Positions 1 through 64,000 of a stretch of 64,000 nt of DNA are shown here, piece by piece. Below the pieces are notes generated by a model. It searched no databases and was not told where the DNA came from. It worked only from the letters and a program-made list of their open reading frames with translations. Source of the DNA: Streptomyces longhuiensis (GTDB lineage Bacteria > Actinomycetota > Actinomycetes > Streptomycetales > Streptomycetaceae); assembly GCF_020616555.1 (NCBI RefSeq), contig NZ_CP085174.1, forward strand, positions 62,001-126,000, given 5' to 3'. The translations under genes and the position numbers were made by a program. Numbering within the stretch: the first letter of the stretch is position 1; each line of letters opens with the position of its first letter.

Positions 1-2280
1 GGTCGCACGACGCTGTGGGCCCATTCCGGCGCCCAGTCCCTGAGCACAGGTGTCCTATTGCCGGTCTCGTCTCCGGTGTCTGGGTCTACTTCGGGGATCG
101 TGTCGTCCGGGCACGCCTTGAGGTTGGGAAGAATGCATTGCTGGAGGATGGCTGCGAACTGCATGTCATTGCCACCGATGGACAGGGAGACAAGCGTTGT
201 GTTCTGGTCCAGGTATCCCTGCCGGATTTGTGGAAGTTCTCCGGAAAGGTCTTTGCTGAGGATGTCGTAGTGGCGGGCACCGGAACAGGCTATGAACTTA
301 TAGTCAAGCCGCGGGCTCCACGAGGTTTCCAGTTCCGCTGTCGTCTGGCTTTCGCCAGGAAGGACCGCGCGGCGAGACCAGGCCACTCGGGAGCGGTGGC
401 AGGAGTTTGTAGCTCGGTCACCCGCAGCCTTGTTGTAGTAGTCCGACTCGGGGTCGTAGTCGTCGCCTCCCGGATCCGAGGCGCCCTCTCCGGAGGCGTA
501 GGAGTCACCCATGGCAACCTCCACGTTCTTCGGTTTACCAGGAAGAGGTTGGAAGGCGACCGCGTCCCAGGCAACGTCCTCATCACCGGTGCCGTCCTCA
601 GTGGCATTGGTGAGGGTGACGCTTGGGGTGCCCGTGAAGTGGAAGGCACCAATGCTGACCCAACGGTTGGCGCGCTGCTCCACGATGCGATGGGAGGACG
701 TACTGTCAGAGCCTCCCACGACGTAGGCGGCCTGCCGCGTCTGCGCTCCGGTGTCAGGCACGTGCACCATGACCCGCGCCCAGGAGACGTCCTTCTCCAG
801 GGTCCAGGTGCCCGTGACGGTCATCAGCCTCAGCCCGTTGTCACCGCCGAGGTGGGCGGTGTCGCGAGTGTGGGCGTACCAGAAGTGACCGTCGAGGCCA
901 CCGCCGATCTGATGCAAATCACCCTTGGCCTCGTACTGGCCAAGACCGGGGCCGGTCGCGGCAGGGTCGGCATTGAAGGTGAACTGGAAGTTGCCGGCGT
1001 CGGTTCCGGTCGTTCCGCATGAGCTATAGGTGTTCGTCTGGTCGGGCATGGAATGCACGATCAGCGAGTTGGGAGGCGTGCTGTTCTCGGTGTAACAGAC
1101 GGGCGTGCCGTACTGGAGCCTGGTGCCGCGGCCCGGTTCGGCGATCAGAGTCTGGTACTTGATGTTCTCGAAGCCGCAAGTAGTGGCGCAGTCGCTCTTC
1201 CACGTGGCGTTGGATTCGTGCCACCAGTACTGGGTGTAACAGGCGGCGTCGGGGCAGTCGGGCGGGCTGGCGGAGTCGCAGTTGTTCTTCGTGTTGCAGA
1301 ACGTGTCGAGCGACGGTGTGGCGTGGGCCCGGTTGTACGTCGCGCTACCCGGAGTGGTGTATGGGTCAGCGGTGCCGTTCCAGTAAGCAGGGCGGAAGCC
1401 GGCCGAGGAGAAGCCTGACTCTCCCGGCCAGTCCTGGCGGCCGGATGTGGCGTAGGAGTAGCCGGTGTCGGCGGACCAGGCGGCCCAACCCAGCACCTTC
1501 TCCTCGTACGGCCAGTCCTGCGGATGCGCGGCGTCCTTGACGGCATTCGGGTCGATGTCGGTGTTCATGAAGGCCAACCGGGACGGGGGGTAAACGGGGT
1601 TGGCAGGGTTGTTGTACCAGCCCAGGCCCCAGTTGCCGTTCGTGCCCTCGTCGGCGCGGGGGTTGAAGCCGAGGTTGTAGTTCCACAGGGCCGCGAACCA
1701 GTTCTCGACGCGGGAGGGATCGTCGTTGTTGACGGTGATCTTCTGGTCGGCCTTGTGTACCTCGTTCCACTTGTCGGCGAGGATGTACAGGGAGCCGGCG
1801 ACGTTCACGGTGTAGTCCAGGGCGACGGCGCGCTGCGTGGCGGGGGCGAGTGCCTTCTCGCCTTCCTTCTCGTGTCCCGAGAGTCGCATGCCGTCGGTGA
1901 CCTGCCCTACGCCGTATCCGCAGTCGGACTCGGCCCAGTTGATCTTCCAGTAGGCGGCGGGGTCGCCGCCCTTGTGGCCGTAGAAGCCGGCGTAGGAGGC
2001 CAAGGGGTTGCCCATTTGGCCGGGGATGGACCCCGGCTCTGCCTGCCACAGGTTGGACTCCTGAGCCATCACGCCCAGCAGTACGTTGGCCGGGATGCGT
2101 CCTCCTCCGGCCAACGCCGGTTTGGGGAAGAGGCCTTGAGGATCGACCGTGCCCACACCTGCCTGGTCACGCCACCCTCCCTGAGTGATGGGCGCAGCTA
2201 CGTGGTCGTGCGGTCGGGGATCAGGCAGGTGCGGCGGGCAGCCGTCAGGTGCCTCGATCGCGTACCGATCTCCCACTAAA
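1..2280 (-). pseudogene. 5'-truncated secreted lysozyme-like / golvesin-like / SGNH hydrolase protein (3' end outside window)
   Basis: One open frame runs leftward from about 2280 to the window edge. Read N to C it holds a lysozyme/transglycosylase-like domain (about 2120-1500; motif GVMAQESNLW, candidate catalytic Glu codon 2058-2060, later DCGYGVGQVTDG), a Cys-rich linker, a golvesin-type beta-domain (about 960-560; MVHVPDTGAQTRQAAYVV) and the start of an SGNH/GDSL hydrolase (block I GDSYASGEG at about 510; block with SIGGNDMQF at about 180). Such proteins are normally exported wall-active hydrolases. No start codon, RBS or signal peptide precedes the lysozyme-like part: the frame runs into unrelated DNA that reads as a STAS fragment on the other strand. 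I infer a recombination junction removed the 5' end. The catalytic Asp/His of SGNH would lie outside the window. Confidence 0.75.
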
Positions 2281-2563
2281 GAGAGCGAGTTGGCCAGCCG
2301 GAAAGCGCAAGCTGGTCGGCCTGGCCCTCCAGTCCGCGGGTCGCTCAGGCAAACAGGTCGTGGTCGACCTGTCCGGGGTGCACCACATGGGCGCACATCT
2401 GCTGGGCGAGCTGCTCAAGCCGGGACGCGGCGAAGGCCGGCTGCCCTGGCTGTGCGGACCGCTCAGCCCAATGTCTGAACGCACCCTCAAGGTGACCGGG
2501 ACCGACAGTGTCTTCCGGATCTTTCCCACACTCCCTGATGCGACGGCCGCTGCCCGCATCTGA
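2281..2563 (+). pseudogene. STAS (anti-sigma factor antagonist-like) C-terminal fragment
   Basis: The frame encodes the second half of a STAS domain: KQVVVDLSGVHHMGAHLLGELL resembles the beta-strand/loop around the phosphorylatable Ser of anti-anti-sigma factors, and the tail LKVTGTDSVFRIFPTLPDA is the usual C-terminal helix. The N-terminal strands are missing and the frame meets the truncated hydrolase of the opposite strand. The normal Ser/Thr after DLSGV is not obvious, so even the remaining part may be inactive. It is followed by a strong hairpin terminator at 2608. Confidence 0.6.
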
Positions 2564-2607
2564 CACACACAGGAGTTGCTCGAACGCCAACACCGAATAC
2601 GGAAACA

Positions 2608-2647
2608 GAGAAGGGCCCGGCGCGCGAGGAAGTGCCGGGCCCTTCTC
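2608..2647. terminator. Intrinsic terminator hairpin
   Basis: A 14-bp perfect inverted repeat (gagaagggcccggc / gccgggcccttctc) with a 12-nt loop lies 45 bp after the STAS fragment. It is probably its original terminator. Confidence 0.7.
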
Positions 2648-2706
2648 CCCAAGGGCGGTAGATGAGACGAGACCGGGGGGACGTAACCACCTACCGCCCT
2701 GCCAAC

Positions 2707-3036
2707 CTAAGCGACCCCAGCACGGCAGACGCCCACGACGTCGGCGAACGCGTCGAACCCGCCACAGAACGCCGCCCGGACGGCGTAAGCAGGATCGGGA
2801 CACTTGCCGCCGGAGCCAACGTCGTCGACTGCTTCACCGAGAGCTTCGACGGCACGTGCCGGGTCGACGACGCACCCGAGGATGCCGGATGCGATGACAG
2901 CCCACACGTGGCTGCCGTCCAAGTCGATTTCTTGCGGCGCGAGTTGGTGGCCGTCAGGGCACTCGAAGATGCCGTTGGAAAGAACACGGAGCAGTCGGGG
3001 TTCGGTGGCGCAGGTGCCGCAGGCGATCGCGTGCAT
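2707..3036 (-). CDS. Hypothetical protein, Cys-containing, about 109 aa
   Basis: Reading from the ATG at 3036 gives a compact protein beginning MHAIACGTCATEPRLLRV, with a CxxC and a later C-P-D-G-H segment that could form a small zinc site, then a hydrophobic Ala/Gly/Val-rich C-terminus. I do not recognise the family. The same frame is open upstream to 3126 and beyond, but those codons match an internal piece of an XRE/TPR regulator (see 3040-3165). The ORF was therefore either born from, or fused to, that remnant. No convincing RBS precedes 3036. Real expression is uncertain. Confidence 0.4.
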   Translation of the reverse strand: MHAIACGTCATEPRLLRVLSNGIFECPDGHQLAPQEIDLDGSHVWAVIASGILGCVVDPARAVEALGEAVDDVGSGGKCPDPAYAVRAAFCGGFDAFADVVGVCRAGVA

Positions 3037-3039
3037 CAG

Positions 3040-3165
3040 GCCCCTGAAGACACAGATCATCCGGCTGTCGCTGCCCTGCGGCAGCTTGGCCACACGAGCG
3101 GCCTCCTTCTCTGCGTGCGCCATCAATCGCTTGCCGGCGCCTAGCCAATTTGCCGGAGTCGAGTG
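3040..3165 (-). pseudogene. Internal fragment of an XRE/TPR regulator
   Basis: The translated segment AEKEAARVAKLPQGSDSRM is nearly identical to part of the TPR region of the intact regulator at 20904-22115, and the DNA matches 21245-21300 closely. Upstream codons (TPANWLGAGKRLMAH) look like a diverged paralogue rather than a copy of that gene. No HTH domain or start is present, so this is a scrap of a second regulator of the same family, in frame with the following small ORF. Confidence 0.6.
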
Positions 3166-3416
3166 GGCCGGTGGTCGCGATCCTGGGCTCGATGCGTGCG
3201 GTCGACGAAATCGGGCTCCCTTCCCCTAGCGCTGACAAGACACGACGTCAGGGGTGCTGTGTGGCATGAGGTGGGATACCTGATTCTGGTCGTGTCTCCA
3301 CGGCTGAAGGTGCGTTAGGCAGGCGGCCGTCCGAACAGTGTCGAGGCTCTTCGCCACCGGGACGGCGCCCAGGCCCTGCTCTGGCAGGCCCCTCACGAAC
3401 GCAAAGAAAGCGAGTC

Positions 3417-3656
3417 ATGATCCTCATGAAGAAGACGCTTGCCGTCGCAGCTGTCACCGGTGCCGTCGTCCTGGGTGGCGCGGGCTTCGCGGCCGCCGAC
3501 TCCGGCGCCGAAGGCTACGCGGTGGGCTCCCCCGGCGTGCTCTCCGGCAACCTGGTGCAGGCGCCCATCCACATTCCCCTCAACGTCTGCGGCAACACCG
3601 TCAACGTCATCGGGCTGCTCAACCCGACCTTCGGCAACGCCTGCGTCAACCGCTGA
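3417..3656 (+). CDS. Chaplin (short, secreted amyloid-like surface protein)
   Basis: A 79-aa protein with an N-terminal signal peptide (KK, then a hydrophobic AVAAVTGAVVLGGAGFA stretch, cleavage near AAADS) followed by one chaplin domain: GSPGVLSGNLVQAPIHIPLNVCGN...GLLNPTFGNACVN with the two conserved Cys. Chaplins assemble the hydrophobic sheath of Streptomyces aerial hyphae. This is a short chaplin without a sortase signal, so it should be freely secreted. A purine-rich RBS (aaagaaag) precedes the ATG; a second ATG four codons in (MKKTLAV) is an equally good start. A hairpin terminator follows at 3786. Neighbours are remnants, so the gene appears to stand alone. Confidence 0.95.
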   Translation: MILMKKTLAVAAVTGAVVLGGAGFAAADSGAEGYAVGSPGVLSGNLVQAPIHIPLNVCGNTVNVIGLLNPTFGNACVNR

Positions 3657-3785
3657 CCTGACACAGCTCCCGGACAAAGCCCCGTCGGACCCCGTGTCTG
3701 CGGGGATGCTCGGCGGCAGGACTTCCTCCCCGGCCACCACGCCCCTGCATCGACAGCCACCGATGTCTGGCGGCAGCAGGTGAGG

Positions 3786-3814
3786 GGCCGGAGCCACTGC
3801 CGATGGCTCCGGCC
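3786..3814. terminator. Terminator hairpin after the chaplin gene
   Basis: Perfect 11-bp inverted repeat ggccggagcca / tggctccggcc with a 7-nt loop, 130 bp after the chaplin stop. Confidence 0.6.
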
Positions 3815-3877
3815 ATAGGAACGTTCGGTGCCGTCCGCGATGCGCCGTATGGAGGCGCCGCAAAGGCTACGGCCGGC
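3800..3877 (-). pseudogene. Fragment of a small helix-turn-helix protein
   Basis: The frame gives ASIRRIADGTERSYGRSH, matching the recognition-helix region ASIRSIAGSTGRSYGFVY of the intact 67-aa HTH protein at 32921-33124. The surrounding residues do not fit and no start or stop is preserved. A short decayed copy is the simplest reading. Confidence 0.4.
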
Positions 3878-4019
3878 CATGCTCCTGACCAGCCGTAGCC
3901 ACGTCATGGAGCTCATGCCAGGGTTGGCGGGAGGACGCGGCAGGTGCTGCCGGGTGTGCGGTGATCCTGTGCCGGTGTCGATGGCGGCGCAGGCGTGTTC
4001 TGGGGCGGAGACAGCAGTG

Positions 4020-4075
4020 ACCGGCCGGGGGCCTCTCACGTACCAGACAGTCACGGAGGACGGCCCCCGGCCGGT
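4020..4075. terminator. Terminator hairpin downstream of the DUF6381-like gene
   Basis: A 14-bp perfect inverted repeat (accggccgggggcc / ggcccccggccggt) brackets 28 nt. It lies just beyond the stop of the leftward gene 4099-4290. Confidence 0.55.
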
Positions 4076-4098
4076 GTCTTTGCCGGGAACTGCCGGGA

Positions 4099-4290
4099 CT
4101 ACATCGGGTCGATGTCCGGCTGGCCCGTACCGCCTGCCCGCTCGCTCTGCTCCTTGAGCTCACGGGCCTTGTCCATCAGACGCTGACGCTCCTGCGGGTC
4201 CATGGCACGTTCCGCGGCCTGCTCCAGGTCCGCAGCCCGAGCACGCATCTGCTTCTGCTGGGCACGACCCGACTCGCCTGCAGCACTCAT
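4099..4290 (-). CDS. Small acidic/coiled-coil protein, DUF6381-like
   Basis: A 63-aa protein starting MSAAGESGRAQQKQMRARA, nearly all charged helix with heptad-like spacing (EQAAERAMDPQERQRLMDKARELKEQ). It fits the small Streptomyces family I know as DUF6381, of unknown function, often found beside stress or SigB-controlled genes. The ATG at 4290 is chosen over one two codons upstream because aggag lies 5 nt before it. A terminator hairpin follows at 4020-4075. Confidence 0.75.
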   Translation of the reverse strand: MSAAGESGRAQQKQMRARAADLEQAAERAMDPQERQRLMDKARELKEQSERAGGTGQPDIDPM

Positions 4291-4445
4291 GATCACTCCT
4301 AGGGTGATGAGGAAGAGCGGGCCACAACAGCGAAACAGGACCCGTCACCCCCGGCATCTCGAGCAATCACCCACCGCTATCTACGCAGTTGGGAAGCCCA
4401 CGCGGAACGACTTGCATAGCCGGTCCGGACACGGTCTGAGCCTCA

Positions 4446-4640
4446 CGCCGACCTGATGGGAGACGCCGGGGGTGGCCGCGTAGTCGACCGCGCGTACTGC
4501 TCGCCCCAGAGGTAAAGTTAGGAGCGTAGCGGGAGACGCGTAAGTGCTCCGATCAGGAAGTTCCCGTGGGTGGCCCCATGGAGATGCCGGCCCCCTCTCC
4601 GGGGGGGGTTATCCCATGTCTGAGGCCCTTCAGAGGGGGG
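4446..4640. repeat. Intergenic repeat module, copy 1 (copy 2 at 11089-11260)
   Basis: From ctgacctgat through agaggtaa..., gtgctc.ga.cagg.a and the start of a gccccctct hairpin, this segment aligns with 11089-11260 at a clearly non-random level. Both copies end in a hairpin (imperfect here, perfect at 11214-11249) and both lie near copies of the gene family represented by 4775-5173. Possibly a shared 3' or 5' regulatory region. Confidence 0.5.
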
Positions 4641-4774
4641 TCTTCCAGGGCGTACAGGACGGCTGCCATCACAGGTGCGCGCCCTGCGGGGCCCGTCAGG
4701 GAAACAGCTGGTTTCGGCACGCGCCCGTTCGCACTGGATCGAGCGCATGCCGGCACCCGGGCGCGGGTGCGTCG

Positions 4775-5173
4775 TCAGGTGGTTGGGGGCACGGCGCGGG
4801 TCAGGGGTTCGAGGTCGCCGTAGAGGGCAGCGTGCAGGGCGGCGGCCAGTTCACGGGCCCGTACCTCGCCGTCCATATCGTGCAGGTCGAAGGTGACGGG
4901 GCCGGCGGAGGAGTCGGGACGGATCTCCTTGGAGTGGATGAGGCGGATGACGGCCTCGCGCACCGCGTTGTACACGGCGGGGTCGATGGTGTGCTGCGGG
5001 GCGGTGAGCGCGTCGGCCTTGACCGTCCACGGCGGGTTAGGCCCGCCCTGTTGCTCGACCGCGATGAACACGACGCGCTGATCCCGGGCCGCCTGACAGG
5101 CGGCCTCGAACGCTTCCAGACCGGTCGCGTCCGGGATCCGGTCCGCGGGGCACGGCGTCGGCAACGGCTCCAT
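4775..5173 (-). CDS. Conserved hypothetical protein (132 aa)
   Basis: ATG at 5173 has GGGAGG about 9 nt upstream. The protein has an alpha/beta look: EAFEAACQAARDQRVVFIAVEQQ, then NPPWTVKADALTAPQHTIDPAVYNAVREAVIRLIH, then a segment rich in acidic residues. I do not recognise the family. A broken copy of its middle, nearly identical in the core ADALTAPQHTIDPAVYNAVRE, lies at 10711-10944, showing that this is a real conserved gene. It is downstream of the hairpin cluster at 5311-5517. Confidence 0.7.
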   Translation of the reverse strand: MEPLPTPCPADRIPDATGLEAFEAACQAARDQRVVFIAVEQQGGPNPPWTVKADALTAPQHTIDPAVYNAVREAVIRLIHSKEIRPDSSAGPVTFDLHDMDGEVRARELAAALHAALYGDLEPLTRAVPPTT

Positions 5174-5310
5174 ATGACAAGCATCCTCCCAGGAGACAGG
5201 CCAAGGCGCCGTGCGGTGACGCGGAGGTGTCCACGCGGGCAAAGCAATCGTTGTGATGGTGCGCGACAAACGGCTTCTGGCTCCCCCTCCCCCGGACCGT
5301 GCGAACCAGG

Positions 5311-5517
5311 GCCCTGGCCTGCCCCCTTTCGGGGCGTGGCCAGGGCTTTGCGCTGGGGGGGCGGTGTTCCGGGCAACCGGCCGATCTGGTGGACTGGTGG
5401 GGCTACTGCCGTGCCGGGGCCCCACGGGGGTGGCCCCGGCACGGCAGCCCTGGAGCCGCGGTGCCTTGCGGCTCCAGGGGAGCGGTGCGGGCGCGGCGGG
5501 GGCCACGCCCGCACCGC
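5311..5517. other. Cluster of four perfect hairpins in an intergenic region
   Basis: The gap 5174-5730 has no gene but holds hairpins at 5311-5346 (gccctggcc arms), 5406-5447 (16-bp perfect arms ctgccgtgccggggcc), 5448-5479 (12-bp arms ccctggagccgc) and 5482-5517 (12-bp arms gcggtgcgggcg). The last three are separated by 0-2 nt. They could be stacked terminators, a structured RNA or a relic of palindrome-rich replicon-end DNA. Confidence 0.65.
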
Positions 5518-5730
5518 GCGGACGACGCCCTTGCCGCAACCACGAGCCGAACGGCCGCCATCGGGGCCGGATCACCGACCCCGGCATGGCCCCAGAGCGC
5601 GACGCGACCCGCCGAGAGCCGCCGTGAGCTGCGACAACGCAGCCCAACTGTCACCCTGGAGAGCCGGGCAGCGCCGCGCCGGCCCGCCGGGACCAAGTAG
5701 GGCCCGAAACCACGGCAGGCGGAGGCCCTC

Positions 5731-6012
5731 ATGCTGATCAGTCACAGCGTCGACGGCGACACCCTGCGCCTGACCGTGCACCACAGCATCGACGTCAACA
5801 CCCGGGCCGCAGCCGCTGTAGAGCTCGAGGCCCTCGTCCACACCCACCGACCCCGCCGCGTGAGCGTCCAGGTCCCCGCCGGAGAACCGACGCCCGCCAC
5901 GCTCAGCGTCATCGTGCGCGCCCACCGCATGTGCAAGGGCCTCGACATTCCCCTCAGCCTGACCGGAGCCACCACGGCAGCCCAGCGCCTGTTCGTCGCG
6001 AACACCGTGTAG
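5731..6012 (+). CDS. STAS-like small protein, copy 1
   Basis: A 93-aa protein MLISHSVDGDTLRLTVHH...AAAAVELEALVHTHRPRRVSVQVP..TPATLSVIVRAHRMCKGLDIPLSLTG. The order strand, helix (conserved NTRAAAAVELEALV), strand, helix (LSVIVRAHRMCK), strand is that of a STAS domain, but the usual DLSGVxxxDSSG motif is replaced by VQVPAGEPTPATL, so it may bind without being phosphorylated. A near-identical paralogue sits at 38574-38855 with the same upstream sequence (ggcggaggcc.tcATG, RBS-like ggcggagg). A hairpin terminator follows at 6030. Confidence 0.75.
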   Translation: MLISHSVDGDTLRLTVHHSIDVNTRAAAAVELEALVHTHRPRRVSVQVPAGEPTPATLSVIVRAHRMCKGLDIPLSLTGATTAAQRLFVANTV

Positions 6013-6029
6013 AGGCCTGGGGGTGGGGT

Positions 6030-6071
6030 TGCCGGACCGGAAGGGGCCCAACCTGACCGGCCGGTCCGGCA
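6030..6071. terminator. Terminator hairpin after STAS-like gene
   Basis: Perfect 11-bp arms tgccggaccgg / ccggtccggca, 18 bp after the stop codon. Confidence 0.55.
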
Positions 6072-6155
6072 GCCTCGGTGACCGGGCAGGTGCGGCGAGG
6101 CTGCCGGCCGGTACAGCGGGTGCGGGGATGAGGGAGAGCACCGCACCACGCTGGC

Positions 6156-6341
6156 CTATCGGGTGGGCCACGGGCACCCATCTGCCAGCCTGACCCACTC
6201 CCGGTCCACCTGTCCGGGCACGACACGCCCCTCCGCCTTCCAGCGGGTGGCCAGCTGCGTGAAGATCGGCTCACCCGGCGAAGGGGGAATCGTTTCCTCG
6301 CGGCCGGTGACCGGGGCGGGCTGCTGGGTTGTCGTGGTCAC
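6156..6341 (-). CDS. Hypothetical protein (61 aa)
   Basis: ATG at 6341; the protein is polar with MTTTTQQPAPVTGREE at its start and FTQLATRWKAEGRVVPGQVDREWVRLAD in the core. This looks like a small Streptomyces hypothetical, but no domain is recognisable. Its start overlaps the C-terminal extension of the leftward frame from 6732, suggesting they were once separate genes and the upstream one lost its stop. Confidence 0.45.
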   Translation of the reverse strand: MTTTTQQPAPVTGREETIPPSPGEPIFTQLATRWKAEGRVVPGQVDREWVRLADGCPWPTR

Positions 6342-6732
6342 ACAGTTCTAACGCGCGAATCTCAGTCACCTGGATGCCTCCACGTGACGCTTTAGTGGCT
6401 CCGGTCCCACGGATCGGATACGAGACGGTCGGCGTCGGCCTCGGTCGCGGCTTGTCCCAATCCGGGAACTTCACCGGATACACGGCCGTCGACCGCGGCC
6501 GGGGCACCTTCTCTTCCGAGCGGTCTGCGCTGGTGCTGCCGGTGGTGCCGGCGAAGCCGACAGCCACCAAGGTGATAGCGGCCAGGACACTCATCTCCCG
6601 CCGCGCGCCGGGCGCCCATCGTGAGTGCTCCCGCACCCTCGCGCCTCCGCCCGGAAATACTCTCGCACACGCACCACTGACTGCTCCCCCATCCAGTCCG
6701 GTGCGCCCCTCGCGCACGGGACCCACCAGCAA
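6271..6732 (-). CDS. Small exported or membrane-anchored Pro-rich protein, probably with decayed ends
   Basis: The core (about 6650-6400) reads RWAPGARREMSVLAAITLVA..., one hydrophobic segment, a Ser/Gly spacer, then STAVYPVKFPDWDKPRPRP and PTVSYPI. This matches residue by residue the layout of the 94-aa gene at 59252-59536 (STAVYPVRFPGWENPKPAP, PTVSYPI), defining a small family: N-terminal Arg-rich tail, one membrane or signal helix, exported Pro-rich tail ending SYPI. Here the N-terminus does not match the paralogue and the frame runs on past SYPI for about 50 residues over the next gene, so start and stop are both doubtful. Function unknown. Confidence 0.5.
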   Translation of the reverse strand: MLVGPVREGRTGLDGGAVSGACARVFPGGGARVREHSRWAPGARREMSVLAAITLVAVGFAGTTGSTSADRSEEKVPRPRSTAVYPVKFPDWDKPRPRPTPTVSYPIRGTGATKASRGGIQVTEIRALELCDHDNPAARPGHRPRGNDSPFAG

Positions 6733-6785
6733 AGCAAAGCCACCACTGACAACGCATCAGCAATCGTGGGGAGTTGTGGTTGCAA
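6700..6785. repeat. Promoter-like repeat element, copy 1 (others at 10955-11035 and about 59575-59605)
   Basis: The segment ending cactgacaacgcatcag.aat.gtggggagttgtggtt is shared with 10955-11035. A shorter core (minus strand TTTGTCAGTG) is also upstream of the homologous gene at 59252. Because two of the three copies sit immediately upstream of the same gene family on the same strand, I infer a conserved promoter or operator with TTGTCA as a possible -35. Confidence 0.45.
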
Positions 6786-7018
6786 GGGTGGCTGCGGAGG
6801 TCTAAGCGGGAGTCGTTTCGCGGTGTGTTGGGGAGTCACCGAGAGTGTCTTGGCGTGATCAATCGCGATCGCTATTGATGTCACCGATCTCCTAAAATCA
6901 CAAAAGGTGACAACATGGACAATGTGGGGCATTGGCGCGGCCGTACAGGAGACCCGTTCACCGGTCACGGCAGTGTCCGGCCGCTCCCGGGCGACCGAGC
7001 ACCGGAAAGGAGTCCCTC

Positions 7019-7324
7019 ATGGCCAACATCAACGTCGCGCTGCACGTACAGGTCGAGGCCCAGCCCGGGAAGGAGGAAGAGGTCGCCGCCTTTCTCCGCG
7101 ACGGCCTTGCCATCGTGCAGGAGGAGCCCGACACCGTCGCCTGGTTCGCCGTACGCCTGAGCCCGTCCACCTTCGCCATCTTCGACGCCTTCCCCCACGA
7201 CGACGCACGCCAGGCCCACCTCGCCGGCCGCCTGGGCAGCGCCCTGACGGAACGAGCCGGTGAACTGTTCGCCCAACCGCCTTCCGTCGAGCAACTCGAC
7301 GTCCTCGCCCACAAACTCCCCTGA
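7019..7324 (+). CDS. Antibiotic biosynthesis monooxygenase (ABM)-domain protein
   Basis: ATG at 7019 is preceded by aaaggag. The 101-aa protein is a dimeric alpha+beta-barrel type: NVALHVQVEAQPGKEEEVAAFLRDGLAIVQEEPDTVAWFAVRLSP.TFAIFDAFPHDDARQAHLAGRL. Small ABM proteins act as cofactor-free quinol monooxygenases or heme-degrading proteins; the substrate cannot be read from sequence. Next come an HbpS/GlcG protein, PfpI and formaldehyde dehydrogenase on the same strand, which suggests a role in oxidative or carbonyl stress. A C-terminal scrap of a close paralogue lies at 35045-35160. Confidence 0.85.
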   Translation: MANINVALHVQVEAQPGKEEEVAAFLRDGLAIVQEEPDTVAWFAVRLSPSTFAIFDAFPHDDARQAHLAGRLGSALTERAGELFAQPPSVEQLDVLAHKLP

Positions 7325-7517
7325 AGACCAGACTGCCTTGTCCACGCCCGGCGCGTCGGACTGGTCCCAGCCGGCGCCACCGCACCGGATTGGGCCGTCA
7401 TGGGGTGGGCCTGCCGTGCGCATCGGAGCACGCGAGGTTCGGCCCGGTAGGCGGAGGCGCGCGGGGTCGGGATACACCAGGCTGCGGGTACACAACCGCA
7501 GCAGAAAGGACCTTGGC

Positions 7518-7931
7518 ATGACCATCAAGACGGAGTCCGTGTCCCTGGAGGACGCCCGGCGGGTCGTCGCTGCGGGGGAGGCCAAGGCCGACGAGATCGG
7601 CTCGCCGAGCAACATCGCCGTCGTCGACGTCGGCGGCAACCTCGTCGCGCACATCCGTATGGACGAGGCCTGGATCGGGAGCGTCGACATCTCCATCTGC
7701 AAGGCCTTCACGTCCCGGGCCTTCGACATCAGTACCGCCGACCTGGCCGCCAACGCGGGTCCCGGTGAGCAGTTCTTCGGGATCAACGCATCCAACAACG
7801 GACGCATCATGATTTTCGCGGGCGGTGTCCCGCTGCGGCACGGCGGCCGGATCGTCGGCGCCGTGGGCGTCAGCGGCGGCAGCGGTGAGCAGGACCAGAC
7901 CGTGGCCGAGGCTGCGGCGACGGCATTCTGA
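7518..7931 (+). CDS. GlcG/HbpS-family heme-binding-like protein
   Basis: 137 aa from the ATG at 7518 (RBS agaaagga). The sequence MTIKTESVSLEDARRVVAAGEAKADEIGSPSNIAVVDVGGNLVAHIRMD, the central AFTSRAFD and the C-terminal GGVPLRHGGRIVGAVGVSGG are the hallmark blocks of the DUF336/GlcG/HbpS fold. HbpS of Streptomyces is a heme/iron-responsive accessory protein of a redox two-component system. No signal peptide is seen, so this copy is probably cytoplasmic. No SenS/SenR-like kinase pair is in the window. Confidence 0.9.
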   Translation: MTIKTESVSLEDARRVVAAGEAKADEIGSPSNIAVVDVGGNLVAHIRMDEAWIGSVDISICKAFTSRAFDISTADLAANAGPGEQFFGINASNNGRIMIFAGGVPLRHGGRIVGAVGVSGGSGEQDQTVAEAAATAF

Positions 7932-7989
7932 CGATTGGCCCCGCCATGCCGTGATCAGCGGAGCCCTCAGCGCGGCCGCTCGTTGGCAT

Positions 7990-8170
7990 CCGTCAGCACA
8001 CCTCCTTCAACCGGCAGCTGTGCGGGCTGATCGAGCAGGGCAAGGCCAAGCCGTCCTGGATCGTCTCCTCTCCCAGGAGCTGTCGCTGGACCGGGCCCCG
8101 GCCTTACCCGCACTTCGGCCACCGCGAGGACGGTTGGACCAAGGTCCTCCTCCACCTCGACGGCAGCTGA
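7990..8170 (+). pseudogene. C-terminal fragment of a zinc alcohol/formaldehyde dehydrogenase
   Basis: The translation FNRQLCGLIEQGKAKPSW... and, after a frameshift, HFGHREDGWTKVLLHLDGS match the end of the formaldehyde dehydrogenase fragments at 39403 and 40896 (YNRQLCALIEQGKAKP...DGWTKVVLHPNGS). The rest of the enzyme is absent. It lies between the HbpS and PfpI genes. Confidence 0.7.
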
Positions 8171-8229
8171 GCGGCGGCAGCGCGGACCCGAACCGGTCCC
8201 CCGCCGACAACCGGAAGGAACCACGCAAC

Positions 8230-8787
8230 ATGACCAACGAACTGCACGGCAGGAAGGTCGCAATCCTGGCCACGGACGGCGTTGAGCGCGTCGAGCTCGA
8301 AGAGCCTCTCGGCGCACTGCTGGGCGCTGGAGCGCAGGCCGAACTCCTCTCCCTCCACACCGGCGAGATCAACGCGCGCCAGATGGACATCGACCCGGCC
8401 GGAACCTTTACCGTGGACAAGAAGGTCGCTGACGCCCGTGTGGGCGACTACGAGGCGCTCCTGCTGCCCGGCGGCACCATGAACCCCGACCAGCTGCGCA
8501 CCGACCCCGACGCCGTCGCCTTCGTGAGGGAGTTCGTGGAGACCGGGAAACCCGTTGCCACCATCTGCCACGGACCTTGGATCCTGGCGGAGGCGGGCGT
8601 GCTGCGCGGTCGCCGCCTCACCTCATGGCCCAGCATTCGTACTGACCTGCGCAACGCCGGCGCCGAGGTCGTCGACGAGGAGGTCGTGATCGACGGCCAG
8701 CTGATCTCCAGCCGCGGCCCGCAGGACCTCCCCGCCTTCTGCAAGGCGATCATCGAACGCTTCGCCGCCGCACTGCAACCCGCCTGA
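8230..8787 (+). CDS. DJ-1/PfpI-family protein (type 1 glutamine amidotransferase-like)
   Basis: 185 aa, ATG 8230 with ggaagg upstream. The nucleophile elbow ATICHGPW places Cys113-His114, and the acidic partner lies in the N-terminal DGVERVELEEPLG segment. PfpI/YhbO-type proteins act as proteases, chaperones or repair/glyoxalase enzymes against carbonyl damage. The next gene is a formaldehyde dehydrogenase, so a carbonyl-stress role is a reasonable inference. Broken relatives occur at 32340-32781 and 40117-40262 (the latter duplicated). Confidence 0.92.
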   Translation: MTNELHGRKVAILATDGVERVELEEPLGALLGAGAQAELLSLHTGEINARQMDIDPAGTFTVDKKVADARVGDYEALLLPGGTMNPDQLRTDPDAVAFVREFVETGKPVATICHGPWILAEAGVLRGRRLTSWPSIRTDLRNAGAEVVDEEVVIDGQLISSRGPQDLPAFCKAIIERFAAALQPA

Positions 8788-9011
8788 CAGGACACCGTGA
8801 GCCTCGGGCGGACCTGCCCAGATGGAGATGACGTGCTTGACCGGGAGCGTGGCACGCAGCGTTAGTGCGATGGCACGCGGCATAGAAGGTCCGGTTCCGG
8901 CATGCGCACGTTGGGTGGCAGCCCTACGTTGGGAAAGCCGTCGCAAAGCCACCGAAATGACCGCCGGCACTTCCACGGCCGAATCGCCGTGGATCAGCAG
9001 AGGAGATCGTC

Positions 9012-10205
9012 ATGGCAAGCAGCAACCGCGCCGTCACCTTCCAGAACCCGAAAGACATGCGCGTCGAGTCCCTGGACTTCCCGAAGCTTCAGATGCCGAA
9101 CGGGAAAAAGGCCCCGCACGGCGTCATCCTCAGAATCGTCGCCACCAACATCTGCGGTAGCGACCTGCACATCTACCGCGGGTCCTTCCCTGTGCCCCAG
9201 GGCATGGTGATGGGGCACGAGATGACCGGGGAGGTCATCGAGGTCGGCCCCGACGTCGAGTTCCTCAGTGAGGGCGACCTCGTCTCCGTTCCGTTCAACG
9301 TCGCCTGCGGCCGATGTCGCAACTGCAGGGCGCGCCGGACCGACGTGTGTGAGACCACGAACCCCAAGGTGTCCTGCGGAGCGTACGGCTTCAACCTGGG
9401 CGACTGGACCGGCGGCCAGGCCGAGTACCTGTTCGTCCCGTACGCCGACTTCCAGCTCCTTCGCTTCCCGGACAGGGACCAGGCCATGGAGAAGATCCGT
9501 GACCTGGCGCTGCTCTCGGACATCCTGCCCACCGCGTTCCACGGCCTCATGGAGGCCGGTGCCAAGGCGGGCTCGACCGTGTACATCGCCGGCGCCGGCC
9601 CGGTCGGCCGCTGCGGCGCAGCAGCGGCGCGCCTCCTCGGGGCGTCCTGCATCATCGTCGGTGACTACCACAAGGACCGCCTGGAGCTGGTGAAGAAGAA
9701 CGGCTGCGAGACGATCGACCTGAGCCAGGACGCAGCGCTCACCGACCAGATCGAGGTCATCCTGGGCGAACCCATGGTCGACTGCGCAGTCGACTACGTC
9801 GGCACCGAGGCACACGGCATCGGCCGCGAGGCCAAGGACATGGACCCGGCCTACGCCCTCAACCAGGTGATCGACGCCACCCGCGCGGGCGGAGCTACCG
9901 GAGTCATCGGGGTCTACGGCGCCGACCCGCTCGCGAAGTCGAAGGCCGAGCAAGAGGGAACGTACCCGCTCGACTTCGGCAAGGCCTGGATCAAGTCGCC
10001 GCGGATCTCCGCCGGGCAGGCACCGATCATGCACTACAACCGCGAGCTGATGATGGCGATCCTGTGGGACCGCATGCCCTACTTGAGCGCCATGCTCAAC
10101 ACGAAGGTGATCAGCCTCGACGACGCCCCCGACGCCTACGCGACCTTCGACACGGGAGTGTCCGAAAAGTTCATCATCGACCCCCACGGCCTCATTCCCG
10201 CCTGA
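9012..10205 (+). CDS. fdhA: Glutathione-independent formaldehyde dehydrogenase, zinc-dependent
   Basis: 397 aa, ATG 9012 with agaggag upstream. A medium-chain dehydrogenase: catalytic zinc ligands Cys48 (ICGSDLH) and His69/Glu70 (MGHEMTGEV), structural zinc cysteines 99, 102, 105 and 113 (CGRCRNCRARRTDVC), and a Rossmann segment VYIAGAGPVG. The long insert and the segment VDCAVDYVGTEAHG are typical of Pseudomonas-type formaldehyde dehydrogenase, which oxidises formaldehyde with tightly bound NAD and without glutathione. Cytosolic. The 224-bp upstream gap leaves room for its own promoter. Decayed relatives occur at 7990, 39403 and 40896. Confidence 0.93.
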   Translation: MASSNRAVTFQNPKDMRVESLDFPKLQMPNGKKAPHGVILRIVATNICGSDLHIYRGSFPVPQGMVMGHEMTGEVIEVGPDVEFLSEGDLVSVPFNVACGRCRNCRARRTDVCETTNPKVSCGAYGFNLGDWTGGQAEYLFVPYADFQLLRFPDRDQAMEKIRDLALLSDILPTAFHGLMEAGAKAGSTVYIAGAGPVGRCGAAAARLLGASCIIVGDYHKDRLELVKKNGCETIDLSQDAALTDQIEVILGEPMVDCAVDYVGTEAHGIGREAKDMDPAYALNQVIDATRAGGATGVIGVYGADPLAKSKAEQEGTYPLDFGKAWIKSPRISAGQAPIMHYNRELMMAILWDRMPYLSAMLNTKVISLDDAPDAYATFDTGVSEKFIIDPHGLIPA

Positions 10206-10290
10206 GGAAACACACAAAACCAGGCCAGGGCGTACGGAAGCACCGGACGCAAGCGATCAGCTTGGCCGAGATGCACCCGGAGCGGTGGCA

Positions 10291-10712
10291 ATGGACGCTG
10301 GAGGCATGAGGGCCCTGTGGTCCGGCGTGATCCAGTTCGGGCTGGTCGTGCTCCCCGTGAAGCTGTTCTCGGCGACAGAGGAGCACAAAGTCCGGCTGCG
10401 GGAGATCCATGCCGCGGACAGCGGCCGGGTGCAGCACCGGCGGTTCTGTGAGGCCGAGGACCGTGAAATCGGGTACGAGGAGGTCGGGCGCGGCTGGGAG
10501 CTGCCGGACGGGCAGTTGGTGCCGCTCACGGATGAGGACCTGGCGTGTCTGCCGCTGGCGACCCGGCACGTCGTTCAGGTGCTCGGCTTCGTGCCTTGGC
10601 AGGACATCGACCCGATCTCGTTCAGCAGGCCGTACTACGTCGGTCCCGACGGGCCGCCGACGGAGCGGGCGTACGCGCTGCTCGTCGAGGCGCTCGCCCG
10701 CACCGGGCAGGC
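10291..10712 (+). pseudogene. Ku-like DNA end-binding protein, 3'-truncated
   Basis: The frame starts like bacterial Ku: MRALWSGVIQFGLVVLPVKLFSATEEHKVRLREIH, then CEAEDREIGYEEVGRGWEL, LPLATRHVVQVLGFVPWQDIDPISFSRPYYVGPD...AYALLVEAL. After about 140 codons the homology ends abruptly at ARTGQAA and the frame continues in the antisense of a fragment of the 4775-5173 gene family. Central core and C-terminus are missing, so it should not form the dimeric ring. Ku normally works with LigD in end joining; no LigD is in the window. Start 10291 or 10306. Confidence 0.85.
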
Positions 10713-10944
10713 TGCCGGCGGAGGAGTCGGGACGGATCTTCCCGGAGTGGATCAGGCGGATGACGGCCTCGCGCACCGCGTTGTACACGGCGGGGTCGAT
10801 GGTGTGCTGGGGGGCGGTGAGCGCGTCGGCCTTGACCGCCCACAGCGGGCCCTGTTGCTCGACCCCGATGAACACAGCCCCCTGTTCTTTGGCCACCTTG
10901 CATCCTGCGGCCAGGGCGTCCATGCCGGTCGGCTACTCCCCCGT
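10711..10944 (-). pseudogene. Fragment of the 4775-5173 gene family
   Basis: The frame reads MDALAAGCKVAKEQGAVFIGVEQQ...KADALTAPQHTIDPAVYNAVREAVIRLIHSGKIRPDSSAG. This is the middle of the protein at 4775-5173. It ends exactly where the truncated Ku begins (shared gccggcggaggagtcggg). Its own N-terminus is cut by a stop codon just upstream. Confidence 0.8.
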
Positions 10945-10954
10945 CCAGGCGTCC

Positions 10955-11035
10955 CGTGCGCCCTTGCGCGCACCGGACCCACCAGGAAACCAGCTGTCAC
11001 TGACAACGCATCAGGAATGGTGGGGAGTTGTGGTT
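10955..11035. repeat. Promoter-like repeat element, copy 2
   Basis: Close match to 6700-6785 through cactgacaacgcatcag.aat.gtggggagttgtggtt. Here only a gene fragment lies on its minus-strand downstream side, as if the promoter had been carried along with deleted DNA. Confidence 0.45.
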
Positions 11036-11088
11036 CCCAGGGAGCAGATCCGGTCACGGTCTGCCCCTCTGTGCCCACCGTGTTCTGA

Positions 11089-11260
11089 CCTGACGAAAGA
11101 CGCCGGGAGCGGCCCCGTCGCCAACGCGCGTCCTGCGCGGCCCAGAGGTAACCTTAAGAGAGAAAGCGGCACACGCGAGGTGCTCTGACCAGGGAAAACC
11201 CCTGTGGACGGTCATGGAAATGCCCCCTCTGCTGAGGGGGCATTTCCATGCCTGGCGCCC
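11089..11260. repeat. Intergenic repeat module, copy 2, with perfect hairpin
   Basis: Diverged copy of 4446-4640. It contains a 16-bp perfect inverted repeat at 11214-11249 (atggaaatgccccctc / gagggggcatttccat, 4-nt loop), strong enough to act as a terminator. The whole stretch 11036-11531 has no gene apart from the fragment at 11278. Confidence 0.55.
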
Positions 11261-11277
11261 CGCAGAGGAGGTTGCCG

Positions 11278-11331
11278 GTCAGAGATCGAAGACGGCGCGC
11301 AGGGCCTGGTCGACGCTGCGGGCCATGCAGC
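11278..11331 (-). pseudogene. C-terminal scrap of a MazF/PemK-like toxin gene
   Basis: The codons ARSVDQALRAVFDL-stop match the end of the toxin at 12879-13187 (ARVDQALQAVLDL-stop). Nothing of the catalytic part remains. Confidence 0.5.
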
Positions 11332-11531
11332 GGCGGCGGTCACCGGGCGGTGCCGTGCACGGCGCGGCGGTCGCCGGATGCATGGTCACTCGAATGGCCG
11401 TGTCGCGCAGGCGGTAGCAAGGGTGGCTGCGTGAGGATCAGCGAGAGCCCCGCCCGGAGCGTTCCGCGCCTCTTCCAGCCGGGCGGGCTCCATCAGTTGA
11501 GGCTGGTCGCGCTCGGCGTCCCACCGGGGCT

Positions 11532-11816
11532 CTACGGCTCGGGATGCGCCTCGCCGGCCCGAGCCTTCGCCTTCACATCCGCCTCGGCCTCGTGCCGGGC
11601 GATGCCCTGCTCCTTCGCGTACTGGGTGACCGCGGCCTGCGTGTCCCGGGCCAGGTCCCGCCAGGCGCGCCAGGCCGTCTCATACGTCGCCGTCTGCGTT
11701 TCGGCCCAGTCCGCCGCGGTGGGCGGGCCGTACTCGTCGCGCAGGCGCAGAACCTCGCGGTGCGCCGCGTTCGCCGCCTGCTGTCTCTCGACCAGTTCAT
11801 CGAAGGTGTGTGCCAC
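11532..11816 (-). CDS. Hypothetical helical protein (94 aa)
   Basis: MAHTFDELVERQQAANAAHREVLRLRDEYGPPTAADW..., almost entirely amphipathic helix with many Arg/Glu/Ala and C-terminal KARAGEAHPEP. Protein-like composition and a plausible start suggest a genuine small Streptomyces gene, but I recognise no family. It is the first leftward gene after the 12016-13381 block, 200 bp away. Confidence 0.6.
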   Translation of the reverse strand: MAHTFDELVERQQAANAAHREVLRLRDEYGPPTAADWAETQTATYETAWRAWRDLARDTQAAVTQYAKEQGIARHEAEADVKAKARAGEAHPEP

Positions 11817-12015
11817 CAGCGGATCTTAAGACGCTGCCAGGGCAGCCCAGCAGATCACGCGACCGGCACGTACGGGAGCACGGTCGCGCGCTGCGCCTGC
11901 GTCGATAGTGGTGCCTGCGAGCGGGAGCACCAAGAAGGTGCGGCCCGGACGAACACTTGGCGAGCGAGGGCTTGGGGCCACGTGTTCGCCTCGCAGGACG
12001 TCGAGGCGGCACCGT

Positions 12016-12804
12016 TCACAGGACGGTGCCGTTAAGGGCGCGGCGGTCGCCGGAGATCGCGTAGCGGCGGGCGGCGAGGGCGTGGTCGAGGCCTTCGCCG
12101 ATCTCCTCACACAGCGGCGCCAGGACGTGGGCCGCCGCCGCGTCGGACAGGTGAGCCGGGGCGACCTCGAGCATCAGCTCGCCGACCTGGTGGGTGCCGG
12201 CGGCGAGGTCGTCGACCACGGCGCGCAGCGCGGCAAGCGCGGGATCCGCCGACGGACAGACCGGCGGCGGGGACGGTGTGGCGCGGATGTCGTGGACGGC
12301 TTGGCGGACCACCTCGCGCACGGCCGGCTCGTCGAGGGGGTTTTCGCCGTTGTGAGTGAGCGTGGCGAGGCGGCGGGTGATCAGCTGGGCGACGTCGCCG
12401 CGGCGGGCGCAGACGTCGACCAGGGCGCGCTGGGACAGGCCGTAGTCGAGCGCGGCTTCGGCGACGGGGTCGGTGTCTCGTGTGCGAGACGGATCGGTGC
12501 TCGCCGTGACGGCGCCGTGGATGGCGGCCTGGGCGTGGGCGACGTCGAGGAGCCGGTAGGCCTGCGCGCGGGAGATGCCGAACTCCGCCCCGCAGTAGGA
12601 GGCCCAGCCGCTGTGGCCGAGGGGGAGCCAGATGCGGGCGGCGTGCGCGTCACGGACCCGGGCGGCCAGCGTCGCCACCGAGCGCACCACACCGTCCATC
12701 GCCGCGCGCAGCCCGGCTGTGATCTGCCGGGCGCGGTCCACGCCCGGCAGATCACAGCCGGGCTGCGCCGGTCCGGCAACGTGCCCCTGGTGGCGGTCGT
12801 CCAT
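12016..12804 (-). CDS. Putative DNA-binding protein (262 aa), HTH-like N-terminal half
   Basis: ATG at 12804. Residues about 20-90 (ARQITAGLRAAMDGVVRSVATLAARV..WLPLGHSGWASYCGAEFGISRAQAYRLLDVA) contain a clear HTH (EFGISRAQAYRLL) of the kind in Streptomyces mobile-element proteins. The C-terminal domain (PALAALRAVVDDLAAG...ALAARRYAISGDRRALNGT) recurs as the separate protein 17990-18396 and as scraps at 32815-32885 and 33455-33525. The first codons contain a perfect 25-bp inverted repeat (12709-12765). The start could instead be the later Met after the repeat (MDGVVRSVATL). Function unknown; regulator or plasmid-maintenance role inferred only from the HTH. Confidence 0.7.
   Translation of the reverse strand: MDDRHQGHVAGPAQPGCDLPGVDRARQITAGLRAAMDGVVRSVATLAARVRDAHAARIWLPLGHSGWASYCGAEFGISRAQAYRLLDVAHAQAAIHGAVTASTDPSRTRDTDPVAEAALDYGLSQRALVDVCARRGDVAQLITRRLATLTHNGENPLDEPAVREVVRQAVHDIRATPSPPPVCPSADPALAALRAVVDDLAAGTHQVGELMLEVAPAHLSDAAAAHVLAPLCEEIGEGLDHALAARRYAISGDRRALNGTVL
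12709..12765. repeat. Perfect 25-bp inverted repeat with 7-nt spacer
   Basis: Arms 12709-12733 (cagcccggctgtgatctgcc...) and 12741-12765 are exact reverse complements around cggtcca. It lies inside the N-terminal coding region of the 12016-12804 gene and is in frame, encoding QPGCDLPG and ARQITAGL on either side. Confidence 0.9.
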
Positions 12805-12878
12805 GCCTCCATCGTCCTCCGCACGGGCAGACCGGACCAGGGCGTACGGAAGCATTCGGGCCACGGTGCGGCCCGGGT

Positions 12879-13187
12879 TCAGAGGTCGAGGACGGCTTGT
12901 AGGGCCTGGTCGACGCGGGCCATCGTGGCCGGGTCGAGGGCGCCGCGGTAGGTCGCCTCCGCGAAGCGGACGGTGCGCAGTTGCTGGAGGTTCACCGCGA
13001 CCGCTGTGCTGGGGATCGGGTCGCGGATGACGACCGACATCGCGGTGTCGGGGTAACGGCCGGCGGGGTGCAGCACGAGGGCGAGGACGGCCCCGCACGC
13101 CTCGTCGAGACCGGTCGGGGAGACGACCAGGACGTGACGGTCGTCGGGCGGGGTCCAGACGTCGCCGCGCTTGATCTCCTGGCTCAA
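12879..13187 (-). CDS. MazF/PemK-like toxin of a type II TA pair
   Basis: 102 aa starting at TTG 13187, which overlaps the stop of the upstream antitoxin gene (sequence ttga). The N-terminus SQEIKRGDVWTPPDDRHVLVVSP fits the first strand and loop of the CcdB/PemK/MazF barrel (RGDVW motif). Later blocks are AVLALVLHP, DTAMSVVIRDP and AVAVNLQQLRTVRFAEA. MazF-type toxins are endoribonucleases; CcdB-type poison gyrase. I favour PemK/MazF by the RGDVW start. Translational coupling with a small ribbon-helix-helix protein strongly supports a TA operon. Confidence 0.75.
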   Translation of the reverse strand: MSQEIKRGDVWTPPDDRHVLVVSPTGLDEACGAVLALVLHPAGRYPDTAMSVVIRDPIPSTAVAVNLQQLRTVRFAEATYRGALDPATMARVDQALQAVLDL

Positions 13188-13381
13188 AGGGTGTCGCCCT
13201 CGCCCGCCAGGTCCTGGCCCAGGCCGAGGGCTGCGAGCTGGTGGCCGGCATCGAGGAGGGCGGCGCGCCGGGCGGCACGCACGATGTAGGCATTCACGCT
13301 CAGGCCGTCCGCCTGCGCTGCCTGCCTGATCACGGGAGCCAGCTCGTCGGGGACGCGCAGCGTCATCGTGGTGATCGACAT
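13184..13381 (-). CDS. Ribbon-helix-helix antitoxin
   Basis: 65 aa from ATG 13381: MSITTMTLRVPDELAPVIRQAAQADGLSVNAYIVRAARRAALLDAG. TMTLRVPDEL is the DNA-contacting strand of MetJ/Arc/CopG-type antitoxins, followed by two helices. The upstream palindrome gccacc-N7-ggtggc at 13394-13412 is a good autoregulatory operator. Confidence 0.85.
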   Translation of the reverse strand: MSITTMTLRVPDELAPVIRQAAQADGLSVNAYIVRAARRAALLDAGHQLAALGLGQDLAGEGDTL

Positions 13382-13393
13382 GGCACCAAGATA

Positions 13394-13412
13394 GCCACCA
13401 CATAGCGGTGGC
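13394..13412. promoter_or_regulatory. Candidate TA operator
   Basis: Inverted repeat gccacc / ggtggc with 7-nt spacer, 12 bp upstream of the antitoxin start. Confidence 0.5.
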
Positions 13413-13507
13413 GTCAGGTGAAGCAACTGTGATCGGGCTGATCCGGACTGCTCGGACTTTCCACGGAAAATCCGGCTCCGGCCGACCCGGCAGCTCACCC
13501 AGAAAAT

Positions 13508-13520
13508 CGAACATGTGCTC
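13508..13520 (+). promoter_or_regulatory. SOS-box-like sequence
   Basis: cgaacatgtgctc is one base from a dyad GAAC-N4-GTTC, the core of the actinobacterial LexA box. It lies about 10 bp before the start of a gene that itself has a LexA-type HTH. Confidence 0.4.
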
Positions 13521-13529
13521 TAATCAAGT

Positions 13530-13763
13530 ATGAGCACCATCGCCCCGTCGTATGCCCTGACCGACCGACAGCGCCGCATCGTCGCGTGCGCGCGTGAATG
13601 GATCACCGAGCACGGCGAGGCACCGTCCATGCGCGAGCTCGGCGCGGCCGTGGGACTGACGAGCACATCCAGCGTCGCGTATCAGCTGCGGCGGCTGCGG
13701 GAGCGCATGGTCGTGGAAACCAGGGGCCGGCGCAGCGACCGGTGCCCGCACTGCGGGAAGTGA
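13530..13763 (+). CDS. LexA-type winged-helix protein lacking the protease domain
   Basis: 77 aa: [55 protein letters not shown] is the N-terminal DNA-binding domain of LexA (three helices and wing; recognition-helix motif [10 protein letters not shown]). LexA continues with a self-cleaving peptidase; here the protein ends in a short tail RCPHCGK that could bind zinc. Such stand-alone LexA_DNA_bind proteins are common on actinobacterial plasmids and phages. An SOS-box-like site overlaps its promoter. It is divergent from the TA operon. Confidence 0.85.
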
Positions 13764-13813
13764 TCCGGACCAACCCCGCCCGCCCCGCCCACCGTGTCTG
13801 GGAGGATGGGCGC

Positions 13814-14088
13814 ATGACGCAGACGACGACGGACGGGCGGCTGCGGGACCTGGAGGCCGAGGCGTTCCGCACGGGCCGCACGCTGGCGGAGCACAGCCAG
13901 GACCTGGGGGACATCAAGGCCCAGCAGCGCACGGCGTTTTCGAACATCGACTCCCTGGCGGACGCGATCGGCGCGCCCGGTGGTCCCTCACGCAGCGGCT
14001 CGACTCGATCGAGGGCGAGCTGGGCAACGTGAAGCGGCTGTTGCGAGCGCTCGCCCGGGCCCAGGGCATCGATCCCGACGCCGAGTAG
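13814..14088 (+). pseudogene. Small coiled-coil protein with a single-base frameshift
   Basis: The first 55 codons (MTQTTTDGRLRDLEAEAFRTGRTLAEHSQDLGDIKAQQRTAFSN split over the frame) and the continuation in another frame (LDSIEGELGNVKRLLRALARAQGIDPDAE-stop, ending 14088) form one sensible charged coiled-coil protein of about 90 aa. The shift falls at about 13977-13983, in gcgcgcccgg. An indel in this GC run, real or an error, would explain it. Family not recognised; the layout resembles small accessory proteins next to LexA-like genes on mobile DNA. Confidence 0.55.
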
Positions 14089-14180
14089 AGGTCCCGCCGG
14101 CCTCACGCTCAGGGCCGCTCCGAACGTCAGCAGGGCCTGGGTACGCATCGCATACCAGGCCCTGCTTGCGCTGCGGGTTG

Positions 14181-14357
14181 TCACGCGCCGATGCCGACCG
14201 AGGAGACGTCGGCGTAGGTGCAGCCGTTCGCGCACGCCAGCACGATGCGTGCGCGAACGGCCAGTCCCTGGGCGGTCGAGCGGCGCTTGGCCCAGCTCTC
14301 CAGCGTCAGCCGCTCGGCCTCCGACAACACGACAGGTTCCAGCCGGGTATCGCCCAT
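14181..14357 (-). pseudogene. IS630-family transposase, N-terminal fragment
   Basis: 59 codons from ATG 14357: LEPVVLSEAERLTLESWAKRRSTAQGLAVRARIVLACANG. This is the N-terminal HTH region of IS630-type transposases. A stop (tga) closes the frame before the second HTH, and the DDE catalytic domain is missing. Confidence 0.75.
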
Positions 14358-14436
14358 CCGCGCAGCACAGCGCGAGCGCGCTACCCGCCGCAGCAGAACG
14401 CCGCAATCTGTACGTCCTCGTCCTGCGAGGCGCCGT

Positions 14437-14551
14437 TCCTAGCGCATCAGCAGTCCCCGCATCCCCAGCCCGTAGTGCACGCGCAGCCGGTGCAGCTCCC
14501 ACAGGCCCACCGCCGTGACGGAGAGCGGGGCGCCCAGAATAAACACGTAGT
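14437..14551 (-). pseudogene. C-terminal fragment of a membrane protein
   Basis: The frame PHYVFILGAPLSVTAVGLWELHRLRV... to a stop at 14437 holds one transmembrane-like segment but begins straight after a stop codon, so only a fragment remains. Confidence 0.35.
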
Positions 14552-14555
14552 GGGG

Positions 14556-14909
14556 TCAGGTGCGGCGGTGGCTGGTGTAGTAGCTGCCGACCTGCTCGTG
14601 GTACCCGGCGTCACCGACGTGCTTGTCCCTGTCGAACTCGGGCGAGCCCTTGATCTGATCCTTGGTGAGGTCGACGAAGACCTTCCGCTCCGTCTGGTCC
14701 ACGGTGCGCACCGTGCCGGCGGGCAGCAGGACGTGCTTACCGAAGATCCAGACACCGGTGTCGACGACGAGGTACGCGGAGTCGACGTCGTCCGAGTGCT
14801 TGTCGACCTTGCCGATACTGCCGTCGGTGGCCTCGACCTTGTAACCGATCAGGTCGATCCCCGCAGTGTGGCCGGCGGTCGGCTGGTAGCCCCAGATGCT
14901 GTCACTCAT
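14556..14909 (-). CDS. PRC-barrel domain protein
   Basis: 117 aa, ATG 14909. GIDLIGYKVEATDGSIGKVDKHSDDVDSAYLVVDTGVWIFGKHVLLPAGTVRTVDQTERKVFVDLTKDQI is a typical PRC-barrel (beta-barrel found in RimM and photosystem proteins), here alone. These small proteins in Streptomyces are commonly part of the SigB/osmotic stress regulon; the neighbours (small hydrophobic protein, SigB-like factor) agree. The minus-strand sequence GGGTAC at 14970-14975 is a possible SigB-type -10. Confidence 0.9.
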   Translation of the reverse strand: MSDSIWGYQPTAGHTAGIDLIGYKVEATDGSIGKVDKHSDDVDSAYLVVDTGVWIFGKHVLLPAGTVRTVDQTERKVFVDLTKDQIKGSPEFDRDKHVGDAGYHEQVGSYYTSHRRT

Positions 14910-14959
14910 AAAACGGCTCCCTCATCAGAATTTACTGCTCCACAGATGAAGCGGTGGAG

Positions 14960-14985
14960 TCGGATCGGCGTACCCCTAAATTGCG
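14960..14985 (-). promoter_or_regulatory. Possible SigB-type -10 region for the PRC-barrel gene
   Basis: On the minus strand, ttaggGGTACg matches the GGGTAC -10 of Streptomyces SigB-dependent promoters, 61 bp before the start codon. The -35 half is not clear. Confidence 0.3.
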
Positions 14986-15177
14986 GTGACGCGCTCTCTG
15001 AAGACCGCGTGCCCTGCGTAGCGGACCCCACACATTTACACGGCGCGAAATTAAGTGTGGCCCGACGCGCCGTCCTGGGAGGTCATGGTTCCTGACAGCG
15101 CGTCCGGCCACACATCCCGTATGCCCCTGATTGAGCACACCATTACTTCTCATTTCTTCTCGTAATCGGCAGCAGAC

Positions 15178-15221
15178 ATGCGGGTGGGCCACGACGAAGA
15201 TCCGTCGCGGCCCACCCGCAT
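15178..15221. terminator. Terminator hairpin after the small hydrophobic protein gene
   Basis: Perfect 13-bp arms atgcgggtgggcc / ggcccacccgcat around 18 nt, directly after the stop of the leftward gene 15245-15415. Confidence 0.7.
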
Positions 15222-15244
15222 GAGGCTGTGCTGTTCAGGCTGGC

Positions 15245-15415
15245 CTACCAGCGGTACCAGCGGCCGCGCTTGCCGCCGTGCGCGGCCGGCCGGATCACGA
15301 AGCCGAGCAGCCACACCACCAGCACGATGACGGCGATCCACCACAGGGCCTTCAACGCGAAACCGGCACCGAAGAGAATCAGGGCGAGCAGAAGAACAAG
15401 AATGATGGGAACCAT
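15245..15415 (-). CDS. Small hydrophobic membrane protein (56 aa)
   Basis: Start MVPIILVLLLALILFGAG at 15415 with cggagg 9 nt upstream. Two transmembrane segments (PIILVLLLALILFGAG and ALWWIAVIVLVVWLLGFVI) and a basic tail GGKRGRWYRW. Often annotated simply as hydrophobic protein in Streptomyces and usually stress-induced; molecular function unknown. Between the PRC-barrel and SigB-like genes. Confidence 0.85.
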   Translation of the reverse strand: MVPIILVLLLALILFGAGFALKALWWIAVIVLVVWLLGFVIRPAAHGGKRGRWYRW

Positions 15416-15716
15416 GAATATCAACCTCCGAGCAATCATGTGCCCAGCAAAAATCCCACCACGCCTCAAAATCGCGTTCGTTTACTCCGCTCCAACGCGG
15501 GGAGTGGTATTCACCAAATAGTGAGGTCATACATAAGGGGCTTGGGTGCGGAAAACGCCCGCGCTTACAGATACCGGCGCCCCACGCAGCAGGGACGCTC
15601 CTACCAGGCTTCCTTCGCCGTGTTTCGTTTTCCTGCCGGGCAAAAGGCGCATGCGCACGCCGTGCCGGGGCAGGAGCCGATTCGAGACGAGTGCACCACT
15701 AGGGGAGGGACGGGAC

Positions 15717-16603
15717 ATGGCAGCGACTTCTGCGCCGATCACCCAGACCGTGCGGATCGGGGGAGAAGCCGCGCCAGGAACGGGAGCTGCCGCCTGCGGT
15801 GAGCTGCCCTGGATCGAGGACGCGGGCACCGTGGCGCCCAAGGACGCCCGGGCTCTGTCGAAGCTGTTCTTCGACCGGCTCGACGTCCTGGAGGAGGGCA
15901 CGCAGGCGCACCATTACGCGCGCAACACCCTCCTCGAGATGAACCTCTCCCTGGTCCAGTTCGTCGCGCGCCGGTTCCGTAACCGTGGCAGCGGCGAGAT
16001 GGAGGACATCGTCCAGGTCGGCACGGTCGGCCTGATCAAGGCGATCGACCGGTTCGACCTGTCCCGCGAGGTCGAGTTCACCAGCTTCGCCGTTCCCTGC
16101 ATCGTCGGGGAGATCAAACGCTTCTTCCGCGACACCACGTGGGCCGTCCACGTCCCCGCCGCCTGCAGGAACTGCGGGTGGACCTCGCGCAGGCCACAGA
16201 GCAGCTCGCCGCCGACCAGGACCGTGAACCGACCGTCAAGGAGCTCGCCGCACACCTGCAGCTGAGCCAGGACGAGGTCATCGAGGGAATCGTCGCCTCC
16301 AACGGCTATACCGCCGGCTCCCTGGACATGCCGGCCGACGGCGGGGACAACCCCGGCGCCACCCGCTCCTACGCCGACGTGATCGGCGACGTCGACCCCG
16401 CCATGGAAGCCACCGACAACCTCCACATTCTGGCCCCCCTGCTGGACAAGCTCGAGACCCGTGATCGGCGCATCATCGAGATGCGCTTCGGCCAGGAGAT
16501 GACCCAGACCCAGATCGGCGCGGAACTGGGCATCTCCCAGATGCACGTCTCACGACTCCTCACCCGCGTCCTCACCCACCTCCGCACCGGCATGCTCGCC
16601 TGA
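15717..16603 (+). pseudogene. SigB/SigF-family RNA polymerase sigma factor with a frameshift
   Basis: ATG 15717 (RBS ggggaggga). The first part carries sigma region 2: LLEMNLSLVQFVARRFRNRG.GEMEDIVQVGTVGLIKAIDRFDLSREVEFTSFAVPCIVGEIKRFFRDTTW. At about 16158-16165 the frame shifts: inserting one C in gtccccgccgcc restores VPRRLQELRVDLAQATEQLAA and the rest continues cleanly through regions 3 and 4 (TQTQIGAELGISQMHVSRLL) to 16603. Both halves are well conserved, so this is either a very recent mutation or a base-calling error in a C run. It would direct the stress genes around it (PRC-barrel, hydrophobic protein, DUF5133, chaplin, PfpI). Confidence 0.85.
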
Positions 16604-16677
16604 AACTCCCCCGGGCGAACCGTGACGTGGCCTTGCCCGGACACAGCACAGGCCCCATCACCCCCGTAGGAGAATCC

Positions 16678-16932
16678 GTGCTGATGCCCCACCCCGCGAT
16701 ACTGCAAAAGCTTCTCGAGCAGTACAAGACACTCCTCGCCCTAGAGACCGAGAACGGCACCGTCCCCCTCCGACGCGAACTCGACGACGTCACCTACACC
16801 CTCTGCGTCTCCACCGGCACCCTCACCATCAAAGCGGCCCTCACCGCGGCACAACAGCAACTGGACGCCCACCTCACCGACCCCGCGCCCACACAGCGCG
16901 CGGCGCCAGGCGGCATACAGCTCACGGCCTGA
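16678..16932 (+). CDS. DUF5133-family protein
   Basis: GTG start at 16678 with taggag 8 nt upstream; protein begins (V)LMPHPAILQKLLEQYKTLLALE and has the signature RRELDDVTYTLCVSTGT. Streptomyces-specific small protein of unknown function, commonly next to SigB-like genes. It lies 75 bp after the sigma factor and may be co-transcribed. Confidence 0.85.
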   Translation: MLMPHPAILQKLLEQYKTLLALETENGTVPLRRELDDVTYTLCVSTGTLTIKAALTAAQQQLDAHLTDPAPTQRAAPGGIQLTA

Positions 16933-17332
16933 CCGCCTTCTACGCCCAGTCGACGACGCGCTTCACCACGAGTCGGAGCTGTCGTCACAACTGTCCGCTG
17001 GCTTCTCCCGTGATGGGGTCGAGGACGCGGGAGCCCAGCGGGTCTACACGTCACCGGCGCACTACTGCATCGACCACACGCACTCGCCTCACCACCTCCA
17101 GCATGACCCTGTGCGGGATCGAAACGGGCGAGCAGGCATCAGGCGAGGCGGTACCTGGTCCACACCACGTTCACGCAGACGGGCTGCCGCCCGATCATGG
17201 TCGCTGCGTTCGGAAACCCCTGCACCCGCCGGATTCCGGCGGGCACCGCCGATCGGTGCTCGTCCACAACTTCCCGGTCAAGGGTTCGTTGGGCTCAGCG
17301 AAACGCCCAGCCCATGACCGGAAGGTGTCGTC
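16933..17332. other. Intergenic region before the ADF/cofilin-like gene
   Basis: No protein-like frame was found in these 400 bp. The last 40 bp hold the RBS ggaagg for the gene at 17333. Promoters are not obvious by eye. Confidence 0.5.
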
Positions 17333-17737
17333 GTGACCAGTGCCATCTCAGTGGAAGACCGCTGTATCGACGCATTCAACAATCTCAAGAGGAGCCGGCA
17401 CGTCACCACCGTGCTGTACCGGCTCAACGACAACCTGGACACCCTCACCCTGGACTTCGAAGGCAATCTCACCCACGACGAACTCCTCAAAACCCTGCCG
17501 TCCGATCCCCGCTTCGTGGCCTACGAACTGTGCTTCGCCGACCGGGACGGCAGCCGCAAAGAGGCGATCCTGCTGATCTCCTGGACCCCCCGGGGCACCA
17601 GTGCCGAGCAAGGGACAGCACAGGCCACCTGCTACGCCACCCTCAGAAACCAGCTCGACGGCGTCAACCTCTTCATCGAGGCTGCGACCGAGTCGGATCT
17701 GGAGTACAACCACCTCGTCCACGTCGCCCGGGCTTAA
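17333..17737 (+). CDS. ADF/cofilin-like (actin-depolymerizing factor homology) protein
   Basis: 134 aa, GTG start at 17333 (ggaagg 7 nt before). It aligns end to end with eukaryotic ADF/cofilin: an N-terminal segment ISVEDRCIDAFNNLK (cofilin V.D.C...F..LK), strand VTTVLYRLND, HDELLKTLPSDPRFVAYEL (plant ADF HEDLAASLPADECRYAIFD), GSRKEAILLISWTPRGTS (cofilin ..I.FI.WSPDTAP), the long actin-binding helix QATCYATLRNQLDGVNLFI (cofilin KM.YAS.KDALRR.LDGV) and a final E/D...Y/V..V.RA. Length equals a single ADF-H domain. In eukaryotes these proteins sever and depolymerise actin filaments. The basic residues of the actin-binding helix are mostly replaced (one Arg kept), so the partner may be a bacterial actin (MreB, Mbl, ParM-like) or something else. 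No actin-like gene is in the window. The neighbours are stress genes. Confidence 0.85.
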   Translation: MTSAISVEDRCIDAFNNLKRSRHVTTVLYRLNDNLDTLTLDFEGNLTHDELLKTLPSDPRFVAYELCFADRDGSRKEAILLISWTPRGTSAEQGTAQATCYATLRNQLDGVNLFIEAATESDLEYNHLVHVARA

Positions 17738-17989
17738 CTCACTGCCGGTGATGCCTCGTCGCGCAACAGGACAAATCAGCAAGTGAGGCCCAAAGGCCGA
17801 ACTGACCGACGTTCACCTTGCCGGCAGGCGGCTGCCGACCGGCGGGGCATGGATGCACTGCAGACAGACAGCACGACATGACACGCCCGCACAAATAGGG
17901 ATCTATCTCGAGGCCGTCCAGGCATCCTGGCCCCTGATACAGCAGAGCAGTCCTGCAGCCCATGCCTCACGCCGGAGGAGGACTCACCG

Positions 17990-18396
17990 TGGAGCCGGAG
18001 CACGAGGCGGCACCGGAGCCGGTCGGCCGGATTCACGCGGCGCGGCTGGCCGAGGACCTGCGTGTAGCCACCGGTGAGGCGCGGCAGGCCGCGATGGTCC
18101 TGGTCGCACTGGTGCGAGACGCCCACCGGGCTCTCACTGACGCGGAGCGGCACCAGGCCGACACGAAGGCAGTCCGTTACCTGATCGAGGAAATGGTCGC
18201 GGCAGGCGGGCGGCTGGGCCAGATCGCCCTCGAACTCGCCCCCGCCCACCTGTCCGACCGGGAAGCCGCCGGCACCGTTCTCGCCCAGTACGCCCACGAC
18301 ATCGGCTGCGACATGGAAACCGTCCTCGCCACGCGCCGCTACGCACTCACCGGCAACCGCAGCGCACTGGAAGGCACCTGGATCCGCACTCTCTGA
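17990..18396 (+). CDS. Hypothetical protein related to the C-terminal domain of the 12016-12804 protein
   Basis: GTG at 17990 has ggaggagg 7 nt upstream and is preferred over the ATG at 17962. The 135-aa protein has RLAEDLRVATGEARQAAMVLVALVRDAHRALTDAERHQADTKAVRYLIEEMVAAGGRLGQIALELAPAHLSDREAAGTVLAQYAHDIG split by helices, and ends LATRRYALTGNRSALEGTW. The end matches LAARRYAISGDRRALNGT and the middle matches ELMLEVAPAHLSDAAAAHVLA of the other protein. It lacks the HTH half. Function unknown. Confidence 0.75.
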
Positions 18397-18416
18397 ATCG
18401 AGGTCGCCGGCATGCA

Positions 18417-18456
18417 CTTCAGGGCTGCACCCGGCGGAGCGGGTACAGCCCTGAAG
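18417..18456. terminator. Bidirectional terminator between convergent genes
   Basis: Perfect 11-bp arms cttcagggctg / cagccctgaag, between the rightward gene ending 18396 and the leftward repeat protein ending 18489. Confidence 0.65.
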
Positions 18457-18488
18457 ATTCCACGAGTTGGTGCAGGTGAGTGGTCAGG

Positions 18489-20068
18489 TCAGCTGGTGTG
18501 GGCCTTGCTGTGCGCCATGCCCATCGCGTGCGCCTGGCCGGAGTCGCCGCCGCGGGCACCGTGGCCGCCATCGGTCCAGGACGTGTTCCACGCGTCACCC
18601 GTGCTGCCGGTGTGGCCGGTCATGCCCGATTCACCGGACGTGGCCCAGGCGCCCTGCTTGCTGTCCTGGTGCTTCCAGCCTCCGTGGTGGCCACCTTGGT
18701 TGTGACCGCCGAGGATCGAGATGGTGCCGGCCTGGTTGCCGCCGGTGGCCCCGGAGTCACCCGAGTTGCCGCTGTTCCCGGACTGGGCCCTGTTGTTGCT
18801 GGTGGCGCTGCCACCGTCGCCGCCACGGCCGGTGCCGCCCGAGCGGGCGCCGGTGCGGTTGTCGGCCTGCGAAGAGGTGTTGTTGCTGCTGGAACGCTCG
18901 TGGTGACGGGTCCAGCCCCAGCGGTGCGAAGACTTCTGCTGCTTGGCATAGGCCCTGCTGTGCGCCATACCGGTCGCGTGCGCCGCACCGGAGTCGCCAC
19001 CACGGGCACCTTGCCGCCGGACGTCCAGGACTTGTTCCACGCGTCACCCGTGCAGCCGGTCTTGCCGGTGTTCCCGGAGTCGCCCGAGGTCGCGGAGGCC
19101 TTCGAGCCGCCGCTCATCCAGCTGTGGCCCCAGTCCGAGGCGCCCCAGCCATGACCACCGCCGCGGTGGCCGCTGTTGCTGCCGAGGATGGCGATGGTGC
19201 CGGCCTGGTTGCCGCCGGTGGAACCCGAGTCGCCCGAGTTGCCGCTGTTCCCGGACTGGGCCTGGTTGTTGCTGATGGCGTTGCCGCCGTCGCCGCCACG
19301 GCCGGTGTCACCCGAGCGGGCGCCGGTGCGGTTGTCGGCCTGCGAAGAGGCGTCGCTGCTGCTGGAACCGCCGTGGCCCCAGCTGCCAAAGGCGGGCAGG
19401 ATCCGGTACTGGCCCTCCCGGCCCCAGCTGCGCTGCTCCGACCACGCTGCGGCGTTCGCCATGCCCATGGCGTGGGCCGGGCCGGAGTCCCCGCCACGGC
19501 CACCGCGACCGCCCGACGTCCATGACTCGTTCGACGCGTCACCCGAGTTACCCGTCGCGCCGGTGTCACCCGAGTCGCCCGACGTGGCCGAGGCCCCGCA
19601 CCGGGCCAGGATGCAGATGTTCCCGACCTGGTTCCCACCGGTCGAACCGGAGTTCCCGGAATTGCCGCTGTTCCCCGACTGGGCCTGGTTGTTGCTGGAG
19701 GCGTTGCCGCCGTCCCCGCCACGGCCGGTGTCACCGGAAGCGACGCCGGACTTGTTCGACGCCGAGGCGCCGCTGAGTGCTGCCCTTGCCGCTGTGCCGG
19801 CCGGAGATGTCTTGCTTCGCGCTCGAGGCGGCGTGGCTGGAGCCGTGCGCCTTCGCCGGGCCGGAGTCCCCGCCACGGCCGGCGTCACCACCACTCGTGT
19901 GGGACGCGTTCGACGCGGTACCGGAGTCACCCGTCTTCCCGGTGTCTCCAGAGTTGCCGGAGGAGGCGTGCGCGGTGCAGTCCGCCAGGACACAGATGTT
20001 CCCGGCCCTGTTCCCACCGGTGGAACCGGAGTTCCCGGTGTTCCCCGACTGCGCCTTGTTGCTGGGGG
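18489..20068 (-). pseudogene. Gly/Asn/Ser-rich tandem-repeat protein, frameshifted and 5'-truncated
   Basis: Read leftward, three long repeats (each about 180 aa) share a Ser-Asn-Asn/Ala-Gln block, SGNSGNSGDSGSTGGNQAG, a short hydrophobic core (TISIL, TIAIL, NICIL), then SGDSG.TG.TG..GDA.N.SWTSGG, RGGDSGPAHAMGMA and ADNRTGARSGDTGRGGDGG. The reading frame must change at about 19010 (one G missing in ggcaaggtgcc) and about 19790 to keep the repeats. At about 20068 the frame meets a stop without a start, so the N-terminus and any signal peptide are gone. The composition recalls Gly/Asn-rich cell-surface or PGRS-type proteins. No function can be assigned. Confidence 0.65.
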
Positions 20069-20219
20069 GAGGGCGTCAAGCGATCGCTGCAGGTCGCCCC
20101 GGCTTCGATGTCGACCTGCGCAACATCGTGGCAGGGCGGGCCGCTCCCACTGCTCTTGCCGTCAAGCGGACCGCCCCAGCCCGCCGCCGGTCACCTCCAA
20201 GCACCCGGCGGCGGGAGTC

Positions 20220-20423
20220 TCAGTCTGCCTGATTCTCACCGGGCCGCTGCCTCCAGCCCGTGGCGGCGCGGAAACCGTGAGTGAGTTGGCCGCTGTAAAA
20301 GTGCCGATGGGCGCCGTAGTACCCGGCTGACAGGGTGCAGCGCCGCGTGCTCTCGGGCTGGCGGATGAAGCAGATGCCGGGGATCTCCACGTTCTTCTCC
20401 AGCGTCTTGCGCTGCGCGCTCAT
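20220..20423 (-). CDS. Hypothetical protein (67 aa), coupled to the upstream zinc-ribbon gene
   Basis: ATG 20423 overlaps the tga stop of the preceding gene (atga), so translation is coupled. The protein MSAQRKTLEKNVEIPGICFIRQPESTRRCTLSAGYYGAHRHFYSG is basic with two Cys. No family recognised. Last gene of the operon below the XRE regulator. Confidence 0.65.
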   Translation of the reverse strand: MSAQRKTLEKNVEIPGICFIRQPESTRRCTLSAGYYGAHRHFYSGQLTHGFRAATGWRQRPGENQAD

Positions 20424-20782
20424 CGCCGCACCTGCCGCATCACGAGACGGAGCCATGTCCCCGGAGCGCAGAGCCCCGGGTCGTCGGTGCACTGCTCGCA
20501 GATCGCCGTGTGGTTGAGCTGTGCGGGATACACGCGGCGCATCGCGCAGGGGCGGCAGCCGCGGGGAAACCAGCGGGCTGCGGTGCCATGGGCGTCCGTC
20601 TCCCGCACGCCGAGATCGATAGCGGTGGAGTTGTCCAGGGCGACGGCGCACCACACGCAGGCCCTGCCGCACGCTTGCGGTTCGGACAGGCCGCCAGGGG
20701 GTGGGACATGGATGGGCGGCGCCTCAAGGGTGTTGCTCGGTCCGCTTCCCGCGCCGGACGCTCGACCCGTAATCTCGGCCAT
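20420..20782 (-). CDS. Cys-rich (zinc-ribbon-like) small protein
   Basis: ATG 20782 with aggag 6 nt upstream. Of 120 aa, the last two thirds carry pairs CGRACVWC, CRPCAMRR and ICEQCTDDPGLC, arranged as two likely zinc knuckles. Proteins of this kind are frequently encoded beside XRE/TPR regulators in Streptomyces. Function unknown; nucleic-acid or protein binding is only an inference from the knuckles. Confidence 0.75.
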   Translation of the reverse strand: MAEITGRASGAGSGPSNTLEAPPIHVPPPGGLSEPQACGRACVWCAVALDNSTAIDLGVRETDAHGTAARWFPRGCRPCAMRRVYPAQLNHTAICEQCTDDPGLCAPGTWLRLVMRQVRR

Positions 20783-20903
20783 GTCGACTCCTGTTGGTCG
20801 GCCGGCCCCGGGACCGTTCACGCGGTTGCCGGGGCGTTGTACGACTCATGGAATCGGCGCGCTACTCAGGGTGACAGTGACGGGGCGTCCTAGTTTCTCG
20901 ACG

Positions 20904-22115
20904 CTATGCGCCGACCCCCAGGAACTCGGCCAACGGCCGCAGCCCCGGAGGGTGGTTGGGGAGCGCCCACAGATCACGAACGATGGCTACCGCCAGGGTG
21001 TGATGCTGCATCCACGTCGGCGCCACCCGGCGGAGTGACTCCAGGGCCTTCACCGCCCCCACCGCGTCGCCCAGATCCGTATGGGCTCGGGCCACGTCCA
21101 GCAGCAGCCACGTCCGCCACGACGGCGGGGTGTCCTTACTCAGCCGCATCCCCTTCGCCAGAGTCAGAGCCTGATCGGGGTGCCCATACTGCACGGCCAG
21201 CCGAACGCGCTCGATACGCACCGACGACGGGCTGAACACGCTGACCATCCGGCTGTCGCTGCCCTGCGGCAGCTTCGCCACACGAGCGGCTTCCTTCTCC
21301 GCGGTCTCCATCAACGCAGCGGCCCGCTCGTAGTCGTTGCTGCGCGCGGCCGACGTGGCGGCCGACATCGTCAGCCCGCCCCAGACCTTCAGGCCGTCAG
21401 CGGTGCCCGTCAGCCCGCTCTCTTTCGTGTCGTCCGCAGCGTGCAGGGCGATACTCAGGGCGTCACCGAGGCGCCCCTGCCGCTGGTAGGTCCACGCAAC
21501 GGAGTTGACGATCATGGGGCGTAGCAGCGGGTCGGACGAGCGCCCCGCGGCATCTATGGCGCGCTCCAGGCCGATCAGCGCGAGATCTGTTTTCCCCATC
21601 CGCACGGCGACGTGCCCGGCCAGCTGAAGGGCCTTGGCCAGCGCCGCGAAGCCGGCGCCCCGTTCCGCACGGTCGGGCGACGCCGTGGCGGTGCGCGCGT
21701 CCGAAATCATGTCGGGAAGCGTCTTCATCACGGTGTCGAACTCGGCCGCGTGGTACTGCGTCCAGCCGTCTGCGACCTGCTCGCGCAAGGAGGACAGTGA
21801 GAAGTCGGGGCTGGGCGCCTTCGGCTCGGCCACCCAGAGCACCGGCATGATGGCGCGCCGCACGGCCACGAACCGTGGCCCGTCGTTCTCCCCCGTCGAG
21901 ACGGCAGGAGGGTCCCCCAGAAGGGTCGTCAGCTCCACGCCGAGGCCGTTCGCCAGCGCGTGGAGCGTAGGCAGGCGCGCCGAAGTCTTCCGCCCCTGCT
22001 CAAGCTGCCGGATCACGTCCACCGACAGATCCGAGCGCTCGGCCAACTCCTCTTGGGTCAGGGAGGCCAGGCGGCGCAGGCGCCGCAGCGTTCGCCCCAG
22101 ATCGTCGGTAGCCAC
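20904..22115 (-). CDS. XRE-family HTH regulator with TPR-like sensor domain
   Basis: GTG start at 22115 gives VATDDLGRTLRRLRRLASLTQEELAERSDLSVDVIRQLEQGRKTS..., a canonical XRE HTH in residues 5-60. The remaining 340 residues form helical repeats (for example ERAAALMETAEKEAARVAKLPQG and DQALTLAKGMRLSKDTPPSWRTWLLLDVARAHTDLGD). This architecture is the large family of Streptomyces regulators that sense peptides or small molecules via TPRs. The frame is open 20 codons further upstream but those residues look non-coding. A fragment of a paralogue lies at 3040-3165. The preceding SRPBCC frame overlaps its start. Confidence 0.88.
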   Translation of the reverse strand: MATDDLGRTLRRLRRLASLTQEELAERSDLSVDVIRQLEQGRKTSARLPTLHALANGLGVELTTLLGDPPAVSTGENDGPRFVAVRRAIMPVLWVAEPKAPSPDFSLSSLREQVADGWTQYHAAEFDTVMKTLPDMISDARTATASPDRAERGAGFAALAKALQLAGHVAVRMGKTDLALIGLERAIDAAGRSSDPLLRPMIVNSVAWTYQRQGRLGDALSIALHAADDTKESGLTGTADGLKVWGGLTMSAATSAARSNDYERAAALMETAEKEAARVAKLPQGSDSRMVSVFSPSSVRIERVRLAVQYGHPDQALTLAKGMRLSKDTPPSWRTWLLLDVARAHTDLGDAVGAVKALESLRRVAPTWMQHHTLAVAIVRDLWALPNHPPGLRPLAEFLGVGA

Positions 22116-22801
22116 GCAGCCACCGTACGCCGACCTGGCGGCCAGGCAGAGTGCCCATCTGGTGCCACGTCGCACCGTCCCGCACTACGGGGACGCTGTT
22201 CTTGATCCCCCTGCTTGTGGAAGTCGTCGCAACGGTCACGCGGAGAGATCGAGGCGGCTCGCCTGGACTTGACGGAGGGTTCCCGCTTTCCATTCTCATG
22301 ACGAGAGTTGCGGGCAGGCTTGCGGGTTGCCAGGTCAGAGCTGTTGTGGTCCAGACGCGGAGGGCCCAGGGCATGTTGGAGTGCGGCCGGAAGCTGCTCG
22401 GACACCTCGTCCCCCAGGCGCTCGAACTCTCCTTTCAGGAGGGGCGTTGCCAGTCGCGCGATCCCGTGGAACTCGACGTGCGCCCGGTAGGTGATCCGGG
22501 TGCCGCCTGAATGCGGCTCGAAGTGCAGGTCGTCCGTCGATGTAGCTGTCTTGTTGCGCCCGACGAAAGTGAGCCGGTCGTCGCTCATCCGCGTCAGTTC
22601 GTAGCGAAGCTCGGTGCGGCGTCCACGGAACGAGGAAACGTTCAGCCACTGCGTGCCCACCCTCACCGGAGCGCCGGCGCTGAGGGGCCGACAGCTGATG
22701 GTGCCCGGGTCCCACTGTTCGGCGTGGGAGAAGTCGGCCATGTAGGCCACGATCTCGTCGCGCTTGCGGTCCGAGTGCATGACACGTTCAACCTTGATCA
22801 C
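22058..22801 (-). CDS. SRPBCC-family protein with aberrant C-terminal extension
   Basis: ATG 22801. Residues 1-145 are a START/SRPBCC fold: MIKVERVMHSDRKRDEIVAYMADFSHAEQWDPGTISCRPL, then LTRMSDDRLTFVGRNKTATSTDDLHFEPHSGGTRITYRAHVEF. Such proteins bind hydrophobic ligands (polyketide cyclase-like). The family usually stops near residue 145-150; here the frame continues 100 more residues of low-quality sequence and overlaps the start of the XRE regulator. This suggests that the original stop was lost by a junction or an indel. Confidence 0.75.
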   Translation of the reverse strand: MIKVERVMHSDRKRDEIVAYMADFSHAEQWDPGTISCRPLSAGAPVRVGTQWLNVSSFRGRRTELRYELTRMSDDRLTFVGRNKTATSTDDLHFEPHSGGTRITYRAHVEFHGIARLATPLLKGEFERLGDEVSEQLPAALQHALGPPRLDHNSSDLATRKPARNSRHENGKREPSVKSRRAASISPRDRCDDFHKQGDQEQRPRSAGRCDVAPDGHSAWPPGRRTVAAWLPTIWGERCGACAAWPP

Positions 22802-22901
22802 TACGACTCCTGGGGGTCACATCGTGTTCCGTGCCCGGGCCGGGAACGACTGTCCTTCTTCCTTCCCTTACGCGATCATCGGACGCAGGTCATCTCGGTG
22901 C

Positions 22902-23027
22902 GGCGGCTTCGCCCTGGCGAACGCGCTCCACCGCGCCGCCGGCCTCCGCTTCTGCGCGCTGCCCCTGACACCGGAGCGCATCTACAGCCGGATCGGGGAG
23001 AGCCGGTCGATCCGGACGGTGCGTTGA
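22902..23027 (+). pseudogene. C-terminal scrap of a xanthine dehydrogenase-type molybdopterin subunit
   Basis: The last codons GGFALANALHRAAGLRFCALPLTPERI match the end of aldehyde oxidase/xanthine dehydrogenase large subunits (AIANAV..ATG.R..DLP..P). No other part of that large enzyme is present. Confidence 0.5.
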
Positions 23028-23072
23028 CACTCCGGACCGGCGCGCCGGTCGCCTGCCCGGTCGCACGTGCCG

Positions 23073-23408
23073 TCACACGATGCCGGTGACCGTGATGGTG
23101 ATCTGTGATGTCGCGGTCGGATCCCTGGTTTTCAGGAAGGTCTCGATGGCGGTGCGGGTGGCCCGGGTGACGTCAACGGCTCGCGCTTCGGCGCGTGTGA
23201 CGATCTGGATCTCGATCCTCCAGGGTTCACTGGCGCCGGTCCGGCTGACCCGCAGCCCGCCGGGCGGCGAGGCATGGCCGAGCCGGGTCACCGCCAGCGC
23301 CGATCGCAGCCGCTGCGCCACGTCGGGCTTGAGGAAGGCGACACCGGGCACCCCCTGGACCGTCCTGGCCAGTGCCTCCGCCAAAGCGGCCTGCGCCTGC
23401 TGGTTCAT
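23073..23408 (-). CDS. Asp23-like small protein, last gene of the ECF operon
   Basis: 111 aa from ATG 23408, overlapping the previous stop (atga). AQAALAEALARTVQGVPGVAFLKPDVAQRLRSALAV...WRIEIQIVTRAEARAVDVTRATRTAIETFL...ITITVTGIV has the strand-helix pattern of the Asp23/Gls24 alkaline-shock domain. Co-transcribed with the anti-sigma-like gene and ECF sigma factor, and functionally tied to the divergent Asp23 operon at 24948. Confidence 0.7.
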   Translation of the reverse strand: MNQQAQAALAEALARTVQGVPGVAFLKPDVAQRLRSALAVTRLGHASPPGGLRVSRTGASEPWRIEIQIVTRAEARAVDVTRATRTAIETFLKTRDPTATSQITITVTGIV

Positions 23409-24112
23409 CCTTCCCGGCCTTTCTCCGTGGTGGCGGACGCGTCCTGACAGGCCGGTGCGTCGTCGCCGCTCGGCGCATGGTCGGCGCCTACGTCGTCGCC
23501 GGCAGATGCTTCATCGCCGACCGGTGCGTCGTCCAGATCCGTGATGCAGATGTCGACGCCGCCGATGTCCAGGCCGAGACGCCGGTCCGCGGCCTGTTCG
23601 ACCCGCGAGCGGACCCTGTCGGCCAGTTCCTGCAGATCAGGGGTCGACCAAGGCGCGCGGATGCCGATGCGCACGGTGACCTTGCCGGTGCCTGATGCCG
23701 TCGCGGGGTCGATCCGGCAGGATCCGGCCCGGACGCCGGGTACCTGTTCGGCGGCGGTGCGCAGGGTACGGGCCGCGACGGACTCCATGATCCACATGTG
23801 GTCGGCCGGGTCGCTCAGGGGCAGCGGACGCCCCGGTCGCAGCTCCAGACGGACGACGTCCATGACGCGCTGCGTCAGCGCGGCGGGGTCGAACCCGGAG
23901 GAGACCTCGGCTTCGTCGGTGGCGTCCTCCATCTGCCGGACGGCCGTCCCCAGCTGGTCGAGGTCCTGGACGGCTCTCTCACAGTGGGGGCAGGAGTCGA
24001 CGACCCCGTCCTCCCAGTCGCTCCACACCTCGAACAGCATCCGTCCGCAACGGAGCTGCTCGTCGTCGGAGTCGGGCGGCGGAGAGGCGGGCGGGTGGAT
24101 GCGGGTGGTCAT
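23405..24112 (-). CDS. Asp23-domain protein with N-terminal zinc/anti-sigma-like motif
   Basis: ATG 24112 overlaps the sigma factor stop (atga). The N-terminal 45 residues contain LRCGRMLFEVWSDWEDGVVDSCPHCERAVQDLDQL, with CPHC suggesting a ZAS-type anti-sigma zinc site. Residues about 80-190 (RVMDVVRLELRPG..., RTLRTAAEQVPGVRAGSCRIDP, GKVTVRIGIRAPWSTPDLQELADRVRSRVEQAADRRLGLDIGGVDICITDL) are an Asp23/Gls24-like domain. The Asp-rich tail is low complexity. I infer it restrains the sigma factor of the same operon while touching the Asp23 network. Confidence 0.7.
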   Translation of the reverse strand: MTTRIHPPASPPPDSDDEQLRCGRMLFEVWSDWEDGVVDSCPHCERAVQDLDQLGTAVRQMEDATDEAEVSSGFDPAALTQRVMDVVRLELRPGRPLPLSDPADHMWIMESVAARTLRTAAEQVPGVRAGSCRIDPATASGTGKVTVRIGIRAPWSTPDLQELADRVRSRVEQAADRRLGLDIGGVDICITDLDDAPVGDEASAGDDVGADHAPSGDDAPACQDASATTEKGREG

Positions 24113-24693
24113 CGCCAGGCCCCCAATGCGTTGGTCAGATGACGTCGGGCGCGGAAGACGCGTGCGCGGACGGCTTGCTGCGTGATGCCGACCGTCTCCG
24201 CGATGAACTCGTAGGACCGGTCGTCCAATTCTCTCAGCACCCAGCAGGTGCGCTGCTCGGCCGACAGGCCCGACAGTGCCTCGTGCAGGTCGCGGACCGC
24301 GGCGCGCCCCTCGAAGATCCTGTCGGGGGCGACGGTGTGTGCGGGCGCGGCCATCTCGTCGACCGCCTCCAGAGCCGTCTGCGGTTTGCGGGCACGCAGG
24401 ACGTTGAGGCACCGGTTGGTGACGATCCGGTGCAGCCAGGTGCCGAAGGACGACTGGCCACGGAACTCGGGCAACCTGCGCCAGGCGCTGATGAACGCGT
24501 CCTGCACCGCATCCTCGGCCTCGACGCGGTTGCTGAGCAGCCGGGTGGCCAGGCGGACCAGCGCCGGGACATGACGGCGCACCAGGACGGCGAAGGCCTC
24601 CTCGTCGCCCTCGGCCGCTCGTACGGTCAGCAGCGCGTCGTCGAGCCCGGCCTGGGCGTCAGGCGGTCTGGTCGGTGTGGGGTCCCCCGACAC
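24109..24693 (-). CDS. ECF RNA polymerase sigma factor
   Basis: GTG start at 24693 with gaggagcc upstream; about 194 aa. Sigma region 2: FAVLVRRHVPALVRLATRLLSNRVEAEDAVQDAFISAWRRLPEFRGQSSFGTWLHRIVTNRCLN; region 4: LSGLSAEQRTCWVLRELDDRSYEFIAETVGITQQAVRARVFRARRHL. Its stop overlaps the start of the Asp23/zinc-motif gene. It is divergent from the Asp23-AmaP operon across a promoter region with three 23-bp spaced repeats, the probable target of this sigma or of its regulator. Confidence 0.92.
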   Translation of the reverse strand: MSGDPTPTRPPDAQAGLDDALLTVRAAEGDEEAFAVLVRRHVPALVRLATRLLSNRVEAEDAVQDAFISAWRRLPEFRGQSSFGTWLHRIVTNRCLNVLRARKPQTALEAVDEMAAPAHTVAPDRIFEGRAAVRDLHEALSGLSAEQRTCWVLRELDDRSYEFIAETVGITQQAVRARVFRARRHLTNALGAWR

Positions 24694-24745
24694 GGGGTGG
24701 CTCCTCTCGTTCGTCCTACTCGTTGGACACCGCGGCCGGGTTGTT

Positions 24746-24810
24746 GTGACGCGGGGCGTCGCTCTGGCGTGAAGCGGGGCGTCGCCTTGCTGTGACGCGG
24801 GGCGTCGCTC
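24746..24810. promoter_or_regulatory. Three direct repeats at an exact 23-bp period in the ECF/Asp23 divergent promoter region
   Basis: gtgacgcggggcgtcgctc at 24746-24764 and 24792-24810, with gtgaagcggggcgtcgcct at 24769-24787 between them. They lie 53-117 bp upstream of the sigma gene start and 138-202 bp upstream of the Asp23 gene. Confidence 0.85.
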
Positions 24811-24947
24811 GCAACTGCTCGCAACTGTCGGCATCGGAGCAGAAGTTTTCCGGGGAGGGCGTAACAACCGCCGCCGGGCGGTGTCTGACCAAGTAGCAGC
24901 AACTCGCAGCGTCCGCCGATGGCGGCGCTTGATGGAGGGATCTTGCC

Positions 24948-25457
24948 ATGACCACGCAGCAGACCGCCCCGGCGTCCTCGAACGCCTCCCGCGTACAGAC
25001 GGCCAAGGCATCGCCGACGCCGTCCGCGACGGCGGTGAGCATGGGAGTCACGGGTGCGAACGAACCGGCTGGCAGCCGCGGCAAGACCTCGATCGCCGAC
25101 GTGGTCGTGGTCAAGATCGCCGGAATGGCGGCACGGGAGATCCCGGGTGTGCACGACATGGGCGGCGGCCTGTCCCGCACCATCGGCGCGGTCCGCGACC
25201 GCGTCCCCGGCGGCCGGACCAACGTGGGCCGCGGCGTGAAGGTCGAGGTCGGCGAGCGGCAGACCGCCATCGATCTGGACCTGGTCGTCGAGTACGGCGT
25301 GTCCATCACCGACGTGGCCGGCGACGTACGGGAGAACGTCATCGCGGCCGTCGAACGGACCACCGGCCTCGAGGTCGTCGAGGTCAACATCACCGTGAAC
25401 GACGTCCACCTGCCCGAGGAGGACGACGCGACCCCGGCCGAGGCCCGCGTCGAGTAA
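24948..25457 (+). CDS. Asp23/Gls24 family envelope stress response protein
   Basis: 169 aa, ATG 24948, RBS tggaggg. After a Thr/Ser/Ala-rich N-terminus, residues about 45-160 are the Asp23 domain: GKTSIADVVVVKIAGMAAREIPGVHDMGGG...VGRGVKVEVGERQTAIDLDLVVEYGVSITDVAGDVRENVIAAVERTTGLEVVEVNITVNDVHL. Asp23 is a membrane-associated cell-envelope stress protein anchored by AmaP, whose likely homologue is the fourth gene of this operon. Confidence 0.92.
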   Translation: MTTQQTAPASSNASRVQTAKASPTPSATAVSMGVTGANEPAGSRGKTSIADVVVVKIAGMAAREIPGVHDMGGGLSRTIGAVRDRVPGGRTNVGRGVKVEVGERQTAIDLDLVVEYGVSITDVAGDVRENVIAAVERTTGLEVVEVNITVNDVHLPEEDDATPAEARVE

Positions 25458-25530
25458 CACCCGCACGGACAAGGTCATACGGCGTGCGACACCGGCCCTT
25501 GTGCGGGGCCGGGCGGGGAGTGGACGAGGA

Positions 25531-25716
25531 ATGAGCAGAGCATTCACCGGAATGATCGCGGGGATGGCGCTGGCCTTCGCCGGGTACTTCGGCGGCTTCG
25601 GGGCGTTCCTGCTCGTGGCCGCCCTCGGCGGGGCCGGCTACGCGGCCGGAGCCTGGCTGGAGGGCGGCGGCCAGGTGGAGGACCTGCGGGAGAAGTTCGT
25701 ACGGAGCCGGCGATGA
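25531..25716 (+). CDS. Small membrane protein of the Asp23 operon
   Basis: 61 aa, ATG 25531 (RBS gacgagga): GMIAGMALAFAGYFGGFGAFLLVAALGGAGYAAGAWLEGG forms one long or two short transmembrane helices, and a charged tail VEDLREKFVRSRR follows. Its stop overlaps the next start (atga). This resembles the DUF2273-like small membrane proteins found beside Asp23 genes. Confidence 0.8.
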   Translation: MSRAFTGMIAGMALAFAGYFGGFGAFLLVAALGGAGYAAGAWLEGGGQVEDLREKFVRSRR

Positions 25717-26690
25717 CCGGCCCGGCCCAGCGGGGCACGACGGTCATCGCCGACAAGGCGGTCCGCAGGATCGCCGAACGGGCGGCCGAGGAGGTCCTGC
25801 CGGTCCCTGCCTCCGGGACCGGCAGGGCCTCGGTGGCCGTCCACGGGCGACGCGCCGCCGTCGCGCTGCGCGTCGCCCTGCCTTATCCGGCGGCGCTGTC
25901 CGACACCGCCCGCAGGGTGCAGCGGCACGTGGCGGCCCGGACCGGCGAACTGACCGGTCTGGACATCCGTGCGGCACGACTGACCGTCACGCGGCTTGCC
26001 CTGTCCTCGACGCGGACTCCCCCGGTGGCGCAGGCGGAGGAGATGCCGGACCAGCGGCGCCCCCCGCGGCGCTGGTGGTCGCAGCGGCGAGTCCCGATGA
26101 CCGTCGTAATCCTGCCCGTCGCCGCGGCCTGCGCCGCCGTCACCGCCGATGTGATCCGGGTGCATGCGACGGGCCAGGGCGCCGCGGCGTGGCGGATGAC
26201 TGTGGTGTCCTGGCTCGCCGGCCACGGGCCCGGGGACACGTCCGTCGTCGTCGCGGGTGCTGTCGTCGCTCTGCTGGGCGTGTGGCTGATCGTGCTCGCG
26301 CTGACGCCCGGACGCCGTCAGCAGATGCCCCTGTCCGTGGCCTCGCGCGAGTGGAACGCCTCGGTCGACCGTGCGACGGTGGCCACCTTGATCCGGGACG
26401 CCGTCGGAGACGTGCCCGGCATGGACACTGTCGACGTACGGGCGCGCCGGCGACGCGTGCGGGTCCGGGCCCGCCTCGCCTTCGGCGACCCTGATCAGGC
26501 CCGCGACCAGGCGACCACCGCCGCACGACAGGCGCTGGCGGCATGCAGGCTGGGCCGCACCCCGCGGCTGAAGATGACGGTCACCCCGGAGCCCACGTGG
26601 CAGCCTCCCTCCGAGACCCCGGCCCCCGAGACCCAGACCCCGGCCGACCCGCAGCTCACCGGCGAGGTCACCGCGGGAGGTGAGCGATGA
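25713..26690 (+). CDS. Asp23-domain / DUF6286-type membrane protein
   Basis: 325 aa. Residues 1-100 (IADKAVRRIAERAAEEVLPV...RVALPYPAALSDTARRVQRHVAARTGELTGLDIRAARLTVTRL) are an Asp23-like domain. Two transmembrane helices follow at about 130-150 and 175-195, then a second alpha/beta domain (ASVDRATVATLIRDAVGDVPGMDTVDVRARRRRVRVRARLAFG). Pro/Thr-rich C-terminus. Overlaps both neighbours by 4 bp. It probably anchors or scaffolds Asp23 at the membrane. Confidence 0.8.
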   Translation: MTGPAQRGTTVIADKAVRRIAERAAEEVLPVPASGTGRASVAVHGRRAAVALRVALPYPAALSDTARRVQRHVAARTGELTGLDIRAARLTVTRLALSSTRTPPVAQAEEMPDQRRPPRRWWSQRRVPMTVVILPVAAACAAVTADVIRVHATGQGAAAWRMTVVSWLAGHGPGDTSVVVAGAVVALLGVWLIVLALTPGRRQQMPLSVASREWNASVDRATVATLIRDAVGDVPGMDTVDVRARRRRVRVRARLAFGDPDQARDQATTAARQALAACRLGRTPRLKMTVTPEPTWQPPSETPAPETQTPADPQLTGEVTAGGER

Positions 26691-27271
26691 TGAGGGAGCC
26701 GCGCAGTACCGCCAACCGCACCGTTCTGGCCGTCACGGGACTGGCGCTGGCTCTCGGTGGCCTCTGGTTGGCCACCGCCCGTACGTCCTTCGCCGCGCAC
26801 CTGCCCGGCGGATGGCCCGTCCCGTTCGCCGGCAGTGTGCTGCTGGATCGCGAAGGGCTGGCCACCCTGCGCGGCCACGACTGGTGGACGCCCGCTGTCC
26901 TCGCGGCCGGCGTGTCGGCCACTCTGCTCCTGGCCCTGTGGCTGCTCAGCCAGCTCCACGTCCGCAACCGCTCCCGACTACCGCTGGCAGCGCCGGGCAG
27001 CGCGCTGCGCACCCACGCGCTGGAGTGCGCCGTGAGCGAGCGTGCCGCCGCCATCGACGGCGTCGCCCGCTGCCGCGTCCGCATCCACACCCGGCGCCGG
27101 CGCCTGCGGCTGCGGATCCACACGTGGCTCGCCCCTGACACCGCCCCCGAAGCGGTCCTCGACGCACTCACCGCGGTCACCGCGGAACTGGAGCGCGCCA
27201 CCGCCCCGTACACCGTCGAGACCCGCGTACGACTCAGCCACCGCACACACCGCATGCAGCACGTCCGCTGA
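26687..27271 (+). CDS. AmaP-like alkaline shock response membrane anchor
   Basis: 194 aa, start overlapping the previous stop. Two N-terminal transmembrane helices (VLAVTGLALALGGLWLA and AVLAAGVSATLLLALWLLSQL) and a cytoplasmic alpha/beta domain (ALECAVSERAAAIDGVARCRVRIHTRRRRLRLRIHTWLAPDTAPEAVLDALTAVTAELERA). The layout equals AmaP, which tethers Asp23 to the membrane. Last gene of the operon. Confidence 0.82.
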   Translation: MMREPRSTANRTVLAVTGLALALGGLWLATARTSFAAHLPGGWPVPFAGSVLLDREGLATLRGHDWWTPAVLAAGVSATLLLALWLLSQLHVRNRSRLPLAAPGSALRTHALECAVSERAAAIDGVARCRVRIHTRRRRLRLRIHTWLAPDTAPEAVLDALTAVTAELERATAPYTVETRVRLSHRTHRMQHVR

Positions 27272-27417
27272 CACCGCCCACCCTCCGGTGCTCTCACCTC
27301 ACGCACCGCACCGCGCGCGCCGCCAGTCGCCGCTCCCCCGGCGCATGGCGCACCGGATCGCGGACGCCCAGTTCACGACCGCCCAGGGAGCCGGGGAGGA
27401 AGCGATCAATCCGCACC

Positions 27418-27537
27418 GGATTCCCGGCGACGGAGGCGGATGGATGGCTCTCACGGATCTCATCTTTGAGGGATTGTCATGCAGAGTCGAGTCCGTCGTG
27501 TTGCCTTAGCGGTTACTGCCGCCGCCATGCTGGCGGT
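27418..27537 (+). repeat. Duplicate of the fasciclin gene promoter and start (copy at 31130-31245)
   Basis: ggattcccgg.ga.ggaggcggatgg and tttgagggattgtcATGCAG plus the first 18 codons (MQSRVRRVALAVTAAAML) match the region before and at the start of the fasciclin lipoprotein. Here the coding part is cut after the signal peptide start and joined to IS3 DNA. Confidence 0.8.
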
Positions 27538-28087
27538 GATTGCGAGGCGGAACGGCTTCACACGCCGCGGCCCGAAGGCCACGCTCGCCCCGGACCTGGT
27601 GAAGCGGGACTTCACCGCGAAGGTGCCGAACCGGCTGTGGGTCACCGACCTGACGATGACCCCGGCCGGTGAGGGGCGTTGTGGCTCTCCGCGATGCGTG
27701 AGCGTCTCGCGCCCTGTGGTGGCCCTGGGGAGACCTCCGCCAGCGCGGACGCCGACCTGGTCCTGACCACTCTGGAGTACGTCCTCGTGTCCCGAGAGGT
27801 CGAGCCCGCAAAGCTCATCCATCACGCCGACCACGGCTGCCTCGTACGACAACGCTCTCGCAGAGAACTTGTGGATGCTGATCAAGGCGGAGTGCGTGCG
27901 CGGTCGCGTCTTCGCGACCAGGGCCGAGGCGAACCCTGCGCTCTTCGAGTACATCGACGGCTTCTATAACAGTCGTCGCATCCAGGAACGGCTCGGCTGG
28001 CTCAGTCCGATCGAGTTCGAGGAGCAGCACTACACCAAGCAGGCGACGGCCGAACCGACGGACCTGAAACCCGTCAACCGGCTCTGA
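27538..28087 (+). pseudogene. IS3-family transposase (OrfB) remnant
   Basis: Three pieces in different frames: APDLVKRDFTAKVPNRLWVTDLTMTP (start of the rve/DDE domain, first Asp in VTDLT), LVLTTLEYVLVSREVEPAKLIHHADHGC (second Asp region HHADHG), and ENLWMLIKAECVRGRVFATRAEANPALFEYIDGFYNSRRIQERLGWLSPIEFEEQHY (C-terminus). Internal deletions and frameshifts make it inactive. It has replaced the body of a duplicated fasciclin gene. A probable IS end follows at about 28090-28130. Confidence 0.85.
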
Positions 28088-28233
28088 CCAGCTGATCAGT
28101 GTCTCCCGCACAGCGGGGGAACCTCAGTTGTCGCCTTTGGCTGATCGAAGGTTGTTACTTCTGTGGAACGGCGCTGCGCATCTCGATGGTGTGACGGACC
28201 AATCCGGGCGCATCCGCAGAACGGATTCCGGTC

Positions 28234-29916
28234 ATGGACCATGACACGCCGAACTCGCCGCTGCGCGGCATCAAACGCCTGGCGCTGGGAGCCCTGAGCG
28301 GTCTGCTCGCGGGGTACGCCGCCATCGCTGTCGCCGAACTGGTTTCGGCGGCGGTGCGGCCCGAGTCGGGGCCGGTCATCGCGGTCGGTGGGGCGGCGAT
28401 CGACCGGACCCCACCGGGGGTGAAGGACTGGGCGGTCCGTCACTTCGGCACGAACGACAAGCTCGTGCTGCAACTCGGCATCCTGGGCGTCCTCACCCTG
28501 CTGGCGCTGATCCTGGGGATGGTGGCCACGCGGTGGCGGCTGATCGGCTCCCTCGGCGTTCTCGCGTTCGGCGTCGTGGGGGCGCTCGCGGCCACGGGCC
28601 GGCCGGACTCGACAAGCGCGACCGACGCCTTGCCGTCGGTCGTGGGCGCAGTGGCCGGCGCGGGGCTGTTGTACTGGCTGATCGGACGTCTGGGCTCCGT
28701 GCCGCACCCGGCGGAACCCCGTGTGGCGGGCACCGGGGACGGCGTTGAGGCCGAGGCCCGCGACGGCGCGGAAACCGCTCCCACGCCCGGCGCGGGCGGC
28801 TCGCCCGTCACCGACAGCACCGGGTGGGACCGGCGAGGGTTCATCCTGGCCGCGACCGCCGCGGCGGCGGCCTCCACCGGGTCCGGTCTCGCCGGCCGTG
28901 CGCTGAACGGCTCCCAGGGTCAGAATGCCGTTGCCTCCCGCAAGGGCGTCGTGATTCCGGCGCCGTCGTCCTCGGCTGCCCCCGTGCCCAAGGGTGCGGC
29001 CCTGCGCATCGACGGGATCAGCCCGTTCATGACGTCCAACGGCGACTTCTACCGGGTCGACACCGCGCTCGTCGTCCCCAAGGTCGACGCCACATCCTGG
29101 AAACTGCGCATCCACGGCAAGGGCGTGACGCGCGAACGCACCGTCACCTTCGATGACTTGCTTAAGATGCCGCTCATCGAGCGGAACATCACCCTCACTT
29201 GCGTCTCCAACGAGGTCGGCGGCCCCTATGTCGGTAACGCCCGCTGGATCGGCGTGCGCCTGGCCGACCTCTTGGAAGAGTGCGGGGTGCGGCCGCCGTC
29301 GAAGGGCGGCCCGGCCGATCAGCTGGTGGCCCGGTCGGTGGACGGCATGACGATCGGGAGCCCGGTCGAGGACGTGATGGACGGTCGGGACGCGATGCTC
29401 GCTGTCGGTATGAACGGCCAGCCTCTGCCCTTTGAGCACGGCTTCCCGGTGCGGATGGTGGTGCCGGGCCTGTACGGCTATGTGTCGGCCTGCAAATGGA
29501 TCGAGGACATCGAGCTGACCACCTTCGACGCCTACGACTCGTACTGGGTGAAGCGGGACTGGGCGCAGCGTGCGCCGATCAAGACGGAGTCGCGGATCGA
29601 TACTCCTAAGCCGTTCGGGCGTCCGAAGGCGGGGACGGTCATGGTTGCGGGTGTGGCGTGGGCGCAGCACCGCGGCATCGACAAGGTCGAGGTGCGCGTC
29701 GATGACGGGGAGTGGCAGCAGGCTCGGCTGGCCGCGCAGGACACCCGGGACACCTGGCGGCAGTGGTCCTATGCCTGGGATGCGACCAAGGGCGGTCACA
29801 CATTGACGGTGCGGGCCACCGACCGCACCGGCGAGACGCAGACCGAGAAGCGCACTCCGACGATCCCCGACGGCGCGTCCGGCTGGCACTCGGTCGTCGT
29901 CACTGTCGACGCGTAG
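28234..29916 (+). CDS. Membrane-anchored molybdopterin-dependent oxidoreductase (sulfite oxidase family)
   Basis: 560 aa, ATG 28234. Residues 1-160: about four transmembrane helices. Residues about 195-215: DRRGFILAATAAAAAS, an RR-containing segment that may be a Tat-type signal. From about 265: the sulfite-oxidase Moco domain with Cys323 in LTCVSNEVGG as Mo ligand, then GYVSACKWIEDIELTTFDAYDSYWVKRDW, and a C-terminal Mo-co dimerisation beta-domain (AGVAWAQHRGIDKVEVRVDDGEWQQARL). It should oxidise an extracytoplasmic substrate, not identifiable here. It precedes a fasciclin lipoprotein, with an IS inserted between them; both occur together in actinobacteria, where fasciclin genes go with SigK-type sigma loci. 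Confidence 0.92.
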   Translation: MDHDTPNSPLRGIKRLALGALSGLLAGYAAIAVAELVSAAVRPESGPVIAVGGAAIDRTPPGVKDWAVRHFGTNDKLVLQLGILGVLTLLALILGMVATRWRLIGSLGVLAFGVVGALAATGRPDSTSATDALPSVVGAVAGAGLLYWLIGRLGSVPHPAEPRVAGTGDGVEAEARDGAETAPTPGAGGSPVTDSTGWDRRGFILAATAAAAASTGSGLAGRALNGSQGQNAVASRKGVVIPAPSSSAAPVPKGAALRIDGISPFMTSNGDFYRVDTALVVPKVDATSWKLRIHGKGVTRERTVTFDDLLKMPLIERNITLTCVSNEVGGPYVGNARWIGVRLADLLEECGVRPPSKGGPADQLVARSVDGMTIGSPVEDVMDGRDAMLAVGMNGQPLPFEHGFPVRMVVPGLYGYVSACKWIEDIELTTFDAYDSYWVKRDWAQRAPIKTESRIDTPKPFGRPKAGTVMVAGVAWAQHRGIDKVEVRVDDGEWQQARLAAQDTRDTWRQWSYAWDATKGGHTLTVRATDRTGETQTEKRTPTIPDGASGWHSVVVTVDA

Positions 29917-30124
29917 CCAACCGGGAAGAACTACGTTCAGGAAGCGGCGATGAGGATCCTTACGGCGGGCGGGGCGGGCGCGCATGAGTTACTGGTGTCG
30001 TCACCCGGTTCACACCGCGTTCCAGCGGTACACCCTGGGCGGCCGATTCAATACACGCAACTTCCGCATGCAAAAGCTTCTGTTCAGTTTCAGTGTCGGT
30101 CTGCTGCTGATGACGAGAGGTGCC
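29917..30124. other. Intergenic remnant between the oxidoreductase and IS element
   Basis: No recognisable gene. The sequence up to the TSD at 30125 was probably continuous with 30981 before IS insertion. Confidence 0.4.
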
Positions 30125-30165
30125 TAAGAGATCATCTCAATTGGAGATGCCGGTAGTCTGATGCT

Positions 30166-30519
30166 GTGTTGCTGACTGAGCGTCTGGTCCCTGATGGACT
30201 GTGGGAGTTGTTCCAGCGGGTGGTGCCGAAGGCGCCGACTCGGCCGCAGGGTGGTGGTCGGCGCCGCCATGGGGACCGTGAGGTGTTGGCGGCGATTGTC
30301 TTCGTGGCCACGACTGGGTGCACGTGGTCGCAGGTCCCGCCCGTGTTCGGGCCATCCGGGGCCACGGCTCACCGCCGGTTCATGGAGTGGAGCCGACAAC
30401 GGGTCTGGGCGAAACTGCATCGTCTGGTGCTGGACGAGCTGGGGGCTCGAGGCGAGCTGGACTGGTCACGATGCGCAATCGACTCGGTGAACATGCGCGC
30501 CCTGAAAAGGGGGACCTGA
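30166..30519 (+). CDS. IS5-type transposase, OrfA part
   Basis: 117 codons: LLTERLVPDGLWELFQRVVPKAP...VLAAIVFVATTGCTWSQVPPVFGPSGATAHRRFMEWSRQRVW, the DUF4096-like N-terminal domain, and WSRCAIDSVNMRALKRG containing the first catalytic Asp (AIDS). It ends just after the slippery run aaaaggggg (30505-30513), where -1 frameshifting continues into OrfB. Confidence 0.9.
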   Translation: MLLTERLVPDGLWELFQRVVPKAPTRPQGGGRRRHGDREVLAAIVFVATTGCTWSQVPPVFGPSGATAHRRFMEWSRQRVWAKLHRLVLDELGARGELDWSRCAIDSVNMRALKRGT

Positions 30520-30968
30520 CGGGTCCGAATCCTGTAGATCGGGGCAAGTATGGTTCGAAGATCCACTTGATCACCGAGCGGACCGGACTGCCGCTTTCCG
30601 TCGCTATCTCCGGCGCCAACCTTCATGACAGTCAGGCCCTCGAACCACTCGTGCGCGGCATCCCACCGATCAGATCTCGGCGCGGTCCACGCCGCCGGCG
30701 CCCCGCCAAGCTTCACGCCGACAAGGCCTACGACAACCGTCACCTGCGGAAATGGCTCCGCCTACGCCACATAACACCGCGCATCGCTCGCAAGGGAGTT
30801 GAGACGTCACAGAAGCTGGGGCGTCACCGGTGGACCATCGAACGCACCATGGCCTGGCTCGCCGGCTGCCGACGTCTCCACCGCCGCTACGAGCGGCAAG
30901 CCATCCACTTCCTGGCCTTCACCAGCATCGCCTGCACCCTCATCTGCTACCGCAGACTCACCAATTGA
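30505..30968 (+). CDS. IS5-type transposase, OrfB part (reached by -1 frameshift)
   Basis: Continuation in the -1 frame: DLTGPNPVDRGKYGSKIHLITERTGLPLSVAISGANLHDSQALEPLV...KLHADKAYDNRHLRKWLR...ETSQKLGRHRWTIERTMAWLAGCRRLHRRYERQ. It holds the second Asp (ADKAYD) and the Y-R-E-type signature with Glu (RWTIERTMAWL). With OrfA it makes a full DDE transposase. Confidence 0.88.
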
Positions 30969-31186
30969 GATGATCTCTAAGGGGCGGGTCAGCGGCGGTC
31001 TGCCCCACGACAATCCCTGCCAGCGCCCGCGGGCACCAGAGCATCTGAGCCTCCTGCCCGGCCGAGTGTCCTCATTCGTACGCGCATCACTCGTTCGGGA
31101 TTTCACCAATCCGCGGCCTGGGCTGCTCCGGATTCCCGGTGATGGAGGCGGATGGCCTCCACGGTTCTGATCTTTGAGGGATTGTC

Positions 31187-31837
31187 ATGCAGACTCGAGT
31201 CCGTCGTGTTGCCGTTACTGTTGCCGCCGCCGCCATGCTGCCGCTGGCGCTGACCGCCTGCTCCGACAGCGACTCCAAGGACAAGGCGTCCGACAGTTCG
31301 TCGGCTGCCGCGTCGAAGGGGTCGGACATGGCCAGCCCGTCCGACGACATGACCAACGCCGACGAACCGTTCGGACCGGCGTGTTCGTCCGTGCCCAAGG
31401 ACGGTGCGGGTTCCTTCGACGGCATGGCCAAGGACCCGGTCGCCACTGCGGCTTCGAACAACCCGGCGCTGTCCACGCTGGTCACGGCTGTGAAGAAGGC
31501 CGGCCTGGTGGACACGCTGAACAACGCGAAGAACATCACTGTCTTCGCGCCGACCAACGACGCCTTCGCGAAGATCCCGAAGGCCGACCTCGACAAGGTC
31601 CTCAACGACAAGGCCCAGCTCACCAAGATCCTCACCTACCACGTCGTGGGCCAGAAGCTCGCGCCCAAGGACCTGGAGAACGGCTCGTTCGACACGCTGG
31701 AGAAGTCCAAACTCACGACCTCGGGCTCCGGCGAGAACTACAAGGTCAACGACAGCGCGAACGTCGTCTGCGGCAACGTGAAGACGGCCAACGCCAACGT
31801 CTACATCATCGACTCCGTCCTCATGCCCAAGAGCTGA
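31187..31837 (+). CDS. Fasciclin-domain lipoprotein
   Basis: 216 aa, ATG 31187 with tgaggga upstream. Signal peptide RVRRVAVTVAAAAMLPLALTAC with lipobox LTAC, Ser/Asp-rich linker, then one FAS1 domain: DPVATAASNNPALSTLVTAVKKAGLVDTLNNAKNITVFAPTNDAFAKIP...LTKILTYHVVGQKL and ending VVCGNVKTANANVYIIDSVLMP. Resembles mycobacterial MPT70/MPT83 type surface proteins. Pairs with the upstream molybdopterin oxidoreductase. Confidence 0.95.
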   Translation: MQTRVRRVAVTVAAAAMLPLALTACSDSDSKDKASDSSSAAASKGSDMASPSDDMTNADEPFGPACSSVPKDGAGSFDGMAKDPVATAASNNPALSTLVTAVKKAGLVDTLNNAKNITVFAPTNDAFAKIPKADLDKVLNDKAQLTKILTYHVVGQKLAPKDLENGSFDTLEKSKLTTSGSGENYKVNDSANVVCGNVKTANANVYIIDSVLMPKS

Positions 31838-32142
31838 GTCCGCTGAGCCGGCAAGCCGCGCTGGCAGACGGCACGACCTGCGCATTCAGTTCTGCGCTCA
31901 CCGATCCAGGTGGCGCTTGGGCGTTGCGGAACAGGTAGCTGGTGGACGGCCTAGAAGACCGTAGCGGGGGTCCTCGGGTCGGGTTGTGTCCGGGCCGGCG
32001 GGGCGAGTTGGGGGCTCGAAACGGCAGCGCCCACTCGCCCCGCCCGCCCTCGTCGTCCCCCAATGGAACGGTGCATTCAGTAGTAGGCGTGCAACTGAGA
32101 GCCTGAATGCAAGGTCGGCTGCCACGCGCAGGGGGAGGCCGG
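31838..32142. other. Intergenic region without recognisable gene
   Basis: 305 bp of GC-rich sequence; no protein-like frame. RBS gggggagg for the next frame is at its end. Confidence 0.4.
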
Positions 32143-32781
32143 ATGAACGCGGCGACGGTCATGCTCTGCCTGCCGCTCGGCCTGGTGACGGCAACGTTGG
32201 GGCGTCTCGTTCACACCAAACGCCCCCGCATCTCAGTGTTATAGACCGTGCTGGCTGCCGTTCTGGCAGCGCTCGCAGGCACCGCACTCGCAGCCGCTTT
32301 TGTACCGACGGATACCGCAGGCGTCTCCTGGATCACCCTGGTTTGGCTGCACACCGGCGAGATCAACGCCCGCCAGAGCGACATCAACCCCGCCGGCACC
32401 ATCTCCGTCGACAAGAAGGTCGCCGACGCCTCCGTTGGCGACTATGACGCGCTGCTGCTCCCGGGCGGCACCATGAACCCCGACCAGCTGCGCACCGACC
32501 CCGACGCCGTCAGCTTCGTGCGCGAGTTCATGGGCACCGGCAAACCCGTCGCCACCATCTGCCACGGACCCTGGACGCTGGCGGAAGCCGACGTCGTACG
32601 CGGCCGGCGCCTCACCTCCTGGCCCAGCATCCGCACCGACCTGCGCAACGCCGGCGCCGACGTCGTCGACGAAGAGGTCGTCGTCGACCGCCAGCTCATC
32701 ACCAGCGGTGGCCCCCACGATCTGCCCGTCTTCTGCAACACCCTCATCGACCGCCTGGCCGAAACACTCCAACCCGCCTGA
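32143..32781 (+). pseudogene. Chimera: small membrane protein with in-frame TAG, fused to an N-truncated PfpI-family gene
   Basis: ATG 32143 starts a hydrophobic sequence NAATVMLCLPLGLVTATLG...; an in-frame TAG at 32242 interrupts it; the same frame continues VLAAVLAALAGTALAAAFVP, then at about 32340 joins LHTGEINARQSDINPAGT, the middle of a DJ-1/PfpI protein over 80% identical by eye to 8230-8787. The nucleophile ATICHGPW is intact but the first 42 residues of PfpI are missing. Probably inactive. Confidence 0.75.
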
Positions 32782-32814
32782 GCAGCCCCAGCGACGAGTA
32801 GGCGCGGGTGACTT

Positions 32815-32885
32815 AAACATCAGCTCGCCGACCTGGTGGCTGCTGGCGGCGAGGTCGTCCACGACGGCGCGCAGCGCAGGGTGTC
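32815..32885 (-). pseudogene. Fragment of the 12016-12804 gene family (middle)
   Basis: The DNA atcagctcgccgacctggtg and gtcgtcgaccacggcgcgcag-type sequence match 12171-12230, encoding LRAVVDDLAA..HQVGEL on the minus strand. Nothing else of the gene remains here. Confidence 0.6.
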
Positions 32886-32920
32886 GAGGGCCGTCAGGCC
32901 GCTGCCTGGTCACGGCAGAA

Positions 32921-33124
32921 CTATGAGCTGGGCTTGCTGCGGGTGTCGCCGCCGCGCCCGCGCAGAGTGACACCTGCCTCGATGAGGATGCGGTAGACGA
33001 AGCCATAGGAGCGTCCAGTGCTGCCCGCGATGCTCCGTATCGAGGCGCCGCCTTCGTATGCGGCCTTCAGCTCCGCGGCCAGCGTGTCACGTGCCACGCC
33101 GGTGATCCGCCTGCCCTTGTCCAT
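32921..33124 (-). CDS. Small helix-turn-helix protein (67 aa)
   Basis: ATG 33124 with aaggag upstream: MDKGRRITGVARDTLAAELKAAYEGGASIRSIAGSTGRSYGFVYRILIEAGVTLRGRGG. This is an HTH resolvase/Lsr2-C-like fold common in Streptomyces, probably binding DNA. A decayed relative is at 3800-3877. Confidence 0.85.
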   Translation of the reverse strand: MDKGRRITGVARDTLAAELKAAYEGGASIRSIAGSTGRSYGFVYRILIEAGVTLRGRGGDTRSKPSS

Positions 33125-33454
33125 GACCGTCTCCTTCGCCGTCCGAAGGGCGATCATCGCGCACACTACGACGGTCCGTCAGGGGATCTGCCAGCTTCGA
33201 CCACGGCCCATTCCCCTCGCGCGAACCCGCGCCGGTGCCAGGGCAGCTCGGGATGCTCCTGGTGAAAGACGCTAGCAATGCCTCAGACGTCGAAGGTCTC
33301 GTCTGCGGCGATCCTGCGTGGCCATCGCGCGGACGGGCCTGTGGATGCGGAAGCTTGAGCGCAGGCACCCGGGCCCGGGCTGAGGAACCCGCCAACGCCA
33401 GCTGCGGCCACAAGCCCCGCACACGATACGAGGGGCAGCCTCGGTCACAGGACA

Positions 33455-33525
33455 GTCCCGTACAGGGGCGGCGGTCGCCGGAGATCGCGTAGCGGCGGGC
33501 AGCGAGGGCGGGCGATTCTCCCACC
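33455..33525 (-). pseudogene. Fragment of the 12016-12804 gene family (C-terminus)
   Basis: Minus-strand codons ALAARRYAISGDRR match the C-terminus of the 262-aa protein (12020-12080). With 32815-32885 it looks like the ends of one copy split by the insertion of the HTH gene. The rest of 33125-33646 has no gene. Confidence 0.6.
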
Positions 33526-33646
33526 TGCCCGCAGGGCGGTCATATCGGCCCGAGAGGGGCTCCCATCTTCCGACCCGCGGGGCGTCAGCGCCCGCCCGAA
33601 GCCGCGGAGAAGCCCTCCCGGTCTCCCCCGGCCTGCCGGGCGGCCC

Positions 33647-34351
33647 TCACGGGATCGGGGTCAGGGTGGCCTGCAGCCCGGTGAGGAGGATGTCGAGTCC
33701 GCGTTCGAGTTCGGCGGCGCCGTCGTAGGCGGCGAGGACCGAGGCCAGACCGCGCAGGAGAGGGAACTCTCCGATGGGTAGCCGGTGCAGGCCCAGGCGG
33801 AGCAGGTCATCGCTCTCCTCCGGGTTGTCGACGAGTTCCTGCAGTTCGTTCAGGACGTGGCCGTGCAAGAAACCGAACAGCGCGCGGTAGATGTGTAGGG
33901 CGTCAGATCCGCTGAAGCCGGCCCTGGTGAGCAGGGCTAGGACGGCCTCCAGCGGACGCAGAGTGCCGCGGGGGCGCAGGGCCAGGGGGGTGGCCATGGG
34001 CCGGGTGACGAGCAGGGGTACGACGTGTGGATGGGCGAGTGCGAGGCGGCGGTACTGGCGTGCGACGGTGCGTAGTTGAGCGATCCAGTCGGTGGCGGCA
34101 GGGTCTACCGTCAGCTGGGCGAGGACGGTCTCGGCGACGCCGTCGAGCAGTGCCGCCTTGTTAGATGCGTGGCGGTAGAGGCTCATCGGGTCGCGCTCCA
34201 GTGCGCGGGCCAGGCGGCGCATGGTGAGCCCGTCGACGCCGTCACGGTCGATGATCTCCAGTGCGCAGGCCAGCACCCTGTCCCGGGTGAGTCTGCCGTT
34301 GGAGTACGGGCCGGATCCCTGGACGACTGGGGCGGTCGGGGAAGAGGCCAT
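33647..34351 (-). CDS. TetR-family transcriptional repressor
   Basis: ATG 34351 (RBS agaggaag). Residues about 20-65: RLTRDRVLACALEIIDRDGVDGLTMRRLARALERDPMSLYRHASNKAALLDGVAETVL, a typical TetR HTH (recognition helix DPMSLYRHA). The C-terminal part TDWIAQLRTVARQYRRLALAHPHVVPLLV and HIYRALFGFLHGHVLNEL is TetR_C-like ligand binding. It is divergent from the membrane protein gene at 34465, with a palindrome between them; probably represses both. Confidence 0.92.
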   Translation of the reverse strand: MASSPTAPVVQGSGPYSNGRLTRDRVLACALEIIDRDGVDGLTMRRLARALERDPMSLYRHASNKAALLDGVAETVLAQLTVDPAATDWIAQLRTVARQYRRLALAHPHVVPLLVTRPMATPLALRPRGTLRPLEAVLALLTRAGFSGSDALHIYRALFGFLHGHVLNELQELVDNPEESDDLLRLGLHRLPIGEFPLLRGLASVLAAYDGAAELERGLDILLTGLQATLTPIP

Positions 34352-34396
34352 GTCAGCACTTCCTCTCGCAGAGGCCGACACCGGATGCCGAATCAT

Positions 34397-34450
34397 CCTG
34401 TAGATCTACAATGTAGATACCACTGTAGTCGAGGAGCTACGATGTAAATC
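34397..34450. promoter_or_regulatory. TetR operator and divergent promoter region
   Basis: Perfect 12-bp palindrome tgtagatctaca at about 34397-34408, overlapping repeats atgtagata and a second imperfect dyad ctgtagtcgaggagctac just downstream, in the 113-bp gap between divergent genes. Confidence 0.65.
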
Positions 34451-34464
34451 CTCTGGAGTGCGTC

Positions 34465-35010
34465 ATGATCATTATTCTCGGGATCATCCTCCTGATCCTG
34501 GCAGCGATCGTCGCGGCGGCCGGAATTTTCAGCAACACGGGCAGCGGGCACGCGCTCACCAACACGTTCGCCCTGTTCGGTCACGACATGACCGGCTCCA
34601 CCGGCACGCTCTTCCTCTACGGCATCATCGTCGGGGCCGTGGCCATGCTGGGGCTGGGCTTGCTTCTGACCGGCACGCGCCGCACCTCCCGCCTGGCCGC
34701 CGAGGCCCGCCACGGACTCAGGGAGTCCAACCGTGAGAACGCGGCCCTGCGCAAGGACCGTGGCACCATGAACGACCATCGAGGCAGCGCCCGCGGCGTG
34801 TCGGCGGCAGCCGGCAAGGATCGCGACGACCTCGCCGAGCAGCGCGATGATCCGATCAGCCGGCGGGAGCGTGACCGCCAGGACCGTGGCCGCGCCCAGT
34901 CGCCCGGCGCGCGGGACGAGGAAGCCCCTGGGGCTGAAGGCGAACGGGCCCCGGGAGACGGCCACCACCGTTGGCCCCACCTGCTCGGGCATCGGGCCGC
35001 CCACCGGTAG
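34465..35010 (+). CDS. Membrane protein with charged cytoplasmic tail
   Basis: 181 aa, ATG 34465 (ctggag upstream). Two transmembrane helices (MIIILGIILLILAAIVAAAG and LFLYGIIVGAVAMLGLGLLL) and a long polar tail rich in Arg, Asp and Glu. This resembles LapA-type or small SHOCT-less stress membrane proteins. Divergent from and probably controlled by the TetR regulator. The C-terminus grades into low-complexity sequence and may be longer than in the ancestral gene. Confidence 0.75.
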   Translation: MIIILGIILLILAAIVAAAGIFSNTGSGHALTNTFALFGHDMTGSTGTLFLYGIIVGAVAMLGLGLLLTGTRRTSRLAAEARHGLRESNRENAALRKDRGTMNDHRGSARGVSAAAGKDRDDLAEQRDDPISRRERDRQDRGRAQSPGARDEEAPGAEGERAPGDGHHRWPHLLGHRAAHR

Positions 35011-35044
35011 GGCGCCACCCGAGCCCGCGCACCGGCTCACGAAG

Positions 35045-35163
35045 GGAAGCGGAACGAGCCGGTGCGCTGTTCGCCCAACTGCCTTCCGTCGAGCAACTCG
35101 ACGTCCTCGCCCACAAACTCCCCCGAAGACCAAGCTGCCTTGTCCACCCCGACGCGTCGGACT
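35045..35163 (+). pseudogene. C-terminal fragment of an ABM monooxygenase
   Basis: ALFAQLPSVEQLDVLAHKLP is nearly identical to the end of the protein at 7019-7324 (ELFAQPPSVEQLDVLAHKLP). The original stop is changed (cccctga to cccccga) and the frame runs on to tga at 35163. The DNA similarity continues beyond the stop. Confidence 0.85.
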
Positions 35164-35509
35164 GATCCTGACCCAGCCCGAACGTGTCTGCCTGGAAGCG
35201 GGGTTGCTGGGCAGTCCGGCCGACACGGCCGTATGGGGGTGAGCGCCGGCCCATGCACTGCTGTGGTCCGGCAGTTGTCGCCCTCTTTCCGTACAGAACG
35301 CCCCTCACGGGCTCATGACTGCGGCCCGCCAGAAGGCGTCGGGGTGGTGCTGATCATGCCGGGGCGGGTCGCGCTGGGCCATGCCGACGAGCGCAGAGGA
35401 GACGGTCAGGTTGTCCCGAAGGATCTCCTCCTGGCGCTCGAGGAGCCACCGGCGAGGCCCACCCACCCGGCCCCGTGCGGAGCGCGGTCGGGCGCGCGCC
35501 GCAGCGGTG
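35164..35509. other. No recognisable gene
   Basis: Frames here are open but low quality. Nothing supported beyond possible decayed coding sequence around 35340-35480. Confidence 0.35.
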
Positions 35510-36343
35510 TCACAGCATTTCCAGCGGCCGTTTGCTGCCCGGCGGCGGGAACGCCCGCTCCAGGGTCGCGAGGTCCTCGGCGGTCAGGTCCACCTCCAGA
35601 GCCGCCCTGTTCTCCTCGACGTGCCCGCGGGAGGACGCCTTCGGGATCGCGATGACGTCCTCGTGCCGCAGGACCCACGCCAGGGCGATCTGCGCGGGCG
35701 TCGCACCTTGGGCAGCGGCCACCTCCCGCAGCGCCGTGTGGTCGAGCAGACGGCCCTGCTCAACCGGCGAGTACGCCATGATGGGGATCGACAGTTCACG
35801 GCACCTGGGCAGCAGACTGTGCTCGGGCCCTCGACGGCTGAGGTTGTACAGCACCTGGTCGGTCTGCGGCTCGGCTCCGGGCGGCAGGTCCGCGAGATCC
35901 TCCACGTCCAGGTTGCTCACCCCCCAGGAACGGATGGCACCCTCCCGCACCAGGGACTCGAACGCCTCGACCGTCTCCTCCAGCGGCACGGCTCCGCGCC
36001 AGTGCAGCAAGTACAGGTCGATCCGGTCCGTGTGCAGACGGCGCAGGCTCCCCCGGCACGCCTCGGCCACTCCGCGGGCGTCCGCGTGGGAGGGGAGCAC
36101 CTTGCTGACCAGGAAGACCTCGTCGCGCCGTCCGGACACCGCCTCGGCCACCACTTCCTCCGCCGCGCCGTCCCCGTACATCTCCGCGGTGTCGACGAGG
36201 GTCATCCCCAGGTCCAGCCCGGCGCGCAGGGCCGACACCTCGGCCGCGCGGCGCCCGGCGTCCTCCCCCATCCCCCAGGTGCCTTGACCAAGAGCCGGGA
36301 CCGCAACCCCGCGGGGAAGGACTACTGTCCGTGGATCCGCCAT
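35510..36343 (-). CDS. Aldo/keto reductase
   Basis: 277 aa, ATG 36343 with aggagga upstream. The full catalytic tetrad is visible: Asp51 and Tyr56 (LVDTAEMYG), Lys81 (FLVSKVLP), His114 (DLYLLHWRG). The substrate-strand WGVSNLD and the NADPH-binding IPIMAYSPVEQG...AIPKASSRGHVEENRAAL follow. Length is typical. Probably reduces toxic aldehydes or ketones with NADPH, fitting the carbonyl-stress theme. Single gene, leftward. Confidence 0.93.
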   Translation of the reverse strand: MADPRTVVLPRGVAVPALGQGTWGMGEDAGRRAAEVSALRAGLDLGMTLVDTAEMYGDGAAEEVVAEAVSGRRDEVFLVSKVLPSHADARGVAEACRGSLRRLHTDRIDLYLLHWRGAVPLEETVEAFESLVREGAIRSWGVSNLDVEDLADLPPGAEPQTDQVLYNLSRRGPEHSLLPRCRELSIPIMAYSPVEQGRLLDHTALREVAAAQGATPAQIALAWVLRHEDVIAIPKASSRGHVEENRAALEVDLTAEDLATLERAFPPPGSKRPLEML

Positions 36344-36738
36344 GGCTTCCTCCTGGCTGAGACGGTGGCCAAGACTGCCGACCACCCACTGCACCACGAC
36401 ATACATCGCAGATCAGATGGAATCTTCTCAGGCCGGAATGGAATTCTCCGTAACGCCCCTCCCAGAGGTGAACGGCGCTGTGCCCTGTACGCCGAACGGC
36501 TCTGAGCCGGTGCTGGAACGGATGGCCCCGGGCACAGTGGATCTGTCAGAACCGGTTCCCTGCCCGGTCTCGACGGTCAAAACTTCGGGATCGTGAATAA
36601 GTGCAACCAGCCGAGCGCGCAAGAGTTCTCTGAACCGGGCTGACACGAAATGGCGGCCTGCGGAAGGCTGGGGTGTGCCGACTTCGTCGCCCGTCGTCGC
36701 CCGGTCGTCGGAGCGGGCTGCGCCAACTGTTGGGGCCT
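36344..36738. other. No recognisable gene
   Basis: 395 bp between two leftward genes; no protein-like frame that I trust. The aldo/keto reductase promoter should lie at its left end. Confidence 0.4.
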
Positions 36739-37839
36739 TCAGTGAGGCTGGCCGAGTGCGGCCGCCGGACGCAGGTTCTCCTCGAGTTCCTCGGCCATGG
36801 CCGCGCCGGCCAATGCCCGTCCCAGCCGAGGTGCCTGTTTGAACAGGTTGTGCCCGGCGACGAAGAAGATTCTGTCGGCTTCCCAGACCGCCATGCCGTC
36901 TTCGCTCCACGGCAGGCTTGTCACCCAGCAGCGCAGGTGCTCGACGGGCTCGGGGTCGAGGCCCGGCAGTGCGCGGGAGACGTACGCGCGGGCGCGGTCA
37001 CCGAGTGCCGCCAGTTCTTCGGGGTCCACGAAGCTGCCGTCCTCCCGAACCTGGACCGTTTGGCTGAGGCCCACCGCATATCGGCTGTTGCCAGGATAGG
37101 GGGCTGCGTAGACACCAACCTCCCCGAAGTCGCCGCTGCTGTCCTGCAGGCAGGCGACCCGTTTGGGGGGCGCTCCCCTGACCTGGAAGGTGAGGCGGAT
37201 GTGGGCTGCCGGCCGTATCGGTAGCGAAAGCCCCACGTTGCGCGCCAGCCGCGCGGTGCCCAGGCCCGCGCACACCACGGCCGTTGCGTACTCTTCGCGG
37301 CCGACGGCGCTGAGCACCTCCACCGTGCCGCGGCCCGTCGGATGCAGCGAGATGACCTCGTCGGTGACCACAGCGTCACCCAGCGCGTCCACCAGGCTCT
37401 CAACCGCGACACGGGTGCGGATGGCACCGCCGTCCTCCTCGAGCATCGCGGGACCGCGGTAGTCGGCAAGCAGCGGCATGCGGGCGTGAAGTTCGGCGCT
37501 GTCCAGGGTCCGGACCCGTATGCCGCCGGCATCCTGCAGAATGCGCAGTCTCTCAGAAACGGAATCTCCCAGGGCGACCGCTCCGTCCTGGGAGATCAGT
37601 TCGGCGCCCAACCGGTCGGCCCACTCGTCCCAGACGGCGCGGCCCTGCCGGGCGAATTCGACCAGGCGGGCGTCGTCGTGCGCGTGGCGGAATATGCGGG
37701 ACTGGCCATTGGACTGCCCGTGGCCTGGAACGCCGCTTTCGTAGACCCTCGCCGTCGTCCCGCGTTCGGCCAGTGCATAGGCGGTGCAGAGTCCGACGAT
37801 GCCGGCTCCTACCACGGCCACCTCGGGAACCCGGTCCAT
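36739..37839 (-). CDS. FAD-dependent oxidoreductase (DAO / sarcosine oxidase-like)
   Basis: 366 aa, ATG 37839. N-terminal FAD-binding VAVVGAGIVGLCTAYALAERG (GxGxxG at residues 11-16), then AGVPGHGQSNGQSRIFRH-type segment resembling monomeric sarcosine / N-methyltryptophan oxidases, VVCAGLGTARLARNVGLSLPIRP, and C-terminal LPWSEDGMAVWEADRIFFVAGHNLFKQAPRLGRALA. Oxidises a secondary amine or amino acid and yields H2O2. No obvious operon partners. Confidence 0.9.
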   Translation of the reverse strand: MDRVPEVAVVGAGIVGLCTAYALAERGTTARVYESGVPGHGQSNGQSRIFRHAHDDARLVEFARQGRAVWDEWADRLGAELISQDGAVALGDSVSERLRILQDAGGIRVRTLDSAELHARMPLLADYRGPAMLEEDGGAIRTRVAVESLVDALGDAVVTDEVISLHPTGRGTVEVLSAVGREEYATAVVCAGLGTARLARNVGLSLPIRPAAHIRLTFQVRGAPPKRVACLQDSSGDFGEVGVYAAPYPGNSRYAVGLSQTVQVREDGSFVDPEELAALGDRARAYVSRALPGLDPEPVEHLRCWVTSLPWSEDGMAVWEADRIFFVAGHNLFKQAPRLGRALAGAAMAEELEENLRPAAALGQPH

Positions 37840-38184
37840 TCGATCGCCTCACTTCGCGTCCCGGAGCTGTCCCCTACGGAGCAGGGGTTAGGTTCATCTG
37901 TCGCCGCCCGAACTGGTGGGTTACTAGGCCGCATGGGCGGCACTGACAGGCTCTACGTGAGCGGCGGAACCGCGTCTTCTTCAGCCTTACACCGGTCCGA
38001 AATATGTCAACCGCGACCTCACATGGCGCGGCCGAAGACCGACCGGCGGAGAGTCGCGGGGTCGGATGTCCTCGTCGAGGCCTGATATCCGAGCAGGACA
38101 TCGGCCGGGCCGGTGACTCCGTGGCTGCCGTGAGCTTCCTCCGCTGTGCGGCAGTCGCTGATCAGCAGGTCAGGGAGGGCTGGC
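37840..38184. other. No recognisable gene
   Basis: Short inverted repeat gatgtcct / aggacatc around 38066-38100; otherwise nothing supported. Confidence 0.35.
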
Positions 38185-38320
38185 GGGGTTTCAGGTTCGT
38201 TCGTTCAGCGGATACCTGGTCGGCGTAGTACGTCTCCTCGAAGTCGATCGGGCTTATTAGGTAGCCGAGCCGCTTTTGGATGCGGCGGGGCTATCGAAGC
38301 CGTCGACGTTCACTTCGTCA
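38185..38320 (-). pseudogene. IS3-family transposase C-terminal fragment
   Basis: Minus-strand codons RIQKRLGYLISPIDFEETYYADQVSAERTNLKP match the end of IS3 OrfB proteins and the remnant at 27869-28087 (RIQERLGWLSPIEFEEQHY...LKPVNR). It has one extra codon and lacks the catalytic part. Confidence 0.75.
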
Positions 38321-38573
38321 GGGCGACGCCAGCGCCGCAACCTCGCCACGACTCCGGCAACCTCCCCACCTGTACACGGTGGCGCGCGTATGAGGCAGGC
38401 GGACCCGGCAGCGCGATCACCGGCACCGGCCTGGCTTGGAAGTGCGACGCGAACGGCCCAGGAGGGGCCGTGAGCTGCCGTAACGCCGCCCGACTGTCAT
38501 CCTGGAAGGCTACTCCGTCCCTCCAGCCCGCCGGACGGAGTACGGCCCAAGGACACGGCGAGCGGAGGCCATC

Positions 38574-38855
38574 ATGCTGATCAGCCACAGCGTCGACGGC
38601 GGCGCCCTGCACGTGACCCTGCACCACAGCGTCGACGTCAACACCCGGGCCGCGGCCGCCGTTGAGATCGAGGCCCTTGTCCACACCCACCGGCCCCGCC
38701 GCGTCACCGTCCAGGTCCCCGCGGGAGAACCGACGCCCGCCACGCTCAGCGTCGTCGTCCGCGCCCATCGCATGTGCAAGAGCCTCGACATCCCCCTCAA
38801 CCTGGCCGGAGCCACCACGGCGGCACAACGGCTCTTGACCGCGAACACCGCCTAG
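38574..38855 (+). CDS. STAS-like small protein, copy 2
   Basis: 93 aa, ATG 38574. Over 85% identical by eye to 5731-6012, with the same helix NTRAAAAVEIEALV and loop VQVPAGEPTPATL; upstream DNA (cgagcggaggccatc) is also similar. The pair shows duplication of a whole gene with its leader. No other STAS-pathway gene (anti-sigma kinase, PP2C) is in the window. Confidence 0.75.
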   Translation: MLISHSVDGGALHVTLHHSVDVNTRAAAAVEIEALVHTHRPRRVTVQVPAGEPTPATLSVVVRAHRMCKSLDIPLNLAGATTAAQRLLTANTA

Positions 38856-39145
38856 ACACCTCCCCCGGCCGGAAAGTCCGATGCGCGGATCCAGGCCGGT
38901 CTCGCGTTGGCAACCCGGACAATCCACATGGCGTTGAATCCGCGTCACCGCAACGACAGTTGAGACTGATGCAGGGTGTAACGGCAACGCGTGCCTGAGC
39001 TCGTCGCCGGGTCGCCCAACCCGTACATCGTCTCCGGTCTCGTCGCTAGCCTGCACTCCCTGCGGAGGTCGACGAGTGGCGTGGGAAGGGCATCGCGCGC
39101 CCTGGTCGCCGAAGCGGAGAAGGTAACGGGCTCGGATCCCGCGGG
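38856..39145. other. Spacer before the tandem duplication
   Basis: No complete gene. A short frame ending at the duplication junction (LVAGSPNPYIVSGLVASLHSL) may be a fragment. Confidence 0.3.
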
Positions 39146-39402
39146 GAAGCTGGGCGCGGCCGTCATGTACTTCACGCCCGAACCGGACCTGACGGACTTC
39201 TACGCCGGGCTCGGCTTCACGTTCTCCCCCACGGCATCGGTACATCTGCCACGGCCCGATCAAGGACTTCCGCTTCTCGCTGAAGCCGTGGCGCCGGCGT
39301 CACGATGTAGCCCATGCCACCCCCTACGGCCAAAGCCAACGCGCGAAAGCCAGGTTCCCGGTGTCTGCGGGGCGGGCCTTGGCCCCGGGATGGCCCAGTC
39401 GG

Positions 39403-39880
39403 TCAGCTCGAGCCGTTGGGGTGGAGGACGACCTTGGTCCAGCCGTCGTCACGGGCGTCGAAGTGCTGGTAGCCGTTGGGGGCCTGGTCCAGCGGTGGCT
39501 TGGCCTTGCCCTGCTCTATCAGGGCGCACAGCTGTCGGTTGTATGCCTTGACGTTGGCCTGGCCGGTCCCCATCGACTGGCCCTTAATCCAGTGCAGGCC
39601 GTAGTCGAAGGCGACCTCACCCTCCGCCTTATACAGCTTGTCCGGGCTCCCCGGGTCGTGCGGCACGAAGACACCCACGCCCCCGATCGTCCCGGTGAAC
39701 TTCACCGAGTGCACCAGGTTGTTGAGCGTCAGGTTCGGGTGCTCGACACCCTGAGGGTCGTGCGCCTGGTAGCCCACGCACTCACACCCACGGTCCGCCC
39801 CCAGACCGTGGGTGAGTTCGTTGATCTGGTCGATCGGCGAGGCCTTGGACAGTGCTAGCGCCGTCCAACTCGGCGTATCA
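39403..39880 (-). pseudogene. Formaldehyde dehydrogenase C-terminal half (unit 1)
   Basis: Leftward frame from about 39880: SKASPIDQINELTHGLGADRGCECVGYQAHDPQGVEHPN, TLNNLVHSVKFTGTIGGVGVFVPHDPGSPDKLYKAEGEVAFDYGLHWIKGQSMGTGQANVKAYNRQL, ending DGWTKVVLHPNGSS. This is the distal part of a zinc alcohol dehydrogenase of the glutathione-independent formaldehyde dehydrogenase group, from a subfamily different from 9012-10205. The zinc-binding N-terminus is absent. Confidence 0.8.
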
Positions 39881-40116
39881 GCCCGACAGATCGCTGGTTG
39901 TGGTCGCGGACGGTCAGCATTGCCAGCTTGCCACCGACCGCGACCCCGTCCGGTTCACGGACGGGGTCTGGCGTAGCTGGTCACTTCGCCAGTGGACGGC
40001 GTGATCTGGATCAAGCATGTGCCTGCCCTGCGCCCCCGGAGCACCAGACCAGCCAGCGGCGGTGCAGCCCCCGGACGGGGCGGTCGGGCAACTAGCCCGC
40101 TAGGCCCGGCACAGCA

Positions 40117-40262
40117 CTAGCGTGACGCCCCGGTCTTGGCGAACTGGTCGACGATGGCCCGACAGAAGGCCGGCAGGTCCGCCGGCGAGCGGCTGGAGAT
40201 GAATTGTCCGTCGATGACGACTTCCTCGTCGACGACCTCGGCGCCGGCGTACCCCGGCGAGA
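40117..40262 (-). pseudogene. PfpI-family C-terminal fragment (unit 1)
   Basis: GAEVVDEEVVIDGQFISSRSPADLPAFCRAIVDQFAKTG-stop matches the last 40 residues of 8230-8787 (AEVVDEEVVIDGQLISSRGPQDLPAFCKAIIERFA). Confidence 0.8.
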
Positions 40263-40501
40263 TCCAGGCACGGCCAGGACGCGGCCACCGACCGGGCCCG
40301 GCGCCGTCCTCGACGGCCTCCCGCCCTGGCTATGTAGTGAGACGGGAGGCGTTTGTTGTCTGGTGCTTCGCCCGGATCGGTGATCAGCAAAACCGATTGC
40401 CCGGGCGCGGGACAGTGCGCAGAATCTCCGCTGCGATCTCTCAACGTCGCGACCGCCACCGTCCGGACTTCGCAACTCACATTGAGGATCACCGTTTTGA
40501 G

Positions 40502-40590
40502 CCACGTCATACGTGAGTACCGCCCTGCGGACGAGACGTCCTGGCTGCGCTGCCGGGTGCTCTCCTTCCTGGGAAGCGCCTACTTCGACT
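40502..40590 (+). pseudogene. GNAT acetyltransferase N-terminal fragment (unit 1)
   Basis: VIREYRPADETSWLRCRVLSFLGSAYFD is the start of a GNAT-type acetyltransferase; the rest does not follow. The segment at the left end of the unit (FTPEPDLTDFYAGLGFTF) looks like the far end of a GNAT protein (FYxxLGF), suggesting one gene split by the duplication. Confidence 0.55.
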
Positions 40591-40895
40591 GCAGCGCAGG
40601 CAGTCCTCCACCTCATCGAGCTGGAGGATGATCTCGGTGAAGCTGGGCGCGGCCGTCATGTACTTCACGCCCGAACCGGACCTGACGGACTTCTACGCCG
40701 GGCTCGGCTTCACGTTCTCCCCCACGGCATCGGTACATCTGCCACGGCCCGATCAAGGACTTCCGCTTCTCGCTGAAGCCGTGGCGCCGGCGTCACGATG
40801 TAGCCCATGCCACCCCCTACGGCCAAAGCCAACGCGCGAAAGCCAGGTTCCCGGTGTCTGCGGGGCGGGCCTTGGCCCCGGGATGGCCCAGTCGG

Positions 40896-41373
40896 TCAGC
40901 TCGAGCCGTTGGGGTGGAGGACGACCTTGGTCCAGCCGTCGTCACGGGCGTCGAAGTGCTGGTAGCCGTTGGGGGCCTGGTCCAGCGGTGGCTTGGCCTT
41001 GCCCTGCTCTATCAGGGCGCACAGCTGTCGGTTGTATGCCTTGACGTTGGCCTGGCCGGTCCCCATCGACTGGCCCTTAATCCAGTGCAGGCCGTAGTCG
41101 AAGGCGACCTCACCCTCCGCCTTATACAGCTTGTCCGGGCTCCCCGGGTCGTGCGGCACGAAGACACCCACGCCCCCGATCGTCCCGGTGAACTTCACCG
41201 AGTGCACCAGGTTGTTGAGCGTCAGGTTCGGGTGCTCGACACCCTGAGGGTCGTGCGCCTGGTAGCCCACGCACTCACACCCACGGTCCGCCCCCAGACC
41301 GTGGGTGAGTTCGTTGATCTGGTCGATCGGCGAGGCCTTGGACAGTGCTAGCGCCGTCCAACTCGGCGTATCA
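40896..41373 (-). pseudogene. Formaldehyde dehydrogenase C-terminal half (unit 2)
   Basis: Identical to 39403-39880. Confidence 0.8.
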
Positions 41374-41609
41374 GCCCGACAGATCGCTGGTTGTGGTCGC
41401 GGACGGTCAGCATTGCCAGCTTGCCACCGACCGCGACCCCGTCCGGTTCACGGACGGGGTCTGGCGTAGCTGGTCACTTCGCCAGTGGACGGCGTGATCT
41501 GGATCAAGCATGTGCCTGCCCTGCGCCCCCGGAGCACCAGACCAGCCAGCGGCGGTGCAGCCCCCGGACGGGGCGGTCGGGCAACTAGCCCGCTAGGCCC
41601 GGCACAGCA

Positions 41610-41755
41610 CTAGCGTGACGCCCCGGTCTTGGCGAACTGGTCGACGATGGCCCGACAGAAGGCCGGCAGGTCCGCCGGCGAGCGGCTGGAGATGAATTGT
41701 CCGTCGATGACGACTTCCTCGTCGACGACCTCGGCGCCGGCGTACCCCGGCGAGA
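41610..41755 (-). pseudogene. PfpI-family C-terminal fragment (unit 2)
   Basis: Identical to 40117-40262. Confidence 0.8.
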
Positions 41756-41994
41756 TCCAGGCACGGCCAGGACGCGGCCACCGACCGGGCCCGGCGCCGT
41801 CCTCGACGGCCTCCCGCCCTGGCTATGTAGTGAGACGGGAGGCGTTTGTTGTCTGGTGCTTCGCCCGGATCGGTGATCAGCAAAACCGATTGCCCGGGCG
41901 CGGGACAGTGCGCAGAATCTCCGCTGCGATCTCTCAACGTCGCGACCGCCACCGTCCGGACTTCGCAACTCACATTGAGGATCACCGTTTTGAG

Positions 41995-42083
41995 CCACGT
42001 CATACGTGAGTACCGCCCTGCGGACGAGACGTCCTGGCTGCGCTGCCGGGTGCTCTCCTTCCTGGGAAGCGCCTACTTCGACT
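41995..42083 (+). pseudogene. GNAT acetyltransferase N-terminal fragment (unit 2)
   Basis: Identical to 40502-40590. Confidence 0.55.
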
Positions 42084-42148
42084 GCAGCGCAGGCAGTCCT
42101 CCACCTCATCGAGCTGGAGGATGATCTCGGTCTCGTCAATCGGGTTGG

Positions 42149-45100
42149 TCACGCCACACCCTGCCAAATGTCCGGACCGAACGAGCCCTTGATGTCGGAA
42201 GCTACTGTCGCGGCGTTCACCATCAACCCGAGCTGGTAGACGGTCGTCTTGGCCACCCCTCGGACCGCGAGGCGCACGGGGTTGTCGCCCGGGTGAGCGC
42301 CGATGATGCGCCCGAGTTCCTTGACGGACCTTTCGTTGATGCGGTGATACGGCAGGACGAGCTGTACCGGAGCCGCGCCCGTTCGCTCCGCGGAGGACAC
42401 GTCGAGTGTCTGGAGCTCCTGCCCGAAAATACTGAGCGTGCCGTCACGGTCGTTGAGGCGGCCCTGCACCGAGACCACGGCGTCCTCAACCAGGGCGCCG
42501 GCGACGAGTTGGTAGGTGGCGGGGAAGAACAGCACCTCGATCGTGCCGTCACGGTCGGCCAGGTTGACGATCGCCCACGCATTGCCCTGCTTCGTCATCT
42601 TCGGCTGCACGCTGGTGATCAGGCCAGAGAGTCGGACCACCCCCTCTGTTCGCCCTGAGGCGATCAAGTCGACGATGGTGGTGTCGCGATGGGCGGCGAG
42701 GAGATTCTCGGTGCCGTCCAGCGGGTGCGCAGAGACGTACATGCCCAGCATCTCCCGCTCGGTGGCCAGGAGTTGCCTGCGGGGCCACTCCTCTTCGCCG
42801 ATCTGCACCTCCATGCCAAAACCGGCGGCGTCTGCCGCGTCGTCGCTGCCCAGGCCCGCGAACAGGTCGTCCTGGCCGTAGGCGGCGGCCTTCTTCAGCG
42901 GAACGACGGCGTCGATGGCCATCTCGTGAGCGGCGGACAGACCTCTACGGGTGTGCCCGAGGGAGTCGAACGCGCCGCCCTTGATGAGGGACTCGACGGC
43001 GCGCTTGTTCAGGGCAGGGAGGTCGACCTTGTCGAGGAAGTCAGCGAAGGAGGCGTACTTCCCGCCGGACTTGCGGCCCGCGATGATCGACTCGATGACG
43101 TTCTCGCCGACGTTGCGCACGGACAGCAGGCCGAAGCGGACGTCGTCGCCGACGGCCGCGAACTCGGCCAGCGACTCGTTCACGTCGGGCGGAAGAACGG
43201 TGACGCCGAGCTTGCGGGCATCGGCGAGGTAGATGCCGGCCTTGTCCTTGTCGTCGCCGACCGAGGTGAGCAGCGCGGCCATGTACTCGGCCGGGTAGTT
43301 CGCCTTGAGGTAGGCGGTCCAGTAGGAGACCAGGCCGTATCCGGCGGTGTGGGACTTGTTGAAGGCGTATCCGGAGAACGGGAGCATGACGTCCCAGATC
43401 GCCTTGATGGCCTCTTCCGAGTAGTTGTTGGTCTCCATGCCGTCGTGGAACTTCTGCCACTCGGCGGCCAGGACCTCGGGCTTCTTCTTACCCATGGCGC
43501 GGCGCAGCATGTCGGCGCCGCCGAGCGTGTACCCGGCTAGGGTCCGGGCGATGGCCATGATCTGCTCTTGGAAGATCAGCAGGTGGTGGGTGGAACCCAG
43601 GATCGGGTCCAGGACCTCCTTGAGCTCCGGGTGGATCGGGGCTGGCTCCTGTTTGCCGTTCTGCCTGAGGGCATAGTTCGTGTGCGCGTTGGCGGCCATC
43701 GGACCGGGCCGGTACAGGGCCAGGGCGGCGGCGATGTCCTCGAATCGGCTCGGCTCCATCAGCTTCAGCAGGGCGCGCATGCCGCCGCCGTCGAGCTGGA
43801 AGACACCGAACGTGTCGCCTCGGCCGAGGAGCTCGAAGGTCTTCTTGTCGTCGAGCGGGATGACCTTGACCCTGTCATCGCCGTTGCCCGGGTCGACGGT
43901 GGCCAGGTGGACGCCACGGTTGTCACGGATGTTCTTCAGCGCGTGGTCGATGACGCCCAAGTTGCGCAAGCCCAGGAAGTCCATCTTGACCAGCCCCATG
44001 TTTTCGCAACTGGGGTAGTCAAAGCCGGTGATCTTGACGCCGTCCTTGGCGCGCATGTGCAGCGGGATGCGCTCGGTCAGCTTGGTCTTGGACAGGATGA
44101 CCGCGGCGGCGTGCACGCCGGTGCCCCGTGTCAGTCCCTCGACACCCTTGGCGGTGTCGATGACCTTCTTGACGTCGGGTTCGTTCTCGTACATCGCCCG
44201 GATCTCGCCCGCCTCGCCGTAGCGCGGGTGGGCGGAGTCGAAGATGCCGTCCAGCGGGATCGACTTGCCCATGATGTCCGGCGGCAGCGCCTTGGTGATC
44301 CGCTCCCCATGCTGGAAGGGGTAGCCGAGGATCCGCGAGCTGTCCTTGATCGCGTTCTTGGCCTTGATCTTGCCGAACGTGTTGACCATCGCCGTGTACT
44401 CGTCGCCGTACTTCTCGGTGACGTAGCGGACCATGGTGTCGCGCTGACGGTCGTCGAAGTCGAGGTCGACATCCGGCGGGTTGATGCGCTCGGGGTTGAG
44501 GAACCGCTCGAAGAGCAGGCCGTGCTCCAGCGGGCACAGTTCGGTGATACGGGTCGCGTACGCCACGATCGAGCCGGTCGCCGAGCCTCGGCCCGGTCCG
44601 ACCGGGATGCCGTTGTCTCGGGCGTACTTGCAGATGTCGGCGACCACGAGGAAGTACGAGGAGAACCCCATCGGACCGATGATGCTCATCTCGGTCTCGA
44701 AGCGCTCCATGACCTCGTCGGGGATGGGGGCGCCGTAGCGCATCTCCAGTCCCTTGAGGACGTCCTTGCGCAGCCAGGACTCCTGCGTCTCCCCTTCGGG
44801 GACGTCGGGGAACTGCGGCATCTCGTCGACGTTCTCGAAGACGGCGTCGTAGGACTGGACGCGCTCGGCGATCAGCAGCGTGTTGTCACACGCCTCCGGC
44901 ATCTCCGAGAACAGCTCACGCATCTCGGCTGCGGTCTTGAGGTAGTAGTCGTTGCCCGAGAACCGGAACCGCTTCTCGTCGGCCTTGTTCTTGCCGACGC
45001 CGATGCACAGCAGGTTGTCGTGCGCATCGGCCTGGTCCGCGTGGATGTAGTGCGCGTCGTTGGTCGCCAGGAGCGGGATCTTCAGCTCCTTGGCAAGGCG

Positions 45101-45748
45101 CAGCAGACCGTCCCGGACCTGCTTCTCGATCGACAGCCCGTGGTCCATCAGCTCCAGGAAGTAGCTCTCCCGGCCGAAGATGTCCTGGTACACGGCCGCG
45201 ACCTCGCGGGCCTCGTCGTACTGGTTCAGACGCAGCCGCGTCTGGATCGCACCGGAGGGGCAGCCGGTGGTGGCGATGATGCCCTCGGCGTGCTCACTGA
45301 TCAACTCCATGTCCATGCGCGGCTTGCCAGCGGGGAACTGGCCGGTATAGCTGGCCTCGGTGGACATGTAGAAGAGGTTCTTCAGGCCCTGGACGTTCTC
45401 GGCCCACATCGTCATGTGGGTGAAACGGCCGCCACCGGAGACGTCCTTCGACCCCTCACCGTCATCCGACATGGCCCGCTGACCGCCGGGACCCCAGAAC
45501 TCCTGCTTCCGGTTACGACGCGAGGACGGGGCGACGTACGCCTCGATCCCAATGATCGGCTTGACGCCGTCGAAGCCCTTGGACACCTGATGGAACTCGT
45601 ACGCACCGAACATGTTGCCGTGGTCGCTCATGGCGACCGCGGGCATGCCCTGACGGTCGACTTCGGCGAACATCGGCTTAAGCTTCTGAGCGCCGTCGAG
45701 CATCGAGTATTCGGTGTGATTGTGCAGGTGAACAAAGCTGTCAGCCAC
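42149..45748 (-). CDS. dnaE: DNA polymerase III alpha subunit (DnaE family)
   Basis: 1199 aa, ATG 45748. N-terminal PHP domain (FVHLHNHTEYSMLDGAQK, AVAMSDHGNMFGAYEF). Palm with GPGRGSATGSIVAYATRI and the catalytic acidic motif PDVDLDFDDRQRD near residue 425; finger and clamp regions HAAAVILSK, FGVFQLDGGGM, YRPGPM and GGADMLRRAMGKKK; an HhH region KYASFADFLDKVDLPALNKRAVESLIKGGAF; an OB fold near residue 1036 (VVRLSGLITSVQPKMTKQGNAWAIVNLADRDGTIEVLFF). All key residues are present, so it should be active. The housekeeping replicase is normally encoded in the chromosome core; beside tap-tpg and a rep-like locus this is probably an accessory copy serving a linear replicon. Its 3' end abuts the tandem duplication. 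Confidence 0.95.
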   Translation of the reverse strand: MADSFVHLHNHTEYSMLDGAQKLKPMFAEVDRQGMPAVAMSDHGNMFGAYEFHQVSKGFDGVKPIIGIEAYVAPSSRRNRKQEFWGPGGQRAMSDDGEGSKDVSGGGRFTHMTMWAENVQGLKNLFYMSTEASYTGQFPAGKPRMDMELISEHAEGIIATTGCPSGAIQTRLRLNQYDEAREVAAVYQDIFGRESYFLELMDHGLSIEKQVRDGLLRLAKELKIPLLATNDAHYIHADQADAHDNLLCIGVGKNKADEKRFRFSGNDYYLKTAAEMRELFSEMPEACDNTLLIAERVQSYDAVFENVDEMPQFPDVPEGETQESWLRKDVLKGLEMRYGAPIPDEVMERFETEMSIIGPMGFSSYFLVVADICKYARDNGIPVGPGRGSATGSIVAYATRITELCPLEHGLLFERFLNPERINPPDVDLDFDDRQRDTMVRYVTEKYGDEYTAMVNTFGKIKAKNAIKDSSRILGYPFQHGERITKALPPDIMGKSIPLDGIFDSAHPRYGEAGEIRAMYENEPDVKKVIDTAKGVEGLTRGTGVHAAAVILSKTKLTERIPLHMRAKDGVKITGFDYPSCENMGLVKMDFLGLRNLGVIDHALKNIRDNRGVHLATVDPGNGDDRVKVIPLDDKKTFELLGRGDTFGVFQLDGGGMRALLKLMEPSRFEDIAAALALYRPGPMAANAHTNYALRQNGKQEPAPIHPELKEVLDPILGSTHHLLIFQEQIMAIARTLAGYTLGGADMLRRAMGKKKPEVLAAEWQKFHDGMETNNYSEEAIKAIWDVMLPFSGYAFNKSHTAGYGLVSYWTAYLKANYPAEYMAALLTSVGDDKDKAGIYLADARKLGVTVLPPDVNESLAEFAAVGDDVRFGLLSVRNVGENVIESIIAGRKSGGKYASFADFLDKVDLPALNKRAVESLIKGGAFDSLGHTRRGLSAAHEMAIDAVVPLKKAAAYGQDDLFAGLGSDDAADAAGFGMEVQIGEEEWPRRQLLATEREMLGMYVSAHPLDGTENLLAAHRDTTIVDLIASGRTEGVVRLSGLITSVQPKMTKQGNAWAIVNLADRDGTIEVLFFPATYQLVAGALVEDAVVSVQGRLNDRDGTLSIFGQELQTLDVSSAERTGAAPVQLVLPYHRINERSVKELGRIIGAHPGDNPVRLAVRGVAKTTVYQLGLMVNAATVASDIKGSFGPDIWQGVA

Positions 45749-46177
45749 CGGGCAGGCACCTCCGGGGTGGGTCGCGGGAAGCCCTCACCCTAGCCCTCCG
45801 CGAAGATCAACATCGGTCGCTTGAGACTCCCCCGAGAACACCGAGAAGGCACCGCGCTGGGTGACCTCGGAGGATCACGCAACGGAGCCACAGCAGTGGG
45901 CTGCGTGTCCGAATTGGGTGGATCAGGCAAGCCGACATGGAGTGCGCTAGAGGGCCGAGTCCCGCTATGCGATGGGAGCGCGCGAGCTCGACGGCCAACA
46001 GGCCGTTGCGGTGTTGGAAGAGACGTACTGGCTGAGAGAAGGGCGAGCCATCCGGACCGATGGAGTAGGCGAGGTCGTTTCAAGCTCGCCGCCATCGACG
46101 CGAGCGCGACGACGCAGCCTGAACCAGGAATTCAACCTTCTCCGGCGACCGGCAAAGGGCTAGCTGCCACCGGCATT
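45749..46177. other. Intergenic region upstream of dnaE
   Basis: 430 bp. A frame GARELDGQQAVAVLEETYWLREGRAIRTDG at about 45970-46080 looks faintly protein-like but has no start or continuation. The dnaE promoter should lie at its left end. Confidence 0.4.
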
Positions 46178-46408
46178 TCAGAACATCCCGAACGCACTCA
46201 TCCCAGTGGCTGAAAGGAAGACGACACCGAGCACCCCAAAGATGCCTCGCATGATGTCGGGCGAGAACCTTGGATCAACCCCGTCGCCAGGCGACCGCTG
46301 GGCTATCAGGTCATACACACGCAGCCCAACGCTCCGATAGTCGAGCGCGATAACCGTCGCGCCAGCACCCACGGCGCCTCCCCAGACCAAGCTCAGCCGG
46401 TCACCCAC
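46178..46408 (-). CDS. Small membrane protein (76 aa)
   Basis: GTG start at 46408, GGGAGGAG about 8 nt upstream. Two hydrophobic segments (LSLVWGGAVGAGATVIALDY and GIFGVLGVVFLSATGMSAFG) separated by a polar loop LRVYDLIAQRSPGDGVDPRFSP. Unknown function. Downstream of the rep-like genes on the same strand. Confidence 0.65.
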   Translation of the reverse strand: MGDRLSLVWGGAVGAGATVIALDYRSVGLRVYDLIAQRSPGDGVDPRFSPDIMRGIFGVLGVVFLSATGMSAFGMF

Positions 46409-46591
46409 GGATCGCTCCTCCCCCAGCGGACTGCCCCATTCGTGATGCCCGGCGCAAGACCAACCGCTCCATCGCCACCCAAGACGGATAGTCTGCCGCC
46501 GGCGCACACAGCGCGAAGAGGTACGACAATGGACGGCGTCAGAGAGAGCTGGCCGCTAGCTGGTGTGGGATCGAAGCAATACGCGCCGCTA

Positions 46592-46657
46592 CTCATGTAC
46601 GTGAGGTCAATGAGTACAGCGCCGGCGAGCAGGAATCATTGACCTCACGTACATGAG
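46592..46657. repeat. Iteron pair: perfect 22-bp inverted repeat
   Basis: ctcatgtacgtgaggtcaatga at 46592-46613 and its exact complement at 46636-46657, spaced by 22 nt, directly downstream of the second wHTH gene. Related single copies lie upstream at 47456, 47498 and 47609. Confidence 0.9.
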
Positions 46658-46676
46658 CACTGCTTCGTAGGGCCGC

Positions 46677-46988
46677 TCAGGTTGCCCGCCGGAGCGGGAC
46701 GACGACGTCTTCTCCGGTGCTCTTCTGGCCAAGCCGGTAGTAACTGATGTGGGCGAGCCGCTCGGTCTCCTCAAGCCAGCCTGCTTCGACGACCTGCCGA
46801 CGAGTGCGCGAGAACACGGTCGGCGACATCCCGACAAGCTTGGCAAGGTTGGCGCCGGTCTCGATGACGCCGCCAGCGCGGTCGGTGGGATGCATCGCGT
46901 AGAGCATGACGACCAGGCGCTGGTTCGCGGTCATGCCGGAGGTGCGGTGAAGAACGTCAAGGAGCTTCTGCTTGTCGTCGTTGTTCAC
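46677..46988 (-). CDS. Winged-helix protein 2 of a replication-like locus
   Basis: GTG start at 46988 (gggagg upstream), overlapping the previous stop (gtga). 103 aa: NNDDKQKLLDVLHRTSGMTANQRLVVMLYAMHPTDRAGGVIETGANLAKLVGMSPTVFSRTRRQVVEAGWLEETERLAHISYYRLG. The region TGANLAKLVGMSPTVFSRTRRQVVEAGWLEE is a wHTH like MarR/RepL-type initiators. It is paralogous in plan to the gene upstream. Function as replication or copy-control protein is inferred from the iterons around it. Confidence 0.65.
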   Translation of the reverse strand: MNNDDKQKLLDVLHRTSGMTANQRLVVMLYAMHPTDRAGGVIETGANLAKLVGMSPTVFSRTRRQVVEAGWLEETERLAHISYYRLGQKSTGEDVVVPLRRAT

Positions 46989-47449
46989 TGGGCCTCCCAC
47001 CGCGAAGGGGTCATGTTCTGGAATCCGGGAATGTCGGGCGGGTTGCACGACTTGATCGCCTCCCGCTGCTCTACACCGGTTCCGTGAAAGGCAATGTACG
47101 GGCTGATCCGGTAGAGCCTGTAGTTGCCGATGCGTCCACGCTCGATCAAGATGCGTCGCTTGAGCAGCTTCCGGTTGATCTTTCCGACGGCATCAGCGGT
47201 CATCCCCACCCGCTTGGCAATGTCTGCACCAGTGGCCCGAAGCGGCGCCATACCCTCGGGCGAGACCCCAATCCACCACAGAACCAGGAACTTCTGGCTC
47301 GGGGTGAACTCCTTGCTCTCGGTGATCGCTTCGACGCGCGCCTTGTCAACCTGAGTGTGCCCGCCCGAGAAGGCATACGGCGCATAGGGGACTGCTTCGC
47401 CGGTGTCTGCGTCGACCAGCCTGCGCGCTGCTCCCAACGGGCCCTCCAT
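46985..47449 (-). CDS. Winged-helix protein 1 (putative RepL-like replication initiator)
   Basis: 154 aa from ATG 47449 (RBS weak). ESKEFTPSQKFLVLWWIGVSPEGMAPLRATGADIAKRVGMTADAVGKINRKLLKRRILIERGRIGNYRLYRISPYIAFHGTG: a helix, then wHTH, then a wing and strand NYRLYRISPYIAFHG. This resembles RepL-type initiators, which end in a ...Y.INP...F.G strand. Two 22-bp iterons lie within 70 bp upstream. The two coupled genes recall the two-gene rep loci of actinobacterial linear plasmids. A role as transcriptional regulators is the alternative. Confidence 0.65.
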   Translation of the reverse strand: MEGPLGAARRLVDADTGEAVPYAPYAFSGGHTQVDKARVEAITESKEFTPSQKFLVLWWIGVSPEGMAPLRATGADIAKRVGMTADAVGKINRKLLKRRILIERGRIGNYRLYRISPYIAFHGTGVEQREAIKSCNPPDIPGFQNMTPSRWEAQ

Positions 47450-48055
47450 CCATGGGCATCGATCTTGCGTGCATGAGGGACGGCCCTGAAGCCGACTTGA
47501 TGAACCTAACGTACATGAGCCCTGTGTTCATGAACTCCGTTTCCCAGGCATGTCGCTGAGCCTCACATCAATCGCCTCGAGACGCTCGCGGCGCCAGCAA
47601 CCGCGCCACTCATGGACTTCACGTCAATCTGCTCAGTTCTCAAAATCGTGGTGCCCAGTTCCTGAGGCATGGGTACCACGGTCTCCAGCACTGGCTGTAC
47701 GGCTCCTAAGAACTGGATGGACGTTGCTGAGAACTGGGTGCCAGATCGTCAGATCGTGATGCGAGATACTGTTTCTGCAGGTCAGGATGCAGATTGCGGC
47801 GGCGTCCTCTTTAGCAGTAGGACACGCTGTCTGCTCCGGACTCAGCGCTTTCGCATCGTGCCTTGATTTCTGGCGCGCGATACTGCCGGCAGGTGCTACT
47901 GGGCCGCGTAGCTGCCTTGGCCCGTCTCCGCTGGTCGCCAAGGTCCCTCACAACCACGTCGTGCTCAGCCCACGAAAGCACGCCAGCATGCTCCTGCAGT
48001 CGACCAAGTAGCCGCCATGTATGTCTCCATCAGCCCGCTCTAGCACCTGCCACGC
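47450..48055. other. Candidate replication origin region (no genes)
   Basis: 606 bp without a protein-like frame, upstream of the two wHTH genes. It holds 22-bp iterons at 47456-47477 and 47498-47519 (both minus orientation) and a weak one at 47609-47630. It also holds four 11-12-bp elements of type cagttct(g)ag: ctcagttctca 47632, ccagttcctgag 47655, ctaagaactgg 47706, ctgagaactggg 47727, the last two inverted relative to the first two. The local base composition is visibly less GC-rich than the genes around it. Confidence 0.5.
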
Positions 48056-48253
48056 TTACGGAAGCGCCGGTCCGGGATGTAGTCGCTCGACTACATATCC
48101 GCCCCCGCAGGGGCACCGCAAGGCCCGCAGGGGCCGAGGATGCCCCGGCCAGTAGGCGTGCAGAGCCGAACCGTGGCGGCCAGGCCAGATGGGGTCAACT
48201 GCACCCGGGAACGCGACCTCGTAGGCACCGGGCAGCACATCGGTGGCAATCAC
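48056..48253 (-). CDS. Hypothetical protein (65 aa), coupled to the upstream membrane gene
   Basis: GTG 48253 overlaps the previous stop (gtga). VIATDVLPGAYEVAFPGAVDPIWPGRHGSALHAYWPGHPRPLRALRCPCGGGYVVERL: a CPC motif near the C-terminus could bind metal. Protein-like, but family unknown. Last gene of the 48056-49165 operon. Confidence 0.6.
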   Translation of the reverse strand: MIATDVLPGAYEVAFPGAVDPIWPGRHGSALHAYWPGHPRPLRALRCPCGGGYVVERLHPGPALP

Positions 48254-48708
48254 GCTGCGGTTGGCGGGCTCGTGATCGGTCTCCAGGCGCGGCGGGCATC
48301 CCTCAAGGCGAGGTAAGCAGTCAGTGCCGCAGCTCCAAGGGGCAGCAGCGGATAGAGAACTGCCGTCCCCCACGACGTAAAACTCGTGTCGATCACCTCA
48401 AGGCCCCACGGCGCCCTGGCAGCGGACACCACCTCTCCCGACCTGCCGTCGTAGGACACCTTCACAATGTCCGTGCTCTTGGCACCCACAGGTCGGACAG
48501 AGCACTCGACGTAGCCTCCCCCTCGGCCCCCGCCTTCGAAATGGCACTGTGAAAGGCGGACCCGGACTTCGTCACCCGCCAGTCCCAGCCGGACGACACC
48601 CAGAGCCACAGACCAGGCGGTTGCCCCCAAAAGCAGCAAGGCGATCACGCTCCAGGCCGCAGCTGCTACACCCCACCCCTTGCGCGTCATCCAGTCAGCA
48701 TCGCGCAT
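48250..48708 (-). CDS. DUF3592-like membrane protein
   Basis: 152 aa, ATG 48708 (aaggg upstream). TM1 AAAAWSVIALLLLGATAWSVALG, an extracytoplasmic domain with two Cys (LSQCHFEGGGRGGGYVECSVRPVGAKSTDIVKVSYDGRSGEVV), TM2 AVLYPLLPLGAAALTAYLAL. This plan, two TMs around a small beta domain with C...C, fits DUF3592 proteins. Function unknown. Confidence 0.7.
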   Translation of the reverse strand: MRDADWMTRKGWGVAAAAWSVIALLLLGATAWSVALGVVRLGLAGDEVRVRLSQCHFEGGGRGGGYVECSVRPVGAKSTDIVKVSYDGRSGEVVSAARAPWGLEVIDTSFTSWGTAVLYPLLPLGAAALTAYLALRDARRAWRPITSPPTAA

Positions 48709-48713
48709 AACCC

Positions 48714-49165
48714 TTACGAGTTGCGGTAGTTGACCTGATACCAGGCCGCGGCGATCAGTATCCGGGCCAGGTGCTCCTCTTCGGCGTAGGCCCGGTCCAT
48801 GGTCAGCTCGCGGTTGTCGAGCTGCAGGCCAAGGACCGTTTCCTCCAGGCGCGAGGCGAGTTCCTCGCACACTTCCCGCATCTGCTGGCCCGCGCCGGAG
48901 TTGGAGGTGCCGGTGAGCAGGATGCCGGTGCGCGCGACGTCATCGACGGGCTCGGCAGTGGTGAACGCCAGGCGCAGCCGGTAGTCGATCGCGGTGCCGA
49001 CGTTCCCGGCCTCGGTGCCGACACGGGGCCCGGCAGCAGGATCTGGTCGCTCTGGTCCCGGGCGCGGAAGCTCTTGCGCAATGGGTGGGCACCGGCCGAC
49101 AGTTCACGGTCCAGGAACCGGCGCAGCGGGGTGCGCGGACAGTGAATTCCGGAGGTCAGGCTCAT
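48714..49165 (-). pseudogene. Conserved hypothetical protein with a single-base frameshift
   Basis: ATG 49165; the first frame gives GIHCPRTPLRRFLDRELSAGAHPLRKSFRARDQSDQILLPGP. At about 49030 adding one C in gggccccgtg continues smoothly as RVGTEAGNVGTAIDYRLRLAFTTAEPVDDVARTGILLTGTSNSGAGQQMREVCEELASRLEETVLGLQLDNRELTMDRAYAEEEHLARILIAAAWYQVNY to stop 48714. Both halves are protein-like, so the shift is recent or an error. Protein of about 150 aa, mostly helical at its end; unknown role. First gene of a three-gene operon. Confidence 0.6.
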
Positions 49166-49711
49166 GAGGTCACCGCCTTGGGCAACGAACGCCGCCGGGG
49201 CGCGATGGAGTTGTCACAAGTCGGACGCTAGGCATCGGGACTGACAATCCGTCACCCGCATGGAGTAGCTGCGGGGATGGGCGGGCGCGGGATTCACCCG
49301 CACGAGGGGCGGCGTGGCGTTCATCGCGACGCGGGACTCGGCGGTGGGGCGGGGCGGGACCCAGCAGTGTCATGCGGACCCTCACACCCTCACAGGACGG
49401 CGCGTCTGCCTGGGGAAACGGGGTGTGAGCCTCACAGCCCTCACAGGCCGGGGCGCGAGCGGGGCGGGGTTACGTGTCCTTGAAGCGGTCGTCGGTGGCC
49501 ATCGGCTGCTCGATCTCCCGGGCCGTCCTCATCAGTTCGAGGGCCTCGCGGCGCAGGTCGCTGGAGCGCTCCCGCAGCTGCCGGACGCGCCGGCGTTGCT
49601 GCTGCCCTCCGAGCAGCCGTCTGGCCGGAACACGGCGGGCCGCACCGGATGCGAGCCAGCGGTTCGTGCGAGTACTGCCGCCGCAGTCCGCCGACTCACT
49701 ACGGTCAGCAC
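49166..49711. other. Divergent intergenic region
   Basis: 546 bp between divergent genes. It contains repeated cctcaca motifs around 49378-49450 (ccctcacaccctcacagg, gagcctcacagccctcacagg). A minus-strand frame 49470-49680 (LRERSSDLRREALELMRTAREIEQ) is helix-like but lacks a start. Confidence 0.4.
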
Positions 49712-50233
49712 ATGACCAGTGAAGGTGTAGTCGTGGACGAAGTAGTCCGTGCGGCATGGGACTCGTACCGGATCTTAGAAAAGCGCACGTCCAGGAAGGA
49801 ACGTCAGCAGGCGCAGCAGCGTGTCCAGGCCGCGATGGACACCTACGGCCGGGAGGAAGTGTCCCGGGGCGCGGTCTTCCTGGTGGGAGTGCTGACCGCG
49901 CACATCATCGGCCAGCAGGACGGCGCAGAGGAGGACCGCCTCGATCCGCTCAGCGATCTGATTCCGGCCGTGATCCGCAAGCTCCCCGGCTTCGAACTGG
50001 CCGACCCCGCCCAGGTACCGATGGTCACCGGCGTCCTCATGGCCGCGGCCATGAGCATGGACACGGTGGCCTGGCGCGACCAGTTCGGGACGATCCCGCC
50101 GCCGGAGGCCCTGGTACACAACTTCGTGCTCTGGCTGCTCGCCGACCTCTTCGACAGCCTGGTCGAACAGCCCGGCGCCACCGACCAGCTCATGCGGGAG
50201 ACCTTCAACTCCATGGCTGCCGACGCCGGTTGA
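49712..50233 (+). CDS. Hypothetical protein (173 aa)
   Basis: ATG 49712 or GTG 49730. Helical protein VVRAAWDSYRILEKRTSRKERQQAQQRVQAAMDTYGREEVSRGAVFLVGVLTAHIIGQQDGAEEDRLDPLSDLIPAVIRKLPGFELADPAQVPMVTGVLMAAAMSMDTVAWRDQFGTIPPPEALVHNFVLWLLADLFDSLVEQPG. No family recognised. It reads as a soluble all-alpha protein; typical of Streptomyces plasmid cargo. Confidence 0.75.
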   Translation: MTSEGVVVDEVVRAAWDSYRILEKRTSRKERQQAQQRVQAAMDTYGREEVSRGAVFLVGVLTAHIIGQQDGAEEDRLDPLSDLIPAVIRKLPGFELADPAQVPMVTGVLMAAAMSMDTVAWRDQFGTIPPPEALVHNFVLWLLADLFDSLVEQPGATDQLMRETFNSMAADAG

Positions 50234-50321
50234 TAGGACCCGGCGGAGCGCCTTGCCACACTCAAACTCGCCCAGGCGGCCGTGAGGCCCGACGCCCACG
50301 ACGGCTTCTAGGAGAAGTGCG

Positions 50322-50822
50322 ATGTCCAAGAAGACTGGCACCGAGAACCCGTACGGCTACGACCCGGAGACCAGCACCATCCGGGTCGGGAAGCACGACC
50401 TGGAGCGGCTGCTGCTGACGTTCCGCTCGCTGGTCCGCAAGCAGGAGCCTGGCGACTGGGACCACATGAGGGACTACGACCTGTCCTTCGAACGACTGGC
50501 AGATGCCGTCGACGCTGCTGATCAGGCCCGGCAGGGTTGTTCCCGCTGGGAGGGCCCTGACCTCCGGCTGCGCTGCACCACCACTGAGCCCGTCTACAAC
50601 TGGCCGGACGGCGCTCCCTACGACGGCGGGACGCCGGTTACATGGAACGTTCCGGGCTACGGCTCCCATGCCACCGCCGATGACTCCAGAAGCCTGCCTA
50701 AATCGCTGTGCGGCTTCACCTGGTCGACGGAGGAAGGCCGACGCGTGAGCGGCTTGCCGGACTGCCGCGAATGCCTCCGCGAGGTCCAGCTCGGTGCCGA
50801 ACGGCCCCGCGGCAGCTGGTAA
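50322..50822 (+). CDS. Hypothetical protein (166 aa)
   Basis: ATG 50322 with taggag upstream. Polar N-terminal half (PYGYDPETSTIRVGKHDLERLLLTFRSLVRKQEPGDWDHMRDYDLSFERLADAV) and a C-terminal half with spaced Cys (RLRCTTTEPVYNWPDG, KSLCGFTWSTEEGRRVSGLPDCRECLREV). The CRECLREV motif may bind zinc. Unknown function. A strong terminator follows. Confidence 0.75.
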   Translation: MSKKTGTENPYGYDPETSTIRVGKHDLERLLLTFRSLVRKQEPGDWDHMRDYDLSFERLADAVDAADQARQGCSRWEGPDLRLRCTTTEPVYNWPDGAPYDGGTPVTWNVPGYGSHATADDSRSLPKSLCGFTWSTEEGRRVSGLPDCRECLREVQLGAERPRGSW

Positions 50823-50885
50823 GCCGCTTGTCAGTCATTGTCGCCCGGGTGGCAACCGGTGGATACGGCGGTGGCTACGATGCGG

Positions 50886-50928
50886 AACGCCCCGACCCCG
50901 GCAGTTGCGATGCCGGGGTCGGGGCGTT
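50886..50928. terminator. Bidirectional terminator
   Basis: Perfect 18-bp arms aacgccccgaccccggca / tgccggggtcggggcgtt with 7-nt loop and flanking T run, between convergent genes. Confidence 0.9.
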
Positions 50929-50942
50929 GTTGTCGCGGCTGG

Positions 50943-51203
50943 CTATCCGAGCCAGGTGATGGTCAGGACGGACAGGCGGCGCAGCGGCCGGTTGATCCAG
51001 TAGGTGAGGGACAGCTGGCCGACGGAGGCGTAGCGCACGTCCTCGCCGTCAGCGTCGGCGTTCCACTGGCGGAAGCCCCAGGGGTCGGCCGCGGCGGCGT
51101 CCAGGACGTCCCAGACGGTGTCTTCGGCGTGCTCGGGCAGGGTGTCGAGAACCTTGGCGGCCGGGGCGGAGAAGCGGACCGCGTACGGCTGCTGTCCGGT
51201 CAC
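50943..51203 (-). CDS. RelE/ParE-superfamily toxin
   Basis: 86 aa, start overlapping the antitoxin stop (atga). YAVRFSAPAAKVLDTLPEHAEDTVWDVLDAAAADPWGFRQWNADADGEDVRYASVGQLSLTYWINRPLRRLSVLTITWL has the RelE pattern: strand, helix, helix, then central strands with VRYASVGQLSLTYWIN..RRLSVLTITWL. RelE-type toxins cleave mRNA on the ribosome. Confidence 0.82.
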   Translation of the reverse strand: MTGQQPYAVRFSAPAAKVLDTLPEHAEDTVWDVLDAAAADPWGFRQWNADADGEDVRYASVGQLSLTYWINRPLRRLSVLTITWLG

Positions 51204-51505
51204 CGTCGCCTTCCCCTCAGCTCCGCCATGTCGATGAACTCGCTGTCGTCGTAGCCGGAGGCGACGAACGCGTCGACCGCCGGGGCGGCCGCGATGCGGC
51301 CCTGCCAGTCCTGGACGACCTCATACAGCGCGGCGAGGGAGAAGGTGCGGCGCGACTCCTCCAGCGCACTCGCCCACTCCTGCTCGAAGGCCGGCACCCA
51401 GGTGTCGGCGCGCCGGTCGGCGCGCAGCTGGGCGAGGAGTTCGGCCGGCGCCCCGGGGGCGAGGGCGTAGGTGGTGACGGGTGCGTGGTCGGGCTGCGCG
51501 CTCAT
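51200..51505 (-). CDS. DUF6247-family antitoxin partner
   Basis: 101 aa from ATG 51505 (gggagg upstream). GAPAELLAQLRADRRADTWVPAFEQEWASALEESRRTFSLAALYEVVQDWQGRIAAAPAVDAFVASGYDDSEFIDM: the pattern of DUF6247, common upstream of RelE-like toxins in Streptomyces. Translation coupled with the toxin. Confidence 0.8.
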   Translation of the reverse strand: MSAQPDHAPVTTYALAPGAPAELLAQLRADRRADTWVPAFEQEWASALEESRRTFSLAALYEVVQDWQGRIAAAPAVDAFVASGYDDSEFIDMAELRGRRR

Positions 51506-51667
51506 CTGGTCCTCCCGGCGGGTCGTCACTTCACGGTACGCGCGCCAGGCGGTGGTGGATGCGGGCATGGGCAGATCCCTTCTGCCGGGTCAGGGAACGG
51601 GCGAGAGCTCGGGCGTCTGGCTGGATGACTGCTTGAGGAACTGGCCGTACGCGGTCTCCGCGAACCA

Positions 51668-52204
51668 TCAGGCCGCGGAGGTGGGGGTGTGCCGCCGTAT
51701 CGGCCTCCACGGGCGCGGCTCCACGAGCGTCTCCAGCTCTCCGTTGTCGTGCTGGAGGTACACGCCGACCCCGTAGAACCCGAAATCCAGCAGCGTCTCG
51801 GGATTCAGCAGGCGGTTCAGGGGCCTGGTGATGATCACCCGACGGGCGCAGAACGGTGCGAACTGCGCTGCCGCGTCCAGCTCCATCTTGGAGGGGCTCG
51901 TGGCCCGCACCGTGGCCACCGTCACCCGGCCGGGCCAGGTGACATGCCGGGTGACGTTCTGGCCGTCGATCGTGCAGATCCCGGCCGGGGCCCGCGTCAC
52001 GTACGCGCGCTGGTGGTCGGTGAGGTCCGCGACGGGGAGGGGGAGGCCGTGCGGGAGCGCCATCAGGACGTCCAGGCCGCCGAAGCCGTGGCCGGTGGCG
52101 ACGCCCAGGCCGGCGGCACGACGGCGCTCGTGCTCGGCATCATCGATGTCGATCTGCAGCTCGGCCTTCCCGAACCCGGCGGAAGCGGGAACGGTGACTA
52201 TCAC
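51668..52204 (-). CDS. Hypothetical protein (178 aa)
   Basis: GTG start at 52204 shortly after the preceding stop. VIVTVPASAGFGKAELQIDIDDAEHERRRAAGLGVATGHGFGGLDVLMALPHGLPLPVADLTDHQRAYVTRAPAGICTIDGQNVTRHVTWPGRVTVATVRATSPSKMELDAAAQFAPFCARRVIITRPLNRLLNPETLLDFGFYGVGVYLQHDNGELETLVEPRPW. It reads as a beta-rich protein with conserved-looking ends. I do not recognise it. Operon with the broken gene upstream. Confidence 0.7.
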   Translation of the reverse strand: MIVTVPASAGFGKAELQIDIDDAEHERRRAAGLGVATGHGFGGLDVLMALPHGLPLPVADLTDHQRAYVTRAPAGICTIDGQNVTRHVTWPGRVTVATVRATSPSKMELDAAAQFAPFCARRVIITRPLNRLLNPETLLDFGFYGVGVYLQHDNGELETLVEPRPWRPIRRHTPTSAA

Positions 52205-52206
52205 CC

Positions 52207-52600
52207 CTAGCTCCGCTGCTGGAGCAGGGCGCGGGCGATGGCTTGGGCATGCTCGCGCAGCGGGTGGTCCTGCTTGTCCCAGTTGGCCGCCACGTAGTTG
52301 AGGAGTTCGGCCGTAACCCGCTCTGAGTCGCTCGGGTCGCTGGCGAGCAGCCGGTCGGGGACGAAGGCGACGTCGATGGCCGGGGTGGACAGGTCTTCCT
52401 GGGCGATCACGCCGCCGTCGCGAGGTCAGCGTGTAGTTGATGCCGTCCTCGGTGGTGAACCACACCGTGTCGCCGCCAGCGTCGGCGTCCGCAGTGGCGA
52501 AGTGCGGGCTGCGGCGCAGCGCGACGGCGATGCGGACCAGGTCGTGGTCGGCGTCGAACAGCGGGCTCTTGCTGTGGTCGATGGGCGTGAGCCGAAGAAC
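52207..52600 (-). pseudogene. Hypothetical protein with frameshift and uncertain 5' end
   Basis: Two frames together read sensibly: LRLTPIDHSKSPLFDADHDLVRIAVALRRSPHFATADADAGGDTVWFTTEDGINYTLT, then, dropping one T at about 52420, RDGGVIAQEDLSTPAIDVAFVPDRLLASDPSDSERVTAELLNYVAANWDKQDHPLREHAQAIARALLQQ to stop 52207. No convincing start near 52600. Alternatively the second part is a separate 67-aa gene from ATG 52410. Confidence 0.5.
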
Positions 52601-52860
52601 GGAAGTTGTCGCCAGGGGAGCCAGAAGAACCGGTGTACAGGACCGGTCGAAGCGGCCTGGTTGTCGCCAGCGAAGCACGCGGCTTGTCTCACATGCTCAC
52701 TCGGCAGCCCTTCTGTCACCACAAGCGAAGATCGACAGCCTCTGGCTCCCCGAGGCGGTTCCATGCGGCGACACTTCACCACAACCGCGTCCTGTTCCTG
52801 CGCGTCCTATTACTGAGCGCCGACAGGAGTCGGCTACCCCGGGGGATCAGGACGCGAGTC

Positions 52861-53325
52861 ATGCAGAAGTACGCGATCGGCCAGCACATCCCACCGTTCT
52901 TTTGGCTCCCGCGTGGTGCGAGGCGACAGCCACCCACGTCCGTCCGGCGACTGGTGGGGTTCTGGCTGTTCGTGCTTGCCTTCGGGGCCGGGCTCACCGC
53001 GCTCGACTGGGACGATGATTTCGGCGGCAGCCACCTCATGGCGCTGCTGCTCCTCTTTCATATCGTCGACGACATCAGCGACGGGGTACGGCACCGCTGG
53101 CCGGCCGCACTGGCCGCGGTAGCAGTCTTGTGGGGCGCCACCCGGCTCACCAGCGCCGTCCTGCCCGGCTCCCTCGACGACGCTTGGGCGCAGAGTGCCG
53201 CCGCCGCTGTCGGTGTCACGCTCGGGCTGGCAGTGAGCGCCGCGATCACACGGCTTCCGGAGCGCCGACTACATCGGCCCGCTGGGGGACACGACTCCGG
53301 GGTCGGCGGACAAGACTCTCGGTAA
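52861..53325 (+). CDS. Membrane protein (154 aa)
   Basis: ATG 52861. About four transmembrane helices: LVGFWLFVLAFGAGLTAL, HLMALLLLFHIVDDISDGV, WPAALAAVAVLWGATRLTSAVL and AAAAVGVTLGLAVSAAIT. Polar ends. The frame is open far upstream, but only this part is protein-like. Unknown function; convergent with tpg. Confidence 0.6.
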   Translation: MQKYAIGQHIPPFFWLPRGARRQPPTSVRRLVGFWLFVLAFGAGLTALDWDDDFGGSHLMALLLLFHIVDDISDGVRHRWPAALAAVAVLWGATRLTSAVLPGSLDDAWAQSAAAAVGVTLGLAVSAAITRLPERRLHRPAGGHDSGVGGQDSR

Positions 53326-53427
53326 AGGACATGGCCGCCGACCCCGGTGACAACACACCTGCCTTTGTGACACCTATCGCGCTTCAGCTCAGGGCGGTAA
53401 TTTAGCGGGCACGCTTTTCGCTCCAGG

Positions 53428-53985
53428 TTAGTAGTCCAGATCCAAATAGTCGATGTCGTTGATTTCCACGTCCGACAGTCCCATAGCGCGCCCGCCGCCG
53501 TCCTGGAAATACACTTTCTTAAATCCTTCGGCGATGATTCCGCGCATCTGCTGGTCGCTGGCCCCTGCTTCGCGGGCGTCGAACAGGCGCTGCGCGTACG
53601 CCGGGGGAAGGTGCACGGTGAGTCGCCGGAACCGGCCGTCGTCGGTCGTGCCGACGGGCGCGGTGTACCCGAACCGGGCCCTCGTCTCCACCGTGACCCC
53701 GCCAGTAGCGGCGGCCTGCTTGCGCCGGCGCTTGCGCACCTGCGGCTGCCAGCGTGACCGTACGGCCTCGTCGATCTTCGCAGCGATGTCCTTCGGCGGG
53801 TGCTTGCGTTCGCCCTTGCGGTAGCGCTCCACCGACCGCTGGCTCACCCCGAGTTCCGCTGCGACGGCTCTCGTCGTCTTGAGCTGCTTCATCAGGAAGT
53901 TGATGCGGCCCTGGAGGGTCTTGGGCGGCTCCTTGGTGAACGCTTCCCGGTCGGCGCGCGTGATCGCGTCCTCGATCTCCCCCAC
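53428..53985 (-). CDS. tpg: Telomere-associated terminal protein Tpg
   Basis: 185 aa, the usual length of Streptomyces Tpg. ATG 53985, 4 bp after the tap stop. EIEDAITRADREAFTKEPPKTLQGRINFLMKQLKTTRAVAAELGVSQRSVERYRKGERKHPPKDIAAKIDEAVRSRWQPQVRKRRRKQAA: N-terminal HTH (VAAELGVSQRSVERYRKG), basic centre, then GGVTVETRARFGYTAPVGTTDDGRFRRLTVHLPPAYAQRLFDAREAG. Tpg is the protein covalently attached to 5' ends of linear replicons and primes end patching; tap is its recruiter. It marks this replicon as linear. Confidence 0.97.
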   Translation of the reverse strand: MGEIEDAITRADREAFTKEPPKTLQGRINFLMKQLKTTRAVAAELGVSQRSVERYRKGERKHPPKDIAAKIDEAVRSRWQPQVRKRRRKQAAATGGVTVETRARFGYTAPVGTTDDGRFRRLTVHLPPAYAQRLFDAREAGASDQQMRGIIAEGFKKVYFQDGGGRAMGLSDVEINDIDYLDLDY

Positions 53986-53989
53986 GGCT

Positions 53990-56101
53990 CTACTCCCCTT
54001 CGTCCAGGACGGCGTCGCCGCCCTTGATGTGGCGGGCTGGGTTGAAGCCCTTCTCCATCAGGTCGACCGCCCACAGCATCGACTGGACGCCTTCCAGCTT
54101 CGCCAGGCCCGGTGTGGGCCCGAGGCGGAAGGCGCCGGGCTGTGGCTTGCCGGACGCGGCGTACGGGAGGAAGTCGAGCGGGCTCTCCCCCGGCGAGGGG
54201 TACACGACGCAGTCGGACAGCACGGCGAGTGGGAACAGCCCGGTCATCTTCGCCATGTTGTTGAGCTTGCGGTGCATGTTGACCCGGGCCTTGGAGATGA
54301 CGGCGGCGCGGATGTCGGGGCGCCAGGTCGGGCGCTGAAGGGCCGGCCACCGCCCGCCCTCCTTGTAGTGGCGACCCTGCGGGCGCTCACGGAGCTTGCC
54401 GACGCCGCCCTTAACCGTCGCCTTGATCGCGGAGAGCACGGCGGCCAGGGCAGGGTCGACCTGCTTGTGCTGCTCCATCGCGGCGAGGAACTGGCGGTCG
54501 TCCAGGTCCCGGGTGACGCCGAGGTCGGCGAGGGTGTCGACGTATGCCGTCTTGAGGCGGTCGTGCCACGGGTCCAGGTACGCGCCGGTCTCGCGGCGCA
54601 GGTACGCCTCGATCGGGTGGACGTCGTGCCCGAGCTCCTGGGCGTAGGCGAGGGTGTGCGTCTGGTACCAGGCAGGTCCCGTCGGCCGGGTGCCTTCCGG
54701 GGTGAACGGGCTGGGCAGACGCGGGTCCAACTCGATGTGGGACAGGTCGACCAGCCAGCTCCCGGGGATCTTCGGGTTGAACTTCGGGGCGTTGAAGTGA
54801 TCAGGCGCGCTCAGGCCGACGACCAGGCGGGCCGCCGCGGCGAGGAACGCCGTGTTGAGGTCCAGGCCGACCGCGAAGGGCAGCGTGCACTCCTCATCGC
54901 TGAGCGAGTCCACCGACCGCACCCACTGGTACGCCTCTTCATTGAGGAACCCGCCGGTCCAGCCGGAGTTCACGACGACAGGGTGCTCCGGGGTGGCCTC
55001 CGGCGGCGCCGGGTCCATCGGCTCTGTCCCCAGCGAGCCCGCGTTGTAGCCGGATACCCAGTTCCCGGTCTGCGGGTCCTGCACAGCCTTTGTCGGCGGG
55101 CGCAGCGCGGTCATTAGCTCCAGGCCGGAGACGGCGGTGGAGCCGCGCGGGGTGATGACCCGCTGGGCGTAGACGCCGAGGACGCGGGCGACGTCGGCCG
55201 GCTCCATCTCGCAGACGCCGGGCCAGGACCGCTCATCGAGGGCGTCCCACGACAGGACCGCGAGTTGCACGCACTGCCGCTCGCGCCCCTGGGCCTTGCG
55301 GTAAATGCGGGCCCACGGGCCGAACCCGCGCTGCGTGAGCTGCCACTTCGCCTTCGCCACCTGCTTGACCACCGGGTGGTCCTCCGGGAGGCGGAGGGAG
55401 CGGCGCTGCTCGTGGCCCTCCAGGCGCTCCGGCAGTCCGAGCTTCACGGCGGCCGCGGCGGTGAGCACGATCAGTGGGTCGCTGTCCTTGCCGTACCGGT
55501 TGAGCTTCGCGGCACCAAGGCCGGACTCGCGCAGCGTCCACTCCACCAGCTCCGGGATGGTGGTCGCCGGGCAGTCGAGCACGATGCCGTCCACGCCGTA
55601 CGCGGATCCGTCGCCGTCCAGTACGGCGAGCGGGCCATGCAGGAACCGCGGGTCACTCGCGGGCTTGGCCGCCTTCTTCGTCGCCGGGCGGCGCGACTTC
55701 TCGGCCGGACGGGCGGGACGCTCGGGCGCGGCCTGGACGACCGGGGCCTGAACCGGTACTGCGGTCTTCGGCTCGGTGGCCTCGGGCGCGGCCGGGCCGG
55801 TGAACGCCTGCGGCACCTGCGGGGCGGGGACTGGGGTGAAGGGTGCGGCATGGGCGGGGAACTTCGCCGCCCATCCGTTCAGTAGTCGCTGGTACGCCTC
55901 TAGGCGCGGCGACTTCGGCTCCGAGCGGCCGTTCTCGTAGTTCTTCACCGTCTGCGTCGTGGTCTTCAGCGCGGTCGCGAGGCGGGCCTGGGTGATGCCG
56001 GCGGCCTCTCGCAGCCGGGCGCGCTCCGCCGGGGGCGGGAGCTGCGGCTCCTCTTCCAGCAGTGCGTCGATGTTCGCGAACAGCTCTTCCTCGGATGCCA
56101 T
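53990..56101 (-). CDS. tap: Telomere-associated protein Tap
   Basis: 703 aa, ATG 56101 with ggaggtag upstream. Residues about 25-60 form an XRE-type HTH (AAGITQARLATALKTTTQTVKNYENGRSEPKSPRLEAYQRLL), then a Pro/Ala/Lys linker, then the long Tap-specific domain with ACPATTIPELVEWTLRESGLGAAKLNRYGKDSDPLIVLTAAAA-type segment, AFLAAAARLVVGLSAPDHFN, SWLVDLSHIELDPRLPSPFTP and HRKLNNMAKMTGLFPLAVLSDCVVYPSPG. Tap binds the single-stranded telomere overhang and brings Tpg. Operon tap-tpg, 4 bp apart. Confidence 0.96.
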   Translation of the reverse strand: MASEEELFANIDALLEEEPQLPPPAERARLREAAGITQARLATALKTTTQTVKNYENGRSEPKSPRLEAYQRLLNGWAAKFPAHAAPFTPVPAPQVPQAFTGPAAPEATEPKTAVPVQAPVVQAAPERPARPAEKSRRPATKKAAKPASDPRFLHGPLAVLDGDGSAYGVDGIVLDCPATTIPELVEWTLRESGLGAAKLNRYGKDSDPLIVLTAAAAVKLGLPERLEGHEQRRSLRLPEDHPVVKQVAKAKWQLTQRGFGPWARIYRKAQGRERQCVQLAVLSWDALDERSWPGVCEMEPADVARVLGVYAQRVITPRGSTAVSGLELMTALRPPTKAVQDPQTGNWVSGYNAGSLGTEPMDPAPPEATPEHPVVVNSGWTGGFLNEEAYQWVRSVDSLSDEECTLPFAVGLDLNTAFLAAAARLVVGLSAPDHFNAPKFNPKIPGSWLVDLSHIELDPRLPSPFTPEGTRPTGPAWYQTHTLAYAQELGHDVHPIEAYLRRETGAYLDPWHDRLKTAYVDTLADLGVTRDLDDRQFLAAMEQHKQVDPALAAVLSAIKATVKGGVGKLRERPQGRHYKEGGRWPALQRPTWRPDIRAAVISKARVNMHRKLNNMAKMTGLFPLAVLSDCVVYPSPGESPLDFLPYAASGKPQPGAFRLGPTPGLAKLEGVQSMLWAVDLMEKGFNPARHIKGGDAVLDEGE

Positions 56102-56134
56102 GTGTCTCTACCTCCACCCCGAACACTAGCAGCC

Positions 56135-56167
56135 TTTACCCTTGCTTTTAACCCATTTCTTTAACCC
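56135..56167. promoter_or_regulatory. Three TTTAACCC-type repeats upstream of tap
   Basis: tttaccc 56135, tttaaccc 56147 and tttaaccc 56160, at 12-13 bp steps, 34-66 bp upstream of the tap start. Possible operator or promoter elements. Confidence 0.6.
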
Positions 56168-56280
56168 GATCGGATTGATTCGTTGGTGGAGGGTGGACAT
56201 GCGTGCTCTACCGGTGGATGTCCTGTGCCACTGAACCTTGACCGCGTGCCATCGAAGTTTGAGCGCCCCCGGAAAGCAGG

Positions 56281-56433
56281 TCAGCGCTGCCTCATCAACA
56301 GATGCATCAGCGTCACCACACCGACGCCCACCATGAGGGCAGTGCCGAACGAGGGGTGCTCGAAGGCGACGTACACGGTGCCGCATCCGACGAGTGCGAG
56401 TAGTACCGTCCGCTGATCCAGCTGTCCGTTCAT
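56281..56433 (-). CDS. Small membrane protein (50 aa)
   Basis: ATG 56433 with aggaggg 8 nt upstream. MNGQLDQRTVLLALVGCGTVYVAFEHPSFGTALMVGVGVVTLMHLLMRQR: two transmembrane helices. Typical of small Streptomyces plasmid membrane proteins (spd-like in size, not in sequence). Directly upstream of tap, same strand. Confidence 0.8.
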   Translation of the reverse strand: MNGQLDQRTVLLALVGCGTVYVAFEHPSFGTALMVGVGVVTLMHLLMRQR

Positions 56434-57062
56434 CAGTGGCCCTCCTATGTCTGTGCTGCGCGCCGCGGCACCTGCCAGCACAGGTCGGAACCCACCCCGG
56501 GGCGATGAAGAAGCCGCTGCCCCAACTGATCGCGCACCATGGTTCACCGAAGCCAAGGGGGTGCCTCAGCTTCCCCACGCCCCCTCGGAGCGTGCCGAGC
56601 CTTGACCATGAGGCGATCTGCGCTGGTCGGGATCGCCAGACAGGCAGTGCGCAGGGTCGCCCAAGACGGCTTCGGGCCGACTAGGCGGCCGCCTCCACGT
56701 GGAGTGACCTGGCCTCCGACGCGGCCTCCCTCGCCAAGCTGTTCGGCGCCCCCCCCCGTGCCGGAGCCCACCCGGAAGCGCACCGACGAGGACCGGCTGG
56801 ACGAAGAAGCGCCGCAGCGGGCGCGATCACCGGCTGGGAAGATGCTGACGGCGCTGCAGAATTCACCGAAGGGACGTCAAACGGAACGGGCAGCCGCGCG
56901 ACCACGACTCGATTCGACAGCCCCTAATCAGCCGAGGGGCGAAATCGCTTGCTGCACAAGGCTATTGATGGGATCCCGGTGCTCGCTGCCCAAAGAGGCC
57001 CTGGAGACGGCTAAGAGGTACCCGTGCGGCTGACGCGGTCTGGCGACGCCTCGGGATCCTCT
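56434..57062. other. Gene-free region
   Basis: 629 bp without a supported gene. It contains a run of nine C at about 56748-56756 and faintly coding-like frames (DLASDAASLAKLFGAP near 56707) that cannot be extended. Confidence 0.4.
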
Positions 57063-57938
57063 CTAGGTGTGCTGCCCGGGCACGGCCGCGTGGTGTGTGG
57101 CCGAGCCGTGGTCGCCGATGGAGAACGTGGACGAGTCGACCCTGTTGATGTGGACGCCCGGCTTCGGCTCGGGCCGGGTGAGGAAGTCCCGCAGGGCACG
57201 TCCGGCCGGTGCCAGATGCGGGACGATGCTGAGCAGGAGGGCCGTGCCGAGGACCACGGCGATGATTCGTCCGAGGTCGCCGAGGAGCGCGGCCAGTGGG
57301 GGCGCGGAGAACAGCAGAAAAGTCAGGGCGAAGAGAGTCGGGACATGCTCCTGGTCGGCTTGGCGTCGGGCGGCCGCACGCTCGTGGAACTCGACATCGC
57401 CTTCATCGTTGTGGGCGACGACCCGCCAGTTGCCGAGGTCACGCACTGACACGGAGAGCCGGAGCGAGACGGCTTGTCCGCGCTCGAGGTGCCCGATGGC
57501 GAACACGGCCTCGCCCGGGCCTTGTTCACGGTCCTGGCACCTGACCACGCCCATCTCGCGCTCGGGTCCCGAGGTGATAGCGGCTTCGACGAGCTGCCCG
57601 ACGGGGAAGTCGAAGCGCAGATACTGGTCCTTGACCACGCGGTTGCCGGTGTTCTCCACGCGGAAGTCAACCGAGCTCAGGCCCGCGATCGGGTGGCCGT
57701 TGAAGTTCAACTGCAGCTGTCGGCGCAGGTTTTCGTCCGTGGACAGCATGGCGTTGTGGATCTCGGCGTCCCACGAGAGCCGCTTGGTCGGCTCGCGCCG
57801 CAGCTTGAACCGCTCGACGGCGATCGTGCCGAGGACACCGCCGATGATGCCGACGAAGGCGACGACGAGGTTCTGCTGAAACTCGCTCAGCTCGACGGCT
57901 GCCGCCACGACCACGATGGACACCGGCTCCATGGACAT
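57063..57938 (-). CDS. Membrane protein (291 aa)
   Basis: ATG 57938. N-terminal TM (QNLVVAFVGIIGGVLGTIAVERF), a soluble domain with strands DFRVENTGNRVVKDQYLRFDFPVGQLVEAAI and RGQAVSLRLSVSVRDLGNWRVVAHND, then two C-terminal TMs (TLFALTFLLFSAPPLAALL and LGRIIAVVLGTALLLSIV) and a polar tail. The middle looks like an immunoglobulin-like or DUF-type sensor domain. Function unknown. Confidence 0.7.
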   Translation of the reverse strand: MSMEPVSIVVVAAAVELSEFQQNLVVAFVGIIGGVLGTIAVERFKLRREPTKRLSWDAEIHNAMLSTDENLRRQLQLNFNGHPIAGLSSVDFRVENTGNRVVKDQYLRFDFPVGQLVEAAITSGPEREMGVVRCQDREQGPGEAVFAIGHLERGQAVSLRLSVSVRDLGNWRVVAHNDEGDVEFHERAAARRQADQEHVPTLFALTFLLFSAPPLAALLGDLGRIIAVVLGTALLLSIVPHLAPAGRALRDFLTRPEPKPGVHINRVDSSTFSIGDHGSATHHAAVPGQHT

Positions 57939-57980
57939 GTGGAAATCCCCCGTCTCTCCTGTCCCGCACGCGGACGATGG

Positions 57981-58427
57981 TCACTTTAACCAGCGCACCG
58001 TTGCCCCGTCTGCCGGTGGCCAACGGTGGCCTGTGGCTGCGCGTAACACGGTGAGATCCTCGCTCGCTCTCACCCTGAAGAGACTGTGCGTGACCCGGCA
58101 GACCATGCTGCCGGCGGTGGCGGTGGCGGTGGCGGTGGCTGCGGTTGCGCGGCTCATGCGCTGGGCGCCGGTGGGGGTGCTGCTGCGGGAGTAGTCGAGT
58201 ACCGCGCCGCAGGCCATCAAGGGCGGGTCATCGGGATCGGCTGGGGCGCCAGGCCAGTCGGGCAAAGCCTGGGCGTGCTCAATGCACAGGAACAGCAGCC
58301 AGGCCGGCGCTCCGCTCGGCTGTGTAGCCGGGCCTTGGCACACGAGGGTCGATGTCGATTTGCAGGTCAACGGGGTGCGCAGCGAGGTGAGGTTCCGGGC
58401 TCCGCAGAGATGGGTGATCGTCGGCAC
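57981..58427 (-). CDS. Hypothetical protein with simple repeat near the C-terminus
   Basis: GTG 58427 has aaggagg 6 nt upstream. MPTITHLCGARNLTSLRTPLTCKSTSTLVCQGPATQPSGAPAWLLFLCIEHAQALPDWPGAPADPDDPPLMACGAVLDYSR is protein-like with several Cys. The rest includes ATATATATA encoded by a ggcggt repeat (58113-58140), which may mark a frameshifted tail. Family unknown. Confidence 0.6.
   Translation of the reverse strand: MPTITHLCGARNLTSLRTPLTCKSTSTLVCQGPATQPSGAPAWLLFLCIEHAQALPDWPGAPADPDDPPLMACGAVLDYSRSSTPTGAQRMSRATAATATATATAGSMVCRVTHSLFRVRASEDLTVLRAATGHRWPPADGATVRWLK
58113..58140. repeat. Hexanucleotide microsatellite (ggcggt)n
   Basis: About four and a half copies of ggcggt. On the minus strand it encodes (Thr-Ala)n in the gene 57981-58427. 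Confidence 0.85.
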
Positions 58428-58463
58428 GAGGCCTCCTTGGGCGTCTAGGGCCTGTATCAGCGC

Positions 58464-59153
58464 TCAGGCGGAAGCATGTCGCGTCGTGCCGTTGCCACGC
58501 CCGTTGAGCGGGATCAGCGTCTCCAGAGGGGCGCCCTTGACCCACGCCCCCAGCAGGTCCCGGTGTACAGCAACGATGTTCTGCCGCAGTGCCAGGCCCT
58601 GCGCGTCCCTGGTGAACGCGCGGCAGGTGGTGACAAACAGGGCCACATCCGCGCCGTGTTCGGGGCGGGCGGTGCCGACGAACTTCTGCATGTCGTGCGA
58701 GGACACGCTGCGCTGCGGCGCGTACTTCTTGCACTGGATCACCAGTTTGCGGCCATCGGCGAGGTAGCCGACGACATCGGCGCCCAGGTCACCGCTCTTC
58801 CCGCTGACAACGACTCCTGAGCATCCGTCCCGCCGGCACAGATCGGCGACGTAGCGCTCGAAGTCCTGCCACGAGAGTGCGTCGACCTCCGTCATCGACA
58901 ACTCCCGTGCCTTCGCCTCCTCCTGCGCGCGCCACTGCTGGTCCTCGCCGACCGCACGGCGATGCGCCTGCCACAGTCCCCAGCCGGCGCCGCCCACCAC
59001 AGCCACTGCCAGCCCCAGCAGGAGGACAGGCCACACACTCGCCCAGTTCCCGGCCACCCACACCGCGACCACCACCGCGGCCGCCATGCCCCACAGCTGA
59101 ATCTGCCTACGTGTCCGCTTCCGTAAGCGTCGGCGCCGTCGTCGTGCTGCCAT
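58464..59153 (-). CDS. Membrane-anchored Mrr-like restriction endonuclease domain protein
   Basis: 229 aa, ATG 59153 (gggggag upstream). Basic N-terminus RRRRRRLRKRTRRQIQL, two TMs (MAAAVVVAVWVAGNW and VLLLGLAVAVVGGAGWGLW), linker, then Mrr_cat domain: DALSWQDFERYVADLCRRDGCSGVVVSGKSGDLGADVVGYLADGRKLVIQCKKYAP with the PD-(D/E)xK residues Asp126 and Gln140-x-Lys142. Related Streptomyces proteins are called restriction endonuclease with two TMs. May degrade foreign or modified DNA at the membrane; the modification sensed is unknown. Confidence 0.9.
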   Translation of the reverse strand: MAARRRRRRLRKRTRRQIQLWGMAAAVVVAVWVAGNWASVWPVLLLGLAVAVVGGAGWGLWQAHRRAVGEDQQWRAQEEAKARELSMTEVDALSWQDFERYVADLCRRDGCSGVVVSGKSGDLGADVVGYLADGRKLVIQCKKYAPQRSVSSHDMQKFVGTARPEHGADVALFVTTCRAFTRDAQGLALRQNIVAVHRDLLGAWVKGAPLETLIPLNGRGNGTTRHASA

Positions 59154-59251
59154 CACTCCCCCATCTCCCCGCTCCTGTGATCCGCAGTGTGAAAGCCCTG
59201 CGCAGGCCCGGCAAGAGGGCCTACCCTGCCGCGCCAACTGGGTCGCAGTAG

Positions 59252-59536
59252 TCACCGCCGGTCGAACGGGATCGGGTACGAGACCGTCGGCCGCGGCGCC
59301 GGCTTCGGGTTCTCCCAGCCCGGAAAGCGCACCGGATACACCGCCGTCGACATCGGCCGCGGCCTGCTCCCGCTACCGCTGTCCTGAGCCGCCGTGCCAG
59401 ACCCGCTGCCGCTGTAGCCCGCGACCGCGAGTCCCAGCAGAGCCAGAATCGCCAGATCACGCCGCGCCCTTGGCGCCCACCGGAAGTACCGCCGCACCTT
59501 CCTGCCGCCGCGCACGTGCTCTTCCACCCAGGGCAT
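59252..59536 (-). CDS. Small exported/membrane Pro-rich protein (STAVYPV family)
   Basis: 94 aa, ATG 59536 with aaggaggcgg upstream. PWVEEHVRGGRKVRRYFRWAPRARRDLAILALLGLAVAGYSG: basic cytoplasmic tail and one signal/TM segment; then Gly/Ser spacer and STAVYPVRFPGWENPKPAPRPTVSYPIPFDRR. The intact member of a two-copy family (other copy at 6271-6732). A shared promoter-like TTTGTCAGTG lies upstream of both. Function unknown. Confidence 0.8.
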   Translation of the reverse strand: MPWVEEHVRGGRKVRRYFRWAPRARRDLAILALLGLAVAGYSGSGSGTAAQDSGSGSRPRPMSTAVYPVRFPGWENPKPAPRPTVSYPIPFDRR

Positions 59537-59574
59537 CTCCGCCTCCTTGAGCCATCAGCCGTGTCAGTTGTCTG

Positions 59575-59605
59575 CTTCTGACGAGGTCACCACCCAGCAC
59601 TGACA
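59575..59605 (-). promoter_or_regulatory. Promoter-like element upstream of the STAVYPV-family gene
   Basis: Minus-strand CTGACTCTTTGTCAGTGCTGG resembles CTGATGCGTTGTCAGTG at 6735-6770 and 10990-11015. Confidence 0.4.
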
Positions 59606-59756
59606 AAGAGTCAGGAAGTCAGTCGCGGCAGCGACACAATCCAGACGCAAGCTGGCCCTTTGCGCTCCCACGCGACATCCGCGGCCTGCCGATCCCTCTG
59701 TCGGGCCGAGCGGTTCAAGCCGTTTCTCGAGGTGATGCCGAAGGTGGTGATGCCGG

Positions 59757-59914
59757 TCAGAGGTAGTGCTGCACCCAGTAGGCGAGCAGGCCGGTGACGG
59801 CGGTTCCAGCCCCGTAGGCCAGTCCCCGCACGAGGTGGGCCAGCACGACGCGGATAGCGCGGCGCCGGGCCGCGGGGCTGGTGACGGTTCGGAGGGGGCG
59901 ATCGACTCGGACAT
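59757..59914 (-). pseudogene. Small membrane protein with probable frameshift
   Basis: ATG 59914 begins MSESIAPSEPSPAPRPGA. At about 59862 a one-base change of frame gives IRVVLAHLVRGLAYGAGTAVTGLLAYWVQHYL-stop, a typical single-TM small protein. Without the shift the frame is junk. As with the other frameshifts, an error in ggcgccgcgc is possible. Confidence 0.4.
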
Positions 59915-59965
59915 GAGGGCTCCTCAGGCTGGTTCGGCTCTAGTTGAAGGCTGTGCTGAAGGGAC

Positions 59966-60712
59966 TCACATCTCGATCAGACGGGGGTTGTCGATGAAGG
60001 TGCGCAGGACCTGGGGCCAGGGGTAGTTGGTGGCCAGGTCTGCGGCGATCTGTTCGCGGGGGCGTTCGCTGTCCTGGATGAGATGGGGCAGATGGCGGCG
60101 GCTTCGGTAGCCGAGTAGTCGTGAGTACCAGCGCCACACTCTGGCCTTTTGGAGGCTGGTGTTGTTGATGGCGTAGTGGGTGGCCAGCAGGTGTGCGGCG
60201 AGCGGGTCGTCGGCGCCGGCGGCGAACCCCCACCAGAAGACGGCACTGTGGCGTCGGCCGAGGAGGTAGAGCATGCAGGCGAAGGTGCGGGCGCCGTCGC
60301 TTTCGTAGAGTTCGAAGTGTTCCTCGTCCGCGGTGCACAGCACGGTTTCGCAGACCTTCAGCAGGTAGGCGCGGGTCACTCGGGGATCTGAGAGAGGGTT
60401 GCGGCGTACGACCGGGGTGGGGCGCCGTCGTCGGGTGCGCCTGCTGCGGGGGCGGACCATGTCGTGTCGGGCGGTGGATGGCTCACGGGCCCGGTCGCCG
60501 TCGGCGGGAGCGGCGGCGCGACGCACGCGCGGGGGCAGGGCGGCCTGGTCGGCGATGCCGTGGGCCAGGCGTCGCATGAAGTCGTCGGTGTCGTGGGTGA
60601 ACACCATGTCGTCGACGGCGCGGGCCTCGGCGCGCAGCATCTCTTCGACGTCTGTCTCGTCGCGCGCATCTGCTGTGGGACCGGGCGCGTCCAGGGGGTG
60701 GTGGCTGGTCAT
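59966..60712 (-). CDS. Partner protein of the ECF sigma factor (putative anti-sigma or effector)
   Basis: 248 aa, start overlapping the sigma stop (atga). DETDVEEMLRAEARAVDDMVFTHDTDDFMRRLAHGIADQAALPPRVRR, then a long helical region DPRVTRAYLLKVCETVLCTADEEHFELYESDGARTFACMLYLLGRRHSAVFWWGFAAGADDPLAAHLLATHYAINNTSLQKARVWRWYSRLLGYR. No TM segment. The second part looks like a TPR/Sel1-like helical domain. Coupled translation suggests it controls the sigma factor. Confidence 0.75.
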   Translation of the reverse strand: MTSHHPLDAPGPTADARDETDVEEMLRAEARAVDDMVFTHDTDDFMRRLAHGIADQAALPPRVRRAAAPADGDRAREPSTARHDMVRPRSRRTRRRRPTPVVRRNPLSDPRVTRAYLLKVCETVLCTADEEHFELYESDGARTFACMLYLLGRRHSAVFWWGFAAGADDPLAAHLLATHYAINNTSLQKARVWRWYSRLLGYRSRRHLPHLIQDSERPREQIAADLATNYPWPQVLRTFIDNPRLIEM

Positions 60713-61287
60713 CGGTCTCCTTCTTTCCTGGTCGGCCGGAGCAGGCGGCGCAGGTGCTGGCGCCCTTTGCTGAGGTTGGTGCGCACTGCGGAAGGGGTGC
60801 TGCCGGTGCGCTCGGCGATCTCCGAGGGCGTCAGGTCCTCGAGGTAGTGCAGCCGGATGCAGCGCGCCTGGGTCGGGGCGGTGCGCTCGAGGGTGGCCAT
60901 GGCCTGGTCGAGTTCCTCGTAGCCGCGCAGTTTGAGGAGCTCGTCGACGGTGCCGCCGTCCGAGATGAAGGGCTGCACGTCGTCGGCGAGGATCTCCCGG
61001 CCGGCGTGACGGGCCTGGTGGCGGTAGTGGTCGACCCAGTAGTCGTGCACGATCTTGCGGACCAGACCCAGCGCGTCGGCGCTCGCCTCGATGTAGGCCC
61101 ACCTCTGGTAGATGCGTATGGCGGCGGTCATGAGGATCTCGTCGGCATCGAAGAGGTTGCGGGTGCGCGCCACGAGGTAGCGCAGCAGGGTGTCCTTGTG
61201 CTGCCGGAAGAACCGGTCGAAGGAGGCGTCGTGCGTGGGCTGCGCGACGGGTCCCTCCTGGTCGTACGCGTCCGCTTCGCTCACCAT
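60709..61287 (-). CDS. ECF-type RNA polymerase sigma factor
   Basis: 192 aa, ATG 61287 (gaggggga upstream). Region 2: DASFDRFFRQHKDTLLRYLVARTRNLFDADEILMTAAIRIYQRWAYIEASADALGLVRKIVHDYWVDHYR; region 4: AMATLERTAPTQARCIRLHYLEDLTPSEIAERTGSTPSAVRTNLSKGRQHLRRLL. A divergent ECF factor typical of Streptomyces. No zinc anti-sigma is nearby; the coupled gene is its likely partner. Confidence 0.88.
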   Translation of the reverse strand: MVSEADAYDQEGPVAQPTHDASFDRFFRQHKDTLLRYLVARTRNLFDADEILMTAAIRIYQRWAYIEASADALGLVRKIVHDYWVDHYRHQARHAGREILADDVQPFISDGGTVDELLKLRGYEELDQAMATLERTAPTQARCIRLHYLEDLTPSEIAERTGSTPSAVRTNLSKGRQHLRRLLRPTRKEGDR

Positions 61288-62064
61288 TCCCCCTCGGCCC
61301 GAAGGGATCCGGCGCCGACGCAGTGGTGCGCGCGGCGGCAGGCCGGCAGGCGGGCGGGGCCGCCGCACCGGAGGGCATGGCGCGTCGTTGCGCCGATGCC
61401 GGTCGCTGCACGGTAGGAGCGCGGGGTGCGGTAGTCGTCCCGGCGCCCGAGGCGGTTCGGCCTCACGGGGGTCTCCTTGGGTGAAGCGCAGGGTCCGCTC
61501 ATTACGGATGCGCCTGCGAACGCGTCTTCGCGTTGTGCCAATAGAACCGATCGCGAGGAGCCCAGAGTTAACCGATTGGCGAAGCAAAATTCGGAAGGTG
61601 ATCATCAACTCAGTTACACAGTGTGTGACCTGCGGCTCACGCTCCGCGCAAATTCCTGGTGTGAGACATGCCACGCCGAGGACACGCCAACTCCCTTTGT
61701 TCCGCCGCCGATTCGCCACCCCGCGCCGGGGCACAACCCCCCTGACAAGCCACGGCAGGCAGTTCAGCCAGCCGCGGCGGCGAAATCAGCCACCGCGCAC
61801 CACGCCTGATGCATGTATCTGAGGCGTGCATGCGCCCGCACCTGCTGAGCCGAGCCTTCACCAGACATGTTGCGCTCAGTAATGACAGAATTTGATCGAA
61901 AACATTCGCGATCCTGAAGTCTGCATCCCGTGCCGGGGGGTTTGCTGATTCAACGACGGGGCGTGGGCGGCGCCGACCGCAGCTCCGGTGCCCCACGCCG
62001 GATCAGCACCCCGGCCACCGTGCGAAGAGCCTCGTTGTCAGTGCCGCCGGTTACGGTCAGCACC
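61288..62064. other. Gene-free region upstream of the ECF operon
   Basis: 777 bp with no supported gene. Unusually AT-rich for this window between about 61490 and 61640 (gagttaaccgattggcgaagc, tcagttacacagtgtgtgacc) and again around 61860-61920, so promoters are likely. Confidence 0.45.
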
Positions 62065-62208
62065 ATGACTTCGTCCTCCCGTAAGGCCTCACCCCGGTGG
62101 CTGCTGGAGGCCACCTGCCGTGCCACACACGACAACGGATCCGCCTGGCACGCACAGCTCGAACTCCTGCGCTTCGTCGGCTTCTTCGACCCGTCCCGAG
62201 ACGTGTAG
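62065..62208 (+). CDS. Hypothetical protein (47 aa)
   Basis: ATG 62065: MTSSSRKASPRWLLEATCRATHDNGSAWHAQLELLRFVGFFDPSRDV. Protein-like, no family. The following gene starts at the stop codon, so they may be a coupled pair. Confidence 0.45.
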   Translation: MTSSSRKASPRWLLEATCRATHDNGSAWHAQLELLRFVGFFDPSRDV

Positions 62209-62421
62209 GTGGTGCGCATCGGCGCCCTCAACGCCGACGCACTGACCGCGCTGAACACCCTGTACGAGGCCGCGTCCCGCTACCGCACCCAGATCAGCTT
62301 CACTCCCGTCGCAGCCCCTCCCGGCTGGCAGGCTCCCACCTTCGAAGACGGCGAACTGGCCCAACTCGTAGCAGCTGCCACCGACCAGGGGCGCCGCCTG
62401 GGCCAGTTGCCCGCCGCCTGA
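62209..62421 (+). CDS. Hypothetical protein (70 aa)
   Basis: GTG 62209, immediately after the previous stop. MVRIGALNADALTALNTLYEAASRYRTQISFTPVAAPPGWQAPTFEDGELAQLVAAATDQGRRLGQLP: helix, then helix. No family recognised. Confidence 0.5.
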   Translation: MVRIGALNADALTALNTLYEAASRYRTQISFTPVAAPPGWQAPTFEDGELAQLVAAATDQGRRLGQLPAA

Positions 62422-62665
62422 TCCGGTCATGCCGCAGAGGTCCAAGGTCGAGCTGTACGCGGCTATCCGACGGGATCAGCGGGCTGGCACCATCGTCGAG
62501 ACGGGTAGACAAGCACGGGCACCTCTGATGCTCTTGACCGCTCCGGCGTCCGGAGGGTCCCGGAACGAGCCAGACGGCCAGAGTCCGGGGGCGAGGGGCT
62601 CCGGCGAGGCAGCCGTGCGATAGGAGGTGCGGCACCGCCAGAACGCCATCCAGTTGGTCCTTGCG

Positions 62666-64000
62666 TCACCCGGCTACAGGGGCCGACGCTTCCGCGTTCG
62701 GGTCCGCGATGGATTTGGCCAGCGCGTTGATCCTCTGCTGGAGTTGCTTGATGCTTTCGCGGACGTCATCGTCGATCACCGTTGCCAGTTGCTGGGGGTC
62801 GATTGATTCGATGCCCTTCGCGGTGGACTTCAGTGCCTTGAGGTACTGGGTGCGCTGTTCAATTGTCTGGAGGTCCCGATCGGACTCCACCGTCTCCTCG
62901 ATGGCTTCCCGTACGGTTTCGTATGCATCGGTGACGCTCTCAGGGGTCGCCTCTGAGTCTTCGACGGCTGCCAGGCACGCGGAAACTTTCTGGCGGGCCT
63001 GGCTGGTGAGCTCGATGATCTGGCCGGCGGGGGTCTTGGCTTTCCCATCTGTGGCGACTTGCCGTACGAACTCGATGCGTTCTGCCTTGCGTGTCTGGGC
63101 CGCGGCTTCTTTGCGGATCGCCGGGTCAGACATCGCCTGCGCAACCACTGTGGCTCTGAGTTCCGGGCGTCCCATCAAGGCATCGCGAGCGGCTTCGGCT
63201 GTCTTGGGGTCGCCCAGGATCGCGGTGCGCATCGCGGCCGGATTCTTAGCCACCTTCATGGCTTCGGTATAGCTGGTGCCTGCGGCTTTGGCTTCCTCCG
63301 CGATGTGCTCGCGCCGGTCGGTGCTCTGTTCGTAGACGGTGAAGTAGTCGCCCCAAAGGTGCGCGTCGGGCAGGTCAATCTCTTGGCCCGGGGTCAGCTT
63401 GTCGAAACTGGGGACTTTGCTGTCTGCCGCTGCACGTTCCCATGCACGGTAAAAGCGCATCACCCGCGCAGCAGAGGTGCCGGCCATCTCGGCGAACCTG
63501 CTGGCGGATACCTTCTCGACATCCCCATCGTCGACACCCCACGTCTCGCTCGGTCGGCGCTCGACTGTGCCGGGCTGGACGTTGCGGGCGACCAAGAGCC
63601 CGAAGACCCATCCACCGCTTCGGTCATAGGCGCCGAAGACCCGGGCATCGCGGGCGACGGGGTCGCGTTCGGGGTCGGGCCCGAGGAGCCGGGTGACCTC
63701 CGCGCGCATGGTGTCCATCTGCTCTCGGATGCGTGGCACGCCTTCGTGTGGATGCCGCAACTGAAGCAGTATGCGGACGTTCTCCACGCTGGCGCCAAGC
63801 CCGAAGGGGGGGTTCGCTTCGATGAACTCGGAGAAGCTGTTGAACGGTTTCTCCTGGTTGACGCCGGAGGGGACCTTCTTCCAGGTTCCTTCCGCCATGA
63901 CGGCTGCCAGCAGCTCCAGGAAGCCGATCGGCGTGCCACCGTTGCGTTCCAGGGAGTCTCGGAGCTGGTAGACCTGATGCTGCTCCTCAGTGAGATAGCT
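62666..64000 (-). CDS. Large hypothetical protein with coiled coil (5' end outside window)
   Basis: Open from the right edge (SYLTEEQHQVYQLRDSLERNGGTPIGFLELLAAVMAEG) to a stop at 62666, over 440 codons. Segments: FSEFIEANPPFGLGASVENVRILLQLRHPHEGVPRIREQMDTMRAEVTRLLGPDP, a central ETWGVDDGDVEKVSASRFAEMAGTSAARVMRFYRAWERAA, an Ala-rich region, and a C-terminal helical stretch (TIEQRTQYLKALKSTAKGIESIDPQQLATVIDDDVRESIKQLQQRI). The central VSASRFAEMAGTSAARVMRFYRAW resembles an HTH. I do not recognise it; a plasmid-type DNA-binding protein is possible. Confidence 0.75.
   Translation of the reverse strand, partial: SYLTEEQHQVYQLRDSLERNGGTPIGFLELLAAVMAEGTWKKVPSGVNQEKPFNSFSEFIEANPPFGLGASVENVRILLQLRHPHEGVPRIREQMDTMRAEVTRLLGPDPERDPVARDARVFGAYDRSGGWVFGLLVARNVQPGTVERRPSETWGVDDGDVEKVSASRFAEMAGTSAARVMRFYRAWERAAADSKVPSFDKLTPGQEIDLPDAHLWGDYFTVYEQSTDRREHIAEEAKAAGTSYTEAMKVAKNPAAMRTAILGDPKTAEAARDALMGRPELRATVVAQAMSDPAIRKEAAAQTRKAERIEFVRQVATDGKAKTPAGQIIELTSQARQKVSACLAAVEDSEATPESVTDAYETVREAIEETVESDRDLQTIEQRTQYLKALKSTAKGIESIDPQQLATVIDDDVRESIKQLQQRINALAKSIADPNAEASAPVAG

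Follow-up and report, generated by a model that had tools for sequence, protein, structure and literature searches.

The window analyzed here is a stretch of 64,000 nucleotides of Streptomyces DNA, and it contains a gene for a small protein related to the actin-depolymerizing factors (ADF/cofilin or ADF-H family). The features of the locus are listed in Table 1. The GC contents of the three codon positions of the gene (0.61, 0.41, and 0.84) are normal for a coding gene of high GC content, and 7 bases separate the Shine-Dalgarno-like GGAAGG from the GTG start codon. The upstream region was compared by aligning 350 bases with MAFFT from the window and five relatives (L023, L024, L025, L026, and L048), all of which belong to the subclade B1 described below. 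Approximately 70 bp before the start are common to the six loci; the DNA farther upstream is dissimilar, and the flanking genes differ. The conserved stretch presumably contains the promoter and leader, and no stress-type sigma promoter was recognized in it by eye.

Table 1. Features of the cofilin locus and its upstream neighbors in the window.
Feature	Position	Strand	Basis
ADF-H (cofilin-like) protein, 134 aa	17333..17737	+	GTG start 17333, stop 17735-17737
Shine-Dalgarno-like GGAAGG	17320..17325	+	sequence; identical in 6 aligned B1 loci
Short upstream stretch, presumed promoter and leader	17262..17332	+	conserved across 6 aligned B1 loci
Codons for residues 44-55 (GNLTHDELLKTL), clade signature block, start of helix 2	17462..17497	+	alignments and model
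Codons for residues 91-107, a long helix corresponding to the actin-binding helix	17603..17653	+	yeast cofilin alignment; model
DUF5133 protein, upstream neighbor	16627..16932	+	PF17196 E 5.6e-23
Sigma-70-type factor, front (region 2), in a different frame from the rest	15546..16265	+	PF04542 E 2.2e-16
Sigma factor, rear (regions 3 and 4), upstream neighbor	16139..16603	+	PF04545 E 3.1e-18, PF04539 E 1.2e-12
PRC-barrel protein	14556..14909	-	PF05239 E 2.2e-4, just over cut-off
Ku DNA-repair protein	10285..11088	+	PF02735 E 2.9e-28

An earlier note on this DNA had placed the gene in a stress region, and the nearby Ku, PRC-barrel, sigma factor, and DUF5133 genes agree with this description. A helix-turn-helix/TPR regulator and a polyketide-cyclase-like protein are also encoded near the gene. 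The sigma-70-type factor (15546-16603, plus strand) is distributed over two frames, so that the gene is broken or the sequence contains an error.

The window protein matches Pfam PF00241 (ADF-H) with an E-value of 7.6e-20 over residues 11-128. The score of 71.3 bits, compared with a curated cut-off of 22.4, and the coverage of profile positions 1-122 of 125 make it a member of this family; no NCBIfam profile matched it. Foldseek assigned it the ADF-H fold (E 6e-13, TM-score 0.90), and its structure model includes helices at residues 48-54 and 91-107. A phmmer search of the PDB ranked actophorin, an amoebal protein, first (E 2.6e-11), followed by a Streptomyces cofilin (5ivu) and fission-yeast cofilin, with plant ADF (1f7s) lower. 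Profile, sequence, and fold comparisons all agree; the match is far beyond chance, and the window protein is truly related to cofilin. It is a single-domain ADF-H protein, as the earlier note had proposed, and the motifs named there are visible in the sequence. One detail differs from that note, which compared a sequence block with plant ADFs: actophorin is the best match among the solved structures. Yeast cofilin and actophorin share the fold and the full-length alignment with the window protein but differ from it in the actin-binding residues of the long helix and the C-terminus. The sequence similarity of GMF and coactosin to the window protein is weaker than that of the cofilins.

In phylogenetic trees with homologs, the window protein belongs to a separate clade, termed B, which occupies one side of a branch with a support of 100/100 (23 rows in the careful tree and 24 in the other). 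A long stem leads to this clade, which lies apart from the fungal rows. Within clade B, L033, L049, and P0018 branch first, followed by further lines, B1 (including the window), and B2. L033 comes from another genus of the Streptomycetaceae, and the organisms named among 120 of the 253 matches to a clade-B profile are all Streptomyces; clade B is found only in Streptomycetaceae so far. Another group, A1, comprises 12 rows from Embleya, Kitasatospora, and Streptomyces, and forms one clade (98/81) beside the fungal cofilins, separate from clade B. The A1 proteins, which bear names such as 'actin-binding ADF family protein', are also single-domain ADF-H proteins of the same bacterial family. However, they are far closer to the fungal cofilins, with an Embleya protein scoring 155.6 bits against yeast cofilin compared with 36.5 for the window protein, which does not group with A1 in the tree. 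Constraining A1 and B to a single clade was weakly rejected (p-AU 0.037, for a group named after the tree had been seen); therefore, clade B may represent a separate capture. Eight further ADF-H proteins (L028-L032, L034, L039, and L044) belong clearly to neither A1 nor B. The careful tree omits L040 and the four long-branched rows L029-L032, and the trees omit L039 and L044 (divergent or partial), L034 (two frames), L042, and L045. L034 (G345:C28:6201-6561) is a canonical-type cofilin gene lying in two frames and is probably broken there.

In yeast cofilin, a published account implicates Arg96 and Lys98 in the binding of G-actin and describes Arg80, Lys82, Arg135, and Arg138 as essential for that of F-actin (PMC3541276). 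The residues of the window protein aligned with Arg80, Lys82, Arg96, Lys98, Arg135, and Arg138 are Lys76, Ala78, Glu92, Gly94, Val131, and Ala134, respectively. Consequently, neither G-actin position is basic, and Lys76 is the only basic residue at the F-actin positions; moreover, Tyr101 replaces Lys105 of yeast cofilin. The loss of most basic residues from the actin-binding helix, noticed in the earlier note, is seen in Glu92 and Gly94. The N-terminal serine (Ser4 in yeast cofilin) is retained, and B1 has Ser in 9 of 10 proteins and Thr in the tenth. All ten B1 proteins have Glu at the position of Arg96, and none has a basic residue at those of Lys98, Arg135, or Arg138. By contrast, the Streptomyces griseoflavus cofilin of 5ivu, which the tree places with fungal and metagenomic cofilins, is basic at the equivalents of Arg80, Lys82, Arg96, Lys98, Arg135, and Arg138. 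The six sites are also basic in all 12 proteins of A1 and in the 36 fungal rows, except that at either C-terminal site one row has a gap.

The same positions were surveyed in 123 distinct clade-B-type sequences, namely the 24 tree rows and 107 further matches from protein searches, which have no placement in the tree, after removal of duplicates. These 107 consist of 104 new sequences among the matches listed (120 of 253) of the clade-B profile search, which scored the 7,997 candidates with the most shared words, and three others. Both Arg96 and Lys98 positions are basic in three sequences (L033, L036, and L049), one of them in 23, and neither in 97. A basic residue occurs at the position of Arg138 in none, at that of Arg135 in 19, at that of Lys82 in 27, and at that of Arg80 in 101, and the Ser4 position is Ser in 80 of the 123. 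The assignment at Arg96 in B2 depends on the alignment, with a gap in seven of eight rows in one and Gln as the commonest residue over all 123 sequences in the other, and is mostly non-basic either way. Both basic helix residues are retained in the first-branching L033 (incomplete) and L049; therefore, they were lost within clade B, and the loss of actin-binding residues is, as judged from the alignments, graded inside the clade. A directed loss of actin contacts was rejected as not significant, as 9 of 11 actin-contact columns were lost compared with 29 of 45 other columns conserved in fungi (p 0.47). With no significant excess at the contact columns, the residue loss may simply belong to the general divergence of the clade instead of marking a directed switch. 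The retention of Ser4 in 80 and of a basic residue at Arg80 in 101 of the 123 sequences suggests that some actin-type contact may be possible.

The start of helix 2 reads THDE or THEE in 116 of the 123 sequences. Thr47, His48, Glu50, Arg60, Gly73, Trp84, Pro86, and Tyr125 are among the residues that are invariant in a 14-row alignment of clade B. The dN/dS values are between 0.28 and 0.51 in 14 of the 15 B1 pairs, which share sequences and are not independent. These substitution rates indicate selection on the gene at the protein level. A value of 0.74 between the two copies that the window's genome contains, and of 0.67 for the single B2 pair computed (L046-L050), could mean that selection is relaxed in some lines.

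The window's own genome (10.0 Mb, two contigs) contains two copies of the gene. That of the window is on the 202-kb contig C2; the other, approximately 80% identical to it, is on C1, approximately 110 kb from the contig end. PF00241 matches were found in 19 of 394 Streptomycetaceae genomes, including this one; among 396 genomes drawn from across the phylum, the sole genome with a match is again the window's own. The statement in the earlier note that such proteins are rare in bacteria fits the sampled genomes, but within Streptomycetaceae approximately 5% of the species carry one. A mreB-mreC tree was built from 79 of 250 genomes of the genus, chosen to include carriers of ADF genes and of the MreB paralog described below; G346, whose stretch has no mreB match, was left out. 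The 14 carriers require at least 13 changes on this tree, indicating that the gene comes and goes. Relatives were present in 5 of 72,556 plasmid records. No close relative was found in viral contigs or phage records, and a phage or viral origin was rejected on this ground.

On plasmids with annotation from S. avidinii, S. goshikiensis, and strain NBC_01296, the cofilin gene has among its neighbors hemerythrin, CBS, PRC-barrel, STAS, PP2C, Ku, and ligase genes, although not all on each. Twelve markers of such a stress neighborhood were taken from the clade-B plasmid loci L046 and L050, and 16 other clade-B loci were compared with 20 control stretches of carrier genomes. At least one marker was present in 9 of the 16 loci, with seven having none, and in 2 of the 20 controls (Fisher p 0.004); this p-value is optimistic because of the choice of markers and the kinship among some of the 16 loci, and is regarded as a lead. 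A PRC-barrel gene was near 5 of the 16 loci compared with 1 of the 20 controls. A simple gene caller revealed no neighbor common to all six B1 loci.

Cofilin, which cuts actin filaments, is known from textbooks as a protein of eukaryotes, and bacteria would not be expected to contain actin of this type. The window's branch has changed most of the residues that grip actin; therefore, the protein probably has a different role in the bacterium. We consider it fairly likely that it is a domesticated cofilin-fold protein of eukaryotic descent, most likely serving as a small protein-protein interaction domain that acts on a bacterial partner. A cofilin-fold gene of eukaryotic descent would have been domesticated in Streptomycetaceae with its fold intact, and most of the basic residues that hold G- and F-actin would have been lost stepwise within clade B. 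Because of this loss, the window protein should bind and sever eukaryotic actin poorly, and useful actin binding is not expected. The gene may represent a cytoplasmic single-gene module, carried by plasmids and chromosomes and often located near general-stress genes, and this gene context suggests a role in stress survival. The conserved THDEL helix peculiar to the clade would perhaps form part of the surface in contact with the partner. Such a switch of partner may be likened to GMF, an ADF-H protein that has changed its partner in eukaryotes and binds Arp2/3; bacteria are not expected to have Arp2/3. A precedent in Streptomyces is the galactose-oxidase-like glxA of S. coelicolor, which is reported to have probably come from fungi and to be needed for aerial development (PMC3543389).

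The gene might instead be a decaying relic of eukaryotic derivation without a present function, as the patchy distribution, the canonical-type copy in two frames in G345, and the two higher dN/dS values would allow. However, 14 of the 15 B1 pairs have dN/dS values of 0.28-0.51, the open frames are full-length, the leader is conserved, and the large set of relatives has invariant positions; a relic is therefore improbable. Seven of nine B2 loci (L037, L038, L040, L043, L046, L047, and L050) have a small gene for an AMPK1_CBM-like (glycogen-binding-like) protein no more than 1.8 kb from the cofilin gene, in varying order and orientation. The cofilin-like protein could accordingly be an ADF-H bystander of a stress regulon that binds an enzyme or a sugar-linked partner, such as this AMPK1_CBM-like protein. 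We regard this as very unlikely, since the simple gene caller found no such gene near 17 ADF loci outside B2 (six of B1, including the window), the Pfam match to AMPK1_CBM is below the cut-off in three of the four proteins scanned and absent in the fourth, one of the 20 control stretches also has such a gene, and some of the B2 loci share ancestry.

The remaining alternatives concern actin and its relatives. A1 and 5ivu keep the actin-binding residues, and it is therefore plausible that those proteins are released or delivered and then act on the actin of eukaryotes, whether predators, fungi, or hosts. For the window protein this is highly improbable: its branch has neither the two key helix residues nor the C-terminal basic residues, which disfavors the host actin named as a possible partner in the earlier note, no secretion signal is evident by eye at the N-terminus, and the phage and viral collections hold no close relative. 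MreB relatives occur in all of the 33 genomes searched, which include 19 carriers. In these genomes, no match to the Actin profile is better than E 2.2e-11; a eukaryotic-type actin should score far better, so that none was seen. Profilin was found in none of nine genomes carrying other ADF types, but the control genomes likewise had no match, which makes this result uninformative. The cofilin may have been retargeted to regulate MreB, Mbl, or an extra MreB paralog, which we consider unlikely. In the window's own genome, the paralog (C1:3661418-3662413; 63% identical to MreB; L073, L075, and L079) adjoins mreB and is oriented divergently from it. Defined by a match above 450 bits, the paralog was counted in 29 of the genus's 250 genomes; it is present in 9 of 14 genomes with ADF compared with 20 of 236 without (Fisher 1.5e-6, for related genomes), and several distinct ADF lineages are found in paralog-bearing genomes. 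However, this link received no support once the tree was used. Among 11 independent pairs on the mreB-mreC tree that differ in ADF, the paralog differed in the same way in a mean of 1.0 and in the other way in 0.4 (median p 1, with little power); with hardly any joint change, shared ancestry can explain the raw correlation, which is therefore regarded as no more than a lead. The five other carriers in the genus do not have the paralog, and visual inspection of the loci that were read recognized no MreB-type gene next to the cofilin genes. It is quite unlikely that a eukaryotic actin regulator was captured, spread by plasmids, and retargeted through a new binding face to a bacterial actin-like filament, possibly that of the extra MreB paralog, so as to form a working 'bacterial cofilin'.

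The existence of Streptomyces cofilins is already known at the database level. Records named 'cofilin family protein' and 'actin-binding ADF family protein', also on plasmids, agree with the entries mentioned in the earlier note, and PDB 5ivu, released on 2017-03-29, is titled 'Crystal Structure of Streptomyces griseoflavus Cofilin'. Among the papers listed, as judged by titles and abstract openings, none dealt with a cofilin from Streptomyces and no functional study was found, although a passing mention could be missed. Clade B, with 123 distinct sequences of its type examined and a graded loss of residues, offers a natural experiment in the probable repurposing of a eukaryotic cytoskeletal protein. 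Its early-branching members still have the actin-binding residues, and A1 or L049 paired with the window protein would provide clean test pairs. Should the partner be a bacterial filament, this would be, within the literature searched, the first known case in which a protein descended from a eukaryotic severing factor acts on such a filament.

Several minor observations concern the surrounding DNA. Approximately 6-9 kb downstream of the cofilin gene in L037, gas-vesicle-like proteins were noticed by eye. In the window, part of 12016-13293 (minus strand) matches genes that, in several of the records listed, are near the ends of plasmids of Streptomyces, at a distance of a few kb. The ORF directly after the cofilin gene (17962-18396, plus strand) resembles, by eye, the C-terminal end of the 12016-13293 gene. 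Beside the cofilin gene, the ORFs at 18489-20017 (minus strand) are rich in GNSGNSGDSG-type repeats.
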